Below, one piece after another: positions 1-64,000 of a stretch of 64,000 nt of DNA. Position 1 is the stretch's first letter; each line of letters starts with the position of its first letter. This DNA comes from Unio delphinus (Eukaryota > Mollusca > Bivalvia > Unionida > Unionidae): contig JAQISU010000123.1 of NCBI GenBank assembly GCA_029339505.1, forward strand, positions 310,001 to 374,000. Direction: 5' to 3'. A program made the position numbers and the translations under genes. The notes beneath the pieces are model-generated. The model was not told the DNA's origin. It did no database searches and worked only from the letters and a program-made list of their open reading frames with translations.

Positions 1-50
1 CCCCTTCCCCCACTCCCCCACGAGAAGAACTCAAAACTTGGGTTAAAAAG

Positions 51-269
51 ATGATGGCTACTCCTTCTTCGACAGATGTGAAAAAGAAAGAAAGGAAACC
101 AGAAGTGAGAAAAGAAAAGAAGGCCAAAGAAGCTATCCCATTACCTCCGCCACCACCATTACCCTCGACGTCAACTCCTGTGGCACATCGGACACGTAAA
201 ACCGTTTCCAAACAACCCGCATTTCGTCCCACCCAAAGCAATATCCTCGAAGAGTGGGTCCCTTATTAA
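51..269 (+). CDS. Small proline- and lysine-rich ORF upstream of integrase, hypothetical
   Basis: This is a 72-residue ORF starting at tandem ATGs. It has a Lys/Glu-rich first third, a proline run near residues 31-37 and a basic stretch around AHRTRKTV, and it ends in LEEWVPY. Its stop lies 8 nt before the integrase ATG, the same tight spacing seen between the later genes. I do not recognise it. It could be a complete small gene or the 3' part of a longer, spliced or upstream-cut gene. The low-complexity composition makes chance coding possible. Confidence 0.35.
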   Translation: MMATPSSTDVKKKERKPEVRKEKKAKEAIPLPPPPPLPSTSTPVAHRTRKTVSKQPAFRPTQSNILEEWVPY

Positions 270-277
270 CAAAAACC

Positions 278-1390
278 ATGGAGAAGGTCTTAGCCAGCAT
301 TTACTACGATCCAGCTCACCCTGCAGGTTACGGAGGCATTCAGAAATTGTATCGTGCTGCCAAAACTCGCCTGAAAAAGCTCCGTTTACCAGCAGTACAA
401 CGATGGTTACAAGAACAAGCGACGTACACTTTACACAAACCCATTCGACGAAAATTTCACAGAAGTCGCACTCAAGTGGAAGGCATCGATCATCAATGGC
501 AAGCCGATTTAGCTGATGTCTCTTATTTAGCCACCTACAATCGTGGCTACAAATATTTGTTTTGTGTCATCGACGTCTTTTCTAAATTTGCCTGGGTCGT
601 ACCATTGACATCCAAATCGAGCGGAGAGTTAGTACGAGCTTTGCAACTGGTGTTGAAACAAAGCGGTCGTCACCCTCTTCGATGGCAAACCGACAAAGGC
701 ACCGAATTTCTGAACCAAGCTTTTCAACGAGAATTAAAAAAACGTGACATTCATTTTTTCACCACCGAAAATCCTGAAACCAAAGCCAGTATCGTGGAAC
801 GTTTTCAACGTACCTTGAAAGAACGCATGTGGAAATATTTTACACATCAACACACTCTCAAGTACATCGACGTCTTACCACACTTAGTCCAAGCCTACAA
901 TCAATCTTACCATAGAAGCATTGGACGTGCCCCACAAGAGGTGACACCTGACAACGAAGTCACTGTTTTTGAGCGTCTGTTTGGTACGTCCCGGACGAGG
1001 GCTGTCCCCAAGAAAGGTAGAGAAGTGTTAACCCCGGGAGATTGGGTACGCATTGGCAAAACCAAACGCACTTTCGACAAAGGTTACTTACCCAACTGGA
1101 CCACCGAATTGTTTCGTGTTACTGGACGAGTGCGCGATCGTCATCCTACCGTCTATAAATTGGAAGACATGAACGGAGAAGTATTAAAAGGAACATTTTA
1201 CTTGCCTGAGTTACAACGTGTTACCAAAAAAGAAGACGACGTGTACGACATTGAAAGCATTCTCGAACGAAGAACCCGTAAAGTAGGAAAACGTCGTGTC
1301 AAAGAAGTCAAAGTACGTTGGAAAGGATATCCTCCTAGTTTTGATTCTTGGATTGACGCTTCGCAAGTCATCGACTATAAAAAGAAGTGA
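278..1390 (+). CDS. DDE integrase with C-terminal chromodomain (retroviral-type, Polinton class)
   Basis: It is expected to insert the element's linear DNA into host chromatin. The frame is open from a GTG at 254, but the ATG at 278 has a good context (accATGg) and begins the conserved N-terminal block with YYDPAHPAGYGG, so I chose it (370 residues). The catalytic triad reads as D77 (in WQADL), D139 (in WQTDKGTEF) and E174 (in SIVERFQRTLKE), a DDx34E spacing. The usual retroviral HHCC zinc finger is replaced by the YYDP block, as in Polinton integrases. The last ~50 residues form a chromodomain (VYDIESIL, VRWKGYPPSFDSW), which may steer insertion to methylated histone tails. It is followed after 5 nt by the next gene. 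Confidence 0.93.
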   Translation: MEKVLASIYYDPAHPAGYGGIQKLYRAAKTRLKKLRLPAVQRWLQEQATYTLHKPIRRKFHRSRTQVEGIDHQWQADLADVSYLATYNRGYKYLFCVIDVFSKFAWVVPLTSKSSGELVRALQLVLKQSGRHPLRWQTDKGTEFLNQAFQRELKKRDIHFFTTENPETKASIVERFQRTLKERMWKYFTHQHTLKYIDVLPHLVQAYNQSYHRSIGRAPQEVTPDNEVTVFERLFGTSRTRAVPKKGREVLTPGDWVRIGKTKRTFDKGYLPNWTTELFRVTGRVRDRHPTVYKLEDMNGEVLKGTFYLPELQRVTKKEDDVYDIESILERRTRKVGKRRVKEVKVRWKGYPPSFDSWIDASQVIDYKKK

Positions 1391-1395
1391 CCATC

Positions 1396-1815
1396 ATGCC
1401 CTTCAATACAGCTTCAGCAACCACAGTGACTACTCCTTCACCCACGTCATCTCTGCAAGATTTACAAAAGCAACCCTTGTGGGTGTGGTGTGGAGAACGT
1501 GTCCCTAAAACGCAAATCGTTTTTTTCTGTCAAATCTTTGTGGTATATTGTGTCATTGGTGCAGCCATTGCTAATTTGAGTTTGCAACAAGGAGACAAAC
1601 AATTGTGGACCATTTTACTCAGCAGTTGCATCGGGTATCTTCTTCCCAATCCTTCCCTGAAATACTCTTACAACGGGAACAACAGTAACAATATTGGGAG
1701 TCTGGCGGCCAACGTTAGTCCTTCTCCTGACAGTCACCCTTCCAATCACAATCCTCTTTTAGATACTCCTTTAACCTCGAGTGACTCCTCGGACAGAAGA
1801 ACATTGGAAATATGA
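1396..1815 (+). CDS. Small membrane protein with two predicted hydrophobic helices
   Basis: This is a 139-residue protein. The frame extends upstream through the integrase stop, but the first ATG is at 1396. A Ser/Thr-rich N-terminus (1-20) is followed by two hydrophobic stretches at about 41-60 (IVFFCQIFVVYCVIGAAIA) and 70-84 (LWTILLSSCIGYLL), then a Ser/Asn/Pro-rich tail. A virion or host-membrane protein is plausible because it sits between integrase and capsid genes, but I cannot assign a family. Its TGA overlaps the ATG of the next gene (ATGA), an arrangement unusual for an animal nuclear gene. Confidence 0.6.
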   Translation: MPFNTASATTVTTPSPTSSLQDLQKQPLWVWCGERVPKTQIVFFCQIFVVYCVIGAAIANLSLQQGDKQLWTILLSSCIGYLLPNPSLKYSYNGNNSNNIGSLAANVSPSPDSHPSNHNPLLDTPLTSSDSSDRRTLEI

Positions 1816-2741
1816 ACAACACTATTAACCAATTTTACTTAACGTTACCCAGTGACAGTTCCATGGAGGTGTTTCCTAACAACACATTGTGTTGTTACAC
1901 GTCTAAATTACCTCAAGCTATGCATTTGGATCAAGATGATCACTGGGAAGCAGCTTTAGTGGAAATAATACACCCGACACAAATCAAAAACATCGTCGAA
2001 AATCAAAACTTTTTCACAGTTGAAGTGTACGACAAGCCATTGCAACAAGCCTTAGATGAACGAGGCATCACTGGCATTGACAACAAGAAATCAGATGGAC
2101 CCGCAACTAAACAACTGTCCACTCATGTGTTGACCATTCCTGCAGGCTACTATTTTAGCGGTCAACATTTAGTGACTACGATTGCAAGCAGGTTCAATGT
2201 TGTGTTTGGTAAACCCCTGGACAAAATCAGAGAAAGTGTTACCTTTGAGTACATTAAAGTGGCTCGCCGCTTCATGATCAAATTTTCAGAGAAGAAAATA
2301 ATAGCCATTACCTTTTGTCCTGAATTGTTTGATATCTTAGGTGGAGACCTCAAGATGCTCCCGAAAAAAAAAGAAATACCAGGCATATCCAGTAACTTGG
2401 ATTTTACCAAATATTTTCGATCCCCTGTAGAAATGAACCAAGGACTCAATTTGATGTTTGTGTACTCCGATGTGGTGGAGTACAACGTGGTAGGACACAC
2501 CTCTGTACCGTTACTGCGTGTCATTCCTTTCAAAGTGGATACCACTACCGCTGACGAGGAAGGTGGAAATACCTATCACGTTCACCGTGAATTTGTACAT
2601 CCTCATTATTTACCCGTCAGTAAGTCGTATTTCGACAGTGTCAACATTACTATAAAAGGAGAACTAGGTCAAAATATTCCATTTACCAAAGGGAAAGTCA
2701 CAGTGAAACTCCATTTTCAAAAACGATTCTCCAACAACTGA
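1812..2741 (+). CDS. Penton-like minor capsid protein candidate
   Basis: This is a 309-residue protein. The N-terminus carries FYLTLPSDSSMEVFPNNT, then a WEAALVEI segment followed by HPTQ. This N-terminal pattern (LPS.SS...FP.NT, then W.AL.EI..P) recurs in the putative penton/minor capsid proteins of adintovirus- and Polinton-like elements (established knowledge, recalled rather than searched). A beta-rich composition agrees with a jelly-roll fold. The start overlaps the upstream stop by 4 nt. A neighbouring hexon-like gene supports the role; structure prediction would decide. Confidence 0.6.
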   Translation: MNNTINQFYLTLPSDSSMEVFPNNTLCCYTSKLPQAMHLDQDDHWEAALVEIIHPTQIKNIVENQNFFTVEVYDKPLQQALDERGITGIDNKKSDGPATKQLSTHVLTIPAGYYFSGQHLVTTIASRFNVVFGKPLDKIRESVTFEYIKVARRFMIKFSEKKIIAITFCPELFDILGGDLKMLPKKKEIPGISSNLDFTKYFRSPVEMNQGLNLMFVYSDVVEYNVVGHTSVPLLRVIPFKVDTTTADEEGGNTYHVHREFVHPHYLPVSKSYFDSVNITIKGELGQNIPFTKGKVTVKLHFQKRFSNN

Positions 2742-2748
2742 AAAAGTG

Positions 2749-3189
2749 ATGTATCCTGTGTACCAAGGAGTCACTCGACAACGAGGACATGGTTTAGGAG
2801 ATATGTTTAAATCAGCCTTTCGTTCCGTAGTCCCTGTTTTAAAACCAATGGTGACACGAGGATTGCACACCTTAAAAGATGCCGCATTGACTCACGGCAA
2901 AGATTTTCTTTACAATGTTCTCATTGACAAACAAAACCCAAAAGAAGCTTTTTTGAGAGCAGGCAAAAATGCCTTGCTTCAAACGGGTAAAGAGCTTTTG
3001 GGTCGACGAGAAAGTCCTATAAATGCTCTGAACGGTACCACGTCTGACATTCCTACTTCCCTGACGACACAGCAAGGACAAGGTAGAAAGCGTCGACGAA
3101 GGCACCCTTTCAAAAGTCTCCGTACCTCAAAAGTTCGAAAGACAAAGAAAAAAAGAACCGCTCGAGACTTAGACATTTTTGATTATTAA
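2749..3189 (+). CDS. Basic virion core protein, pVI/pX-like
   Basis: This is a 146-residue protein starting at the ATG at 2749 (the GTG at 2746 is only an open-frame extension). It has an N-terminal Gly-containing amphipathic stretch (GHGLGDMFKSAFRSVVPV), a middle helical region, and a strongly basic C-terminal third (GRKRRRRHPF, KVRKTKKKR) ending in the acidic/aromatic DLDIFDY. The amphipathic helix plus basic tail resembles the adenovirus minor core proteins pVI and pX and their counterparts in adintoviruses. It probably contacts DNA or membranes inside the particle. It lies 7 nt after the penton candidate and 27 nt before the capsid gene. Confidence 0.55.
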   Translation: MYPVYQGVTRQRGHGLGDMFKSAFRSVVPVLKPMVTRGLHTLKDAALTHGKDFLYNVLIDKQNPKEAFLRAGKNALLQTGKELLGRRESPINALNGTTSDIPTSLTTQQGQGRKRRRRHPFKSLRTSKVRKTKKKRTARDLDIFDY

Positions 3190-3216
3190 AAGTGAAGAAA
3201 AAAACCTAAAGAAAAA

Positions 3217-4551
3217 ATGATGCACCAAGAATCTTGTGCCTGTTCCAAGTCGGAACTGGATCTCTTTGCCATGCCACCCACGATGATGACCATGCAAGAA
3301 GCTCAATGGGTCGAATTTCATCCCGTCTCCTCTTTGACGGATTCAGCTCCCATCGAGTTTGAAATCAAAGGACAACCCGAAGATTACATCGATCTCAACA
3401 ACAGTTACTTGTATTTGAAAGTGAAAGTAACCAAAACAGACAACACCAATCCAGGAGCCAATGATAGAGTAGCTCCTGTCAACAATTTCATGCATTCCTT
3501 GTTCAGCGATGTGGATTTGTACATGAATAACAAACTGATCAGCAGTAGCATGGATACTTACCCTTACCGAGCGTACCTCGAAAATCTCTTGACGTACGGA
3601 AAAGAAGCCAAGAACACTCATCTAGATGCTTGCGTGGTATGGAAACCTGACACTGCAGATAAGTTTAACGACACAGCCTTGCCCGCAGCAGCAGTCGATG
3701 GCAATCCTGCCGATCCTCACAATGAAGGTTTTAACGAGCGTCGAAAGAAAATTTTGCAAGGACGTAGTTTAGAACTGTTCGATCGTTTGCATTTGGACAT
3801 GTGGTTTCAAGAGAAGTATTTGCTGAACGGAGTAGATATTCGCTTGAGACTGAATCGAAGTAGTACTGCTTTCCATTTGATGGCTCATGCCAACGAATAC
3901 AAAACCATTATCCAAGAAGCCAGGTTATACGTACGTCGCGTGGAAGTGTTACCTAAAGTGGGAAATGATATCAGTCACACTTTGAGCAGAACGACAGCCA
4001 AGTATCCGATACGACGCGTGGAAGTCAAAACTTTCACCATTGCCGCTGGACTCCGATCTAAGATCGAAGATCATCTGTTCCAAGGACAGTTACCCAAACG
4101 TTTATTCATTGGTATCGTCAGCAATGCAGCCCTCAATGGTGCCCACGATGAAAATCCTTTCCAGTTTAAGCACTGCAGAGTATCCAAAATTGAAGTCAGT
4201 CGCGATGGCAAAACTTTGTGTACCAGACCCTTCGAACCCGACTTTGGCGAACAGAAAAATTACTTGAGGTCGTACTTGTCACTGTACGAAGCCACAGGAC
4301 AGTTAGGAACCAACACCAGTCACGGTATTTCCTACGACGACTATGCAAGAGGTTACACGTTGTGGGCTTTTGATTTCACTCCAGACCAAGGCAGCGACAA
4401 GGGACATTTCCACCCTATAAAATCTGGGCAACTGCGTGTGGAACTTCAGTTTGCAGCACCTCTTCCCGAAACGGTGAATATCATTCTGTATGCTGAATTC
4501 GATAATACCATAGAAATTAACAGTTTGAGAGAAGTCATTCTAGACTATTAG
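3217..4551 (+). CDS. Major capsid (hexon-like, double jelly-roll) protein candidate, F54H12.2-like
   Basis: This 444-residue protein is the largest in the cluster. Segments such as EFEIKGQPEDYIDLNNSYLY, VNNFMHSLFSDVDLYMNNKL and DTYPYRAYLENLLTYGKEAK match what I know of the nematode F54H12.2-like family, which is widespread in animal genomes within Maverick/adintovirus-like elements and is taken to be their capsid protein. The beta-rich pattern fits two jelly-rolls. Length is within the usual range for this branch, shorter than classical Polinton capsid proteins. An ATGATG pair starts the frame, followed by a Cys-containing leader (ESCACSKSELDLF). No damage is seen. Confidence 0.75.
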   Translation: MMHQESCACSKSELDLFAMPPTMMTMQEAQWVEFHPVSSLTDSAPIEFEIKGQPEDYIDLNNSYLYLKVKVTKTDNTNPGANDRVAPVNNFMHSLFSDVDLYMNNKLISSSMDTYPYRAYLENLLTYGKEAKNTHLDACVVWKPDTADKFNDTALPAAAVDGNPADPHNEGFNERRKKILQGRSLELFDRLHLDMWFQEKYLLNGVDIRLRLNRSSTAFHLMAHANEYKTIIQEARLYVRRVEVLPKVGNDISHTLSRTTAKYPIRRVEVKTFTIAAGLRSKIEDHLFQGQLPKRLFIGIVSNAALNGAHDENPFQFKHCRVSKIEVSRDGKTLCTRPFEPDFGEQKNYLRSYLSLYEATGQLGTNTSHGISYDDYARGYTLWAFDFTPDQGSDKGHFHPIKSGQLRVELQFAAPLPETVNIILYAEFDNTIEINSLREVILDY

Positions 4552-4556
4552 ACATT

Positions 4557-5054
4557 ATGGAAGACCCTTGTCCTTCTTTGAATAGTGGAGAATCCATGGA
4601 ATGGGAGGTTACAGAAAAAGCAGAACCCCAAGACCAAAAAGAAGAAGTAGTGATCATGCAATCCAGATGGCCAGAACAGGAACAACAGTTAGTGGCTTGT
4701 TTTGCACAACACTTGGAAGATAAAATGAGGGACCTGATTAAAAAAGATTGTTATGGATGTCAAATCGATCATCCCAGTCAAATTCAACACGATAAATGTA
4801 TGATGATGAGTCAAGAAGAAAAATTGGATGATTATCTGAACGAAGCTTGGAGTCTCATCTCCGAAGAAGACGTGTTACTTCAGTGGTATAAAGGCTTACG
4901 TGATCATTCCTCTCCTCCATTGTTTGCTCGAGAAATCGATCGCATCGAAGCTCTCTTGGCCAAAAGTAAAGAGACGAAGCAAACCATCAGTTACTTGTCA
5001 GACCGTTTCAAACAAAAAGTCTGGATTGAATTGATGACTTATCATCACCTGTGA
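4557..5054 (+). CDS. Conserved-type small protein with Cys/His cluster
   Basis: This is a 165-residue protein with an acidic N-terminus. Residues 65-81 hold C65-x2-C68-x3-H72-x5-H78-x2-C81 (CYGCQIDHPSQIQHDKC), a probable zinc site. The rest is helical, with an EEDVLLQWYKGL segment. Its place between the capsid and protease genes (5 nt after the capsid stop) implies a role in assembly or late expression, but I cannot name a function. I recall similar Cys/His proteins next to F54H12.2-like genes, but that is unverified memory. Confidence 0.6.
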   Translation: MEDPCPSLNSGESMEWEVTEKAEPQDQKEEVVIMQSRWPEQEQQLVACFAQHLEDKMRDLIKKDCYGCQIDHPSQIQHDKCMMMSQEEKLDDYLNEAWSLISEEDVLLQWYKGLRDHSSPPLFAREIDRIEALLAKSKETKQTISYLSDRFKQKVWIELMTYHHL

Positions 5055-5091
5055 AGAAAGGAGAGAAAAACACAAGGCGACACAACAAAAA

Positions 5092-5649
5092 ATGGATACC
5101 TGGGAACTTTATTATCTTTTGAACCGTAGTTCGTACACTGCTTCTTGGAATCCTGTCGTGTGTGCTAAAGATGAACTACCTCATCGCAAACCTCAAGAGA
5201 ATCAAGCTTATGTCATCAACACAGATGACAGTCATCTTCCAGGAACTCACTGGGTAGCTGTCTACTTTCCTCAAGAGGGTTGTGCGGAGTATTTTGATTC
5301 GTATGGATTGCCTCCTTTCGAAGATGATATCATTGACTTTATGAGAAGAAATGCTCAGACGACACGATTCAATAATGTGAAATTACAAAGCACAGATTCT
5401 ATGGTGTGTGGACAATATTGTATCTATTATCTGCATCATCGCAGTCTTGGATATTCTTTAGAACATTTAGTGACTTATTTTGATCGTCATTCGTCTCGAA
5501 ACGATGACAAAGTAGATCGATGGTTTTGTGACCATTATGGTTATCTGTTGTCTTTAGCTAGGAAACGTAGTGTACATCAATCGCCCAATGATTTCCAACA
5601 GTGGAAATCTCAATTTAATTCACAACGTTGTCAACCATGTCAAAGATAA
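5092..5649 (+). CDS. Adenain-type (C5/Ulp1-like) cysteine protease
   Basis: This is a 185-residue protein, close to the size of adenovirus protease. The catalytic arrangement is visible: H53 in GTHWVAVYF, D69 in EYFDSYG, the oxyanion-hole Gln Q99 in KLQSTDS and nucleophile C106 in MVCGQYCIYYL. In this family the enzyme cleaves capsid and core precursors during maturation; the neighbouring basic core protein and capsid proteins are likely substrates. It is the last gene of the compact cluster and is followed by a poly(A) signal. The ATG at 5092 has the context aaaaaATGg. Confidence 0.88.
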   Translation: MDTWELYYLLNRSSYTASWNPVVCAKDELPHRKPQENQAYVINTDDSHLPGTHWVAVYFPQEGCAEYFDSYGLPPFEDDIIDFMRRNAQTTRFNNVKLQSTDSMVCGQYCIYYLHHRSLGYSLEHLVTYFDRHSSRNDDKVDRWFCDHYGYLLSLARKRSVHQSPNDFQQWKSQFNSQRCQPCQR

Positions 5650-5671
5650 TGTATTGGTGTTATGGAAGAAA

Positions 5672-5733
5672 AAAAATGTTTGTTCTTTGAAATAATGTTT
5701 GTTCTTTGAAATAATGTTTGTTATTTGAATAAA
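5672..5733 (+). terminator. Poly(A) signal of the structural cluster, on a triplicated 20-mer
   Basis: Three near-identical copies of a unit containing TGTTTGTTCTTTGAAATAA lie in a row; the last has mutated into TTTGAATAAA, giving AATAAA at 5728-5733. It is followed by TGTTGTGTTTT, a GU-rich downstream element. This is the only canonical poly(A) signal I see between the integrase and the first accessory gene, so the cluster may share one 3' end. Confidence 0.6.
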
Positions 5734-5862
5734 AATGTTGTGTTTTGAAAACCAATGCGTCTGTCGTTTGTTTTACATTTGTATTCATATAAATGCTCTT
5801 TGACTTTTCTTTCTATCCCTCACATCAAACTATCTAAACGTTTCAAAACCCTAAACCGCAGA

Positions 5863-5902
5863 GGGGTGTTTTCCATCACGTCCGCGCTTGAACCATATAA
5901 AG
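5863..5902 (+). promoter_or_regulatory. Shared promoter module, copy 1 (accessory gene 1)
   Basis: GGGGTGTTTTCCATCACGTC continues into CGCGCTTGAAC and then a TATA box (CATATAAAG) about 60 nt before the ATG at 5956. Near-identical modules at fixed geometry precede the other two accessory genes. The CACGTC core could be an E-box/CRE-like site (inference). Downstream, CAGTCTGGC is shared with copy 2 and may mark the start site. Confidence 0.8.
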
Positions 5903-5955
5903 CAGGGGTAGTCTCCAGTCTGGCCATCCATTGTTTGACTCATCCTCCTACGAAG

Positions 5956-6315
5956 ATGTGCTCAAGACTAGCTAAGCTGAACGAAGCTTATGTCACTCTG
6001 CATCGTATCAGACACAATCTGATGCCAAAGCCTGAAGAGATTGAGAATGTAAGAATGCTACAAGTAACGGAAGACCTCATAGAAGAACTCTTCAGAGAGG
6101 AAATTCAAAAAGAGAAAGAAGAATGGACTGAGAAGTATCGACTTCAAAAGCAGCAGAGAGAGCAGAGAGAACAGCATCAGCAGCATCAGCAACAGCAGCA
6201 GGAACCAGACAGAAGTTTTGTCGACTGTCGTGTGGACACGAAAGAGTTCTCTTTCTCTTTCCGAAGAAGCAGACCCTATCGTGTAGCCAAACGAGGACGC
6301 AATCTTAGACGATAA
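5956..6315 (+). CDS. Accessory gene 1: coiled-coil, Gln/His-rich protein with basic tail
   Basis: This is a 119-residue protein. The frame is open from 5755, but the TATA box at about 5896 lies inside that extension, so the ATG at 5956 (context gaagATG, shared with its two sister genes) is the likely start. The first ~70 residues are charged helix, then comes a Gln/His tract (about 67-85), and it ends in an Arg-rich tail (RPYRVAKRGRNLRR) that could bind nucleic acid or act as a nuclear signal. I do not recognise a family. It has its own promoter upstream and a histone-type stem-loop 43 nt after the stop, so it looks like a separate transcription unit from the structural cluster. Confidence 0.65.
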   Translation: MCSRLAKLNEAYVTLHRIRHNLMPKPEEIENVRMLQVTEDLIEELFREEIQKEKEEWTEKYRLQKQQREQREQHQQHQQQQQEPDRSFVDCRVDTKEFSFSFRRSRPYRVAKRGRNLRR

Positions 6316-6357
6316 AAGATTGTCATCCTTCCTCGTACACACAAACACAAAAAAAAC

Positions 6358-6394
6358 AGCCCTTTTCAGGGCTACCCAATATTCTAGAAAAGAA
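6358..6394 (+). terminator. Histone-type 3' stem-loop with purine block, copy 1
   Basis: Stem AGCCCT/AGGGCT (6358-6363 and 6368-6373), loop TTTC, then ACCCA directly after the stem, and GAAAAGAA at 6387-6394, starting 14 nt after the last stem base. The metazoan replication-dependent histone mRNA end has GGCTCTTTTCAGAGCC, an ACCCA flank and a purine-rich U7-binding element about 9-15 nt on (established knowledge). There is no AATAAA close by. Confidence 0.75.
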
Positions 6395-6599
6395 TTAATT
6401 ATTCAATTTGCTTATGGTATGTGAGGAAGTTAGAAAAAAATAGAAGTGAGTCTATAATCACTGTCTCATTTTACTTTTGTTTTGAAGTGCGTCTATAAGC
6501 ACAACGTATTTTTTCAAAATAACTTGTTCAATGTATAATTAATAGGAGTCAAGTATAAAAGTGAGTGAGTGTTTTATTTTAAAAGTCCGCTTGTTTTGT

Positions 6600-6690
6600 T
6601 TTTTGGTAATGATAGGGATAATGTAAGTTTCTTGGATCTAGGGGGTGTTTTCCATCACGTCCGCGTGTTTTGGTAATGATAGGGATACTG
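6600..6690 (+). promoter_or_regulatory. Extra upstream copy of the promoter motif, tandemly duplicated
   Basis: GGGGGTGTTTTCCATCACGT (from 6641) continues into CCGCG but lacks the TATA part. It is flanked by two copies of TTTTGGTAATGATAGGGAT (near 6601 and 6669), so an upstream segment of about 70 bp has been duplicated. The complete module of accessory gene 2 follows at 6712. Confidence 0.65.
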
Positions 6691-6711
6691 TAAGATTTTT
6701 GGGTAATCGTA

Positions 6712-6751
6712 GGGGTGTTTTCCATCACGTCCGCGCTTGAACTATATAAAG
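6712..6751 (+). promoter_or_regulatory. Shared promoter module, copy 2 (accessory gene 2)
   Basis: GGGGTGTTTTCCATCACGTC, then CGCGCTTGAAC and TATATAAA at 6743-6750. Over 40 bp it differs from copy 1 at about one position. TCAGTCTGGC at 6761-6770 is a candidate initiator and matches copy 1. Confidence 0.8.
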
Positions 6752-6799
6752 AAGCACTCGTCAGTCTGGCTACCTATCGTTGACGCATCAACACAAAAG

Positions 6800-7288
6800 A
6801 TGAGTAGAGTTCAAAAGCTAAGAGAGCTTCAGATGCACTTGGAGAATGCGAGGCGTCTCCTGGACGAACTGGCAATGGAGGCCTTAGAAGAACAGACTAG
6901 GATTGAAAGAGAAGAGGAGGAAAGAAAAAGGAAAGAAGAGGAGGAGAAGAGAAGACCTATCTTGCCTCACCGTATGATGAGACAAACAAGTCAAGTTACT
7001 CCTATGGTGAGGACGCCTTCACCACCAGAACCAGTTCGTCCACTACAGACACAAGCCCCACCGCAACAAACACAACCTCAGCCGCAACAACCACAGCCTC
7101 AGCCGCAACAACGACAGTTGCGGAATAGGCGAAGATATGAAGACGCTTTCACTATCCCTCAAACAGAAGATTGGGATAGTGAAGCCACTCATTCTCCCTC
7201 TGCACTCCCAGTCACAAGGGTGAATTGGGAGAATGATTGGAGTAGGAGATGTGTGTGTGGGGCTAGACCTGGGAGATGCCAGCATTAA
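6800..7288 (+). CDS. Accessory gene 2: coiled-coil, Pro/Gln-rich protein
   Basis: This is a 162-residue protein from the ATG at 6800 (context aaagATG). The longer open frame from 6737 starts within the TATA region and is unlikely. Residues 1-55 are a charged helix rich in Glu/Arg/Lys; about 75-115 is a Pro/Gln-rich linker with imperfect repeats (QPQPQQPQPQPQQ); a basic RQLRNRRRY stretch follows, and the C-terminus has three Cys (CVCGARPGRCQH). The overall layout (N-terminal helix, low-complexity middle, basic part) resembles accessory gene 1, but I cannot show homology by eye. Function unknown. Promoter and stem-loop are shared in type with its sisters. Confidence 0.65.
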   Translation: MSRVQKLRELQMHLENARRLLDELAMEALEEQTRIEREEEERKRKEEEEKRRPILPHRMMRQTSQVTPMVRTPSPPEPVRPLQTQAPPQQTQPQPQQPQPQPQQRQLRNRRRYEDAFTIPQTEDWDSEATHSPSALPVTRVNWENDWSRRCVCGARPGRCQH

Positions 7289-7316
7289 CCAGGTGCAATT
7301 TGAAGTTAAAAAAAAC

Positions 7317-7353
7317 AGCCCTTCTCAGGGCTACCCAAATAACAAGAAAAGAA
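7317..7353 (+). terminator. Histone-type 3' stem-loop with purine block, copy 2
   Basis: Stem AGCCCT/AGGGCT (7317-7322 and 7327-7332), loop TCTC, ACCCA flank at 7333-7337, and CAAGAAAAGAAA with GAAAAGAA starting at 7346, again 14 nt after the stem. It lies 29 nt after the stop codon of accessory gene 2. CAAGAAAAGA closely resembles the CAAGAAAGA U7-pairing element of sea urchin histone genes (recalled). Confidence 0.75.
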
Positions 7354-7421
7354 ATACTATGTCAATTGCCAATGGGTGTGAGAGAGGAGTAGTGTGATTA
7401 TAAACACTGACTCTATTTAGA

Positions 7422-8078
7422 TGGTATAGGGTGTGATTTTGGATAGTATATAGTAGGGTTTGTTTTGGCTGCTTCCCCGTGTGAGTGGTTAGTATAGGGT
7501 GTGATTTTGGATAGTATATAGTAGGGTTTGTTTTTGGCTGCTTCCCCGTGTGTGTGGTTAGTATAGGGTGTGATTTTGGATAGTATATGATAGGGTGTGT
7601 TTTGGCTGCTTCCCCGTGTGTGTGGTTAGTATAGGGTGTGATTTTGGATAGTATATAGTAGGGTTTGTTTTGGCTGCTTCCCCGTGTGTGTGGTTAGTAT
7701 AGGGTGTGATTTTGGATAGTATATAATAGGGTTTGTTTTGGCTGCTTCCCCGTGTGTGTGGTTAGTATAGGGTGTGATTTTGGATAGTATATAATAGGGT
7801 TTGTTTTGGCTGCTTCCCCGTGTGTGTGGTTAGTATAGGGTGTGATTTTGGATAGTATATAATAGGGTGTGTTTTGGCTGCTTCCCCGTGTGTGTGGTTA
7901 GTATAGGGTGTGATTTTGGATAGTATATAATAGGGTGTGTTTTGGCTGCTTCCCCGTGTGTGGTTAGTATAGGGTGTGATTTTGGATAGTATATAGTAGG
8001 GTTTGTTTTGGCTGCTTCCCCGTGTGTGTGGTTAGTATAGGGTGTGATTTTGGATAGTATATAATAGGATTTGTGGAT
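7422..8078 (+). repeat. Tandem array, ~68-bp unit, about ten copies, between accessory genes 2 and 3
   Basis: The unit contains GTATAGGGTGTGATTTTGGA, then a TATATAGTAGGG part and GGCTGCTTCCCCGTGTGTG. Copies are nearly identical and differ mainly in the number of GT repeats and in TATATAGT versus TATATAAT. The last copy is truncated about 30 bp before promoter copy 3. Each unit holds TATA-like strings, so it could modulate transcription or replication, or be a plain expansion. Confidence 0.9.
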
Positions 8079-8104
8079 AGTATCTAATATGACAAGTGAA
8101 TGTA

Positions 8105-8145
8105 GGGGGTGTTTACTTTCACGTCCGTGCTTAAGATATATATAC
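8105..8145 (+). promoter_or_regulatory. Shared promoter module, copy 3 (accessory gene 3)
   Basis: GGGGGTGTTTACTTTCACGT continues as CCGTGCTTAAG and then a TATA box (ATATATATAC, about 8136-8145). It is more diverged than copies 1 and 2, but the spacing from CACGTCCG to the TATA box is unchanged. The ATG at 8192 lies about 50 nt downstream. Confidence 0.7.
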
Positions 8146-8191
8146 TCAAAGTGACTGACATTAGAACCATTCCACGGAATAACCATAGAAG

Positions 8192-8779
8192 ATGGCAAAA
8201 GCATCAAGTTTATTCAACAATTTAAGACACAGCTATTTCTGGATATTAGACGGGGAATATGAAGTGGAAAAACTACATCATAAATGGAAGATTGCGAAGA
8301 GTTTGGACTTTGCAAAAAGACTGAAAATAGCCAGGGAGCTCTTAGGAGGAATGCTAGAAGAAGAAGCCAAAAAGTTACGAGGCTGCATTAATCCACCCTA
8401 TGTTAGAGTGGGGACATTGAAGCAAGTAATAGATATTGTCGGAAACGTCAAGTGTTTTTTGGATAATATCTTGACAGAGTACCCCCATGTCCAAAAGGGT
8501 TTGGACCCGCTCAAGAAAGCTGAAGAACTGATGAGAAAGGAACTATTAGAAGAAGTGAAGAAGATCAAAGATAACTGGAGTAAGGAGAGAAAGGAAAGAA
8601 AGGACAATGAAAACCAAAAAAAGAAAAAGGACTTTGAAAGATTAAATAACAATTGGATAAAGATACAAGAGAAGTTTAGAGCTATGGGGCATCCTGACTG
8701 GATTCCCGAAGAAGAAAAGAAGAAGAAAACGGGAATCATTGGTAAAATCAAAAGGTGGTGGAACAATGCCAGAAAATAA
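8192..8779 (+). CDS. Accessory gene 3: helical, lysine-rich protein
   Basis: This is a 195-residue protein beginning at ATG 8192 (context gaagATGg, like its sisters). Residues 1-70 are helical with aromatic residues (YFWILDGEYEVEKLHHKWK). The middle (about 70-115) has mixed hydrophobic helices, 115-155 is a Lys/Glu-rich coiled coil, and the C-terminus (GIIGKIKRWWNNARK) is a short amphipathic basic helix that could touch membranes or nucleic acid (inference). No family recognised. The stop is 21 nt before the third stem-loop. Confidence 0.65.
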   Translation: MAKASSLFNNLRHSYFWILDGEYEVEKLHHKWKIAKSLDFAKRLKIARELLGGMLEEEAKKLRGCINPPYVRVGTLKQVIDIVGNVKCFLDNILTEYPHVQKGLDPLKKAEELMRKELLEEVKKIKDNWSKERKERKDNENQKKKKDFERLNNNWIKIQEKFRAMGHPDWIPEEEKKKKTGIIGKIKRWWNNARK

Positions 8780-8799
8780 AAGAAGAAGAAATATCCAAA

Positions 8800-8835
8800 G
8801 GCTCTTTTCAGGGCCACTCATAAGTCTCGAAAAGA
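8800..8835 (+). terminator. Histone-type 3' stem-loop with purine block, copy 3 (closest to canonical)
   Basis: CCAAA precedes the stem GGCTCT/AGGGCC (8800-8805 and 8810-8815) with loop TTTC, then ACTCA, and GAAAAGA at 8829-8835, once more 14 nt after the stem. Against the canonical GGCTCTTTTCAGAGCC there is a single change (AGGGCC for AGAGCC), which turns a U-A pair into a U-G wobble. Relative to copies 1 and 2, the first pair changes from A-U to G-C, a compensatory change that supports selection on RNA structure. Confidence 0.8.
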
Positions 8836-8921
8836 TAGTAGCTTTCATTGCCACCCTTTTTTTCCCTTGTCCCTAGACAGTTTCCCTATACCCATACAAA
8901 TCATATTCCCCATGTTCCATG

Positions 8922-9176
8922 TCCCTTGAGGCTAAATAGGCCCAAATAGTTCCCATGTTCAATTCCCCTTGACGCTAGATAGGCCCACCATGTTCAATTC
9001 CCCTTGACGCTAGATAGGCCCACCATGTTCAATTTCCCTTGACGCTAGATAGGCCCAAATAGTTCCCATGTTAAATTCCCCTTGACGCTAGATAGGCCCA
9101 CCATGTTAAATTCCCCTTGACGCTAGATTAGCCCAAGCTGTTTTTGACTGGATTTTCCCTTGACGCTAGAGTGCCC
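8922..9176 (+). repeat. Tandem array, ~33-46-bp unit, about seven copies
   Basis: CCTTGACGCTAGATAGGCCC recurs with spacers carrying CATGTTCAATTCC or an extra AAATAGTTCC. The spacers vary little and the units are direct, not palindromic. It follows the last accessory gene and may mark the element's right-hand boundary region. Confidence 0.85.
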
Positions 9177-9213
9177 CATATTACTACTCCTGGTGCAAAT
9201 GGAGATTTCGAAT

Positions 9214-10140
9214 AAATGAAAAAGACAGTTAGGCCAGATGCGATAAAATCCAATTGTTCAGAATCTTTCCAGGGGAATAGATATTTATTATCGTTACAAC
9301 AACAACAACGCGAACCTTCTCAACAACAACCGCTAAAAGTTAAATCTGGTCTTAAAGATGTCTTTACGTCTTAGGATATTAAGAATATGAAGAATCCGGA
9401 TAAAACAGTAAATTTTTCTGGATATGGATACGATAAAGCAGAACAATACTTAAGATCTAAAATTGTTGGGGTTATTAAACGTTAAGATTGGATCAAACGA
9501 TGTAATTCTTATTGCTGAAGATCGTCAGCCTGTCAGAGATGATGATGAAGAATTTATAAATTTAAAAGTAAATAACCGAATATGATCCAGAAGATCTTCG
9601 CGATGTTACTCAAATTGTTTTTTTTTTCTTCTTTGTCTAAGTCAGAAGGAAGTGGTCATAGTTCATGTCCTAATAATATTCTTTCTGACGACGTAGATCG
9701 ATTATACATTCTGATTCGAGGAAAACGAGCTGGAAATAATTAGAGAAAGAAGAAGGAAAATATACGAAAGATATTGGCAGAAAATTAATCGGTAAAGTTA
9801 CTCAAGGTGGATCATGTGATCATATTGTACAAGATCAATTATAGTGGATGTTGAACTCAGTTTTATAATTGCTGATACCGCATGCGAGAATACGTTTATA
9901 AGTCAAGAAACAGCTTTTTAGTCAAATGGAACTAAATTAGGTACAATTGTAAGTTATACTGATGGTGAGTCATCGCAGTTTATCCATTTAAGATCAACAA
10001 TGCTCGAATGTTTCAATAAATCTATGATCGGTGATAAATATATTTCCTGACACCACGGTCAGAGTTGCCACAGAATCATTTTATAACGAAGGAAAATGTT
10101 CAAACTTACTTACGTTTACAGGTACTGGTTAGGGAGAGTG
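9214..10140 (+). pseudogene. Decayed AT-rich coding remnants, unidentified (viral block)
   Basis: Long stretches read as protein in the plus frames but are broken by stops and frame changes. Starting at ATG 9217 there is a Gln-rich segment, then GYGYDKAEQYLRSKIVGV. Later frames give SDDVDRLYILIRGKRAGN and HLRSTMLECFNKSMIGD. Composition and codon flavour match the helicase remnant downstream, so it is probably part of the same decayed insertion. I cannot assign a family. Confidence 0.4.
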
Positions 10141-10148
10141 GAGAATAA

Positions 10149-10176
10149 AAAAAAAGTCCTTTTTAGAGCTATTGAC
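10149..10176 (+). terminator. Degenerate stem-loop resembling the accessory-gene 3' ends
   Basis: AGTCCTTTTTAGAGCT follows an A-run. A 6-bp stem with loop TTTT forms with one mismatch and one wobble. The following GACTTTCATTG resembles GCTTTCATTG after copy 3. It may be an eroded relative of the histone-type ends, but there is no purine block at the expected place. Confidence 0.3.
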
Positions 10177-10581
10177 TTTCATTGTTTTAATAGGGTCTTC
10201 CACTTGGTTTCGGAAACCCTCCTTGACAAGCTCTATCCAAAAAGCCTAACTTGATCATTTTCGGACCCACTGCTCAAAATTAACAATCTAATTCTCTCTG
10301 ACAGTGGCTACCTTTCAAATGACGTTTAGTCATATCAGCAAAAGAAATTGTTAGGGACATATAATATGTACACTTTTGTACTAGAAGATTGGCATAGATA
10401 GGAACGTAATTTAATTCTTCAACTCTACCATTTGATGAATTGCATCGGTGGCTTACACAATTTTGGCATAGGGAAATCCACTAGAAAAACTGGATTGAAT
10501 TTGGAATAAGCGTACGTACTTTCGATTGGTTGATAGGTTGAGTGCGTGATGGGTCTATTCCCACTCACCCAGGTCTAACAC

Positions 10582-10724
10582 TCATATCATTAGCCCCTTT
10601 TTAGGGGTATGATATGACGACCAAATTAAATAGCGCACTCTGTGCGCATAAACGCCAGGAAGATGTGGCACCATTCCATCTTCCTGGATAAATTAAATCA
10701 CTGCCATGTAAATAAATGGCAGTG
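10582..10724 (+). other. Cluster of four hairpins before the helicase remnant
   Basis: Four inverted repeats stand in a row: TCATATCAT...CCCC/GGGG...ATGATATGA (10582-10617); GCGCAC/GTGCGC with a 3-nt loop (10633-10647); CCAGGAAGATG/CATCTTCCTGG (10655-10687); CACTGCCAT/ATGGCAGTG (10699-10724). A fifth, weaker one (TGAG..CTCA with TGGG/CCCA) may sit at about 10537-10566. Arms differ between hairpins, so this is not one repeat unit. Possible roles are transcript ends, an origin or a packaging signal. Confidence 0.8.
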
Positions 10725-10796
10725 CAAAATAGTGAACATATGACCCTAGTGGCCGGTTTCACTTTAAATCCAACTATTCATTCATAAAACAAAAAA

Positions 10797-12159
10797 TGTT
10801 ACACGGTTATACCGAATCCGCTGATGTTACCGTTAAAGATATGTATCGTAAAAAAAAATAAGTTATATTTATCATCAGCGCCATCTGTGTATGATCCCGT
10901 ATCCATAATATTGACTTTTTATCTCAGGGCCGGACCTAAATTTTTCGGGGGGGGGGGCCCAAACTTGTTATTGGGTTAAGCGAGCCTTCTAGGGAGGGGA
11001 GGGGGGGCCGGGGGCAGGCCCCACCGCAAATTTTTTTTTTCAAGGATGCAAAATGGTGCAATCTGGTGCTATCTGAACTTTGAAAAAAGGATCGAACAAA
11101 AGTCACTAAAAACTGCAATGTTTTAAAAACACTAAAAAAAAGATACAAAAAAAAGAAATAAATTAAAAAAATTAAAAAATTCGGACCCCCCTTTGCATCT
11201 TTTATCAAAAGCAGTGAATAGTTTTTTTTTAAAGGGGGGGGGGGGGGGCGGGCCCGCTGGGCCCCTATAGCAGGTCCGGCCCTGTATCTATTCGAATCTG
11301 GTGGTTGTGGTAAAACAACTCGAATTTTTAAATGATTTAGTCAGGGTTTGGATTCAGTCGTGCTAACACTATACGCATATACTTGCGAGAGAAATGAAAA
11401 AGAGAGGTGTAATATCATATACTTATCACATCTTATATTGACGGAAGGGAGATAAATGGACTTTTGATCAAATGGGTGAGAAATATCTACCTAAAATAAT
11501 AATAATTTGGGATGGAACATTTGCCGTTTTATTAGATGAGTTAAATATGTTTCTGAATTATTTACTGTTAAAGAACACTGCGGTAACAATGAGCTTAAGA
11601 AACTAATCAGACTAAAACCAAAAATATTCAATGTGGAGTAATGCATGAAACAATTTTAGAAACTTATACGAGCGATTTTTGGGATAAATGGAGACCAAAC
11701 GATTTGATAGTGGCAAATAAAAAGATAGTTCGTAATACGCTTCAAAGAAATTATTTATATTACATTAAGACAATAAATTCAGATCTACCCATACCGTTGT
11801 GTTATCGAACAGCAGATACACGACGACAGAATATTAACGTTGATATTCCAGGATTGTCAGAAAAACGAAATCTTGTTTTAAATGATATTGTCCTAGTTGA
11901 CGTCAGTATTTTCGAGAAAGCGTTAACTACGGACAAAAGTAAATGGACGCTAGGATACGCAATGATGATCCATTCATCACAACGATTAACCATTTCTGAT
12001 ACGCGAGTTTGGATCGTCGATGATCGTATCGAACAGTCAAGTTTAGTGTATCTTATAGTGTCTCGAGTCAGAAGAATGTCTGAGTTGCGGAGAGTTATCA
12101 TAGACATTACAGAAACTGTTGGTGATGTTACTGACAATGAAAAAGTAAGATTATTTTAG
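10797..12159 (+). pseudogene. SF1 helicase remnant (Pif1/RecD-like), viral type, split by a MITE
   Basis: The reading begins at ATG 10797 (MLHGYTESADVTVKDMYRK), breaks at a stop, resumes past a MITE at 10925-11284 with a Walker A-like ESGGCGKTTRI (about 11291-11325) and a Walker B-like VLLDELNMF (about 11528), then an intact 172-residue stretch from 11641 with LGYAMMIHSSQRLTI and LVYLIVSRVRRMSELRRV, the conserved C-terminal motifs of SF1 helicases. In the IHSSQ motif, R stands where the family usually has G, another sign of decay. Such helicases occur in large DNA viruses and virus-like elements. Several stops and frame changes make it non-functional. Confidence 0.7.
10925..11284 (+). mobile_element. 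360-bp MITE inserted in the helicase remnant
   Basis: It has perfect 13-bp terminal inverted repeats CAGGGCCGGACCT / AGGTCCGGCCCTG. The 5-bp direct repeat TATCT flanks it on both sides (10920-10924 and 11285-11289). The interior has G-runs near both ends and AT-rich non-coding middle. CAGGG termini recall hAT elements, but an 8-bp duplication is not seen, so the superfamily is open. Confidence 0.85.
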
Positions 12160-12166
12160 TTATCAA

Positions 12167-12412
12167 CAATGTGACAAAAAAAATAAGAGCGTCTTTGATC
12201 TTGACGCCGACTTTATCATGACACTAAAACAACAACAGAATAATCATCGTGCTGACTGTAACACAGCAAGGTTGTGGAACAGTATTCTTAATAATTCAAG
12301 ACAATTTACCGTAGATAGAAAAGATAGTAGTCTTGGTCATACACGAGAAGATGTGATGCTGACCTGTCTTGAGTGTAATCGACGCAAAGGTGCTGGCACC
12401 ATGCAAAAGTGA
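12167..12412 (+). pseudogene. HNH-like endonuclease fragment
   Basis: The frame from 12218 reads QFTVDRKDSSLGHTREDV and then LTCLECNRRKG. The DR.D..LGHT..NV.L.C..CN pattern is typical of HNH nucleases carried by viruses and mobile elements; the final CxxC would bind zinc. The upstream zinc pair is poorly preserved and no convincing start exists. It follows the helicase remnant directly, as expected if both came from one viral insertion. Confidence 0.45.
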
Positions 12413-12604
12413 CTGCGGTGGTAATTGTCTGTCTTCCGGAACAACTTGTAATTGTTCAGGTGTAAATCCTCGTTGAGGAGCAGTTGAATCTAATTTGGAT
12501 GTTGCAGGTCTACTCTTGGCTGTAATCACGCTAGAACTTGTATATGTCGTAATACTCCAGATTGGATAAGTTGCTCTTTTGTTTATCCTGGGTATTAAGC
12601 ACAT
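12413..12604 (-). pseudogene. Possible minus-strand gene tail, unidentified
   Basis: The minus frame is open over about 60 codons (ITTYTSSSVITAKSRPATSK, then PEQLQVVPEDRQLPPQSL) with a composition like a structural-protein tail, converging on the HNH fragment. It may be chance. I could not extend it beyond 12604. Confidence 0.2.
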
Positions 12605-12808
12605 TGAGTTTCTTGTAATTTTCTTAATGAAGTCAATATTACCACCTTTTTGTGGTCCTGAGTTAGGGAGATAAATATATATTTTTTGTCCTACATTTCA
12701 CACAGTTGACGACGACCGCACGCTTTTTATTGTTTTATTAGTATTATTGTTACTCCATCTGTAGGGATGGGTGCTCTACATTTTATACAATTTAGATCAA
12801 TATTATTT

Positions 12809-13325
12809 AGTGTGTGTGTGTGTGTGTGTGTGTAATTAGGGATTTTAACGTAGCTTTATAATAAAAACAATCAGTCATATCGCTACGATATCTGCAGTGA
12901 GGCAGTTTATAGTGATGTCCAGCACTGGGCATCATGTAACAGACATGTAGCATGATGTCCCACCCAGTCACATTATCCGGATCGACCAGTCTTAACACCA
13001 GGTCGACCAGTCTTACAGTCCCAGATTACCCATTAGGCAGAGTAGGCAACTGCCTATGGGCCCCGCGACTTTTATGGGCCCCATCAGGGGCCCCCATGAG
13101 ACCGTGACCGTGGGTCTGGGGCCCCAAAAGTTTGACTGCCTATGGGCCTCCACGGTGCTTAATCCGGCGCTGCAGTCTTAACACTAACCTCTAAATTTTG
13201 AGCGTCAAGCGAGACAGCTGTTAGTACCATTTTTATATCTTTGGTATGACTTGCCCGGGGATCGAAACCATGACTTCCCGCTTCAGCGGCGGACGCTCTA
13301 AACAGTAGACCACCGGAGCGGTTAT
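12809..13325 (-). repeat. tRNA-headed SINE, minus strand, interrupted by a hAT MITE
   Basis: Read on the minus strand, it begins with a tRNA-like head at about 13325-13250 (A box within TGGTCTACTGTTTAGAGCG, B box GGTTTCGATCCCC), continues into a body shared with copies at 17.2, 17.5 and 32.3 kb, and ends in a (CA)n tail at 12809-12832. A 157-bp MITE sits in the body. Confidence 0.75.
13016..13172. mobile_element. hAT-type MITE, 157 bp, copy 1
   Basis: Imperfect terminal inverted repeats start CAGTCCCAGATTA on the left and CAGCGCCGGATTA on the right (reverse complement). A perfect 8-bp duplication, CAGTCTTA, flanks it (13008-13015 and 13173-13180). A same-length copy in the other orientation lies at 57350-57506 with its own 8-bp duplication. 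Confidence 0.92.
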
Positions 13326-13343
13326 TATTATATTTGTATAACA

Positions 13344-13774
13344 TGGATGTCATTGATTTCTCAGCGACACGAAAGCAAGAACCAGTAAAACATCATCCAG
13401 CGCTACCGAATTCCATCAGATAAATTATCATATGTTCATCTAGAAGTAGAAAGACACAATTACTGCTAAATTTGATAATGAGATGACTCAAGTGGGATAA
13501 GTAAAATTTAGTATCTCCGTCAGTTGATGATCAAAAATGTTACGATATGTTTAAAGATTTTAATGAAAACGCAAAATTATTAAATAAAGTATTATTAAAT
13601 AAAGGTGATGATATTATAAATTTTATTACCGATATTGATAAATTTCCGAGCGTCGATGAATTTGATGGATTTATTAATAATTTAGTTGTTTATGATAATG
13701 TTATGCTTGATAAACAATCAAATCCAGCTCAGATATTTTCTCGTGGTAGGCAAAAAAAAAAAATACTGATGTGA
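13344..13774 (+). pseudogene. A32-type (FtsK/HerA) packaging ATPase remnant
   Basis: Fragments read HHPALPNSIR followed by a damaged Walker A (RSRKTQLLLNLI), then, after stops and a frame change, a 75-codon open stretch from about 13535 containing NNLVVYDNVMLDKQ (Walker B region; the second acidic position is N instead of D) and PAQIFSRGRQ, which matches the conserved FSRGRH motif of A32-like viral genome-packaging ATPases. It is clearly inactive. Together with the helicase and HNH remnants it points to a decayed dsDNA virus or virus-like element. It is AT-rich, unlike the intact element at the left edge. Confidence 0.65.
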
Positions 13775-13779
13775 TTTAA

Positions 13780-14630
13780 GTTACTCAAAAGACATTATTT
13801 CTTTGCATTTAGTTATGTAGGTATCGTGAAATGGTTATGCATTCTATTCTGCGGAAAGTAATAAGCATGATTTGCCTTTTTATTGCACACATCTTAAATT
13901 AGATTTGCTCACGCTATGTAAGCTCTTAACATGACCCTCGGAAACCCGAACAGGTCGCAGTAGAGATGCTGACAAGCCTTTTATACTTCCCAAAGATTTC
14001 TGCAGAATTCTGCGCCTGGCAAGCGACCCCTAACTAGTATGCGAGGTAACGACGAGAGTGTTCATAATGTGCCAAAGTGGAAACGAGGCTATTTATTACA
14101 TATGAAAGTTACACATGCATTCCTCGCATAATAACATCGTGAAATTAAAAAGTTAAATTGATGATTCATGATAATTTTTAATAGGAATATCAAATGTATG
14201 CGGGAATGACACCAATCATCATTGGTATTCAATAACGGGAGGCATTAATGAATAATTTCATATTGTCTATGTTGGCAACACCTACCCACATAGCTACGAT
14301 GTCATAACCCCGTCTATGACGTAGAGGCACCAGTGCGAGTACTACCGCTCACTGTTTTACCATTGAAAGTTTTATGAAGAATGACCTTAATTTAGTAACT
14401 GTTTAAAATAAAGAGGCTAGATTTCAACTCAGGATGACTTTTCCTGTCTCGTTGTGGGATAAAGTTTACAACTTTTGCCGGTATTGAGCAAACGACACCA
14501 AAATATGACATATTTGCATTATTTCTGTTTTGAAAAATTCTAGCTTCAACGTAGTCTTTTGTTTAAGTTTTTCCTTAAGTCTTTTTGAGCCTATAGGTGA
14601 CCAATACGGCCCGTGTTTAGCCCAGTTTCA
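13780..14630. other. No gene seen
   Basis: AT-rich sequence with no sizeable ORF, clear repeat or RNA gene. A short palindrome (ACCAATCATCATTGGT, 14211-14226) is the only local structure noted. Confidence 0.5.
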
Positions 14631-14635
14631 CTGGA

Positions 14636-15140
14636 ATATGAAAGGTAGTATTCATCCTGGATGAAGTGTACTATCCATCTTGGATGAAGCGTACCATTCA
14701 TCCTGGAATTAAGCATACTATCCGTATTGGATGAAGCGTACCATCCATATTGGATCAAGCGTATCATTGATTCTGGATGAAGCGTACTATCTTGGATGAA
14801 GCGTACCATTCATCCTGGAATGAAGCGTACTATCCATCTTGGATGAAGCGTACCATTGATCCTGGAATGGAGCATACTATCCATCTTGGATGAAGCGTAC
14901 CATTGATCCTGGATGAAGCGTACTATTTTGGATGAAGCGTACTATCTTGTATGAAGCGTACCATTGATCCTGGATGAAGCGTACTATTTAGTATGAACCG
15001 TACCATTCATATTGGATGAAGCGTACTATCTACCTTAGATGCAGCGTACAATCCTTCTGGTATGAAGTGTAACATTCATCCGCGAATGAAGCTTACTATC
15101 TTTCTTGTATGAAGCGTAGTATCCATCTGGATGGAAAGCT
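14636..15140 (+). repeat. Degenerate tandem array, ~17/34-bp unit
   Basis: TGGATGAAGCGTACCATTCA and TGGATGAAGCGTACTATC-type units alternate, with CATCCTGGA or CATCTTGGA spacers, for about 500 bp (roughly 25 half-units). Units are more diverged at both ends. A minus-strand ORF of 72 codons here is only the repeat read through. Confidence 0.85.
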
Positions 15141-16964
15141 GGTCCAAAGGATGTTACAGCATTTTTAGTAGAACAAGATCTTCTATATTTGTACATGTTG
15201 CAATTTCATCACCAGGATAACATTGATTAACTGATGAACACGAAATTTCCTTGCAATTAAATTGGTTTCTCTGCAAGGATGTACATAATTATAATAATGA
15301 TAGCGCATCAATTTAAAGTTTCCCTTCAGTCTCATTGCATACCAAAAGATGATGAAAATCTTTAAGGTTGAATTCACCCGCTCTGACCATGTTTGTTTTT
15401 CTTCCATATATTTTTCTAAGTTTTCTAATTTTATTTTTCCTTGTCACACTTTAACATTATATAGGTCATAATAGGACATATGTTGGCCATCAATACACGC
15501 TCATAAATTTTACCATATTTTAAGCAGTTATCGTCTTATCCGCGGGAGTCAAAGCCACGTTAATGTTTTCTAAGGTTACAAAAACACAACGTTAACTTTT
15601 CCTATGGAACCGTTAGTTGTTAGTTACTGGAAATATTTCATTAAATATTTTAAAAAAATGTATTTGTTTTCTAGGTCGCAATTAGGAAATAAATTATAAT
15701 CAATATTTGAAAAGGGCATTTCCAAGACCATCTAGCTGCAGAACCAGTTGGGCTTCACAACGATCTAAAGTATTAAGTTCAAATTTGATCCAGAAAATAA
15801 TGCTGCATGCTTTGTTTAAAATCAACGTATATTAAGTTTTAGACGTTGACTGACTTAAACTGTATCGATCAAAATACATGCAAGCAGTTTCATGAATGTC
15901 TCGTGAAAGAATATTCTAGAAAACTGATCAATGGTAGTCCCGCATTTCAATTGCTGGACAAGGACAATTAAGAATAACGGATTTTTTTTCAGACCAAAGA
16001 GCAGTTTATACATTAATTTTAAAGTACAAGAGAATTAGGCTACTTGTAATTTTTAACTTAAATAGGGTCGTATTTGTTGAAACAGAATTGAAAACGTGGT
16101 ATCAAACAGTTGATCTATATCTAAGTAATCTGTTGAATATTACCGTTGGTAATTCCTGCCATCTATATATACATTTGACTCATTTTGTACAAATATATTA
16201 TTCACATTTAGCAAAACCACTGAAATTCCCCAAATGGAATGTAACAGTAGCACAGCATTTGTATTTGGTAACACGACAGAATATATGTGAAAATTATGCA
16301 GCCTTAATTTATATCCGTCCTTGACAGTACCCGTATCTTTTACTGTCCACTCCGATAGCATCGTGATGTCAGCTAGACCAATCGTGAAAGCTGAAACGGT
16401 TTCACATGCATCAATTAGTGAACACTGATATATAGTGTTAGTTTATTTATCAAATAATGTTAGGACATTCAGAAAAGAAGGACAAACGCCGTACAAGTAA
16501 AAAAAAAAAACGTAGTCAAATGGTAGCTGATTTCTATGACGTAAGAAAAATACTCCTCTTTCCCATATATTTTTTTATGTCAGCGTCAGGAGTTTCTTAA
16601 TTGCTACAGTTGGGGGTGGTTTTCAAACATCGTGTTATGAACTACAACTAATGCATTATATTTCTAGGAGTGATGGATAAAACAAATAACAATTAGCCAT
16701 CTGGACGTGTTTTTTTGTGTGTACGTATAAAGGCTTCATGTCTTTTAAATCAAATTTAATTATATAATAATTAGTAATTATGAATCAGAAATGCATACAA
16801 CTTACTGGAAGTTGCAGGCACACGAGTCTGGAGAGAATAAAGATCGGATTAGGCAAAAAGATTATTGGATAGGATTGAAGAACATTATACTAGGTACGAA
16901 TCCCTGCACGTACCGCATACAATTACGAATCTTTTTGTGGTTTTGTTTTGTTTGTTTAACAACT
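15141..16964. other. No gene seen
   Basis: AT-rich non-coding sequence. The short open frames at 15.2, 16.1 and 16.8 kb show no domain and no coding-like conservation that I can judge. Confidence 0.5.
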
Positions 16965-17185
16965 ACTTTCAGCACATGATAAACAATGCATGGCAGACAA
17001 TATATTTGGTACAGGAAAACCCCGCGAATAACCCGGAAATACCACAGACCAACGGGAAACTCGTGGCAAGGTTTCTCACATACCCGTTTGCCGAGCCGAT
17101 ATTCGAACCTACGCCGACAAAACGCGTGATGTTAGTGATGTATATAGGCAATCGCCATCGACCATTCAGTTGCCCCTAATCACGA
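16965..17185 (+). repeat. Dispersed repeat copy (family also at 44.65 and 60.6 kb)
   Basis: It contains AGGTTTCTCACATACCC and a following TTGCCGAG..CGAAC region that resembles the copies at 44648-44845 and 60608-60850. It is the most diverged of the three. Probably an old non-autonomous retroposon. Confidence 0.4.
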
Positions 17186-17196
17186 ATCTACATGAA

Positions 17197-17434
17197 CACT
17201 CTGGTGGCCAAGTGGTTAAAGCGTCAGCATCGGATGCGAGAGGTCGCGGGTTCGAACCCCTGCCGAATCATCCCAAATACTTATAAAATGGTAATTACAG
17301 CTGCCTGTAAGGATAGGTCGGTCTCGTGCCAGCTGCATGATGCCCCAGTGCTGGACATCATAGCCACACTGCAGACATTGTAGCGATATTACGGAAAAAT
17401 TGTTAAAGCTACTGAAAATCCAAATGACACACAT
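17197..17434 (+). repeat. tRNA-headed SINE, plus strand
   Basis: The head has an A box (GTGGCCAAGTGGTTAAAGCG) and a B box (GGGTTCGAACCCC). The body carries GATGCCCCAGTGCTGGACAT, shared with the other SINE copies, and it ends near AAATGACACACATC. Pol III promoter boxes are intact, but tRNA function is not implied. Confidence 0.8.
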
Positions 17435-17481
17435 CTACAACGACTAAATTTGCAGGACTTGTGTACAAGAAAAAAAGAACC

Positions 17482-17790
17482 ACTCCGGTGGCCTAGTGGT
17501 TAGAGCGTCCGCCTCAGAAGCGGGAGGTCGTGGGCTCGATCCACGGCCGAGTCATATAATTAAAAAAATGGTACTAAAAGCCTCGCTTGGAGCTCAGCAT
17601 AAAGAGGTTAGTGTTAGGACTGGTCGGCTTGTTGTCAAGATAATATGAATGGATGGGACGTCATGCTACATGTCTGCGGCATGTGCCCCTGTGCTATACA
17701 TCATTTAAAAATATCACTGTAGACACCGTAGCGATATGACTGAAAAGTTATTAAAGCTACATTAAAAATCCAAATTACACACACTGAAAA
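17482..17790 (+). repeat. tRNA-headed SINE, plus strand, second copy
   Basis: Head: GGTGGCCTAGTGGTTAGAGC and GGGCTCGATCC. Body: GACTGGTCGGCTTGTTGTCA and CATGCTACATGTCTGCGGCA. Tail: AAATCCAAATTACACACAC. It stands about 50 bp after the previous copy in the same orientation. Confidence 0.8.
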
Positions 17791-17929
17791 AAAAAGCGAT
17801 GCGTTTACACGTTTAGTTTGACAATAACTCACAATCTGACTTCTCACTTTAACCTAGGCAACTGTAAAACAATGTAGTTAATTATGTAAGCGTGTGTGAT
17901 TTGGATTTTTCACTTAAGCTATAAAAATG

Positions 17930-18560
17930 ATTCATATCGTAGTCAGGTGTCAATACGTTTATTCGCTCCGGAGGAAAAGTGATATGATTTTCAAGATGTC
18001 TGCTGTTGTGCTCATTTTGCATGTCACAATGGAACCATTTTCAGTTAGGACCATCTTGATAGGTCATAAGTAAATTGCCATGTTGATTTGACCATCCTGT
18101 CAGGAATAACGATAACACGATCTGCAAACTGTTCGCAGTGACGGTCATATTATACATCAGATAGGTACCCTTTTCTTTTAGGACCAACATCACGAGTCTT
18201 CTGGTGAAAACCTAATTTCAAAATGAATTAAAGATCTTGATTATTTATAATATTTTCAAAATGGTTCCTCTGGCGGCCACATAACGCGTCAGATTGGTAC
18301 TAGCGTGATATGGGACCAACCGGACATGACAATAAACCTTTAACAAAACCACCATCTTAAAATGACCATCCATTCATCAAAGGCAGCGATAATAATATTT
18401 TCAAGATGGCCACTATGTTTGCCATATATGATGTCCCAGTAATACCGTTTTCATTTAGGACTGCATGAGGCCATGTGATGAATGTACGTACAATTCCAAG
18501 AACTTTAGGAAGAGCAGCAATGCAATAACTTGTGCCACCTCTTCTAACTGCTGATGCAGA
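17930..18560 (+). repeat. Diverged repeat shared with ~38.3-38.68 kb
   Basis: Blocks such as GACCATCCATTCA, GCGATAATAATATTTTCAAG and ATGGCCAC recur inside this stretch and again at 38.33-38.68 kb. It looks like an old, internally repetitive dispersed element. No coding potential seen. Confidence 0.4.
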
Positions 18561-18928
18561 TCAAACTCAATTCGAGACCTCGAAATAAGTTTAAAATGAA
18601 TTAATCCCAAGTACAATTATGCGGCAGAAACTGCCCAATGCGTAAAAGGACGGACTATCAAGAGTAAAATGTTTAAGAAGAAATATCGCCTTAGTCCACT
18701 AGGCCCTGACATTGTATGATACTGAAGCCAAATTTCAAAACATGGACAGACCGGTGAATTGATGGACAAACCGATGGATGAACAAGTGAATACCATTGGG
18801 TCAAAAAATATAATAATAAAATAAAATAAGCATTCCTTCATTACATACTGTTTAAATGTTTTTTCTTCTTACTAATGATATGGTTTGAAAGTTAGATTTA
18901 GAAATAAGGTAAAAGTAATTGGAAGAGC

Positions 18929-18933
<5 letters not shown>

Positions 18934-18990
<57 letters not shown>
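18934..18990. repeat. (GA)n microsatellite
   Basis: A nearly pure GA dinucleotide run of about 57 bp. Confidence 0.97.
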
Positions 18991-18994
<4 letters not shown>

Positions 18995-20728
18995 ATTGCA
19001 AGCAAGTAGTGCAACTTGCATTTATTGCTTCAAGCTGTGTACAGAGTAAGGTGGGTCATTTAATACATGGCTCATTTCCTATATGCGATTACATGTAAAA
19101 AATAAAAATCTTTGTATTTACAGAACAACACCCACCCCCCAACAAATACTGAACAATTCACATACCATTTAACAACAACCAGACAATGCTGATTTTGACA
19201 AGTCGCTTAATACAAAATACAATAATCACAGGATAATGTTACAAAATTTGTTCAATATTCAAACTTGCATGCACTAGTTTGTTGAGAAAAAAGGGATAAA
19301 AGGATGTCTTGTGAGCAATGTTGGCGGGTGATGATTATCCCTGCTTAGGCAATACTGAAAATATGCTGTGGGTTTGTTTCAAAATGAAAACCGTTTATAG
19401 TTAGAACATATCTGCAAAATCTGGGTTTCAAATGGCATCAGAAATGGTGTCGGGTGCATACCCTCCATGCATAGTCTTGTCAAGCAATAGAAGATAACCA
19501 TGTTTTATTTTGGTTGTTCAATCAGATACATAAAAACAGAAACATTAAGACAGAACATAACAGCCTTTGCACATGAAACCTATAATATTAATATGGCATA
19601 ATCATACATATTTTTCACATCCATTCCACAAGGATTTAAGATTTCCAAAATATGCTACCATAACTGAGGCATACATACACACTCCCACTTTTGCTAGTTA
19701 AACGAGTGTTCCATGTAAATTGGTAGCATGCCTATTAACAAATATGATTATAAGTGTTTTGGGACATCTGACAAACAGGAGTTATAAAAACTAATTATTT
19801 TTGTTTTGTTAGGCCAACATTTGTGGTGGATCTAGAATGGAAGCAATAACTTTTGCTTTAGGGTCCATACTGATCAAACTGCTTGACCTTTAATTGTTAA
19901 TCAATCTTTAATCTAATAGTAATTAACTGAAATATTTAATGTTTATGTGTGCATGTGAAGAAATGAGTTGGATTACAAAATAAATGAGCAAACTGGTGAC
20001 ATGGTACATTATTTAAAAGTGTTTCTTTTTCAATTACATGTTTGTTCTTTGGCAGAAATTTTATTCTGGATCAAAAGAAAAATATTGTCTGGAAAGTAAC
20101 ACAGTATTGTAATCATGAAACCTTAGGTTTTGCTGCTTTTTCTTAATTAGATGAGCAATTTACATAAACAACATAATTTCAGAAATATGGTAAACTTGCT
20201 ACGATTTTTTTCAGATTGCCAAAGTGTTACAATTATTATGCAAGCAATAGAAGCAGTGGAACACGACACATGAACCAATAATTCTCCCATTATACAATGT
20301 TTCAAAACACTAATAAGTATCCTATATGACACACTGAAAAATTTGAGTCCAAAAATTGACAACCTGGATTCTGCCAAACTTAAAGAGCATTGGACAACGG
20401 TGAGGGAAAACAAATGGATAACTGTATCTCAATCATATCTCATCACAATGTACAGGTTCATGGTGTGGCATTTATTTGCATACACATAAATGCATTTTAA
20501 CCAATGGTTACACAACATGAATATTTTACTTATCTAGAAGGCACTGTACAAAAGCAAGTTCCATAAAACAAGACTATGTAATGTATATTTACTGTCAAAA
20601 ACCCTTCCTTAAATGCTTTTACTATTCTCATTTGCCCAAGAATTAATGTCATATTTTAACACACACTACATACAGCAAACGGGATTGATCAGCACAAATA
20701 TGACACATTAAATGAGGAATTTCACCAT

Positions 20729-20796
<68 letters not shown>

Positions 20797-22827
20797 TTAA
20801 AGTGAGTAGCATCCAAAATTTTGATGTTTTGTTCAGAGAAAAAAGAATGGAATCATATCAACAGTAAAACGAATAACCTGGTATATAGACTGCACATGAA
20901 TATCTTTGAGCTCTCAATTTTCAATATTAGGAACATGAATTCTCCATTACATGCATCGTCTATCAACTAAGCAGCAGTTAAAAATTAACAAGAATTTTAT
21001 TTGTTTATACTTTTCTAGGTGGTCGAAAGAATTAACATGACCTAGTAATATCACACATTCTGTGCAAATTAGAAATTTTCACTCAACAGTCTTTCATGAA
21101 AGCAAAACCCAATACATAATAAAATGTCTGTAAGATACATTTTCTTGTTTCTGTGTAGAAAATGTCTGATTATGGCCTAAAATAAAACAGAAAGAAAAAT
21201 ATCAAACTAGAAAGTCAATCAAGGATCATTCAAATTATCCGATTAGGAATGAAATGTCTCTGGATGAAGAATGATCTGTATATTTATTGCATGTAGATTT
21301 CCACTATCTTTCATAATGAAACAAAAAATCCATGTGTACAATTACTGCCATCAGTTTATGTGCCTGTATTTATTCTAACAAATGCCATATTTCAGAATCT
21401 ATATTTTTACCAAAAAGTTGATATTACCCAAGAACGATGAATTCTAGGCATTTGAGGTTAAAAATTACCTTATGACTGTCACTTTTGTGAACTTTAGTTT
21501 GTTATATACATGTACTGAAACCAGATGACATAAAACTGAAATATATCTGCAATATTTTTTTAACACTGACGGATAATTCAATGTTACCTTGATTTAATCA
21601 TAACTGATCTAAAAAATGATGTACAAGCATCACAACTTCATATAACAAGAAATATCACCTAGATAAAGGCAATGTACGTCTGTTGTTATTTGGGTTCAAC
21701 ATCATTTCTCAATGCAAGATCGACTACACATGGCAACATGTATAACTGTGAGGAAGAACTTGAGAAAACTCTGATACAAACCTAAGAATCAAAGGAAGCA
21801 ATGCACACTTACACAGTACATGCTAAAATTTACCTGTATTATGTTTGCTACCTTCTTTTATTAATACATGTTGCTCCTATTTACAAATGTATGGAGTCAA
21901 GATTTCTAGACATCAATAATTTATAATTTCATTTTGCAAAGAGTTGACTGTCAGATTTTATCAGATTCTAGACATTTTCATGTGACTTTCAAGATCGAAC
22001 GATTTCTACAAAACAATGCTTTTTAATGAATAATTAGAATGATTTCTACACAAACAAGGCTTCTTCATGAATAAGAAGAAATTTCAAAGTAAATTACATG
22101 AAATGTTTTAAGATATATCATCACAAAAAATCATACTATGGAAACATTTAAAACTTCCATGGAAATAAAGATTTTGATGCACAAAGTTGCAACAAACAAT
22201 AAATATTACAGAAGAAAGCAATTCATAATCACTAAAATAAAAGGGAAATTCAACCAGAATTCTACACTACAATTGTGTTTTAATAATATATTTTAATAAT
22301 ATAATAGTGTTTTAGTAACAAAATTGTGTTTTTCAAAACCTGAATCACTTTATTAAATTTAGCTTTAATCAAAGACTCAATATTAAGTTCATGGCTTGGT
22401 TTCACATTATAAAGGCTGATATACACACATGTAATATTTTCTCAGACTTTTCTGGATCTATCTGTTCTGTTCAAGACTTTTTGGACATAGTGAAAACCTC
22501 ACATACAACATAATATTAAATTTTATCTCTACAATGAACCATATAAATGAGCTAGCATTTAACCTATCACAGTAGCAGTCGTTGCTTCTTCAGATTAGAC
22601 TATGTGATATAGTACTAGTCTTCCAAGTAACATTTTACTTGCCATATTCAGAGCTGGAATGCTTAGGTTAATAACCATATCAACTTAAGAAATCAAAACA
22701 ATAAAAGGCAAGCAGCTAGTAAATCAAACTTTAGCTTAAAACCAATAAAGATATTACTTTTGTCTTTTACTTTTTCTTACTAGTTAATACTTGTTTGTAT
22801 TACAACCATGTTGGAAGTATCAGGATA
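18991..22827. other. Long AT-rich non-coding stretch
   Basis: No ORF with recognisable protein character on either strand. The 88-codon minus ORF at 20147-20413 has no domain and looks fortuitous. It holds an (AT)n microsatellite near 20.76 kb. Confidence 0.5.
20734..20794. repeat. (AT)n microsatellite
   Basis: An uninterrupted AT dinucleotide run of about 60 bp. Confidence 0.97.
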
Positions 22828-22835
22828 GTATATAC

Positions 22836-23305
22836 TAGGGCATAACCGACTTTTGATCCAGAAACCGGATTCCACCGGATAGTATGAACTTCCAATTAAT
22901 CAAAGTCGGACAAGGCAGGAACGACCGATTCGGATAATAAAAATAATAAAGTTGAATTTCTATAGCACCGTGTCTAACACTTCGTGTCATACGATAGTGC
23001 GTTAATAAAGTTAAATAAGAAGTCAGAAAAGTCCAATATGGTCAACACAACCATGCTGTGAGACAATCTATTTGAACTGGCGGGTGAAAACCGGATGAAG
23101 CCGGATATGGTAAAGTACTAAGTAACATGCTAGACACGGCAAAACCAGATATCAGAAACCAGAAAACGGAAGATGAAATTTTTTAGAAAACAAAATACAG
23201 ATTTAGCATTTCCGATTAATTGAATCGTATCCAGAATCGGAAAAATTTCATGCCCAAAATCCGGAACCGGAAATCGGTAGAAAAATGCTAATCGGTTATG
23301 CCCTA
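22836..23305. mobile_element. hAT-type MITE, 470 bp
   Basis: Terminal inverted repeats TAGGGCATAACCGA / TCGGTTATGCCCTA, flanked by a perfect 8-bp duplication GTATATAC (22828-22835 and 23306-23313). The interior repeats CCGGAT..CCGGAA-type strings. No transposase coding remains. Confidence 0.92.
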
Positions 23306-23809
23306 GTATATACAGAGTATATTGGTGAACTATCACTAAGATTGATAAAGCAGACCAGTATAATGTTAGTCAAAGTGAAGGTAAAACCTGGATTTAAGTA
23401 CATGAATGTCATACCATGCCATATTAAAAAGGCATGCGCTCCGACTTCTTTGTATGAGGGATAAACAGAATAATAAAAATGCACATGCTGCCACTGCTGA
23501 CACACAGATCAAAATGTTACTTAAAATAGGTCCAAGTATATAGCTCATCTGGATTATAGCTGACTGTTTCACTAAGCAGACATAAGTAGTAGTATAAGAA
23601 TACATCCAATATAAACTTTATACCATGTTGACTGGACCAATTTTACTCTTGTTCTGATATATAAATTCTTCATAAACAATAAGGCATACTAGATATGCAC
23701 AATCTCTTGCTCATTATAAGGTCATTCAAGATAACAATGATAATATACACAACAGATAAAAAAAAAATATGACTTTAAGAGTGGCAATATAACCCAGTAA
23801 AGTATATGC

Positions 23810-24760
23810 AAGATCATCTCATTAACATGCATCAATCTCACTCAAACAGTTTAAGATACTGATGATTGATATTCCAAGTTTGTTCCAAATAAGACAACAA
23901 ATATGGCTTCCAGAAGATTACTATGCATGTAGATTACATGCAAGTATGGATCCCACTAGTTATCAAATCCATCTTAAATCTTGATGATGTAAGCCATTAT
24001 TTCAAGTTGGTCAAAATTTGATCCAAAATATGTACTCCAGAGATGTAACAAACTTAGCCAATCAGAGCAAAGCAACTCATCAATATAAATGCTAGTCGCT
24101 CAAAAACCTGTACATGATCTTGATAATTTAAGCATGTATTCTAAGTGTGATCTAAATCAGATCAGAAATATAGCTTCCAAAGGTAACAAACTCGGTCAAT
24201 CCAATGAAAGATCAATTCATCAATATGCATCGATTTCACATGTATAGTCAAGGATCAAACTGGATCAGAAACATGACCTATATATAGCTCAGCCAGTAAG
24301 ATACAAGATAACCTCATTAATATTCATGGGTCTAACTTGTTATAAAATTATCTAAGATCTTTATGACATAACCCATATTGCATGTTTTATTAACAAAATC
24401 TGATAAAAAATGTTTCTAGATGGGTAATAAACTCAGCCAATCAGATGGAAGATCACCTCTTTAGTTTGCACTGATCTCACCCATTATCAAATTTGTCAGA
24501 GATCTCATATATTTTAAGCATTTCAAAACTGGATCAGAAATATGGCCCCCAGAGTAGTAAGTCGCATGATCATTGGAACAGAAATGTAAACTCGAGAGTG
24601 GTAACAAGGTTAACCAATCAAGTACAAGATCATTCTATTTATTTGCAATCTTGCTCATTATTGAATTTATCTGAGATTTTGAAGGTATAAACCCATATAC
24701 CAGGTCAGACTGACAATGAATCTGAAATTCGGGCTCCAGATTGGTAATGCGCAATTGATT
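23810..24760. repeat. Degenerate tandem array, ~140-190-bp unit
   Basis: At least six diverged units share the order CATCAATATGCATCGATTTC (variants), TTATCAAATTTGTC, GATCAGAAATATGGC and AACTCAGCCAATCAG. Identity between units is low and the period is irregular, so it is an old array or a family of nested insertions. Confidence 0.55.
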
Positions 24761-27076
24761 CCTTGGCACTACAGCCTTGCAGGTGAGCTAAAATTAAAAA
24801 AAAAGTGAAATATTGCTATAACTGTATTGAAATCTAATAAGCCATGTACATATAAATCAAAATAAACATGTTAAATCTCATTTGACTACCTAGTCGTTTT
24901 TTTCCCCAAAACAACTTCTATAAAATGTGTACAATATTTTTAAAAAAAAAAAGGCCTAAAATGCTAACTGGTTCCGTCAACATATCAAATAAGCTTGTCA
25001 AATTTTATTGGTCTACCTGAACTGGTTTTTGGTCATAGGTTTTTGGTTACTCATGCTAACAGTTTTTGACCAAAAACCAATTGAAAAACAGTTAACAATT
25101 GTGTTTTTAAAAAAATGGAAATTTTCTTCTACTACATGTGTATAAAAATATGCTAACCAAATTACATTTGTCAATGTTAAGTGGCTTTGGCACAAATTTC
25201 CAAACAAGCTTCTTCAGATGGACATACATATGAATGTATGGACAAATGGACAGCAAGATGCCCAGATGCAAGTAGTGGGGACATAAAATGCTATCACTTA
25301 ACTATTGCTGTACAATATAAAATGAGGTATGCACATTGCAAAAAAGATATAAATTTTAAAGTTACAAATCTGACAGATCTTATAAGTAGCTAGGAGATTA
25401 ATGTCATTATGCACTAATTTACACAAATATCCCATACAAATTAAATGTTATTATCAAATGAAAGTATTTTGCAATGAAAATAAGCACTATCACATGTGTC
25501 ATTAAAACAGCTGGTGAAAATACTAATTGACTGATTACAGTCTTTACTCAACTACATGTATATTAATTTGGAGAAAAATTAATGATCAAGTGTCATCTAT
25601 ACAGAGAATGAACTACGTGAAATAATACTTTTACAGCATTATTTAAAAATACAGATTCTGTGAACTGAATGAATTTGTACATGATTGTAGCAATTGTCAA
25701 AAATACAACCCAAATTAGGTTCTATTTAATAAAACCAATAAATCTGCCTTCAGTGAAGAATGCAGAGAAAGTTACATAGTGTATACTCGTAGATTAATCA
25801 GATCCAACTGTCAACTGCATAGACTTAGATCTGCCATTTGGTTAGAAGTAATCAGCAAAATGCACACAATGTTATGCTATCACACTGTGTCATGGCAGAT
25901 CAGGGTCTGTTGCCTGCAACTGGACCCAAGATTTAACTGAGTTTATACAGTATATGGTCTCTCATGTATAACAACTGTACAATCGGCTTGCAGATCTGGG
26001 TCTATGCAACCTGATGTGATTGATCAGTAGAACAAATGATACAGACCCTGATATATCATTGCATTTTGCCATGGCAAATCAGAGTCTATTTTGTTTGCAA
26101 CTAGAACCAACTTATAAGCTAATATATAAAGTATTTGGCCTCTCATGCATAACAATGCAATACTGTTGAGGCTATATTTAACACAATCCAACTTAATCTT
26201 TATTGTGCAAATTTATTTTAATCATGTTTTATGTATTATCTTTGGCCTTGTGCATGTCACATAACAAGTTTAATTTGTAATACACTGTACATTAATGGCA
26301 TCCAATCTTTGCACATTCAGCATATCAGCAATAAAAAATTTTCATAATTTGCTGATTGGCATTAAATTTTCATTCTAAAATTTATACAGTTATGGCCAAT
26401 ACAGTTGTCTCATTAAATATATAAAAAATTTATCAAAAAAGTGATTAAAAAATGATTTTCATAAAATGGAAAAATCATTGTGATCCCCCGAAAATCTAAC
26501 CAGATAACCTACATATATCCTACAAGTAAAATTTAATTGAGTGAGTGGTTTTGGTTCAATCTTTGCTAATAAGTTTTTTGAAATGATGGACAGGAGTAAC
26601 AACTGACACGACTAAACCAAGACACCTCTAATTCAGTAACAATTCTGATGTGGTATCAATTGTTTTATATATATCTAAATGTGAGTCATTCAAATTTACA
26701 GATAAAACCAAAAATCTTTATGAAACTCACCAAAAACTGGCCCATTTAAAGGCTCTTTCAAATTAAGTAGAAAAAAAACACCCACACAAAAAACTGTGAC
26801 ATTGGCTGACAAAAAAAACCCTGACTTAATCTGTCATCCTGATTCAGCATATATTATAATTTCTATTTAACTCCTGATTTATTGCCAGTTTCAACAGTGG
26901 CGGAAGTATAGAAAAAAGAATTGCATTCACATTCTAATGATAAAATCAGCTGAAAACAGCTCTTATTTAATGGAAATTTATGAATGCCTCACAAATTGTG
27001 AGAGTACACAAACCCACACAATTATCTTTCCTTTAAAAACATGTAATTTTTCTTCAAAAAGATAACTGGGGGTCTG
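24761..27076. other. 3' flank or 3' UTR of the zinc-finger gene; no other gene seen
   Basis: AT-rich, no coding signal. In the minus sense an AATAAA lies at 26883-26878, about 195 nt beyond the stop codon at 27077, and several others follow, so the transcript may end in this stretch. Confidence 0.4.
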
Positions 27077-29268
27077 TCATTTTTTTCTAAACTTAGCTTG
27101 CCGAGTCGCAGGTGCACTTGATTCATGTAAGGAAATTTTACGTTTAAATTTTCTGGCTGGTGAACTAGAAGACAGACCAATAGAATCTGATGATTCATTC
27201 ATCACAGATTTCTGAGGACTAACAGAGGGGGTTGAAATGAGGAAGTTCCCAGATCGCAGGCTGTACTGATTTTCTGACATCAATGACCAAGAAGTTCCCA
27301 GGCTCTTGCTAACAGACAATGCCAGATTTTGTGACCTTGACCTTGTATCTGGACGAGAGGGACTGGATGATGTAGATACATTTGGACTTTTGCTAGCTGA
27401 TGCAGCCTTGCTGGCATCCGAGTGGACTGACCCTTCCTGATCATCACTTATTGGAGGGGACAATGTAGACACCGAAGTCAGGTCACAAAGTTTAGGAATT
27501 GAAATTGATATAGGGGTTGATTCTGCACTCTTGCTTTGTGCCTGCTCCATTCTGTCATCAGATCTGCTGCCATTCGTTTGTTCTTTTTTCTTTATTTGTG
27601 CACCTGGTTTTGGACTAAACAATGGTGTGTAATCTGGAGAACTGGTAATCTGTTTCTTATATCTACATGCTGAACAACAATCTGAGTGTAGTGACTCATC
27701 ATCAGAGGAAACAGACTTGATAGAAAGCACTTCCTGATCCTTGGGATTCATCTTATTTCTAAATCCATGTTGTTTGCAATTACGAAATGAAGAGCTATTA
27801 AGTGCAGCCTTCACACATGTACACTGTGCTTTCAAGTTGACTTGATGAAACGGGTTGAAAGGTTGGTCATTCAGAATTGCTCTTAATACACTTCCACTGT
27901 TTTTATTCCCCATTTTCTCATCACTATTATGATTCTTGCTTTTGACCACAGAAGCAGACTTATTCAAATGCTCTGTTACAGATAAGCTGTCTGACTTTCT
28001 CATCTTCACAAATGGAATGGGCTGCACATGGGTGGATGCACTCAAATCAAACTTCCATGGTATCTGGTCTAACCTTCCAGCATCTGATGTTACTGATGCC
28101 CCAAGAACTGACAGCTCTGTCAAGAGACTCCGATACAAGGTTAGCTTTTGTTTGGAAACTTCGGCATCAACATCTTCAGACACAACATTTGTTAGGGAAA
28201 GACCATTCCTCATAGTAAATGAGGAAATTTCACTAGACTTTCTTTTCAAACCCAGAATTTTATCAATATTACTAGCTGAGAGGGCTGGGGTTGTTGGAAA
28301 CTGACAAATAGCATCCTCATTTGTCTTGGATTTTGTTATTTTTACCTTATCTTTAAGTTGCTTACTCAAAACTGTAGCAGGAATCCATTTCAACAGATCC
28401 TTTCTAGATACTGGTTCCAGCACAACTGTTAGATCTTTCATTGCTGAAAGTAGCTCCTGGCTTCTCTTGTTAAGACCAGTAGAAAGTCTATCTAGAAATT
28501 CTCTCTTATGCTTTTTGTTAAATTTGTATGCATGATTCAGATACATTGTCTTCCGTCTAGGTTTGTACGAAACAAGGTATCCCTGTGGACGAAATCTTAA
28601 TTTTTCCAAAAACGCATTCTTTACTGGAGTTCTACAGAAATTCTCTGAATCTGTCACGATAGGTAGATTCAGTTCTGACTTGAAGTGCTTCTGAATCCTT
28701 TGTCCAAGCAGGGAAGAGATTGCAATTTGTAACAGGGACAATGATCCCTTTGTAGAAGCTGTTTCTTCCATCTCTTCACTACTATCACTTGCATCACTCA
28801 GTTCACTCATTTGTTCAACAGACTTGTCGACTGATATTGAGTAGCTCAAGCGTTTTTTACTGGTGGTTGGTTCCTCTCGACTTAATTGTGAAATAAGAGA
28901 CCTGGGAGTTCGTGGAGTACAAGGAGACTTTGGTCCTTGACTGTCACTGATATCAAGCACATCACAATCAATTTCCAAACTCCTAGTCCGAGATCTAATT
29001 TTTTCAGCCTTTTGTTTTGGAACAAGATCAAAGAACTTAATGAATTTCTCCAATGGCATCTTGCTTATTGAGTCTCGTTCCATCAACTTTGGGCTTTTTG
29101 TGGGAGGACCACCTTTTGGTTCCATGTCATTAGTGTAACATAGGATTCTCTGAAGTTCTGGTGGTCGGTTGTTACAGTTTGTTTGGTGTTTTCGCACCTC
29201 CTCTTTGGATGTAAACTCCTCTTCACAAAAGTAGCAGATAAAGATCTCAGAGTATGGAAGCCTAGTAC
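27077..29268 (-). CDS. Zinc-finger nuclear protein, large last coding exon
   Basis: On the minus strand an acceptor (tacttttcAG) precedes 29268, and the frame runs 729 codons to a TGA at 27079-27077. The open frame extends upstream into intron, so the ATG at 29296 is not the real start. Near the N-terminus is a C2HC/C2H2-like finger (CYFCEEEF...KEEVRKHQTNC). Then follow Ser/Pro-rich segments with TPRTPRSL, an acidic DASDSSEEMEE stretch, a conserved-looking block (RFRPQGYLVSYKPRRK, YLNHAYKFNKKHKREF), a second Cys/His group (AQCTCVKAA...NCKQHG, SDCCSACRYKK), and a Ser-rich basic tail (ARKFKRKISLHE). It looks like a nuclear, chromatin- or DNA-associated protein; I do not recognise the family. 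It is joined in phase to the exons at 47333 and 54267. Confidence 0.85.
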
Positions 29269-30199
29269 CTGAAAAGTATGTAACACACATTAACAATAAA
29301 ACCAGAATTCAACTGAAGCAAGATACTGAAAGTAGACGACATAATAAGGGTTAAAACTGTTGCATAATTTAAAAATTTGTGGCATAATACATATAATGAT
29401 ATAGTAAACGAAATTTCACATATTTCAGTTTCTAGAGGCTTGAAGACACTGCCATGAGACAAAAAAAAAAAAGAAGTTGAAATACACATCAAAATACAAG
29501 AAATGTTACAGTTGCAAGTATTGTGATATGTATTTTTCTTGCAAATCATTGTCCTGTGGGTATTGCATGTTTTCTCCTGTGGTTTGGGCAGGATGGGGGG
29601 ATTTCAACTTGGCCACCAGGATATTTATCATACTTTTAATCTAAATAAAGATTATATTCATGACAAAAATCTTGGTGACCAAGACAATGGAGTAAGTTCA
29701 GTTCACTGAGTTCAGTGTGCCTTCAGATGTAAATGTAAATAAGTGCAATACATGTTGGAGAGAATACGAGTGGGTCTGTGCATATACTGTTAAACAGAGA
29801 TATTTAATTGCTCTGAATGAATAATGGATATATTTGCCAAATTGCCAGTACATGGATTAATTATCTGATTCAGTGATCAGATGATCAAATCTGTGGTAAA
29901 CAAGGGTGCAATGTATTCCAGAATGCACAAGCAGAAATATTCCCCAACCTAAACAATTAAATGAATCTCACCTTAAAAATGTACAAGTGAGCAAATATTG
30001 CACAATGAGACATTTCATTTTCGTTAATATTAGCAAATACTGATCTTATTACCTATGCTTGACTTCTAGATTAACCAATATAATGAAGTGCTTACTAAGC
30101 TACTTTTAACAACTGAGTAAGGAGACATTTTTCACTGATTATCTCAGTAAAAAACATCTATCAACTATACTTGGTGAATTTGCTCAATGGTGCACATTC

Positions 30200-31300
30200 A
30201 ATGTTAATATCACAACTGGTACCCAAAATGTCAGTTCCATTGTGGCAATACAAGTATTACAACTGTGGCCAAAAGTACAAAGTGACATTGTAATAACACA
30301 AATGGTGCCCAAACTACCTAGTTTAAGTGTGACAACACAATTGCTGCCAAAACTACATAGTTCCACTGTGATAACACAATTTATGCCAAAACTACAAATG
30401 CCATTGTGACAACACAATTGCTGCCAAAACTACAAATTGACATTGTGAAAACACATCTGCTGAAAAAACTATGTAGTTCCATTGTGCCAAAACTACAATG
30501 TGACATTATAACAACCAACACAATTGCACAACACAACCTTCATAGTGCCCTTGTGAAAAACAACTGTTGCAAAACTATATAGTGCCATTGTAAAAACACA
30601 ACTGCTGCAAAACCTACATTGTTCCACTGTGATTCGTATCTGCTTCCAAAAGTAAAGTCCATTATGACAAAATAATTGCTGCCAGAACTTCATTGTGCCC
30701 TTGATAGAACACAACTGATGCCAAAACTACATAGTACCATTGTGAAAACACAACTGCTGCCAAACCTACAATGTTCCACTGACAATACAATTGCTGCCAT
30801 AACCAGTGACATTGTGACAACACAGTTGATACCAAACCTATAGTGCTATTGTGACAACACAACTGCTGCCAAAACTACAGTGCCATGGTGACAACACATC
30901 TGTTGCTTAAAGTACACAGTGCCACTGTGATAACACAACTGCTGCCAAAACTACATTGTTCCACTGTGACAACACAAGTGATGCCAAAAACCACAAAGTG
31001 CCATTGTGACAATACAATTGCTGCCAAAACTAGTGCCATTGTGACAACACAATTGCTGCTAAAATAAAATTATTGCACTGTGACAACACAATTGATGCTA
31101 AAAACCTAAAAAGTGCCATTGTGACAATACAACTGCTGCCAAAACTACATAGTGCCATTGTGATAACACAATTGCTGCCAAAACTACATTGTTCCACTGT
31201 GACAACACAATTGATGCCAAAAACCACAAAGTGACATTGTGACAATACAATTGCTGCCAAAACTACACAGTTGCATTGTGATAACATGATTGCTGCCACT
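30200..31300. repeat. Minisatellite, ~39-bp unit, about 27 copies
   Basis: Units run CATTGTGACAACACAATTGC, then TGCCAAAACTACATAGTGC. Copies differ at scattered positions (AAACTACA, AAACCACAAA, ACTGTGA, ATTGTGA). Short open frames on both strands are read-through of the repeat. Confidence 0.93.
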
Positions 31301-31370
31301 GAACCAGTAATGACAAATAAACAACAGTAATTTTGATCTTTACTCATTAAAGTTATTCAACACATACACA

Positions 31371-32198
31371 TTAACTCATTCAGCCAGAGTACTGTTTACA
31401 GTATACTGGTGCTCTGCCCCAGTAGCACTAAGCTGTGTCTAGCTGCTTTCACCCCATATAGTTTTACCTGTTTAGACAATTTTGTAAATATCATGCACAT
31501 GCATTCACTCTTACCTTAATTTCTCTTCTTATATCCCATAAAAATCCAAAGTTTTCACCAATTATTTATTTTTCATGAATTTGTCTACACAGTGATGTAT
31601 TTTTGTCTCTCTATTTGTCAAAGTCTTTCACAACATTTTTATGCACTATTTACGAAATTAACATGATCGTTATCATCTGCTAGATCTACAAGAACTCTAT
31701 CATCATTGCTATCAGCATTCTCTTCTGATGATGTTTAAGTCTCAGAAACTCCTAAGTCTGAATCTAAATATCGCAAAATATCCAACTGCCAAAAATATTT
31801 TTCCTTTCCTTGCTCAATATATTTTAGATTAAACCAGAGAAACTCCTTATTTTCACTCTCACCATCTTCAAGTCTTATGTCCACCATCATTTACGATTTT
31901 TCATGAACAAAACACGTCTAGTAAATCTGCCCTAAATTAGTAACCTGGTTTCTGAACAATTCAAATATGCACAAAAAAGTAAATCATTTCTGATTGGTTA
32001 ATATTCGTCTGATTCTTGGAGAAGAAAAAAAAACATTTGTAACCAATCAGAGACGATGTATCTAACACAGATTCAAAGCGACTAAAGATGGGATCAGTCA
32101 TTGAATGCAGCCAACAATCTTTAACTATTGGCGGGATCGGCCATTAAATGCAGAAACCGGATCATGCATATTGACTGGATCGGGGCTAAATGAGTTAA
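31371..32198. mobile_element. TTAA-flanked (piggyBac-type) MITE, copy A
   Basis: TTAA + CTCATTCAGCC on the left and GGCTAAATGAG + TTAA on the right form inverted ends with the TTAA duplication typical of piggyBac. The interior shares, in opposite orientation, an acidic-coding segment with the element at 32853 (e.g. AGTTTCTGAGA and TTGGATATTTTG blocks). Confidence 0.65.
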
Positions 32199-32289
32199 CT
32201 GAAACATACATGGGATCTAATATCTGATTCTGAACCTGTGCAAAAGTTCAACCAATCCCCACCCCCATGCAGAATTCACTGCCCTTTCT

Positions 32290-32585
32290 ATGTATGTGAT
32301 CAGGGTTTTTGTAACATAGCAAGCTATGTCTGCAGTGTGACAGTTTATAGTGATGTCTAGCACTGGGGCATCATGACGCAGACATGTAGCATGTTCTCCC
32401 ATCCAGTCACATTATTTTAACACCAGGCTGACCAGTCCTAACACTAGCCTCTTTATGCTGAATGCCTAGCGCGGCAGCTGTTAGCACAACCTTTTTAAGT
32501 CTTTGGTATGACTCGGCTGGGGTTCAAACCTATGGCCTGCTGGTTAAGAGGCGGATGCTCTAACCACAAGGCCACTGGAGCAGTC
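32290..32585 (-). repeat. tRNA-headed SINE, minus strand
   Basis: On the minus strand: head with TGGCCTTGTGGTTAGAGCAT and B-box-like GGTTTGAACCCC, body with the shared CAGTGCTAGACATCACTATA. It lies between the two TTAA-flanked MITEs. Confidence 0.8.
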
Positions 32586-32852
32586 CCCTTTGTGAAAATC
32601 CTGGAAAAATCACTTAAATCATCATTTAACAATTTATTTCCTAGATTAAAAAGAGAAAATTTAAAAAGAACTTACAGTACTGTGAATTAATTCACAATAG
32701 TCCAATCACCAGTCCTAATGAATAACTTTTTAATTAAATGCCAGCAGTGTTCAAAATAGGAAGCAGCACTGAAGGTATTGATGTGCCTGTAGTATTGCAT
32801 GTACTAATGAACTAGTAGCCTGAAGTGAGATGATGTGCTAAAAGTCATCCAA

Positions 32853-33474
32853 TTAACTCATTCCGCCCTGATCCCGTATGTATGCGTGATCTGGTTTCCG
32901 CATTTAATGGCCGATCCTACCTTTATTTGAGGTCTGTTGGCTGCATTCAAATGCTGATCCCGTCTCCAGCTGTGGTGAATGATGCGTTAGATACATGTCT
33001 GATTGGTTACAAATGAGTCTTTTCCAAGAATCAGACCATATTAAACCATTCAGAAATGATTTACTTTCCTTTGTGCAAATTTGAACTGTTTAGATGCCAT
33101 GGGTTACTAATTGTGAGTAGTTTGACTAGTTTTCTGAAAAATCACATGATGGCGGATGAAAGTGATTTTTTTTTATGACAATAAAAGTGAAAATGAAGAG
33201 TTTCTCGGGTTTGATCTAAAAAATACATGCAGAAGGTATATTTTGAAGTTGGATATTTTGTGAGATTTAGATTTGGACATAGAAGTTTCTGAGATTGAAT
33301 TGGTAGAAGAAAATGATGCTGATAAGGCTGATGACATGATATTTCTAAAAATGTTTACTGGAATTAAGAGTCTATGCATGTGCATGATCTTTACAAAAGT
33401 TCCCCAACAGGTAAAAAATGATCTGTGGCACACAGATAGACAGAGCTTAGTGCTGCTAGGGTTGAACGAGTTAA
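32853..33474. mobile_element. TTAA-flanked (piggyBac-type) MITE, copy B, opposite orientation
   Basis: TTAA + CTCATTCCGCCCTGATC at the left and GGGTTGAACGAG + TTAA at the right. A short frame (about 33273-33488) reads DIEVSEIELVEENDADKADD, an acidic stretch that could be a piggyBac transposase N-terminal relic. Confidence 0.6.
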
Positions 33475-34430
33475 TCACAATAATATAATCCAATATCGCC
33501 TTGTTTAAAACAATAATCATTCCAAATTAATGTTTGAGTCAAAGAATATTATAGATGAGGATTCAGTTGATAAAAATATGAATAAATAATTCCACTCAAA
33601 TCAAATACTGATCAGTAAGAATGATTCTGCTTAGATGTTAAAGCAAGAATGAGTAATTTTCACGTAGACAATATTATAAACCCATTTTTAGTAAAGCTGC
33701 AACCACCATTTTCTGTAAATAGCCACATAACGATATTTTCTTTTCTAGAATTTCCAAGTTGTTAACAAGATAAAATCTATCAAAACAATTTTTAAAATGT
33801 GGTAAATATCTGGCAAACTAGATTTATTATGGGGAATACCATTGTCCTAAACCCAGCCCCAATTAAATATGCTTACATTAAAAATAATCTGAATACTTAG
33901 TCCACTATTGTAGTGCCCTCTTGGGGTGTATGGGGAATTAGTCACAAATGCAAGAGGGTTTCTTCTTGTAGTATATTTTAATAGAATGCTGACTCCCAGC
34001 ACAACATTTGAACTGGCTATATATACCAACCTAACGGACTTCAGAGAGAGCATTCCCTAAATACCTTTCCCTAGTACTAAATTCTGATCTGCTTGTGTTA
34101 ATTGCAGACACTTTATCTAACTATAATCTACATATTAAAATGCATATAATCTAAATTATGTAATCCACAATAAAGCCATAAATGTACTCTCCATACACAC
34201 TCTTTTCTCACTGATACTGTATGCAAGAAAATCCAAAAATATTATTTAGAATAAGAAATTACTTGGAAACTTCACCTATATGAGCCAATTAATTCAAAAT
34301 TAAACTATTGCTACTCAGTTATATATTAAGCACTTTACACCTTCTAAAAGAGCTACCAATATCCTTTTAATTAGTTACTAGTTACAATGTTTAAGTATTA
34401 AGGCAAACTTGCCATAATTGATTTTAATTA

Positions 34431-36525
34431 GCTTTACAAACACATAATCTAACACTGATACAGCTCTATTTGTTTCAATTTCTCAGCACTTGTAATTTGA
34501 CACCTAGCCTTAGAATAACAACTAATGCCTAACACTGACCCCAAGTGATGTTTTATCTAGCAGTGAACTAACTAGATTTAGCCCTATAATATGTCCCTCC
34601 GGCCTAGCAAAATTTGGTCCCCAAATTTTTATAACATACGATGGTTTTGGCCAAACTAGTGAATAAATTGGGTTAAACATGAATTTCAGTGTTTTACATG
34701 GCATCAGTGTTCACACATACCTCCTTGCACACTACAAACCTACCAAATATACTACCTTAAATTTACATTCCATTGTGCAGGGTAGTAATATACCAATAAT
34801 GCAATCTGTTACAATCTTTTAAAAATAACTTGATACATATATATGCTAAATGGTTTCAAACACTGAAATATTAACCACGCTAATAATTTCTATATCATGT
34901 TTGTCTACCAAAAGTCATAATGACAGTTCTATAAATGTCTGACTTCACTTCAATCTACTGTACATTTTATAATGTTCTATGACTGTCACATCCTTTGAGT
35001 GTAATTTGCAGGTATCCCAAGGATTATCAAAATGTTTGTGAACCTAATAAGAGTTGGCATCAACACTATGCCATAAGCTGCTTTAAATTTGCAGGAAGTG
35101 ATTTGTTTACAAAGAATAATCCATTTGATATACATGTATGCACATAATTATTAATAGTCTTATTGTGGAATTTATACATTTGCTCTGCTATACCATAGGA
35201 AGGAAGATGTGCAGGATAGATATGGAAGAAAAGGTTGATAGGAAAGTATAGCATAGCAAAACAAACATAATGAGTCCACCTTAAGAATCAATGAAGTCCA
35301 TTTGGAATATTCACTTTGAAAACCTTTTCTTTTTTCTTTTTCCTTGTAATGTTCTTGTGACATGAAATTCCCCGAGCAAAAACTGTGATAAACCTTCCTC
35401 AGGTTCCCAGGTTGTCTTGGGAAAATCTCGCCACTTAACCTTATAAACACGCTTGCCATGATGTCGACTGCAGGCTAGAATTTTATCCACAATACCCCAT
35501 TCTTCCTTTGACTGTGCTGTTGCAGGTTCATCTGATGTCAAGGACTTGGAAGATGAATCTATTGTAGGTGCTGGAACATCATTTGTCCTGTTGTGGGCTG
35601 GTTTAACTGAGGGTCTGCTATCATATGTTTTGGTCTGTACAGAGGTGTGTGTCTCTGTTGACGTTGTGGTCTCTTGTGGTTTAGCTATCTGAGTTGTATG
35701 ATCTAAATACTCGTTTCTGTTGTCAGGGCTGAAGTATGACTTTAGTCTGTTTGCGTGGACTAATGATCTCTGTAGTTTGTGATCATCACAATCACGTAAC
35801 TTGTATGTATGATTGGGTCCTATGTCACTGATATACCATGGTCCTGTCCATTTCTTATGTAATTTAGATGATCTCCCTTTTGGTACTTTTGGATTGTGCA
35901 TCCATACTCGTTGTCCCAGGTGAAAAGAGGGTTCTTGAGCGTGTGTATCATAATATTCTTTGTATTTTTGCTGGGAGTTCTGAATATTGTCTCTGGCAAC
36001 TTGTCTGGTTATCTCCATTTGTGTTTTGAGCTTGTGTAAATAGGTTGCTGTTGTATCTTTTATCGTCTTTTCTGTATTTAAAGGGTTAGCAAGAGAAACA
36101 TCTAGTGGAGCTCTCATTTCTCTCCCAAAGACTAATTCGTAAGGGGAAAATCCAGTTGAATTGGTGCATGGTGTCTTGCGGTAAGCCATTAGGATTCTTG
36201 GTAACACATCGACCCAGTTTTGTTGCGCTTTGTCAATATAGGTGCGTATAGATTGAGCTAATGTTCTGTTGAATCTCTCGCACGTAGAGTTGGTTTCGGG
36301 ATGGTAGCTTGATGTATGGAATCGTTTAATATTCATGTTCTTACAGAGTTCCGATATGATATATGCTTTACAAACACATAATCTAAAACAGATACAGCTC
36401 TATTTGTTTCAATTTCTCAGCACTTGTAATTTGACACCTAGCCTTAGAATAACAACTAATGCCTAACACTGACCCCAAGTGATGTTTTATCTAGCAGTGA
36501 ACTAACTAGATTTAGCCCTATAATA
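34431..36525 (-). mobile_element. Truncated Ty3 (gypsy) retrotransposon with chromodomain integrase
   Basis: It has two 161-bp direct repeats (34431-34591 and 36365-36525) with about two differences, taken as LTR segments. On the minus strand a purine tract (GGCCGGAGGGACA) adjoins the left copy, as a polypurine tract should. Only the 3' part of pol lies between; the right repeat abuts pol directly at 36364, so gag, protease, RT and most of the integrase core were deleted. No matching target-site duplication was found. Confidence 0.75.
35311..36336 (-). pseudogene. Ty3 pol 3' end: integrase C-terminal half plus chromodomain
   Basis: 341 open codons begin in the integrase core just before the catalytic Glu (SYHPETNSTCERFNRTL) and include MAYRKTPCTNSTGFSPYELV, the GPWYISDIGPNHTYKL beta-domain and a chromodomain (EWGIVDKIL, VYKVKWRDF, TTWEPEEGL). 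The first two catalytic Asp residues are missing because of the upstream deletion. The frame itself is undamaged, so the truncation is recent. Confidence 0.85.
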
Positions 36526-36779
36526 CCACCCTCATAGGAAAAATTAGTTGTTTACTAAAATAAAATTTGCTTGTCAGGTACACAATTAACTAGATTTTGG
36601 ACAAGGTCAAGTACAAAATACAATTATACATACCACATAATAATGGGAAAAAATGATATGCTAAAACCAATACTAATATAAAACTAAAAGTTACACAATG
36701 AACTTGACTTTGGACATAATTTTTAGCAATCAAACTAATCAGCAGTCAATTAGTATTTTTGTTAAGTGATGGCCAACTT

Positions 36780-38040
36780 GCGGACAGATGTCACCTGCTG
36801 CTGAGGGCCCATTATTACAGAAAATATGATTGCTAGTGGTCACAGAGCTATATCAACCAATTTGGTCTATGGCTGTGTAACCTCAAGAATGGAACCCAGA
36901 GTGGTTTTGATATGGCTCAATTGGTCAGCATCAACCCAACAACCAAATGTGTGTTCAGGATGAAATCTGGGTTTTAATTTTAAAAATAGTCCAACTGATC
37001 ATGGATTTGAATTACTGTTGCAAACCTGATAGACCATATGCCTGGGTACATTCTGTGAAATTTGGTAAAATTATGTTCACTAGTTTTTGAGCAGTCATGT
37101 AATGTTTCTCTTATTTAAGTGACTAATACCATATAAAATAATGAATATCTATCATGTCAAATATAATGGTTTTTATAAAATGATACTTTCTACTGAATCT
37201 GGTTAAATTGTGTTCTGCAGTTTTGGAGATGAAGTCAGTTTCATCTTTGCTGGAAGCAATGTCGCCAAACTGATGGCAGAGCAACATCATTTTGTACAAA
37301 ACTGAATGAATTTCTTGCCAAGATTCGAGTATGGTCAAATTATGTTTATTGGTGTTTTTGAAGTTCTTTCAAGAATTAATTTTCCATATTTAGTAACAGT
37401 AGCCATGTCTGACTTGTACAAATTTAAAAGGCCTTCAAAGTCAGAATATTTTCTGTCAATTTGAGTCAAATTTTGTTCAGTGGTTCGTTCAAGATTTTTT
37501 TCTTCAGTCAGAAACAATAGTCATATCTCAATAGATCAGCATAATTAGCAAAAATCTGAAAGACCTTTATGCCAGGATTTTGTTAATTTTAGAGGTGTTT
37601 GAGAAATCATTTCAAATTTTCTCTACTTCTGGTAACTGCACCAAAATTTGACAGCTGTTTAGTATTGATAAGTAGATCCCAAGTTTAGCGCCTAAACCTA
37701 AAAGCACTTCATGCCTGGATGAATGCCAATTTTTAAAAATTCTATTCAGAATTATATAGAAGTAATTTAAACTTTTCCGTTTTTAGTAATAGTCACCAAA
37801 TTTGATGGTAGATAAGCACCATTGTACAAATTTGATTGCACTTCATCTCAGAGGCTTTCTGTAAAATTTGGTCAAATATTGTTGAGCTGTTTTTAAAAAT
37901 TTTAAAGTTCAGGAATAGTGACCATTTAAAATATATTCAAGCCAAGATGTACTAAATTTGGTTCAAAACTGTGTAATGGTTTTTGAGTAAAAGCTTAAAA
38001 TAGAAATTGTTCATGGCCAGATGAGCTATCCTAAGCTCCC
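36780..38040. repeat. Degenerate tandem repeat, ~150-180-bp unit
   Basis: Units share CTGTGAAATTTGGTAAAATT (variants) followed by GTTCA.T.GTTTTTGAG. Such strings are common in bivalve and gastropod repeats (recalled). A related stretch lies at about 43.09-43.45 kb. No coding. Confidence 0.5.
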
Positions 38041-38329
38041 ATGGTTGTATGGTCAGATGTACTAACAAGAATCACTCCTAAGAGCTGATGCTCTACTGAT
38101 CGAAAGGAACTTCTTGGAATTTATGATGAGAGCATTTTCCTTCCAACTGGTAAATATTTGGAACCATTTCTGATATTCTTCAGCAATAAAGATTTTCAAA
38201 TTAGTTGTTGTGTATGTCAAATTTGGCAAAATGTTTTTTATTTTGAACCACAAGAAGTTTTCTGACGGAAACCAATAAGTTTTTAGATGGCAATTTTACT
38301 TTTCATTCAAACGAGTAGCAATATAAAAA

Positions 38330-38683
38330 CTTTCAAGATGGCCATTAAGTGTATTATCTGATTTCAAATTGCCACCATTTTTATTTTTGACCAAGCAGAC
38401 AAAATGTCTTTTAGTTAAAACCCCATGTTAATATGACCATCCATTCAAAAAGACTAGCGATAGTAATGTTTTAAGATTACCAATTTGGTGCCCATACTAG
38501 AATAAGATTGACATCTTTTTTACTTTGGACCAACCATATGCCATATCTAGTCTTGATGTGAAAATCTTATGCCAATATGACATTTTGTCAAGGAGGATTA
38601 GTTAAGTCATGGTTATAGTGAAGACTCCATGTTGATAAAACCATCCATTCGAGAGAGGTCGTGATAAGATGATCATTATAGAT
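38330..38683 (+). repeat. Second copy of the diverged repeat at 17.9-18.6 kb
   Basis: GACCATCCATTCA followed by AGCGATAGTAATGTTTTAAG matches the order of blocks at 18.36 kb. It ends where the DNA transposon at 38684 begins. Confidence 0.4.
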
Positions 38684-40464
38684 TACCGTATTTACCGTAT
38701 GTTTTCGGACACTGTATGTTTTCGGACACCGTTTTTTTCGGGGAAAAATCATATTTAAATGCCTTGTAAGTTTTCGGACGTTGCTCCGCTATAATTGTTT
38801 CTACAATTTATGTTTTCGGACACAATCTTGGAGGATTTGCTTCGTCATTTTAATGTAAAATTTACAGTGTGTTTGCTGTTAATTTAACTGATACAAAGTT
38901 CGCTTCATTTGGTCACCAATTATTTAATGCGATCATGAACGTCCATGAACTAATATAATTTAAAATTATTAATTACATGTATGTATTCTTCAGAATCATT
39001 AATTCGAGATCGCTTCTGTGGACGGCCTACTGGTCTCTTTGGAGTCGATTTTGACAAGGGCGAGTCCCTCCAAGAACTAGGCAGTGCCTCTTCACTTGTT
39101 GCATAACGTATGATAAACTTATCCCTCAAAATTATTACAGTACTAACAATATTATGTGTCACAACGATAGCTATCCAGTATACTAACTTTTGTATGTGGT
39201 GGGTATTTTATTTATACTTGTTATTTTAATAGTTTGATTCAGCTAACAAAAATATGATTAGTTGTCAGTATAGACATTGTTACACACGAAACCACTTCAT
39301 ACAGGTGTGACAGTTATGGCTTTGATTAGAAACCATGACCCCTGCTTTATATCATTAAACAATACACCAGAGTCGGTATGGATTAGTAAAATTCATTGGC
39401 ATTGTCCAACAAAAAAAAAACCTTATCCCTGAGGCATTATATACAAAGGTTTAAACATAGTTATTGTTCTACAGGTAATAAACCTCTTGGTAGACGATAT
39501 ATTTGATTGTGGGTGCTAAATGTTAGGTACATCGTGTGCTCTTTTAATAAAATCCAGATGGCTGCCTTTTATTTCCGAACACATCTGTCAAAGAAATCCC
39601 ACCAGTTATATTATTAACAATTAACACCCAGACACTTTGAAATCTCTGACATGCATCACTACAATCTTCGAGCAGTACCGGTAGACCGTTTCCAGCCAGC
39701 AAGATTTGCTCATTTTAAATCTACCCTCGGCTAGGTGGGAAAAAAAAAAAAGAGAACCACAACAAATGCATCACCTTTATTTTAAAAAAATATCAACATA
39801 TTAATCACGCCGACTCGTATATTGCAAATTGCTTTTTATTTTTACCCTTCGTAGGCGTACATACAAAACTCACCCCATTTGGAGCCTCTCACCCTTGGTG
39901 CTCTAAGAATAGCCATCATACATGTACCGGTGTTTCGACTCTCGATACTAAAATGTTTCTGCCCAAAATATCTTAAGAATTATAACTCCAAAATCTTTTT
40001 ATTTAGTTTGTATTAATATCTTAATTACACAGAAATAAAGCTTGCTTGCATTTGTAATGTAGATTTTAATGATCATTAGCAGAAGGTTAAACTAGATTGC
40101 AAGATTACTATGTTAATATGGCGGTTCTTTTGGAAAATATGCACACAATCGTGGCTCTAATACATGTATGGCTTTGTTTTCTGGTGGATGGACATGTATC
40201 AAATATACAAAATAGGCAAGTAATGCCCATTTTTCATTAATTATCCTTTCCGTGGTGTTAGACAAAATACTTGTTTTACTTCATGGCAGCACGTTGTCAT
40301 GTGAGCTAACGGTAACTTCATTACGGACGGGGAAGGAGGGGGGGGGCATAATTCTATCTTCACTTGTATGTTTTCGGACACCTAATCAAAGAATTTAATA
40401 TGTATTCGGACAACAAAAAAAGTAATTATTTGTTGCAGTCCGAAAACATACGGTAAATACGGTA
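38684..40464. mobile_element. TA-flanked DNA transposon, non-autonomous, GTTTTCGGAC end type
   Basis: Ends: TACCGTATTTACCGTATG then TTTTCGGACAC, inverted at 40437-40464. The TA at each end fits a Tc1/mariner-pogo type duplication. The signature ATGTTTTCGGACAC is repeated several times just inside both ends. The interior (39.3-40.2 kb) is clearly related to that of the element at 57025-58948 although the ends differ. A minus frame at 38950-39162 ends TPKRPVGRPQKRSR, a possible transposase relic. Confidence 0.85.
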
Positions 40465-41150
40465 TGTGGTAGCCATATTGAATGTCTGTGAATCGCCACT
40501 TTATTTTAGGGCCACATACACCATGGGATGAATATGTATGTAAAGTTTTTCTAGCCAATTCTCTAAGTAGTTCAGGTGAATAGTGAAAAGAAACTCATAC
40601 TAAAAGACAAAGTAATAATGAATGACAAAGAACAAAATATCCCATAGTCTTTTGCTCCAATGTTTCTTTTTCTTAAAGTTTGAAATGGCACTTAATGAGA
40701 AACAAATTATGTGTAAGACAAGCTTGGCTATATGATAAGCTTATTTTAGCTTAAAGGCCATACAAGTTAATAATATGGGAACTTACTATGTAAAAACAAT
40801 AATGAATGAGCTTGTTAATCTGGAGGAATAAACAAATAAATAATGATAAAATGTTCACAGAACAAAATTTTGTTGAAATTCATTAATTCTTGGAGTGATT
40901 GGGGGAAACTGAAAGTGATGTGTGTGACACAGATTATAGCCAGGCTAAAGAAACTCACAGATTTCTGATAACAGATTTCTGCCAAAAAAAGAACCCTTTT
41001 GTTGGAAGGAAAGCAGTGGTTCCGTCAATCACAGGTTGTAACTTAGCTGGACAATGACACTGAGAACTGAGCTATGGTATCATATGTATCAACATGTATA
41101 CCCAATTAATGTGCAAAAATACCAGTGGGTTGGTCTCACAATCTGGGTTT

Positions 41151-42096
41151 TAGGGTTGTTAAACGAAAATCGGAAATCCGATTATCGGTTTTGAAAACGA
41201 TTATCGGTTTTTGTTTTTACAAAACGATAATCGAATTCAATATTGTTTACGATTTTTGAAGTGAAAATTTTAAAAAATGCCAGAAAAAAAATAATTCATG
41301 CATTTGTTTAGTGTTTACATGTTAATACAATACGGCCAGCAGATAAGGTGTGTTTGTTTAAAATTTGTGAGCACTCCATGCAGTGTGTTTGTAAATGAAT
41401 ACATTTATTGTTGAAGGATGTAAATAGTTAGTCGACCGACCGGTCGCTAAGTTCTTTGATGTCCGAAATTGACAACAATAGACTGTTAATAGCTACAGTC
41501 TCTGTTGTTGAGGTCTGGTCTCTGCTGGTTGTGTCTTTCAAGTTTACAAATATGGCTGGTCGTTTAAATAAATCTGATGTATGGGAAAACTTTGAAAAAA
41601 TTTCATCAAGCATGGCTCGCTGTAAACTATGTTCACAACAAATAAGTCGGAGCGGTGGTACTACTACTGGATTGCATGCACATTTGCGTAGCAAACATCC
41701 CGGAATTGCGGCCCCTTCAAATGTTCAGCCGCGATTAACAACATTTATTGGAATACAAAGAAACTGTCCTGATAGTCATCAAGAAAAAGTTGCTGCTGTA
41801 GCTAAGTTTGTCACTGAAAACATGCTACCAATTTTGATTGTTGAATCCAATTCCTTCCGTGATTTGATGGCTTTGGTGGAGCCACAATTTCGTCCTCCAT
41901 GCCGTCAGACGATGCGCTTCTATACGTTATGGTATGTAATGAATATCATTTATTCGCAAGAGGCATTCACTAAATTGCATTATAAGAATATATTTCTTGT
42001 AATTTTCAATGTAGGACAAAAACCGATAATCGGTTTAAAATTGGATTTCTACAAACGATAATCGGTTTTGGAAAAAAACCGATATTAACATCCCTA
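41151..42096 (+). mobile_element. hAT element, internally deleted, with BED finger
   Basis: Short inverted ends TAGGGTTGTTAA / TTAACATCCCTA and a perfect 8-bp duplication CTGGGTTT (41143-41150 and 42097-42104). CGATTATCGGTTTT-type motifs are repeated near both ends. It keeps only the 5' coding part of a transposase. Confidence 0.93.
41552..41935 (+). pseudogene. hAT transposase N-terminus (BED zinc finger), truncated
   Basis: From ATG 41552 the frame reads a BED finger (SDVWENFEKI, CKLCSQQI, LHAHLRSKHPG), then a helical stretch with EKVAAVAKFV and PPCRQTMRFY. The BED finger binds the element's own ends in hAT transposases. The catalytic RNase H-like domain and dimerisation domain are absent. 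GTATGTAAT near 41932 resembles a splice donor, so the first exon may have been kept and the rest deleted. It could act as a repressor if expressed (inference). Confidence 0.75.
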
Positions 42097-44647
42097 CTGG
42101 GTTTACTGCTCTACTTAAAGATAACACATAACACTGATGGCCAAAGTCTTATCAACATCAAGCTGCATATCAAATTTGGATAAAATCCAAGAAGAACTAG
42201 AACTAATAGTGATGAAAACATGAGGATCCGCCTCTGTAATCTGTAAAAGAACTTCTGCTGATAAATCCATGTTTGGGGAAAAGGGCATTTAGGAGTCTTA
42301 AGTCTTCCAACCTGTGATGTGAAATGCAGTAAATCCAGCTCATTCAATCTCATCAATTTGATTGTGGCACTACAACTCTGACTCAACTGCAATATTCATT
42401 AGTAACTTATTTATTATTTGTTGGTTTTTCTTAATGATTATATAATGCATAGCTAGTATTTTCCTATCAGTGTTGATTAAATTATGATCACTATTAGTAG
42501 TAAACATGTTTTTTTTCTCAATCTGAGTTAAAGTTAGTCCTGATTCTGACCTTAGAATGTTCCATAATGGAAATTTCCTATTAGTAGACAGTATTTTTCA
42601 GAAAAAGGTAACTGCAACCTAAGTTTAGTAAAGGGGTATATAGTCTTGAGGTCATTAGTATTACTCATTCTGGCCTCAACATCTGAAGCAGAATCAGTCT
42701 TCTTCTTGTTTTCAGTTTTTGATCTTGATTTCTTTATTAAAATTATTTTTCACTGGAACTATAAAGTGCTCAATAATATTATTGGACTAAAAATACGGGA
42801 ATTACATCGAATTCATAGAGAACATTTTGAAGTATATTATGTTACATTAAAAAATCCTTATCACATCACCACACTCCAGGCCATTGGTACACATTGGGCA
42901 TACAGGCTTATCAATGCATTCAATACTGGAATTAATTTAGAATACCACAGGAATTCACATTACTGTATTTAAAAAATATAATAATTTAAAAGATTTTTTA
43001 CTTTGTATTGCAGGTTTTCAATCTTTTCATTGACTTAGTACAAGACCAAAGAATCTTAACAGCTAAAAGCAAAATTAGATGGACTGAAAATCAGGGGCTA
43101 TAACTCTTCCAAATGGTGATGTGGAACACTTGAAATTTAACTCATTCAAGTTGTCATGTATTGTCTGTATAAAAATGCATGCCAAATTTGAAATGTATTA
43201 TAATGTGAAACACTTAAAATTAATTTACTCAATGTCACATCAATATAAAGCAATATGCCAAATTTGGCCAAAATGCAATAAAGCTTGGTCAAAGTATGCT
43301 GTGAAAATCAGTTACAAGAACAGGCAATCAGGGGCCAGAACTCATGCAAATGATAATACAGAATGGTGGAAGTCAAAATCATTTCAACTGTCATCAACCT
43401 GTAACTACATGCCAAATCTGGTTGAAATCCGACAAACGTTTGTGAAATGATATAAAAATAGTGGCCTCTATATATAAGAAGATACTTGAGTGTAAAATAC
43501 AGTTAGTGAACCAGGATAAAGTATCTGGTTCACCTCTGATGAATATGCTGTTTGTGCCTGACTGGCATATGTAGAACAAGTGCTGCCTTCAATTTCCTGT
43601 TATGTAATGTAACATATTCCAGTCTCAGCCTAAAGTTACACATACAAGCAAGATTCCCTAAACTGCAAATAATAAAAAGCATGGGACACAAATTATACAT
43701 CAGAGATTACAGCTTTTGTTGGATTGGACAACCAATTATGAATAGTTCCTTGGTATTTCTCAAAACAAAATCGTTATAGATCTACTAAGATATTATGGTT
43801 CTTAGGAATTTTTTCAAAATGGGTTAAATCAAAAAAAAAATTTGCAATGGTTTTTTTCAAAATGTTAATTTTAAATTTCAATTGGTAGTTTGTTGTTTTA
43901 TGATTCAAACAAATGTGCTTATTATATAGTAGGTTCCTATCCTTTTTCAGCCATTCCTTGTATCGTTCTTGTTCAAGCCAGATATTGTTGAAAGAACAAA
44001 GACCTGGCATTTTAAACAATAGGTGAAACTAAACTGAAGATGTAAATCAACTGAACAAATTTTAAATTCTCGCACATGTGTTACTTTCATGCACTTTCTA
44101 CATAGTCAATTAGTGTAATGAAAATTTGATTGAACAAAACTGATGGACTCGTCTAATCAAATTGAATGATTCATCAAAATATCGAAGCCAGGAAAACGGA
44201 CTACATTTGAATCTAACGACCATAGGCAATTTTATTTGTGACTTCCTTTGCTAAAGGGTGTAACAAGCTTGCTTTGATGAAGAGTGCAAGTGTTATTGAA
44301 GTTGCCGCCAACTTGGGATAGCCTAACAAATGCTTGTTAGTTATTACGACTGCAATGAAACTGAACTGGTCATGAAAAGAAAGAAACCAGAACAACTCAA
44401 CTACATACAAATCTAACAACATGAACAATTTTATATTTGTGATTATGGAAAGAAACTTAAATCTGTGGTTTTATTTAAATTTTTTAAAGACTTTTAAAGA
44501 CCTCAGGTTAATCTGCTTGATTTTCCCAAATTTGGAAGGCCTTTTTAAATGCTACCTCATTTTTCCCAAGCTCTCAAAGACTTTCAAAGACGATATGAAC
44601 CTTGGATTATAGGAGGGGAGAGGAGAGTTGTTCATGTTGTTTGGTTT

Positions 44648-44845
44648 AACTCCTTTTTTCAGTGCAAGAGAGGCTATACATGGAGGCCAGTATAAATGGT
44701 GGAGAGAAAAAAAAAGAAGGAAAAACATGGAAATAACTACCGACCCGCGAGAAACTACTGGCAAGCTTTCTCACAATCCCATATTAGCTGAATCCAAGAC
44801 TCGAACTCGTGCAGAGGTGAGTTGGCAGTGATCCATAACAGTAAA
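44648..44845 (+). repeat. Dispersed repeat copy (family of 60.6 kb)
   Basis: It shares with 60608-60850: TATACATGG.GGCCAGTAT, TGGTGGAG, CTACTGGCAAGCTTTCTCAC and a final GGCAGTGAT. Orientation is the same. Confidence 0.7.
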
Positions 44846-44942
44846 GGATTTAGATCACTTAAAGCCCACCCAAACACCCCTGGGGTAGGATGGGGGTGGA
44901 GGGGTGTATAAAACTCTGGATAGCCTAGAATGTTAGTCTCAT

Positions 44943-45218
<276 letters not shown>

Positions 45219-46730
45219 TAAATAATTATTATTATAGAAATTTGTTTTTCCACTAGGTGAAACTGATATATTTTTATGCTAATTTTTGTGTCACTGCTCT
45301 TAAACTATGTAACAAAAATAAGCATTGTGATTAAATAAAATCTAATTGTAAATGTCCTATCACAAATCCAAAAGTACAGTTCTCCATCTTTATGTGGTAT
45401 AATGAAATTGATTAAAATTGCTGCATGTAATAGTGTGTTGTGTGCAGCAACAAATGCGATTTTAGGGTAAATAACACCACTGCATTATATCTAGAATCAC
45501 ATCAAAGGAATGTATTTTATAATGGCGAAGAGCTGTATTGAATGCTCCAAATAAATTCCAAGTCCTGAATGTCCTGTTACACCACAATAACATAATCCAG
45601 AATGTATTTCAGTAAGTTCTCAATGATCCCAAAGTAACGTTTAAGTCCAAAAAGTCAATGAACACTTTGTAATTCCAATGAATAAATTAAATAAATAATT
45701 CCTCAAAAATTATCTCGAAACACAACTGTAAATGACTCCAAAACCTGATCTTAAAACAGGAATGAATAATTTGTTTACCAAACATCTATTTCTAATTGTT
45801 TCATTTAAGTCACAAAATAATGGTCTGGAAAACTAATAATTTCCATACAAATTTCCATCAACAGTTGAACTACTTAAATCAGGACAAAGTGATGTATTCA
45901 TTTTATTATTCCAAATTACAAACATGACAAAAGTCTGGTATGCAGACACTTTTCACTACATTCGAACATGGACAAAAGAGACGCACACAAAATAAATGAA
46001 ATATAAAAAATATTTTATGGCAGTGTCGACAGTTGCCATTGCCATGATTTCTGCAGAACAAATGTTGAAGTCAAGACTTTAGTAGAGATTGATAAAGTAA
46101 TTATTTAAAAGGGGGGGGGGGAACAAATGCCTGATCTTCCTTGGAATTTTATTGTTTAAAAAAAGCACTATGCCATTTCTTTCTGTTCACTTGAAACAAT
46201 TTTTGCTTCGTGTAATGAATGTACAAATGAAAATTCCCCAGTTGGAAACAAAATAATCTGACCACACCGATTAAATGAGCCTGTCATTTACAATACACAT
46301 GCAGTCAAATTAAAAGTGATTGTCATCTGGAACTTAATTGTTCATACCTTAAGATTAATTTACATGTTTAAACAATAGGATAAATTTACAGTTCAGGAGA
46401 AGCTCAACAAATTGTGAAGTCAAGTATACGAGTTTGTTTAGATTATTCTGAATAAAGTTGAAGTGTAAACTTGTTGCAAATGAATCTCATTGTCAATCAC
46501 TCCTGACATCTGTCTTTCCATGAGTAATTTTCATTCATTAATTGTTCAAATGTCCTCAGTTTTGTCAATTAAACCTCCAGTGGTGGAACTGCCATTGACG
46601 AGTCTGCTTTAAAACAGTAGTGATCTGTATTTATTGTTGCCTTGCAGAGCGGAAGTGGAGGGAATTAAGTCTCCATTGCAATGTGTGGGGGTTTTGATAA
46701 ATTGCATGAGCTGTATTGTATCTTGTCTGC

Positions 46731-46802
46731 TTCGGTGGCCTAAACGGTTAAAGTATCAGCCTCAGATGTGGGTGGTTGCAGATTTTAACCCTGGCTAAGT
46801 CA
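46731..46802 (+). repeat. SINE head fragment
   Basis: TTCGGTGGCCTAAACGGTTA and a degenerate B box (GCAGATTTTAACCC) match the SINE heads elsewhere. The body is missing or too diverged. Confidence 0.55.
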
Positions 46803-47332
46803 CGGACAAAATTAAAGGACATTGGAGATGAGAAAGTTCAGCTGGCAAAACTCTTGAAGCAAACAAGATATATGCTTTTCTGATCACTTAAAGTGCATTA
46901 TGTGTAACACAGCATCTAGTAAGTAGTTCTCATCATTGCTTTGAAATTCTCTGCCCCAATATTCTTCTAGAGATTGCAATACAATGTCCCTGCCTTTGGG
47001 ATCCTAAATGCAACACTACACATCATTATGATCTGCATCATTTGTACAAAATTTGAAGTCTTCTGTACCAAAATGCTTTCTTTGAAAATTGACTCAATTT
47101 TATTAAGCAGTTTAAAAATGAAGCCATTAAAAGAGTTTCTAAATTTATTTTATTCATTAGTTTAAAAATTAATTGTTGGCATAAGAAACACACTCTGAAT
47201 GAAAAATATAGTATGCAATAGATGCAACTGACAATTCACCACCCAAAAATAGGAAAACCATCAACTTGAGAAAGCATAACCTATAAATTGGCTCACCAAA
47301 ATAAAATATAGAGATGAAAAACATTGCCATAC

Positions 47333-47381
47333 CTGATGGACATCTGCTAGGACTAGGTACAGTTATATTGTCTGGAATACC
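47333..47381 (-). CDS. Internal exon of the zinc-finger gene (candidate)
   Basis: Minus strand: acceptor (ttatttacAG) before, donor (CAG|GTATGG) after, 49 nt encoding GIPDNITVPSPSRCPS plus one nucleotide. It starts in phase 0 and ends in phase 1, exactly what the exons at 54267 (ends phase 0) and 29268 (begins phase 1) require. Support is from signals and phase only. Confidence 0.65.
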
Positions 47382-47679
47382 CTGTAAATAATTGAATACA
47401 TCATAAAAATCATTGAATTTCACTAAAAATTCATGTTGCAAATGGAAAAAATACTATATGCACAAAAAAGACGTGCTTGCCAAATAAACATACAATATAA
47501 AATGCAAAACTAGTCAAGCTTTCAATCATATTATTTATAAACCAGTTTGGGGCATCTTAAGATGGAATTTAGCATTAATAATACACAGAGATGTTAAACT
47601 AAATAATAGTTATTATTAACTTTTAAAAATGAACATAAACCACAAGTCACCCATTATAAATAAAATACTATTACTATTA

Positions 47680-47706
47680 GTAGTAGTAGTAGTAGTAGTA
47701 GTAGTA
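47680..47706. repeat. (GTA)n microsatellite
   Basis: Nine or so AGT/GTA units in a row. Confidence 0.95.
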
Positions 47707-48399
47707 TCAAAAAACCTCACTAATGCATTCAATTATATTTAAATGAAATTAAAGCTGCATTTCTTCCAGTAATGTTTCTTTTTGTGGGTAAACAGTTTTC
47801 TTACTGGTGGGGACTTTAATTGTGCATTCCTTACTTGTCACTATTGTGCAGCTTTACATTTTTGTGTTGAAAAACCATACTCTTTTCTATGTCAATACAT
47901 CCTCTCACAGGCTGGAGAATTAACAGTATAGTGCAATTCAATCCTAGCATCTCACATGGTACATGCCCTTTTTTATTCCCCACCAACAATTGCACCAAAA
48001 CATTACAGCAGAGTGGGAAGAGGGCTTTCAGCAATAGCAGTAAGTAATGCATGATTAAAATAAGTTCCTACCCTCCTAAAACTACATATTAATAGCTGCA
48101 ATAACTTTCCCATCACTATTGCATGACTGAATTTGTCAGTAAGGTGGGCAGGCTGATGGCCCCATTAAAGTGATGAAAAGCAGAAAATAGCATGTATTCA
48201 CCTTCAAAGGAAAGGTCCCTGTTACATAATATCTGAATCGGTATACCACAAAGATGGGTACCACAGAAAAAAATGCCTGCACTTTGTTGTGCCAACAAAT
48301 AAAGGTAAAATGACAGGAACTGAAAAGGTAGTGAGAATGTCAACATGATACTTTCATGCCATCCTCCACAGAGAGGGTAAGGTATGCCCATGAGGCATC

Positions 48400-51130
48400 A
48401 ATGGCTTGAGCCTAATGGGTTTTTAGTTTCAGAACAGAATGGTCAACAAGGGATTGAAACTCTTTCAATCAGTGGTGGTGATAAACCATTACTAGTAGCT
48501 GATGTGTGTACAAATCTCTCAAGAGGAAGGGAAAGATATTTCCTACCCTTTGATTGACCTTTAGAGGCCTCAAGATAGAAACAGAGGGCACTTGTTAGGC
48601 ATATGTGTTGATCTGAATCATCTCCATTACAGACTCAACTGAGACTGGGGATCTCTGTAAGTAGTGGAGCTACCAAAGTTAACCGAGTTTTAGCTAAAAA
48701 ATCCCAATTCACAAACTAGAGAAACAGAAACAAACTTGCATTTAATTGGAGATAGCTAGTATCAATATAACATCACAAACTCGCCTCATCTTCTCATTGA
48801 TGCTAAGGCAAGTAAAAGCAAAGCCTCGAGTGGCAAGTCATTAAGAAGCCCTGCCTCAGTGGTTCTTAAAGGGCTTGGGGTAAAAACCATAAAACATAAA
48901 AGATTTTATCTGGGCAAAAAAGAGCATGTGACAGGTCTTTGCTGCTCAAAAATACTTATTTGACTGGTATGGTGTGTATCTTATCAATTGTCAAGCCCAA
49001 GGAGAATTTAAGTGTTGGAAGTTGCAGCTTAACAGCCATAGAAAGTAGATACTGAAAACATGTTTTTGCCAAACAGGAACAAAAGGAAATCTTCAACAGA
49101 AGATACAGAAAAAGTTATGATCAACATGTTTCCTACTGCACCAATCATTGAAGATCCTCCACCCAGCATCATACATTTCATATGTACGGTTTTGGTTAGG
49201 CCTTAATGATGCAACTGGCAACTTGACCCAAAGAGTTTACTTGAGAAGAGTCAAGAGTGAAGGTGGAGAATCTGGGCTGCTATGGAGGGGTCCTCAGTAC
49301 TGCAACAGAAGATCCCACTAGAGAGGTAGAAAACCGAGTTGATTGATCAATGCATCTAGAATATCACTGAACCATAATTGCTGAGGGCAATGAAAATTAC
49401 CTGTGCAATGGAAGTTCTTACTTTTGCAGAACCCGAGGTAGCAATTGGGAGGGTGAGATGATGTATGTGAATAGCTGGTCCCATTGGAAGAGGAAAGCAT
49501 CCATAGTAGATGCTCCTTGGTTCAGGACTGTAGAAGAGTTAAAGAAAGTCGGTTGTTGAACTTGGTCAAAGATCCCTCCTGTGAGTTAGAGAACTGGATA
49601 AATCAATCAACAGATCTAGAAGATCATTCAACCATGATCTATGGCACCACGATGGGGTGATGAGAATGACTTGTGCAGTGGAATTTTTGCAGAACTCAAG
49701 GTGGCCTTTCTTGGTAACCAGAAAGCATAATGAAATGAATGCAGTAGACTGATCATTCAGGACCTTTTCAACTACACATTTCTGTAACATTGGCCTGCAC
49801 CTTTTACCAAATTGGATTCTTGATTAAACTGTGAAAAGAAGCCTAGGCCAGCACCCACAGGGATATTTTAGACACTGATGGGCTAGAAGCAGTTTGAAGA
49901 ATCAATGCTGATGATTCTGCACATTTTGAGAAGCCATGGAAGCCATGGTAGGGAAGAATTTGCTAAATATAGTCTTGGCTTCCAATAGAGCAGATTATAG
50001 AAGGTCTTTATTGTAGTTAAGTAAGACTTTAGTATTCAAATGCAAAGTCCAAGCAAATGTGCAGAAACTGACAATAGTGCTACTGTGACAGAAAGTATTT
50101 ACTTGAATGTCTTGTCCATAGCTTCCATCACACAATGTTAAGTATTTGGATTCACTGAGACTTCTCTCACAAGATAAACAAATTAACTGCAAAATGTTAG
50201 CATGTAAAGCAATTGTAATGACTAACTGGACTTTGTTCCATGGCTTCAATTGCCTTGAAGGAAGGCATAACCTCGCGCACTCTGGCCAAACTGGCATCCA
50301 ACTGGGGAGGTACAGTAGCCCAGTTTGGGGAATGTACTTGGTAACTGGCAGTAGAGACTAGGGGTCTTAAACGCTGAGAGAGGGGCCATCCTTAACATTA
50401 CCAAGCAACATATTGAGCTGCTTGAGATCATCTGAGATTTCCTCAGTTGTTGAGAAATGAGGATGAAATAAGAGGTCTGGTTTCGGACGCATCTGAAATA
50501 TTTTCCAAAATGGAAAGGATCATCAACAGCTGTGCAACAGGTGGTTTTGGGCAAAAGTCTGGAGATAAGAAGCATTAAACAATATTTACCACCTTAACAA
50601 GGACCAGACCCACTCATCTAACAAAGAAGAAGAGTATCTGATAGGAGGCATAAGTGGCACTGCTTCCAGCTCAAACTCAATGGAGTCTACAAGGATTGAG
50701 GTCATCATCATTGTCTAGTGTATGCCAAACCTGAGAGTAAGTGGGCATCACTACGCCTCCTGGTTGTGGTAGAGGCATAGCAGCACCATGCCCCACAGTT
50801 TGTAATTCAAGGTGGTAAGGTAGTTTTGATACAAGTTGCAGAAGGGAGATGATATTACCTGTTTGCCCTGGATGATGCAGCACCTCTAACTTTCTGGGCT
50901 AATGCCACCTGGTGAGGTGATCTCAAGACACAAGCATCACCTCTATTGTGAGAGTAGGATCCAGGGGACCATAAAGGACTAAGGCGTCTGTGGTGGAGGG
51001 CCCTACTTCCTGTAAAGATTCGTTATGATAATTGGGAATGGGGTACCAGATACCAATCTGATCCACGTCCACAGACTTCCCCCTATGGGCAGAATGCAAA
51101 ATCCCTAAAGGGGCAAACAGCATGGTAACC
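48400..51130 (-). mobile_element. Decayed DIRS-like retrotransposon remnants
   Basis: Minus-strand fragments match DIRS-type pol. One is an RNase H-like piece (GQDIQVNTFCHSSTIVSF, about 50.1 kb). Another is the linker before the tyrosine recombinase (AQVILITPSWCHRSW, DLLDLLIDLSSSLTHRRDL, about 49.57-49.7 kb). A second, diverged copy of the latter (LWFSDILDALINQLGF) is at about 49.32-49.4 kb. Frames are full of stops. It lies in an inferred intron of the zinc-finger gene. The outer limits are approximate. Confidence 0.55.
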
Positions 51131-51819
51131 TAAGATTTCCTTTCAGAAACCAAATTCTTAAGGAGAACGAGGGTTATGGGAATGTAAATAGTATAACATG
51201 TACATACATAAATAATATCTATTGAAGGAAGACTGAAATGCAGTGAAGCACTAGCAACATTAGAATCGTATTCTTCTTCACTGATTCAACCCAATGAACA
51301 GTATCCCAATACACCTGGCTGGGATAAACTACACATATTTATAATTATTCTTCTAAAGAATCAAATCATAAACATCAATATTCTTCCAGCAGAGTCCCAG
51401 TCTAGTGCAATATAGAAAGAATTCCTCTCGATGTTGGGCTTTAAAATTAGCAATCAAGGTCATTGCTTCACAGAAATGTAAAGCAATTGTGATGACTAAC
51501 TGGACTTTGTTCCACAGCTTCAACTTCCCTGAAGTTTAATTCTCCTCTTGTTTTACAAAAGTTTTTTTGCCACAAGTATTAAAATTATTGTCTTGATTTA
51601 AATTGAATTGTCAAAAATCAATCAATAGTTTGGATTCCATATGCAACCTGTCATGATAGCAAGAGCCTTGTGCATTTTGGTTACATATTCAAAGTCCTCT
51701 CATCTTTAACATAATAGGGCATCATAGAAATTTTAACAATTTTATTAAAAGGGAATATTTCCTGTAGCCAGTGCTATGAACTGACCATGCAAAATATATG
51801 TTTAACATGTGAATCCAGA

Positions 51820-53051
51820 TGCATACATGCCCCCTCCCCCAAGAGGTATAAGCGTAACTATTGCTATTATAAGATGCAAAAAAGTGTAATATGGGTGCAA
51901 AAATGTCATTTATATATTACATCCCAGAATAACAGCAAGCACTAACCTGGTTTTGCCGCTAGTCAAAATTCTTGTCACAAAGAGCAAAATCCATATGGAT
52001 TAGAACCAGAATAAAATCACAAAATATACTGAAACATTATTTATATTCAGCACTCACTTTATAAGAAATTTTGCACTATTCTAATGCAGCAGTCATCCAT
52101 TTAAGAATATTCTCAAATTTATGTGAGTGGAATTAAAAAAGATCATACATTATAACCCCTGACGAGGAAAAAGCGTAATCCAGGTGGTCAAAATGCAGAA
52201 TCCAGGCAGAAAAAGCGTAACCCACATATAACATGCTAAAATTTTAATGAACATTGATTTATTTTCCCCTTTCGTCTTTTAACACCCTTTACTGCTTCAA
52301 GTTTTCATATGTAGCACTTTTTAGCTTTAGACACATCGACTAGAATCCATCTGATGACTTTGAGCACCAAATATTAAAATTCTTTCCACATGGCCTGAAT
52401 TTTTTGCCTTTTTCTAATTTAACTGTGAAATTTTTTGAAAGGAGATATTTTTGCTCTAATATACGCATTGACTAAAATAAAATATATGTTTGAGCGCCAA
52501 ATACCTTTAGACTGGTTCTTTACCAAATATGAATCAGAACTAAAAAAATCTGTGATAAAGATTTAAATTAGAAAACCATTCTGTTCTCTCCTCACTAAGC
52601 CATACTGGTACTAAAAATAGAACACAAGGTCAGAAGTTTCTAAAATAGAACATGATACTGTTAGGAAAGTCCACAGACATGCGTACTTTTATACTGTAGT
52701 TACATAGAAGCCATCTTTTCTAAAATATGGTCTGTGGAAAAAAATTGAATGTTAATAAAAACAAGAAAATAAATAATCGAGTTTATGGGAAGGTGGATAT
52801 ACAGAAAAAGCGTAATCCACATATGGTTATGCAGGAGGCATAATTTAGTGGGAAAAAAAAGCGTAATAATTACGCCATAAGCATAATGGTTGGCACATAT
52901 GAAAGATGATAATAAAAATGTCCAAAACAACTTTTAATAATTTTTTAATGAACCCAAAAAAGTGTAATCCTTATATAGGTGAGCTTAAACCTTAATTTGT
53001 AGGAAAAGGCATAATGATAACCCCAAAAGCATAATGGTTAGCATGTATGCA
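51820..53051. mobile_element. Non-autonomous DNA element with GCGTAAT subterminal repeats
   Basis: Inverted ends TGCATACATGC / GCATGTATGCA. Inside both ends, strings like AAAAAGCGTAATCC and GGCATAATG recur many times (e.g. 52170-52230, 52800-52890, 52960-53040), giving long imperfect subterminal inverted repeats. No target duplication could be fixed and no transposase is present, so the superfamily is open. Confidence 0.6.
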
Positions 53052-54266
53052 GTTGCACTTGTATACAGATATTGTAGGGGCATCAAAACACTTGAAATGC
53101 AGTAACCGTAGATGCATCACAACACACAACATCACTTGCACCATAATGAGGTGGTGGCATTCATTATGTGAAAACGGAAAGGGGAATGGGGCACATAATA
53201 TCGGAGTCAGCCAGATGTGAAACGATAACTTGTCACCATTTTGACTAATTTTGGCAAATGTATAAGCAAGGAAATATTTGATATATAATCAATTAGTTTT
53301 CCTCACAGACTAATAAATATGTTCCAATACAAGTCCGCCTTACTAATAAAAAAATGAATGCATGTAATTACTTTAAAGTTTGCTTTCCTGGTATTTTTAA
53401 ATGAATTTCATAACAGAAATGCAGGCGGATAACTTGCTATTTTTGCTGAAGTTGTTATAACTCCTGTATGTAAATCCAGATCACCTAGGCACTTTATATT
53501 AAGCATTATAAACAGTGTGCAAAGCGTTATTGTCACACTGACCAGGATCATAGTTAAATAAAGAAAGCAAAGAGAACAATATGGCAATTTGTTCAAGGTG
53601 TGGGAAATCTGGCCAAAAGACAGAAGACTGACAATAATGAGGACAAAAGGGAACGTGACAAACAATATGATAAAGAAAGTAGGAACCAAACGTTTCTAGA
53701 GAAGTGGAAATGTGGTCGACCATGGCTTAACTTTAACCCTAAGTAAATACCATGTTTTGCAGTGTCTGCAAAGAGCATTTAAAAACGAAAGATGAAAAAA
53801 AAAGCTCATTTGTAGTTGGATGTTCTAATTTACGGACTAATGGATTTTGCTGCAGACAAGTATGTCTTTTGTCCTGTTAGTCTGCTTGACTAGTTAATAA
53901 AAAAGTTAGTTTCGAATCATGCAACTTGTATTCAACCTTATTGCTATAAATTTCTTAGGCTGGTCTTATCATAATACAAAAACTTGTGCAGTAGGTGATC
54001 TCGATCTCTCTCTGTATACATGAACACAGGCTGGAATGTTTATATTTGCATAATTTTTCACACAACAGAATATTTAATACAGCTAACTGATAGTGACACC
54101 ACTAATGTCTTTAAAGAAACATTTTTGGGGGATTTGCCAACAAACAAAATTCTATACCAAATATGAATATACAAAGTCTTGAGTTAATGTAGCTTCAAGT
54201 CACCAAGATTTTGCATGTTTCATAATAAATATATGACCACTGAGATCTATAGCTTGCTATTATTAC
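53052..54266. other. Intronic sequence, no gene seen
   Basis: AT-rich. Minus-strand frames of 60-90 codons at 53.4-53.8 kb lack any domain and I leave them out. A stretch at 53.6-53.75 kb includes CAAGGTGTGGGAAATCTGGC, reminiscent of a retroelement CCHC knuckle in the plus sense, but it is too short to call. Confidence 0.4.
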
Positions 54267-54386
54267 CTGTTTTTTTCGGAAAGGGGCTGCAGTCCTTGAA
54301 GTATGACATATCTGTAACAGCTCTTCTCTTCCCATGTGTTTATAGCAACTCTTCACAATGGTCCTCAAATCCTCTTTTTGATAAAG
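54267..54386 (-). CDS. Internal exon of the zinc-finger gene (candidate)
   Basis: Minus strand: acceptor (aatgtttcAG), 120 nt, donor (CAG|GTAATA). It encodes 40 residues, LYQKEDLRTIVKSCYKHMGR followed by EELLQICHTS and APFRKKQ, in phase 0 at both ends, compatible with the 47333 exon. The conserved-looking helical composition and clean splice sites make it convincing. The promoter and first exons should lie further right, beyond what I can identify. Confidence 0.7.
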
Positions 54387-56909
54387 CTGAAACATTACAT
54401 GAACATTGATAATAACTAAGCAGGCAGACAAAAATTAAATATATTTAATTTTCTTTACGATTTACCTCCCTCGTAAACTGATGTCTTTCATTTACTGGAT
54501 CAACTATCCTTTGCACTGTATTGATAAGAATGCTATATTATGATTCTGCAAAATCATGCTTTAAAAATTTAACACCTCTTCTGAACAATGTGTTGTATGT
54601 ATTCCAACATACATGGCCAAAATACTTTTATCTGTCATGCTGAAATATCATTTGCACAAGCCAAAAATGCACTTGGAAGGAAGTAGTTTGAGGTGTACAT
54701 CTTAGCAGAACATTTTTCCCCAAATAAATACTTATTCTCTGTAAATGTACCATGCAGAGGAGACTTCAAAAGAAGGTTATAATATGTTAAAGATTCTTAA
54801 TATAATTACAATCAACAACAGCCAAGTCAACTGGCATAGGTGTGTTTTGTGGTGTGAAAAAAAGATGATGGTGATCTTTAGTCTTTCCAACAACTACCGT
54901 ATTTACCGCATATGTTGGGACACGAAAAAATAATTAATTTTTTTCGTGTCCCAGAACTTATGGTGAACTTTTTTTAAACCTACATCATGTGTCCCAAGAC
55001 TTAGGAAATGAAAAACATGTTAAATTCCCCAACAACAACAACAACAACAACTGGCCAAACCGCATGTTACAATAAAATAGATAAATAAAATGCGTATTTG
55101 ATAATACAATGAAAGAAACAAGAAACTAACCTTGTACTGTTATCATTTATTCACATTTTTTGTCGACATTAGCATTTTATTAAAGGAAAAATATATCCAC
55201 AAACTCCGTATGAGTAGCGCATGAATCCATAGTGTAATAGCTTTCGTCAGACAACGCAACACATTTAATCATTGATGTGAATATTGAGAAACGAATAATG
55301 TTTAATTGTCCTCAAAGGTTTGAATGTTATGAAAATGAAAACTGGATTCTGCAAAATCACATATGAATGAGATAGAGAAAGAAAGAGTGAGAATTATCAG
55401 CCCCATTGGTCGAAAGCAACTGACATTTACGTGTGATACGGTGTAAGGTACAAAATAACCAAGAGTGTATTATATCCAGGGTAACAATATGACAATATCT
55501 AAAATCATTATTAGAAATACATTCACTGTGAGTACAAATGACAATCTTTTTGATTCCATGGGTTACAAAAAGTATTATTAAAGCAAGTTAATGCTGTATA
55601 TACTATTTACCGAAAAACTCGAAACCAGTTTATATCAATTATGACTGCAGATGGCATATAAATGAAAGCCCATGTGTTGAATAAACACACCTTGTAACAG
55701 CCATAAACTCATTGTTTGAACTTACTGGCAGGATATCAAATACAAAGGTCAATTTATTACAAAGCAAGCCGACTCCAGAAGCTGACATTGGATTCCTATT
55801 AGCGTGGAGATTTTTTAAAACTATGCATGTGTATACAAAGTCGACCGACATAGGGAAGCCAAGGAAAATGACAACACGTCTCGTATTAGGAGTGCAGATA
55901 AACAAACAGTTGTGGATTGTATTGTAAAAGCAGTTGAATCGCTTCAGGACAAGCCAGATCTGATCTGAAAATCGTTTAAAGTTTGTGGGTACAGTCCTAC
56001 CCATTTATCTCGTTATCATCGGGCCCGAGGAAATATTGTCGACAAAGGCGGATGTTGAGATAAGTGTTGGGGGGGGGGGGGGGCTGAAAAAAAGATAACA
56101 TGAAGACAGTATCAGAGTGAAATACACTTGTATATTGACAAATTACATTTTGGCTACCTTTGTGTAATAAAATCCAAATTAAAATATTGCATTGATCACA
56201 TCCTGATATGAAAAATATTACGATATTCAATGTCGGCATTATCACATTATCAAAAAATTTCACAGACCTCTTTGCGAGATGTTCACCCCTTTTACAAGCC
56301 AGATATTTAGTTTCCAGAAACTGTAAATTTAATTTGTGTTTTACCTTGCTGTTGGTAGCCATCGTAAATTTAAATAAAGTTAAAAATGAAACTTTCATAG
56401 CAAAAAAAAAAAACTTGTTTTAATCACTGATCACTTTCAAATGTCTCGGAAACGCATAATCCGTATTTTCACGCAATTTTTATATATGGGATTCAGAAAA
56501 TCACGTATACAGGAGTACTCTCTGTACGCATCAATTTCCTGGATGGCAAATTTAAGGGCTTCGACCACCTATTGATTGGAAAATTGTGTTCATCAATTGA
56601 TCCTTTTAGCTGTGCTGATATTTACAATCAGAAAATTCAGTGGCTGAATGACCAACAGATGTACATGCTGTCATTGTAAGAGTACATCTGAAGAACATGA
56701 CCCACAAGCGAGGCAGCAAGATCAAAGACTTAACTAGCTGAAGAGTGGTGAGAAAATGTGCTGCTATGTTTTTTTTATCTGACCGCGACATCAAAAGCCT
56801 GGCGGCAAGATCAACTAATTGTTTAACAAAGTATGGGTCGGAACTGGCAGTTTGTCGACGTAAATTATTAGAAAACAAAGTACAGTCACTATCTACTGGT
56901 ATGTCTCTC

Positions 56910-56923
56910 TCTGTCTCCTTCTT

Positions 56924-56966
<43 letters not shown>
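56910..56966. repeat. (CT)n microsatellite
   Basis: An imperfect CT run with occasional TTT interruptions. Confidence 0.95.
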
Positions 56967-56968
<2 letters not shown>

Positions 56969-57024
56969 ATACTTTTACTAAAAGTGAAAAGAAACAACAG
57001 TGTTTTCTTTTTTAAAGTTATACT

Positions 57025-58948
57025 TACCGTATATACTCGCGTATAAGCCCGTTCGCGTATAAGCCAACCCCCCCAAACTGAATTGGTAAAAGTGGTATAA
57101 AGTGCATGACCCGCGTATAAGTCGACTCATAATTTTTATACAAACGGTACATCACAAGATGCACAAAGTGAGTTCTGAATACGTTTATTTAGGTAAATCA
57201 CATTATTAAATAAAATAAAAGAAAGAAATCTAGTTTATATGTTGAAATAAAAACAATTCTGAAGTAGTCTTAATGGAAATTTAATTAACCATCATTCTAA
57301 AATCACGAAATATAAAAGTTCGATCACTTTTAGAATCCTTCAAAATCGGCAGCGCCGGATTAAGCACCGTGGAGGCCCATAGGCAGTCAAACTTTTGGGG
57401 CCCCAGACCCACGGTCACGGTCTCATGGGGACCCCTGATGGGGCCCATAAAAGTCCCAGGGCCCATAGGCAGTTGCCTACTCTGCCTAATGGGTAATCCG
57501 GGACTGAAAATCGGGCTCTGTATCAGACTCGCCAAACAGTTCACGAAACTCGGCTTCTGTTACGGGCTTGCTTTCATCATTTACGTCGTCCCCCCCCCCA
57601 CCCCCGTACTTGCTTCTCGTTCACAACAAATTCGCGTGCTGCAGCACAGTTGTTATTTGCTTCTGCATATTCAATAACTTTAAGTTTGAATGCTGCATCA
57701 TAAGCAGACCGCTATCTTTTACTTCCAACACTATTCATTTTATCCGATTGAATTGAACATAAACTTCTACAGAGATTAAACTGAAATAATTTCTTTCAGT
57801 AGTAGTATACTATTTATATACCTTATCCTGTAATTATTTCTATGTGTGGTTGGTTTTCAATTCGTATTTGATAATTATTTATCATTGTTATTTGTGTTGT
57901 GTTTTTTAAACTACGGGTAGTGTGATTCAATCGATCAAACTATGATTGGTTTCAGCGTGGACATTATTCAAGTATTGTGACAGTTTATAACTTTGAGCAG
58001 AAACCATGTCCACTACCATATCTCATTAAACAATACATCTGAGAGTTGGCATCTATTACTTAAGTCATTGGCATTGTGCAACAAAACAAACCTATTATCC
58101 CCAAGGCATTTACCACAGATTCAGCATATGGAAGCTATTGTACAACAATCTTCCGCTAACAAACCACTTTGCTTTACAAACAACTAAACAATAGTTGTAT
58201 ATAAACTGTGGCTCCCGATTACTTCTAAAACACCTGTCAAAGAAATCCAACAAATTATATTGTTTTACAATTATTCATGCTGACTCGAATATTGCACTGT
58301 TATTTGCCGTTCCGAAGCGTGCGCGCAACAAAACCCTATGGAGCCTCTCGCTATTGTTTCTCAAAGACTGTCATACATGTATTTCTACTCTCGATCAAAA
58401 TGTTTGTCGTATATACCTTCAGTATCGTAATTCTTTTATTTCTTTTTACGTAGATTCTTTTCATATTTACACTGAAATAGGCTAGCGTGCATTTCTACGA
58501 AACCATAGAGTTTAATTATTACTGATTAGCTGAGGGATAAATACTTGACCAGAGATTATTAATATGGCGGTTCTTTTGGAAAATACACGTAATTCCGTAG
58601 TTCAAATAACACGTATGGCTGTATTTTCTGGTGGATAGACATCTGTCAAATAGACGTAAAGTACGTTAAAAACATGTTTTTCATTCATTATCTTACCACT
58701 TATGTTAGAAAAAAAATATTTGTTTTACTTCACGTTAGGACAAATCTTATCAGCCATGTGGCATCATTAGGCATGTGATCTCATATTCGGCAATCGACGG
58801 AAACAATAAATATTGGAAATCGAGGGGAAAAAGCATTATAAATTTCAGGTTTGGAACTTGACCCACAGATAAGCCGACCCCCCCCCCCCTTCTTCCAGGC
58901 CTTATTTTTGTCCTAAATTTCTAGGCTTATACGCGAGTATATACAGTA
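57025..58948. mobile_element. TA-flanked DNA transposon, GCGTATAAGCC end type, nested
   Basis: Ends: TACCGTATATACTCGCGTAT then AAGCC, inverted at 58924-58948 (GGCTTATACGCGAGTATATA), with TA duplication. The CGCGTATAAGCC motif is repeated inside the left end. The interior at 57.95-58.7 kb is homologous to 39.3-40.2 kb (e.g. TATGGCGGTTCTTTTGGAAA in both). It sits inside the 54895-59135 element and itself holds a hAT MITE. Confidence 0.88.
57350..57506. mobile_element. hAT-type MITE, 157 bp, copy 2, inverted relative to copy 1
   Basis: CAGCGCCGGATTAAGCACC at the left and the complement of CAGTCCCGGATTACCCATT at the right, with a perfect 8-bp duplication AAAATCGG (57342-57349 and 57507-57514). 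Same length as the copy at 13016 with only a few differences. Confidence 0.93.
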
Positions 58949-60205
58949 ATAAAATATACGTTTGAGTACATTTTCTGACATGTACTTTTCGAATGATTTA
59001 AAAGGTGTCCCACAACTTACGTCTCAAAAAAAGCTACGTGTCCCAGAATATACAGTGCACAAAAAAATTACTTTTAAAATAAAATTATGGTGTCCCAACA
59101 AATACAGTGTCCCAACATATACGGTAAATATGGTACTGTAAGAAGGAAAGATAATGAAGAGCAACTGTTTAAAAAATAACACAATGAAAAATTGGGCCAA
59201 TAAAGGGAGCAAATAGGAAACTTTTATGAAGAAATTTTTTTTTGCCATTCCAAAAGACCACTGACTTGTAACATCTACACTTCCCTGTCAGTGCAGCAAA
59301 ATGATGTATATGATCTAGTTAAGGAGTGTATCTTGAAGGGTTATGACTTGGTCTTGGAATGTCTCTTGAACAGTTATGAGCCAGTACATAAGGCTTATTG
59401 ACTAAGTTTAGGAATGATAAAGAAACTGGACGAACCCATGTTTATCTGTATGAGAAAAAGATCAATAACTATGTGGTGCTTAGCCAAGACTGATGGTCAA
59501 GATGATGAAAATCTCAGAAAACTCACATTAGTTGAAAATTTCAAGAATTGCATCCAGTAATGCCAAGACCTACCTTGAAATGAGCAAAAGGTCTAAACAT
59601 TAGCATATGCTGCTTGTACATATAAGTATTCCTTAACTCACAAAGTTTCTTTTTTCAGTAAGTCATCCACTCAGCATTCTTTTGGTAAAAAAAAAAACTA
59701 TATCAGTTGTATATGAGTACTTCCAAATTTAAAACTGGCATAACATTTAGGAATCAAGTTTCAGATAAGACTGATCAGAAACCATTATCTCTTCGTATCT
59801 GTACCTACTGCAAAAATAAAGGGCACGTCCACAGAACAAAGACAGAGCTATTCCAAATGCTCTTATTTCTAAGAGGTCATGGTCATGTATTGAATGTAGT
59901 ACATATGTTGGGTCAAACAAATGTCAGTCTGATTATATTATGGAGAATTATCAACCATTCATGTTGAATGGATCTATATCACTAAATGTTGATTTTGCAG
60001 CTCCTAGCCCAAACAAAATATTAGGGAACTAGGAGCTGCTCAGTCTTTTATTTTCAAGGAACTTTGCCTTTTCCTGAGAAGTTTTCTTTGAGTGTGTTCT
60101 TATTCAGAGAGTAAAGTGTGGCTCTGTTAATGTTCCTCTTCACTATGTAATTGTCAGACTTAATTTTGGGACATGTGACAGTTGGACCAGTTCCATTTTT
60201 GCCCA

Positions 60206-60380
60206 TTGAAGGTATTCATTTATTACTAGGCAATGACCTAGCTGGAGATAAGATTGTGATATATTGAAGGTATTCATTTATTACTAGGCAATGACCTAGA
60301 AGGAGATAAGATTGTAATTAAGTGAAGGTATTCAAATTATTACTAGGCAATGACCTAGCTGGAGATAAGATTGTGATTAA
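60206..60380 (+). repeat. Three tandem ~58-bp copies within the retroelement remnant
   Basis: GAAGGTATTCATTTATTACT, then AGGCAATGACCTAGCTGGAG and ATAAGATTGTGAT recur three times in a row with few changes. The unit encodes the protease LLGNDLAG region, so a local duplication of pol has occurred. Confidence 0.9.
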
Positions 60381-60607
60381 TCAACTTGTAACTGACAAGC
60401 CTTGTTTGGATCAGAAAGATAATCCTAATGAAAAAGAAATCTGATTTTATACCCTGATGTTGATCAGGAAATTATTTCTTTATCTTACAAATTTATTATT
60501 TGGGCTTTTGATGAAGTCACTTTTGCTCAAGTGAATTATTCAAAAAGTACTGATCACAGTGATACTCATTTTCTTTATTCTAATCAGGGTGTTGCTGTTG
60601 CTGTTGT

Positions 60608-60850
60608 AGGGTTTAACACCATTTTTCAGCACAAGATAGGCTATACATGGCGGCCAGTATTAATGGTGGAGGAAGAATACGGGAAAATCCCCAGAAAGAA
60701 CCACTGATCCATGAGTAGCTACTGGCAAGCTTTCTCACATACCCACATTTGCCGACTCTGAGACTCACTCCCACACAGACAGAGGTAAGATGGCAGTGAT
60801 GCGCAACGGAATGTGCTTTAGACCACTCTGCAACTTGGAGCCCCTCTAAT
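60608..60850 (+). repeat. Dispersed repeat copy, inserted in the retroelement remnant
   Basis: GTTTAACACCATTTTTCAGC at the start, then CTATACATGGCGGCCAGTAT, CTACTGGCAAGCTTTCTCAC and GGCAGTGATGCGCAACGGAA. The same family as 44648-44845. Confidence 0.7.
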
Positions 60851-62170
60851 ATGGGTGTCAAACTACAATCACATGTTGTCTTATATGAAAAAAGACCCAG
60901 AGATCTCCATTTTTGTAACATTAACCATACTTTACCTCCCTCATCTCCTGATTGCCTCAATAATGTGGCTGAGTTTACCTAGCTTGTATCCTGGGTGCCA
61001 AGTTTGAGCGGCAGTATTTGTCTATATACCTGTATCTCAAATGAATTAATCAGCGCAAACAACTGGCTGATTTGAAGCCATGTACTAATTATGCAGGCAG
61101 TTTAACCGATAAAACGTTAGCTTACATAGTTAGATAACATTGCTGAACAAAGGTAAAAAATTTGACTTTGATAGCGGCGAATATAGTGGAAATATTTAGA
61201 TTAGAAAATAAAAAAATTACGAAAATCGACCACTGGAAATAGACTTTTACTTGACTGACTGATGAAGTATTCTTCACACAAGGTTATGTTTGCAATAGAG
61301 ATTACAAATGGAATGTCTGTGTACATAAAATGGAATGAATTTCATGTGTTGATTGTGTTAATTATTCAGTGTGAATTCATCATGAATTTGTATAGCTTAT
61401 TCATGGCAAGAGAAACAAATTGGTAACAAAATCATTTTATCTTTATGCATTATTTTTTATTTCTGCATGTACATGTTACATGAAATTTATACCATTTTTG
61501 TACTTAATTTTATTAAGAACTGCTGTGCCAGATTTTAGCTTTTTGAAAGTAACATAAATAACAAAATAACATTTATTAATTACTCATAGCTCTCTCTGAA
61601 AAAAATCTGCAAGCCAAGCATTCTCAGTAAGTCTCTCGATACAAGATAACACTGTTCTATGTGATCTCTGCAAGTATGTAGTAGGGGACTGCCTAGTTGT
61701 TTGGCTCAGGGGTTAATGTGTTAAAACGGCTATTTGTGAAACTGAAGCCGCAGAAGTACCTGTTTCTTATTTTGTCCAAAATCAGATAAACAGGAAATTC
61801 TTAATCTAGCCCATGAAACTTGTTTGGCTAGTCATTGAGGGATCGATAAGTCTTACCACAAGATCTTGAATAATTATTTATAGGCCAAACAGTTAAAGTT
61901 ATATTTGTAAATACTGTAGATTTTGTCGCACATATCAAATGGTAGAAAAACCCAATCAGAAGATACCTAAATCTCATCAGTATTTGCTCAAGAATGATTA
62001 AGTAGCAGAACCAAGTAAAAATGACTGGAGTTCACCATGTATACTTTTTAGGACACATTCAGAGGTCTCAGAAATGCTTAATTGTGTCTATTTGGATGCA
62101 TTTTGTTTTTTCTGGGACAAAGAAAATCATTTATGTGGGAGGTCTCTGTACACATAATAGCTATGTGGCA

Positions 62171-62846
62171 AATTAATGTTTCATTATTTGCTGTGGGTAA
62201 AATTTCATTGTAGATGAATTGGTCCAAAGTCAGTGACAATTTGTAAATAACTATTTTCTCTTAGTGAAATCATTATGTTAAGCTGAGTCAAGGACATTGT
62301 AGTATGATTATAGCCTTTTAAATAAAACAAATATCTTCTTTTTAAAAATGAACTTTTGACCCTTATCTGGGATCTCATTTTACAGCCTAGTTTAAGATAG
62401 AAATCTTGCTTATTTGAAAATTAATCATTCTTGAAGATCTTTGCAGAAACAGTTGTATTATTGTTGTGTCCTGTAATTCATTGGAACTGGAGTGTTCATA
62501 AAAAATAACATTCCTGGAAGTTGAGACTTGAATTTATAGTGAAATTTCAAATAAAGATATACTCTTGGATGTATTATTGTGATCTAACAAAAGACAGTTG
62601 GCACATCCCCACTATACAGGCCACAAGTATATCAACACTTCACGAGCTTTTTGAATTTGCATTTTCACTAAAGTTTATATAGAACTTGTGTCTGTAATTC
62701 TAGGATTAATTGGGATTTAATACACAATATTGTGAGTTCTGTTTTTGTACATTCTCACTTTGTATTCTAGGGAAATAAATTATTTGTTGAATTTTGCAAA
62801 GATTGTTGCTTATATTACTTCTCTGTAAGACCATACAGTCATAATA
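62171..62846. other. No gene seen
   Basis: AT-rich non-coding sequence between the Ty3-like remnants and the MITE at the right edge. Confidence 0.4.
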
Positions 62847-63985
62847 CAGTAGTCCCCCTCTTATGCAGCCACCCCTGCTGCACCGGGAAAGTGGCCTTAT
62901 AAGATGAGTGGCCATTCCAGAGGGGGGCTAAATTTATTATGAGAAGTACATGTATATGTAATGTACGTAGTAAGAAAGCTACATACTTCAAAACATTAAA
63001 TATCTTCGTCTAAATGAAACATCATTCATAAAAAGGTTCGTTTTGTTATAATAACAAATTTATTTCAACTGAATATACGTTACTATTTTATCTTTCTTGG
63101 CGTAAGTGTGATATGCGAGCGGGAATTGTTGTCATGCACATTGCAAATGGATTCAAAAACGTCATTTACATCTTGGTACATATATAATTATGTTTTCATT
63201 TGCTCCATTTTCCCACTGCTGCTGAAAAACCTTTTTATCGGTTATGACTTTGTTTATTCAAATTATTTCAACATAAACTTGTTTTTTCGAGTCTTTCCTA
63301 CATAAAATTGTTCGGCATTCCCCCCCTCCCCGACATCGTCGAGTAGAATAAATGACGACTTTCTTCTAAAATAATGTATCCGTTAACGTGATAATATTTT
63401 AATGTTTGGTAATGTTTTATTTGGTTATTGCTGACTGTATGCGATTTTATTATGCAGACAAAACTTGTGTAGAGTGTACGAAATACAGTCATCGTAAAGG
63501 AAGCCATAATGTGTGGTCATGTGATTTTTCCGGTCTTTGTCTGATACCCTGTTGTTTTTTTAAGGTTCTCTGTGTGTGCCAATGTTCAAAATCTATTTTT
63601 AGTCTATGCTGACCCTGTTATGATTATAACAATTACGTCTGGTTATAATCATCAAAGAGAAGAACTCGACATAGGTGTTAAACCCCAAACTCTATCATAA
63701 CATTACTGAGCCCATTTCATGTACACATCGACTTTTATAGATAATGATATACTATAAATCTTAAGTTGACACTTTTAACAGTGACTTGACACTCGGAGAC
63801 GTGTATCTACGATAGAGATAATCAAAATTGCTTACCTTACGTCAAGATTTGAATTAATTATTGGTTCTGGATACATTTGAAGAAACAAAAGTGGCCGTTC
63901 ATGAGGGGGACATTTTCATTTTTAGTACTAAAATGCTGGCCGCTGGTCGCATTAGAGGGGTGGTTGCTCTTGAGGGGTACTTTTG
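62847..63985. mobile_element. Non-autonomous DNA transposon at the right edge
   Basis: Inverted ends CAGTAGTCCCCCTCTTATGC / complement of CAAAAGTACCCCTCAAGAGC, each followed by CCACCCCT-type motifs. AATA occurs on both outer sides (62843-62846 and 63986-63989), a possible 4-bp duplication. GGCC..GGGGGG motifs recur inside the ends. No transposase recognised. Confidence 0.7.
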
Positions 63986-64000
63986 AATACAAACTCATCG

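Follow-up and report, generated by a model that had tools for sequence, protein, structure and literature searches.

Histone-type 3' end signals behind three accessory genes of a virus-like mobile element

Three accessory genes of a virus-like mobile element each end in a histone-type 3' end signal, a conclusion well supported by the DNA analysed here (a stretch of 64 kb, called the window). We put the probability at about 0.8 that the host SLBP and U7 snRNP would cleave the transcripts at these signals and give non-polyadenylated, S-phase-linked accessory mRNAs, from genes built like replication-dependent histone genes. An earlier, sequence-only reading had assigned signals of this type to the genes of a virus-like element, and this is borne out by the covariance model, by fixed spacing across diverged spacers and by the presence of one signal per accessory gene, with none seen after the core genes of the window.

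The window, probably part of a mollusc genome, carries a virus-like mobile element that appears, from its genes, to be of the Polinton/adintovirus type (all coordinates below are on the plus strand). The integrase, a core gene (278-1390), is of the retroviral type, with an rve core (Pfam PF00665, E 1.9e-12) and a chromodomain (PF00385, E 1e-7). The major capsid protein (3217-4551) was recognised by a homologue search and is assigned to the double-jelly-roll kind by homology only: 7996 proteins were scored, 1713 of them were homologues at E<=1e-3, and bivalve relatives were present among the matches listed (best 120 of 1713). The DJR-like domain PF21738 was matched by 1 of the 23 members of capsid alignment A1, and the capsid protein of the window itself gave no match in a Pfam search or in a sequence search of the PDB. 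The last core gene (5092-5649) probably encodes an adenain-type cysteine protease, although the assignment is weak by sequence (PF00770 at E 0.021, under its cutoff; PDB cysteine protease S273R at E 7.2e-5). An NCBIfam search with six proteins gave nothing close to the cutoffs. The arrangement of an rve-chromodomain integrase, a double-jelly-roll-type capsid and an adenain-type protease on one strand, with small accessory genes at one end, resembles Polintons/Mavericks and adintoviruses (Adintoviridae). The element is unlike them in the histone-type 3' ends of its accessory genes, and in that the protein-primed PolB, the packaging ATPase and the terminal inverted repeats either were not found or fall beyond the window, which begins inside the element.

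The three accessory genes have a promoter block in common, which aligns without gaps up to a TATA box located 56-61 nt before the ATG. Accessory gene 1 (5956-6315; promoter block 5863-5900, TATA 61 nt upstream of the ATG) encodes a protein of 119 aa with a pI of 9.5 and no family above cutoff. Accessory gene 2 (6800-7288; promoter block 6712-6749, TATA 56 nt upstream) encodes 162 aa and has 13 homologues (E 1.5e-57 to 3.9e-21). Its protein consists of an N-terminal helix, a proline/glutamine-rich middle and a conserved C-terminus with a terminal RCVCGARPGRCxH; the structure model was of low confidence (pLDDT 69.6), too weak for a fold search. An additional, TATA-less copy of the gene 2 promoter block is present at 6642. 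Accessory gene 3 (8192-8779; promoter block 8106-8142 with 4 differences in 24 nt, TATA 56 nt upstream) encodes a predicted all-helical protein of 195 aa with a pI of 9.7 and 11 homologues (E 7.8e-100 to 4e-37), whose structure model (pLDDT 80.4) gave no match at E<=0.001 in a fold search of two libraries. Common ancestry of the accessory proteins was considered and rejected (profile comparison probability below 2% for 2 vs. 3 and for 1 vs. 2). Pfam, searched at E up to 0.1, gave no histone family for any of the three.

Histone stem-loops have a 6-bp stem, a 4-nt loop, a G-C second pair and U as the first and third base of the loop, and all of these features are present in the three copies. 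Copy 1 spans 6358-6373 with the flank ACCCA at 6374-6378, copy 2 spans 7317-7332 with ACCCA at 7333-7337, and copy 3 spans 8800-8815 with ACTCA at 8816-8820; the stems start 42, 28 and 20 nt after the respective stop codons. The sequence-only reading had described these stem-loops, loops and flanks at 20-45 nt past the stops, and its positions were correct to the base. The stems are AGCCCT/AGGGCT in copies 1 and 2 and GGCTCT/AGGGCC in copy 3, and the loops are TTTC, TCTC and TTTC. Both sides of the first stem pair differ between copies 1/2 (A-U) and copy 3 (G-C), in agreement with the compensatory change proposed earlier, while at the fourth pair one side changed (C-G vs. U-G). The A-U pair of copies 1 and 2 counts against them, as the Rfam consensus has G-C at this position. 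The purine block GAAAAGA, a candidate histone downstream element recognised by sequence pattern, is located at 6387-6393, 7346-7352 and 8829-8835; as previously claimed, it starts exactly at nucleotide 14 past the stem in all three copies, and it is separated from the flank by an unconserved spacer of 8 nt. The copies thus have the purine-rich element at a fixed distance that is characteristic of histone-type processing. The cleavage site of histone 3' ends is described as a CA located 5 nt after the stem (PMC6303110, in the text available), and all three flanks have a CA at that place.

The Rfam model of the histone 3' stem-loop (RF00032, gathering score 34) matched copy 1 at 34.4 bits (6353-6399), copy 2 at 33.2 bits (7312-7356) and copy 3 at 30.9 bits (8795-8841). 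In the covariance check that had been proposed for the window, copy 1 thus reaches the gathering score, while copies 2 and 3 fall below it, a point against histone-type processing; their E-values were 1.8e-6 and 1.3e-5, with 12 kb searched against 4227 families. The sequence-only reading was to be refuted by a score under threshold for all three copies, and this outcome did not occur, as one of the three reaches it. Copy 1 was the sole RF00032 match when the 64 kb were scanned at gathering, and no matches beyond the three copies were found in positions 1-12000 at E up to 1. Folding of each 31-nt piece gave just this hairpin, with energies of -8.4 to -9.0 kcal/mol and z-scores of -2.4 to -2.7, and 4-5 of 200 shuffles fold equally well. 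The stem pattern with up to two mismatches occurs three times in the 64 kb, compared to 0.02 expected. GAAAAGA occurs 14 times on the plus strand of the 64 kb (2.2e-4 per position). Columns identical across the three copies are concentrated in GAAAAGA (7/7), the flank (4/5) and the stem-loop (12/16), and are scarce in the spacer (1/8) and in the ungapped upstream (7/30) and downstream (5/25) sequence. Constant spacer length despite diverged spacers is what selection by a distance-measuring machine would give.

Chance resemblance, or a repeated sequence lacking a function, is extremely improbable as an explanation of these signals. Copies 1 and 2 probably arose in one event, because they are 75% identical over 77 nt, and such a duplication favours the repeat explanation, as does a region full of tandem repeats. 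Lone RF00032 matches do occur: a 2025 survey (PMC12220804) counted six at gathering in 8300 polinton-like virus and virophage genomes, unexplained and undiscussed in its main text, which gives only a count, with host, place, downstream block and function absent and none in cryptophyte elements. Taking that count as it stands there, three RF00032 matches in 2.5 kb are not background. Moreover, the window contains three instances of the full pattern with up to three mismatches and 100 shuffles gave none, the differences between copy 3 and copies 1/2 lie mostly outside the functional positions, and one copy stands behind each of the three stops, with none further in the window.

The hairpins might instead be terminators or attenuators of another kind, such as intrinsic-terminator-like structures on the minus strand, which we regard as very improbable. 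On that strand copies 1 and 2 do resemble a GC hairpin with a run of U behind it, and minus-strand positions 6347-6398 gave a weak match to a bacterial sRNA (22.3 bits vs. a cutoff of 45, E 0.78). However, copy 3 has no minus-strand U run, the genes recognised in the element lie on the plus strand, and the loop, flanks and GAAAAGA would do nothing in a terminator of this type. The rve-chromodomain integrase and the capsid with bivalve relatives (among the matches listed) also point to an animal host. On these grounds the bacterial terminator was rejected, as was, on those given above, the chance explanation.

Histone-type processing has further to be weighed against SLBP-binding hairpins, captured for instance with a host histone 3' end, that would act chiefly in the stability or the translation of the mRNA, or supply reserve 3' ends; poly(A) would then be used as well, and there would be no cell-cycle gating. 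This is unlikely, though gene 3 gives it some ground: an AATAAA at 8775 overlaps its stop codon, about 20 nt upstream of its stem, and another is located at 9211, which would allow polyadenylation of gene 3. Where a human histone pre-mRNA carries both signals, its processing can take either route, according to the available text of PMC9756948. Against it, no AATAAA or ATTAAA follows genes 1 and 2 on the plus strand, the stretch between 5728 and 8641 being free of both. In addition, the best conserved part of the signal is the GAAAAGA block, and in histone genes the downstream purine block is removed from the mature mRNA. Pairing with a mammalian U7 5' end, which may differ from that of the host, was equalled by 4.6%, 40% and 12% of 500 shuffles for copies 1, 2 and 3. 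A study of a lucinid clam reported purine-rich elements for only a part of the histone genes, and at different places (PMC6210712, in the part available), which leaves the downstream element to be expected in the host not firmly settled.

We propose that the accessory genes would be single-ORF RNA polymerase II genes, each with its own TATA promoter, a short leader and a short 3' UTR, and that the histone stem-loop plus the downstream purine block would form their 3' end signal. Host SLBP would bind the stem-loop, the host U7 snRNP would pair with the GAAAAGA region, and the cut would fall after the A of ACYCA, five nucleotides past the stem. The resulting mRNAs would lack poly(A) and would be produced, exported, translated and destroyed together with host histone mRNAs. 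The accessory proteins would thus be present in S phase, which provides both the enzymes and the nucleotides for replication. The capsid and integrase genes would use another 3' end; searches of the window gave no histone-type signal after its core genes, and an AATAAA is present at 5728, 78 nt past the protease stop. It is fairly probable that the element represents an animal virus-like lineage with a split 3'-end strategy, in which structural genes would be conventional and unrelated accessory ORFs would sit in cassettes of promoter, ORF and histone stem-loop/HDE run by the S-phase histone pathway of the host.

Viral contigs gave no relatives when searched with the capsid protein alone, with the capsid alignment, or with an alignment of either accessory protein 2 or accessory protein 3. 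Four stem-loop pattern searches of viral contigs gave 0, 0, 13 and 1 contigs. As controls, the 13 contigs with a near-identical 18-mer had no RF00032 match at gathering, and the contig with the canonical 19-mer scored 21.3 bits; GAAAAGA was at the right place in 0 of the 13, in the printed flanks. In five of the 13 (L003, L005, L011, L012 and L014) the match is embedded in a single shared context of related sequence. The sole related locus found among genome contigs (L001), in a symbiont MAG from Bathymodiolus, has broken genes and no stem-loop, RF00032 being absent even at E 5.

The signals resemble the 3' end of replication-dependent histone mRNAs (RF00032, SLBP/U7 snRNP) in the 6-bp stem, UYUC loop, G-C second pair and ACYCA flank, and the genes resemble replication-dependent histone genes in the purine block at a fixed distance, short UTRs, TATA promoter and uninterrupted ORF. 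By contrast, the accessory genes are not histones by Pfam and come from a virus-like mobile element, and two of the copies have an A-U first pair. The genomes counted in PMC12220804 likewise include histone 3' UTR stem-loops in genomes of a related kind, whereas here the position and the downstream block are located. The earlier statement that no described Polinton or adintovirus is known to do this has to be qualified by the six matches in that survey's main text, which does not give their location. A histone link is also found in the animal DNA viruses of PMC11071296, in whose available text Xeno-class adomaviruses and tailtomaviruses carry 'Histoid' genes, one having adintovirus-like virion proteins, with a clam dataset involved; there the histone likeness is in the protein, while here it is in the mRNA 3' end.

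If true, animal cells would here have protein-coding mRNAs that are not histone messages and yet carry a histone stem-loop end, and three such genes in a virus-like element would break a rule for histone 3' ends. RNA-seq based on poly(A) selection would fail to show genes of this kind. The finding could also explain what the six uncommented stem-loops in other polinton-like genomes (PMC12220804, main text) may be. It would show a mobile DNA virus coupling its genes to host DNA replication via the mRNA 3' end, an RNA-level way for such a virus to sense S phase.

Each of the three small accessory genes behind the core genes of a Polinton/adintovirus-type element is followed by a histone-type stem-loop. 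Accessory genes 1 (5956-6315, 119 aa), 2 (6800-7288, 162 aa) and 3 (8192-8779, 195 aa) all lie on the forward strand, and their stem-loops (copies 1, 2 and 3) start at 6358, 7317 and 8800, i.e. 42, 28 and 20 nt after the respective stop codons. The order was the same in all three copies: a 16-nt stem-loop, a flank (ACCCA in copies 1 and 2, ACTCA in copy 3), eight nucleotides and the purine block GAAAAGA. The sequence-only reading had placed the stem-loops 20-45 nt behind the stops with the purine block at a fixed spacing, and this was confirmed, GAAAAGA being present in each copy. With up to three mismatches allowed, the 64 kb contained three occurrences of the full pattern, against none in 100 shuffles; the three copies are genuine and well beyond what chance would give.

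All three copies were matched by RF00032, the Rfam covariance model of the histone 3' stem-loop (E-values of 6.3e-7, 1.8e-6 and 1.3e-5 for copies 1, 2 and 3, from 12 kb searched against 4227 families), and no other RF00032 match was present in the same 12 kb at E up to 1. The covariance search proposed in the sequence-only reading gave E ≤ 1.3e-5 for every copy; copy 1 was the sole RF00032 match in the whole window to pass the gathering cutoff (score 34). As controls, the canonical 19-nt stem-loop of a viral contig (found by pattern search) scored 21.3 bits with RF00032, and at the gathering cutoff RF00032 matched none of 13 contigs that carry a near-identical 18-mer, indicating that the bare hairpin sequence is insufficient for such scores. 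The signals are very likely histone-type 3' end signals.

In an alignment anchored on the stem, the columns identical across the three copies were concentrated in the signals (12/16 in the stem-loop, 4/5 in the flank and 7/7 in the purine block); outside them, identity fell to 1/8 in the spacer, 7/30 upstream and 5/25 downstream. The spacer was fixed in length and variable in its letters. This conservation pattern points to a function, in a sample that consists of one element with three copies, two of them sister copies. Copies 1 and 2 (75% identity over 77 nt) are related by duplication, and consequently the independent comparison is that of copy 3 against copies 1/2. Here both bases of the first stem pair differ, as previously noticed, with A-U in copies 1/2 and G-C in copy 3. 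A TCA(A)TTGC block, approximately 10 nt 3' of GAAAAGA, seems common to the three copies when gaps are allowed (regions 6394-6415, 7353-7375 and 8836-8856 behind copies 1, 2 and 3); it may extend a pairing with U7, or may be due to chance.

The 5' side of the accessory genes is modular too. Genes 1 and 2 are preceded by exact copies of the block GGGGTGTTTTCCATCACGTCCGCG and gene 3 by a copy with four changes, each followed without gaps by a TATA box (61 nt upstream of the ATG in gene 1, 56 nt in genes 2 and 3). Consequently, the accessory genes are cassettes with a common promoter, a private ORF and a common histone-type end. At up to seven mismatches, the window harbours only one further GGGGTGTTTTCCATCACGTCCGCG copy, which also precedes gene 2. 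This copy (6642) lacks a TATA box and sits within a 70-bp tandem duplication (6601-6735); it is possibly a second factor-binding site. A 68-bp unit is repeated 9.6 times between genes 2 and 3 (7424-8074), and a 35/113-bp array lies beyond gene 3 (8910-9135), perhaps near the element terminus. The accessory genes have no intron, short UTRs and a TATA box; the canonical histone genes of a cnidarian are likewise described as intronless, with short UTRs and predicted TATA boxes (PMC5011920).

None of the three accessory proteins matched a Pfam family above the cutoff. They are small and basic (pI 9.0-9.7), and protein 3 is predicted to be all-helical. The protein database contained 13 homologues of protein 2 and 11 of protein 3 (E 4e-21 or better), and these are therefore conserved genes; homologues covering more than 90% of the query (n = 9 for each) showed 51-63% identity to protein 2 and 49-84% to protein 3. 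No relation was detectable between proteins 2 and 3 or between proteins 1 and 2. As a guess, the accessory proteins may ready either the cell or the element itself for replication.

The opening 9 kb of the window belong to the Polinton/adintovirus-type element, inside which the window starts. The core genes include an integrase with a chromodomain (278-1390), a capsid protein (3217-4551) assigned by homology to the double-jelly-roll kind, and an adenain-type protease (5092-5649), beside four further packed ORFs, all on the forward strand. No polymerase, ATPase or left terminus was seen in the window. Among the 120 capsid homologues listed, those from named organisms were bivalve proteins (Mercenaria, Crassostrea, Ostrea and Saccostrea, 45-54% identity), apart from one of a Candidatus Thiodiazotropha MAG; the closest homologues, outside this named set, reached 78-92% identity. 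The host is therefore likely, though not certainly, a bivalve or a relative. The core genes (278-5649) are separated by gaps of 5, 7, 27, 5 and 37 nt, with one 4-nt overlap (1812-1815), and this tight packing leaves little room for promoters. An ATTAAA at 3185 overlaps a stop codon. RF00032 had no match behind the core genes at E up to 1, and an AATAAA is located at 5728, 78 nt 3' of the protease stop.

Elsewhere in the window, a pair of direct repeats (34431-36533), each 169 bp long, with 97% similarity and a distance of 1934 bp, encloses a reverse-strand ORF (35311-36336) with integrase and chromodomain pieces, weakly resembling the Polinton integrase (36% over 59 aa). A tRNA model matched 17482-17553 (29.3 vs. 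a cutoff of 29; no ARAGORN call), perhaps a tRNA-derived repeat. The two arms of an inverted repeat of 161 nt (13013-13173/57349-57509, 97% complementary) lie 44 kb apart.

No AATAAA or ATTAAA was present on the forward strand between the site at 5728 and position 8641, inside gene 3. One AATAAA overlaps the gene 3 stop (8775) and a second lies at 9211, indicating that gene 3 may have two 3'-end options; two such options were demonstrated for a human H2A gene (PMC9756948, available part). The known cis elements of histone 3'-end processing are present in the right order and with plausible spacing. The accessory mRNAs would be processed by the same machine as histone mRNAs; they would then lack poly(A) tails and be coupled to S phase. 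In a lucinid clam, histone mRNAs are reported to carry a palindromic stem-loop near the stop, with purine-rich elements in only some of them, at varying positions (PMC6210712). A mammalian U7 5' end, which is not the host's sequence, gave no clear signal.

Searches of viral contigs with the capsid and accessory proteins 2 and 3 found no relative, and genome contigs yielded one (L001), with broken genes and without stem-loops. The Polinton-like block of L001 (5702-11337) has a broken capsid frame and, by eye, a broken integrase frame. Its contig was binned as Candidatus Thiodubiliella, a Bathymodiolus symbiont, and the block is probably host DNA inside a bacterial MAG; P0052, a database protein from a Thiodiazotropha MAG, looks like a similar case. 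Just 3' of the L001 capsid gene (11734-11798), there is a Twister-P1 ribozyme-like match (28.9 bits vs. a cutoff of 67.2, E 0.014).

The earlier remark that no described Polinton or adintovirus was known to do this needs a qualification. A comparison of 8300 polinton-like virus/virophage genomes with Rfam at gathering counted six 'histone 3'UTR stem-loop' matches, none of them in cryptophyte elements (PMC12220804); in the text available, section 16 adds nothing beyond this count. A stem-loop match in this wide element group is thus already published, as a number, but the open-access texts covered did not show its position 3' of accessory genes, the purine block behind it, a promoter common to the genes or an animal element carrying it. 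Among the open-access titles and abstract starts listed, none announced histone-type 3' ends on animal virus or transposon genes, and the passages available from PMC12721341 mention histones in other connections only.

Judged from the sequence, the host histone machinery likely uses the predicted signals, and an S-phase purpose for them is a good hypothesis. In kind, the case puts a known 3'-end system to a new use.
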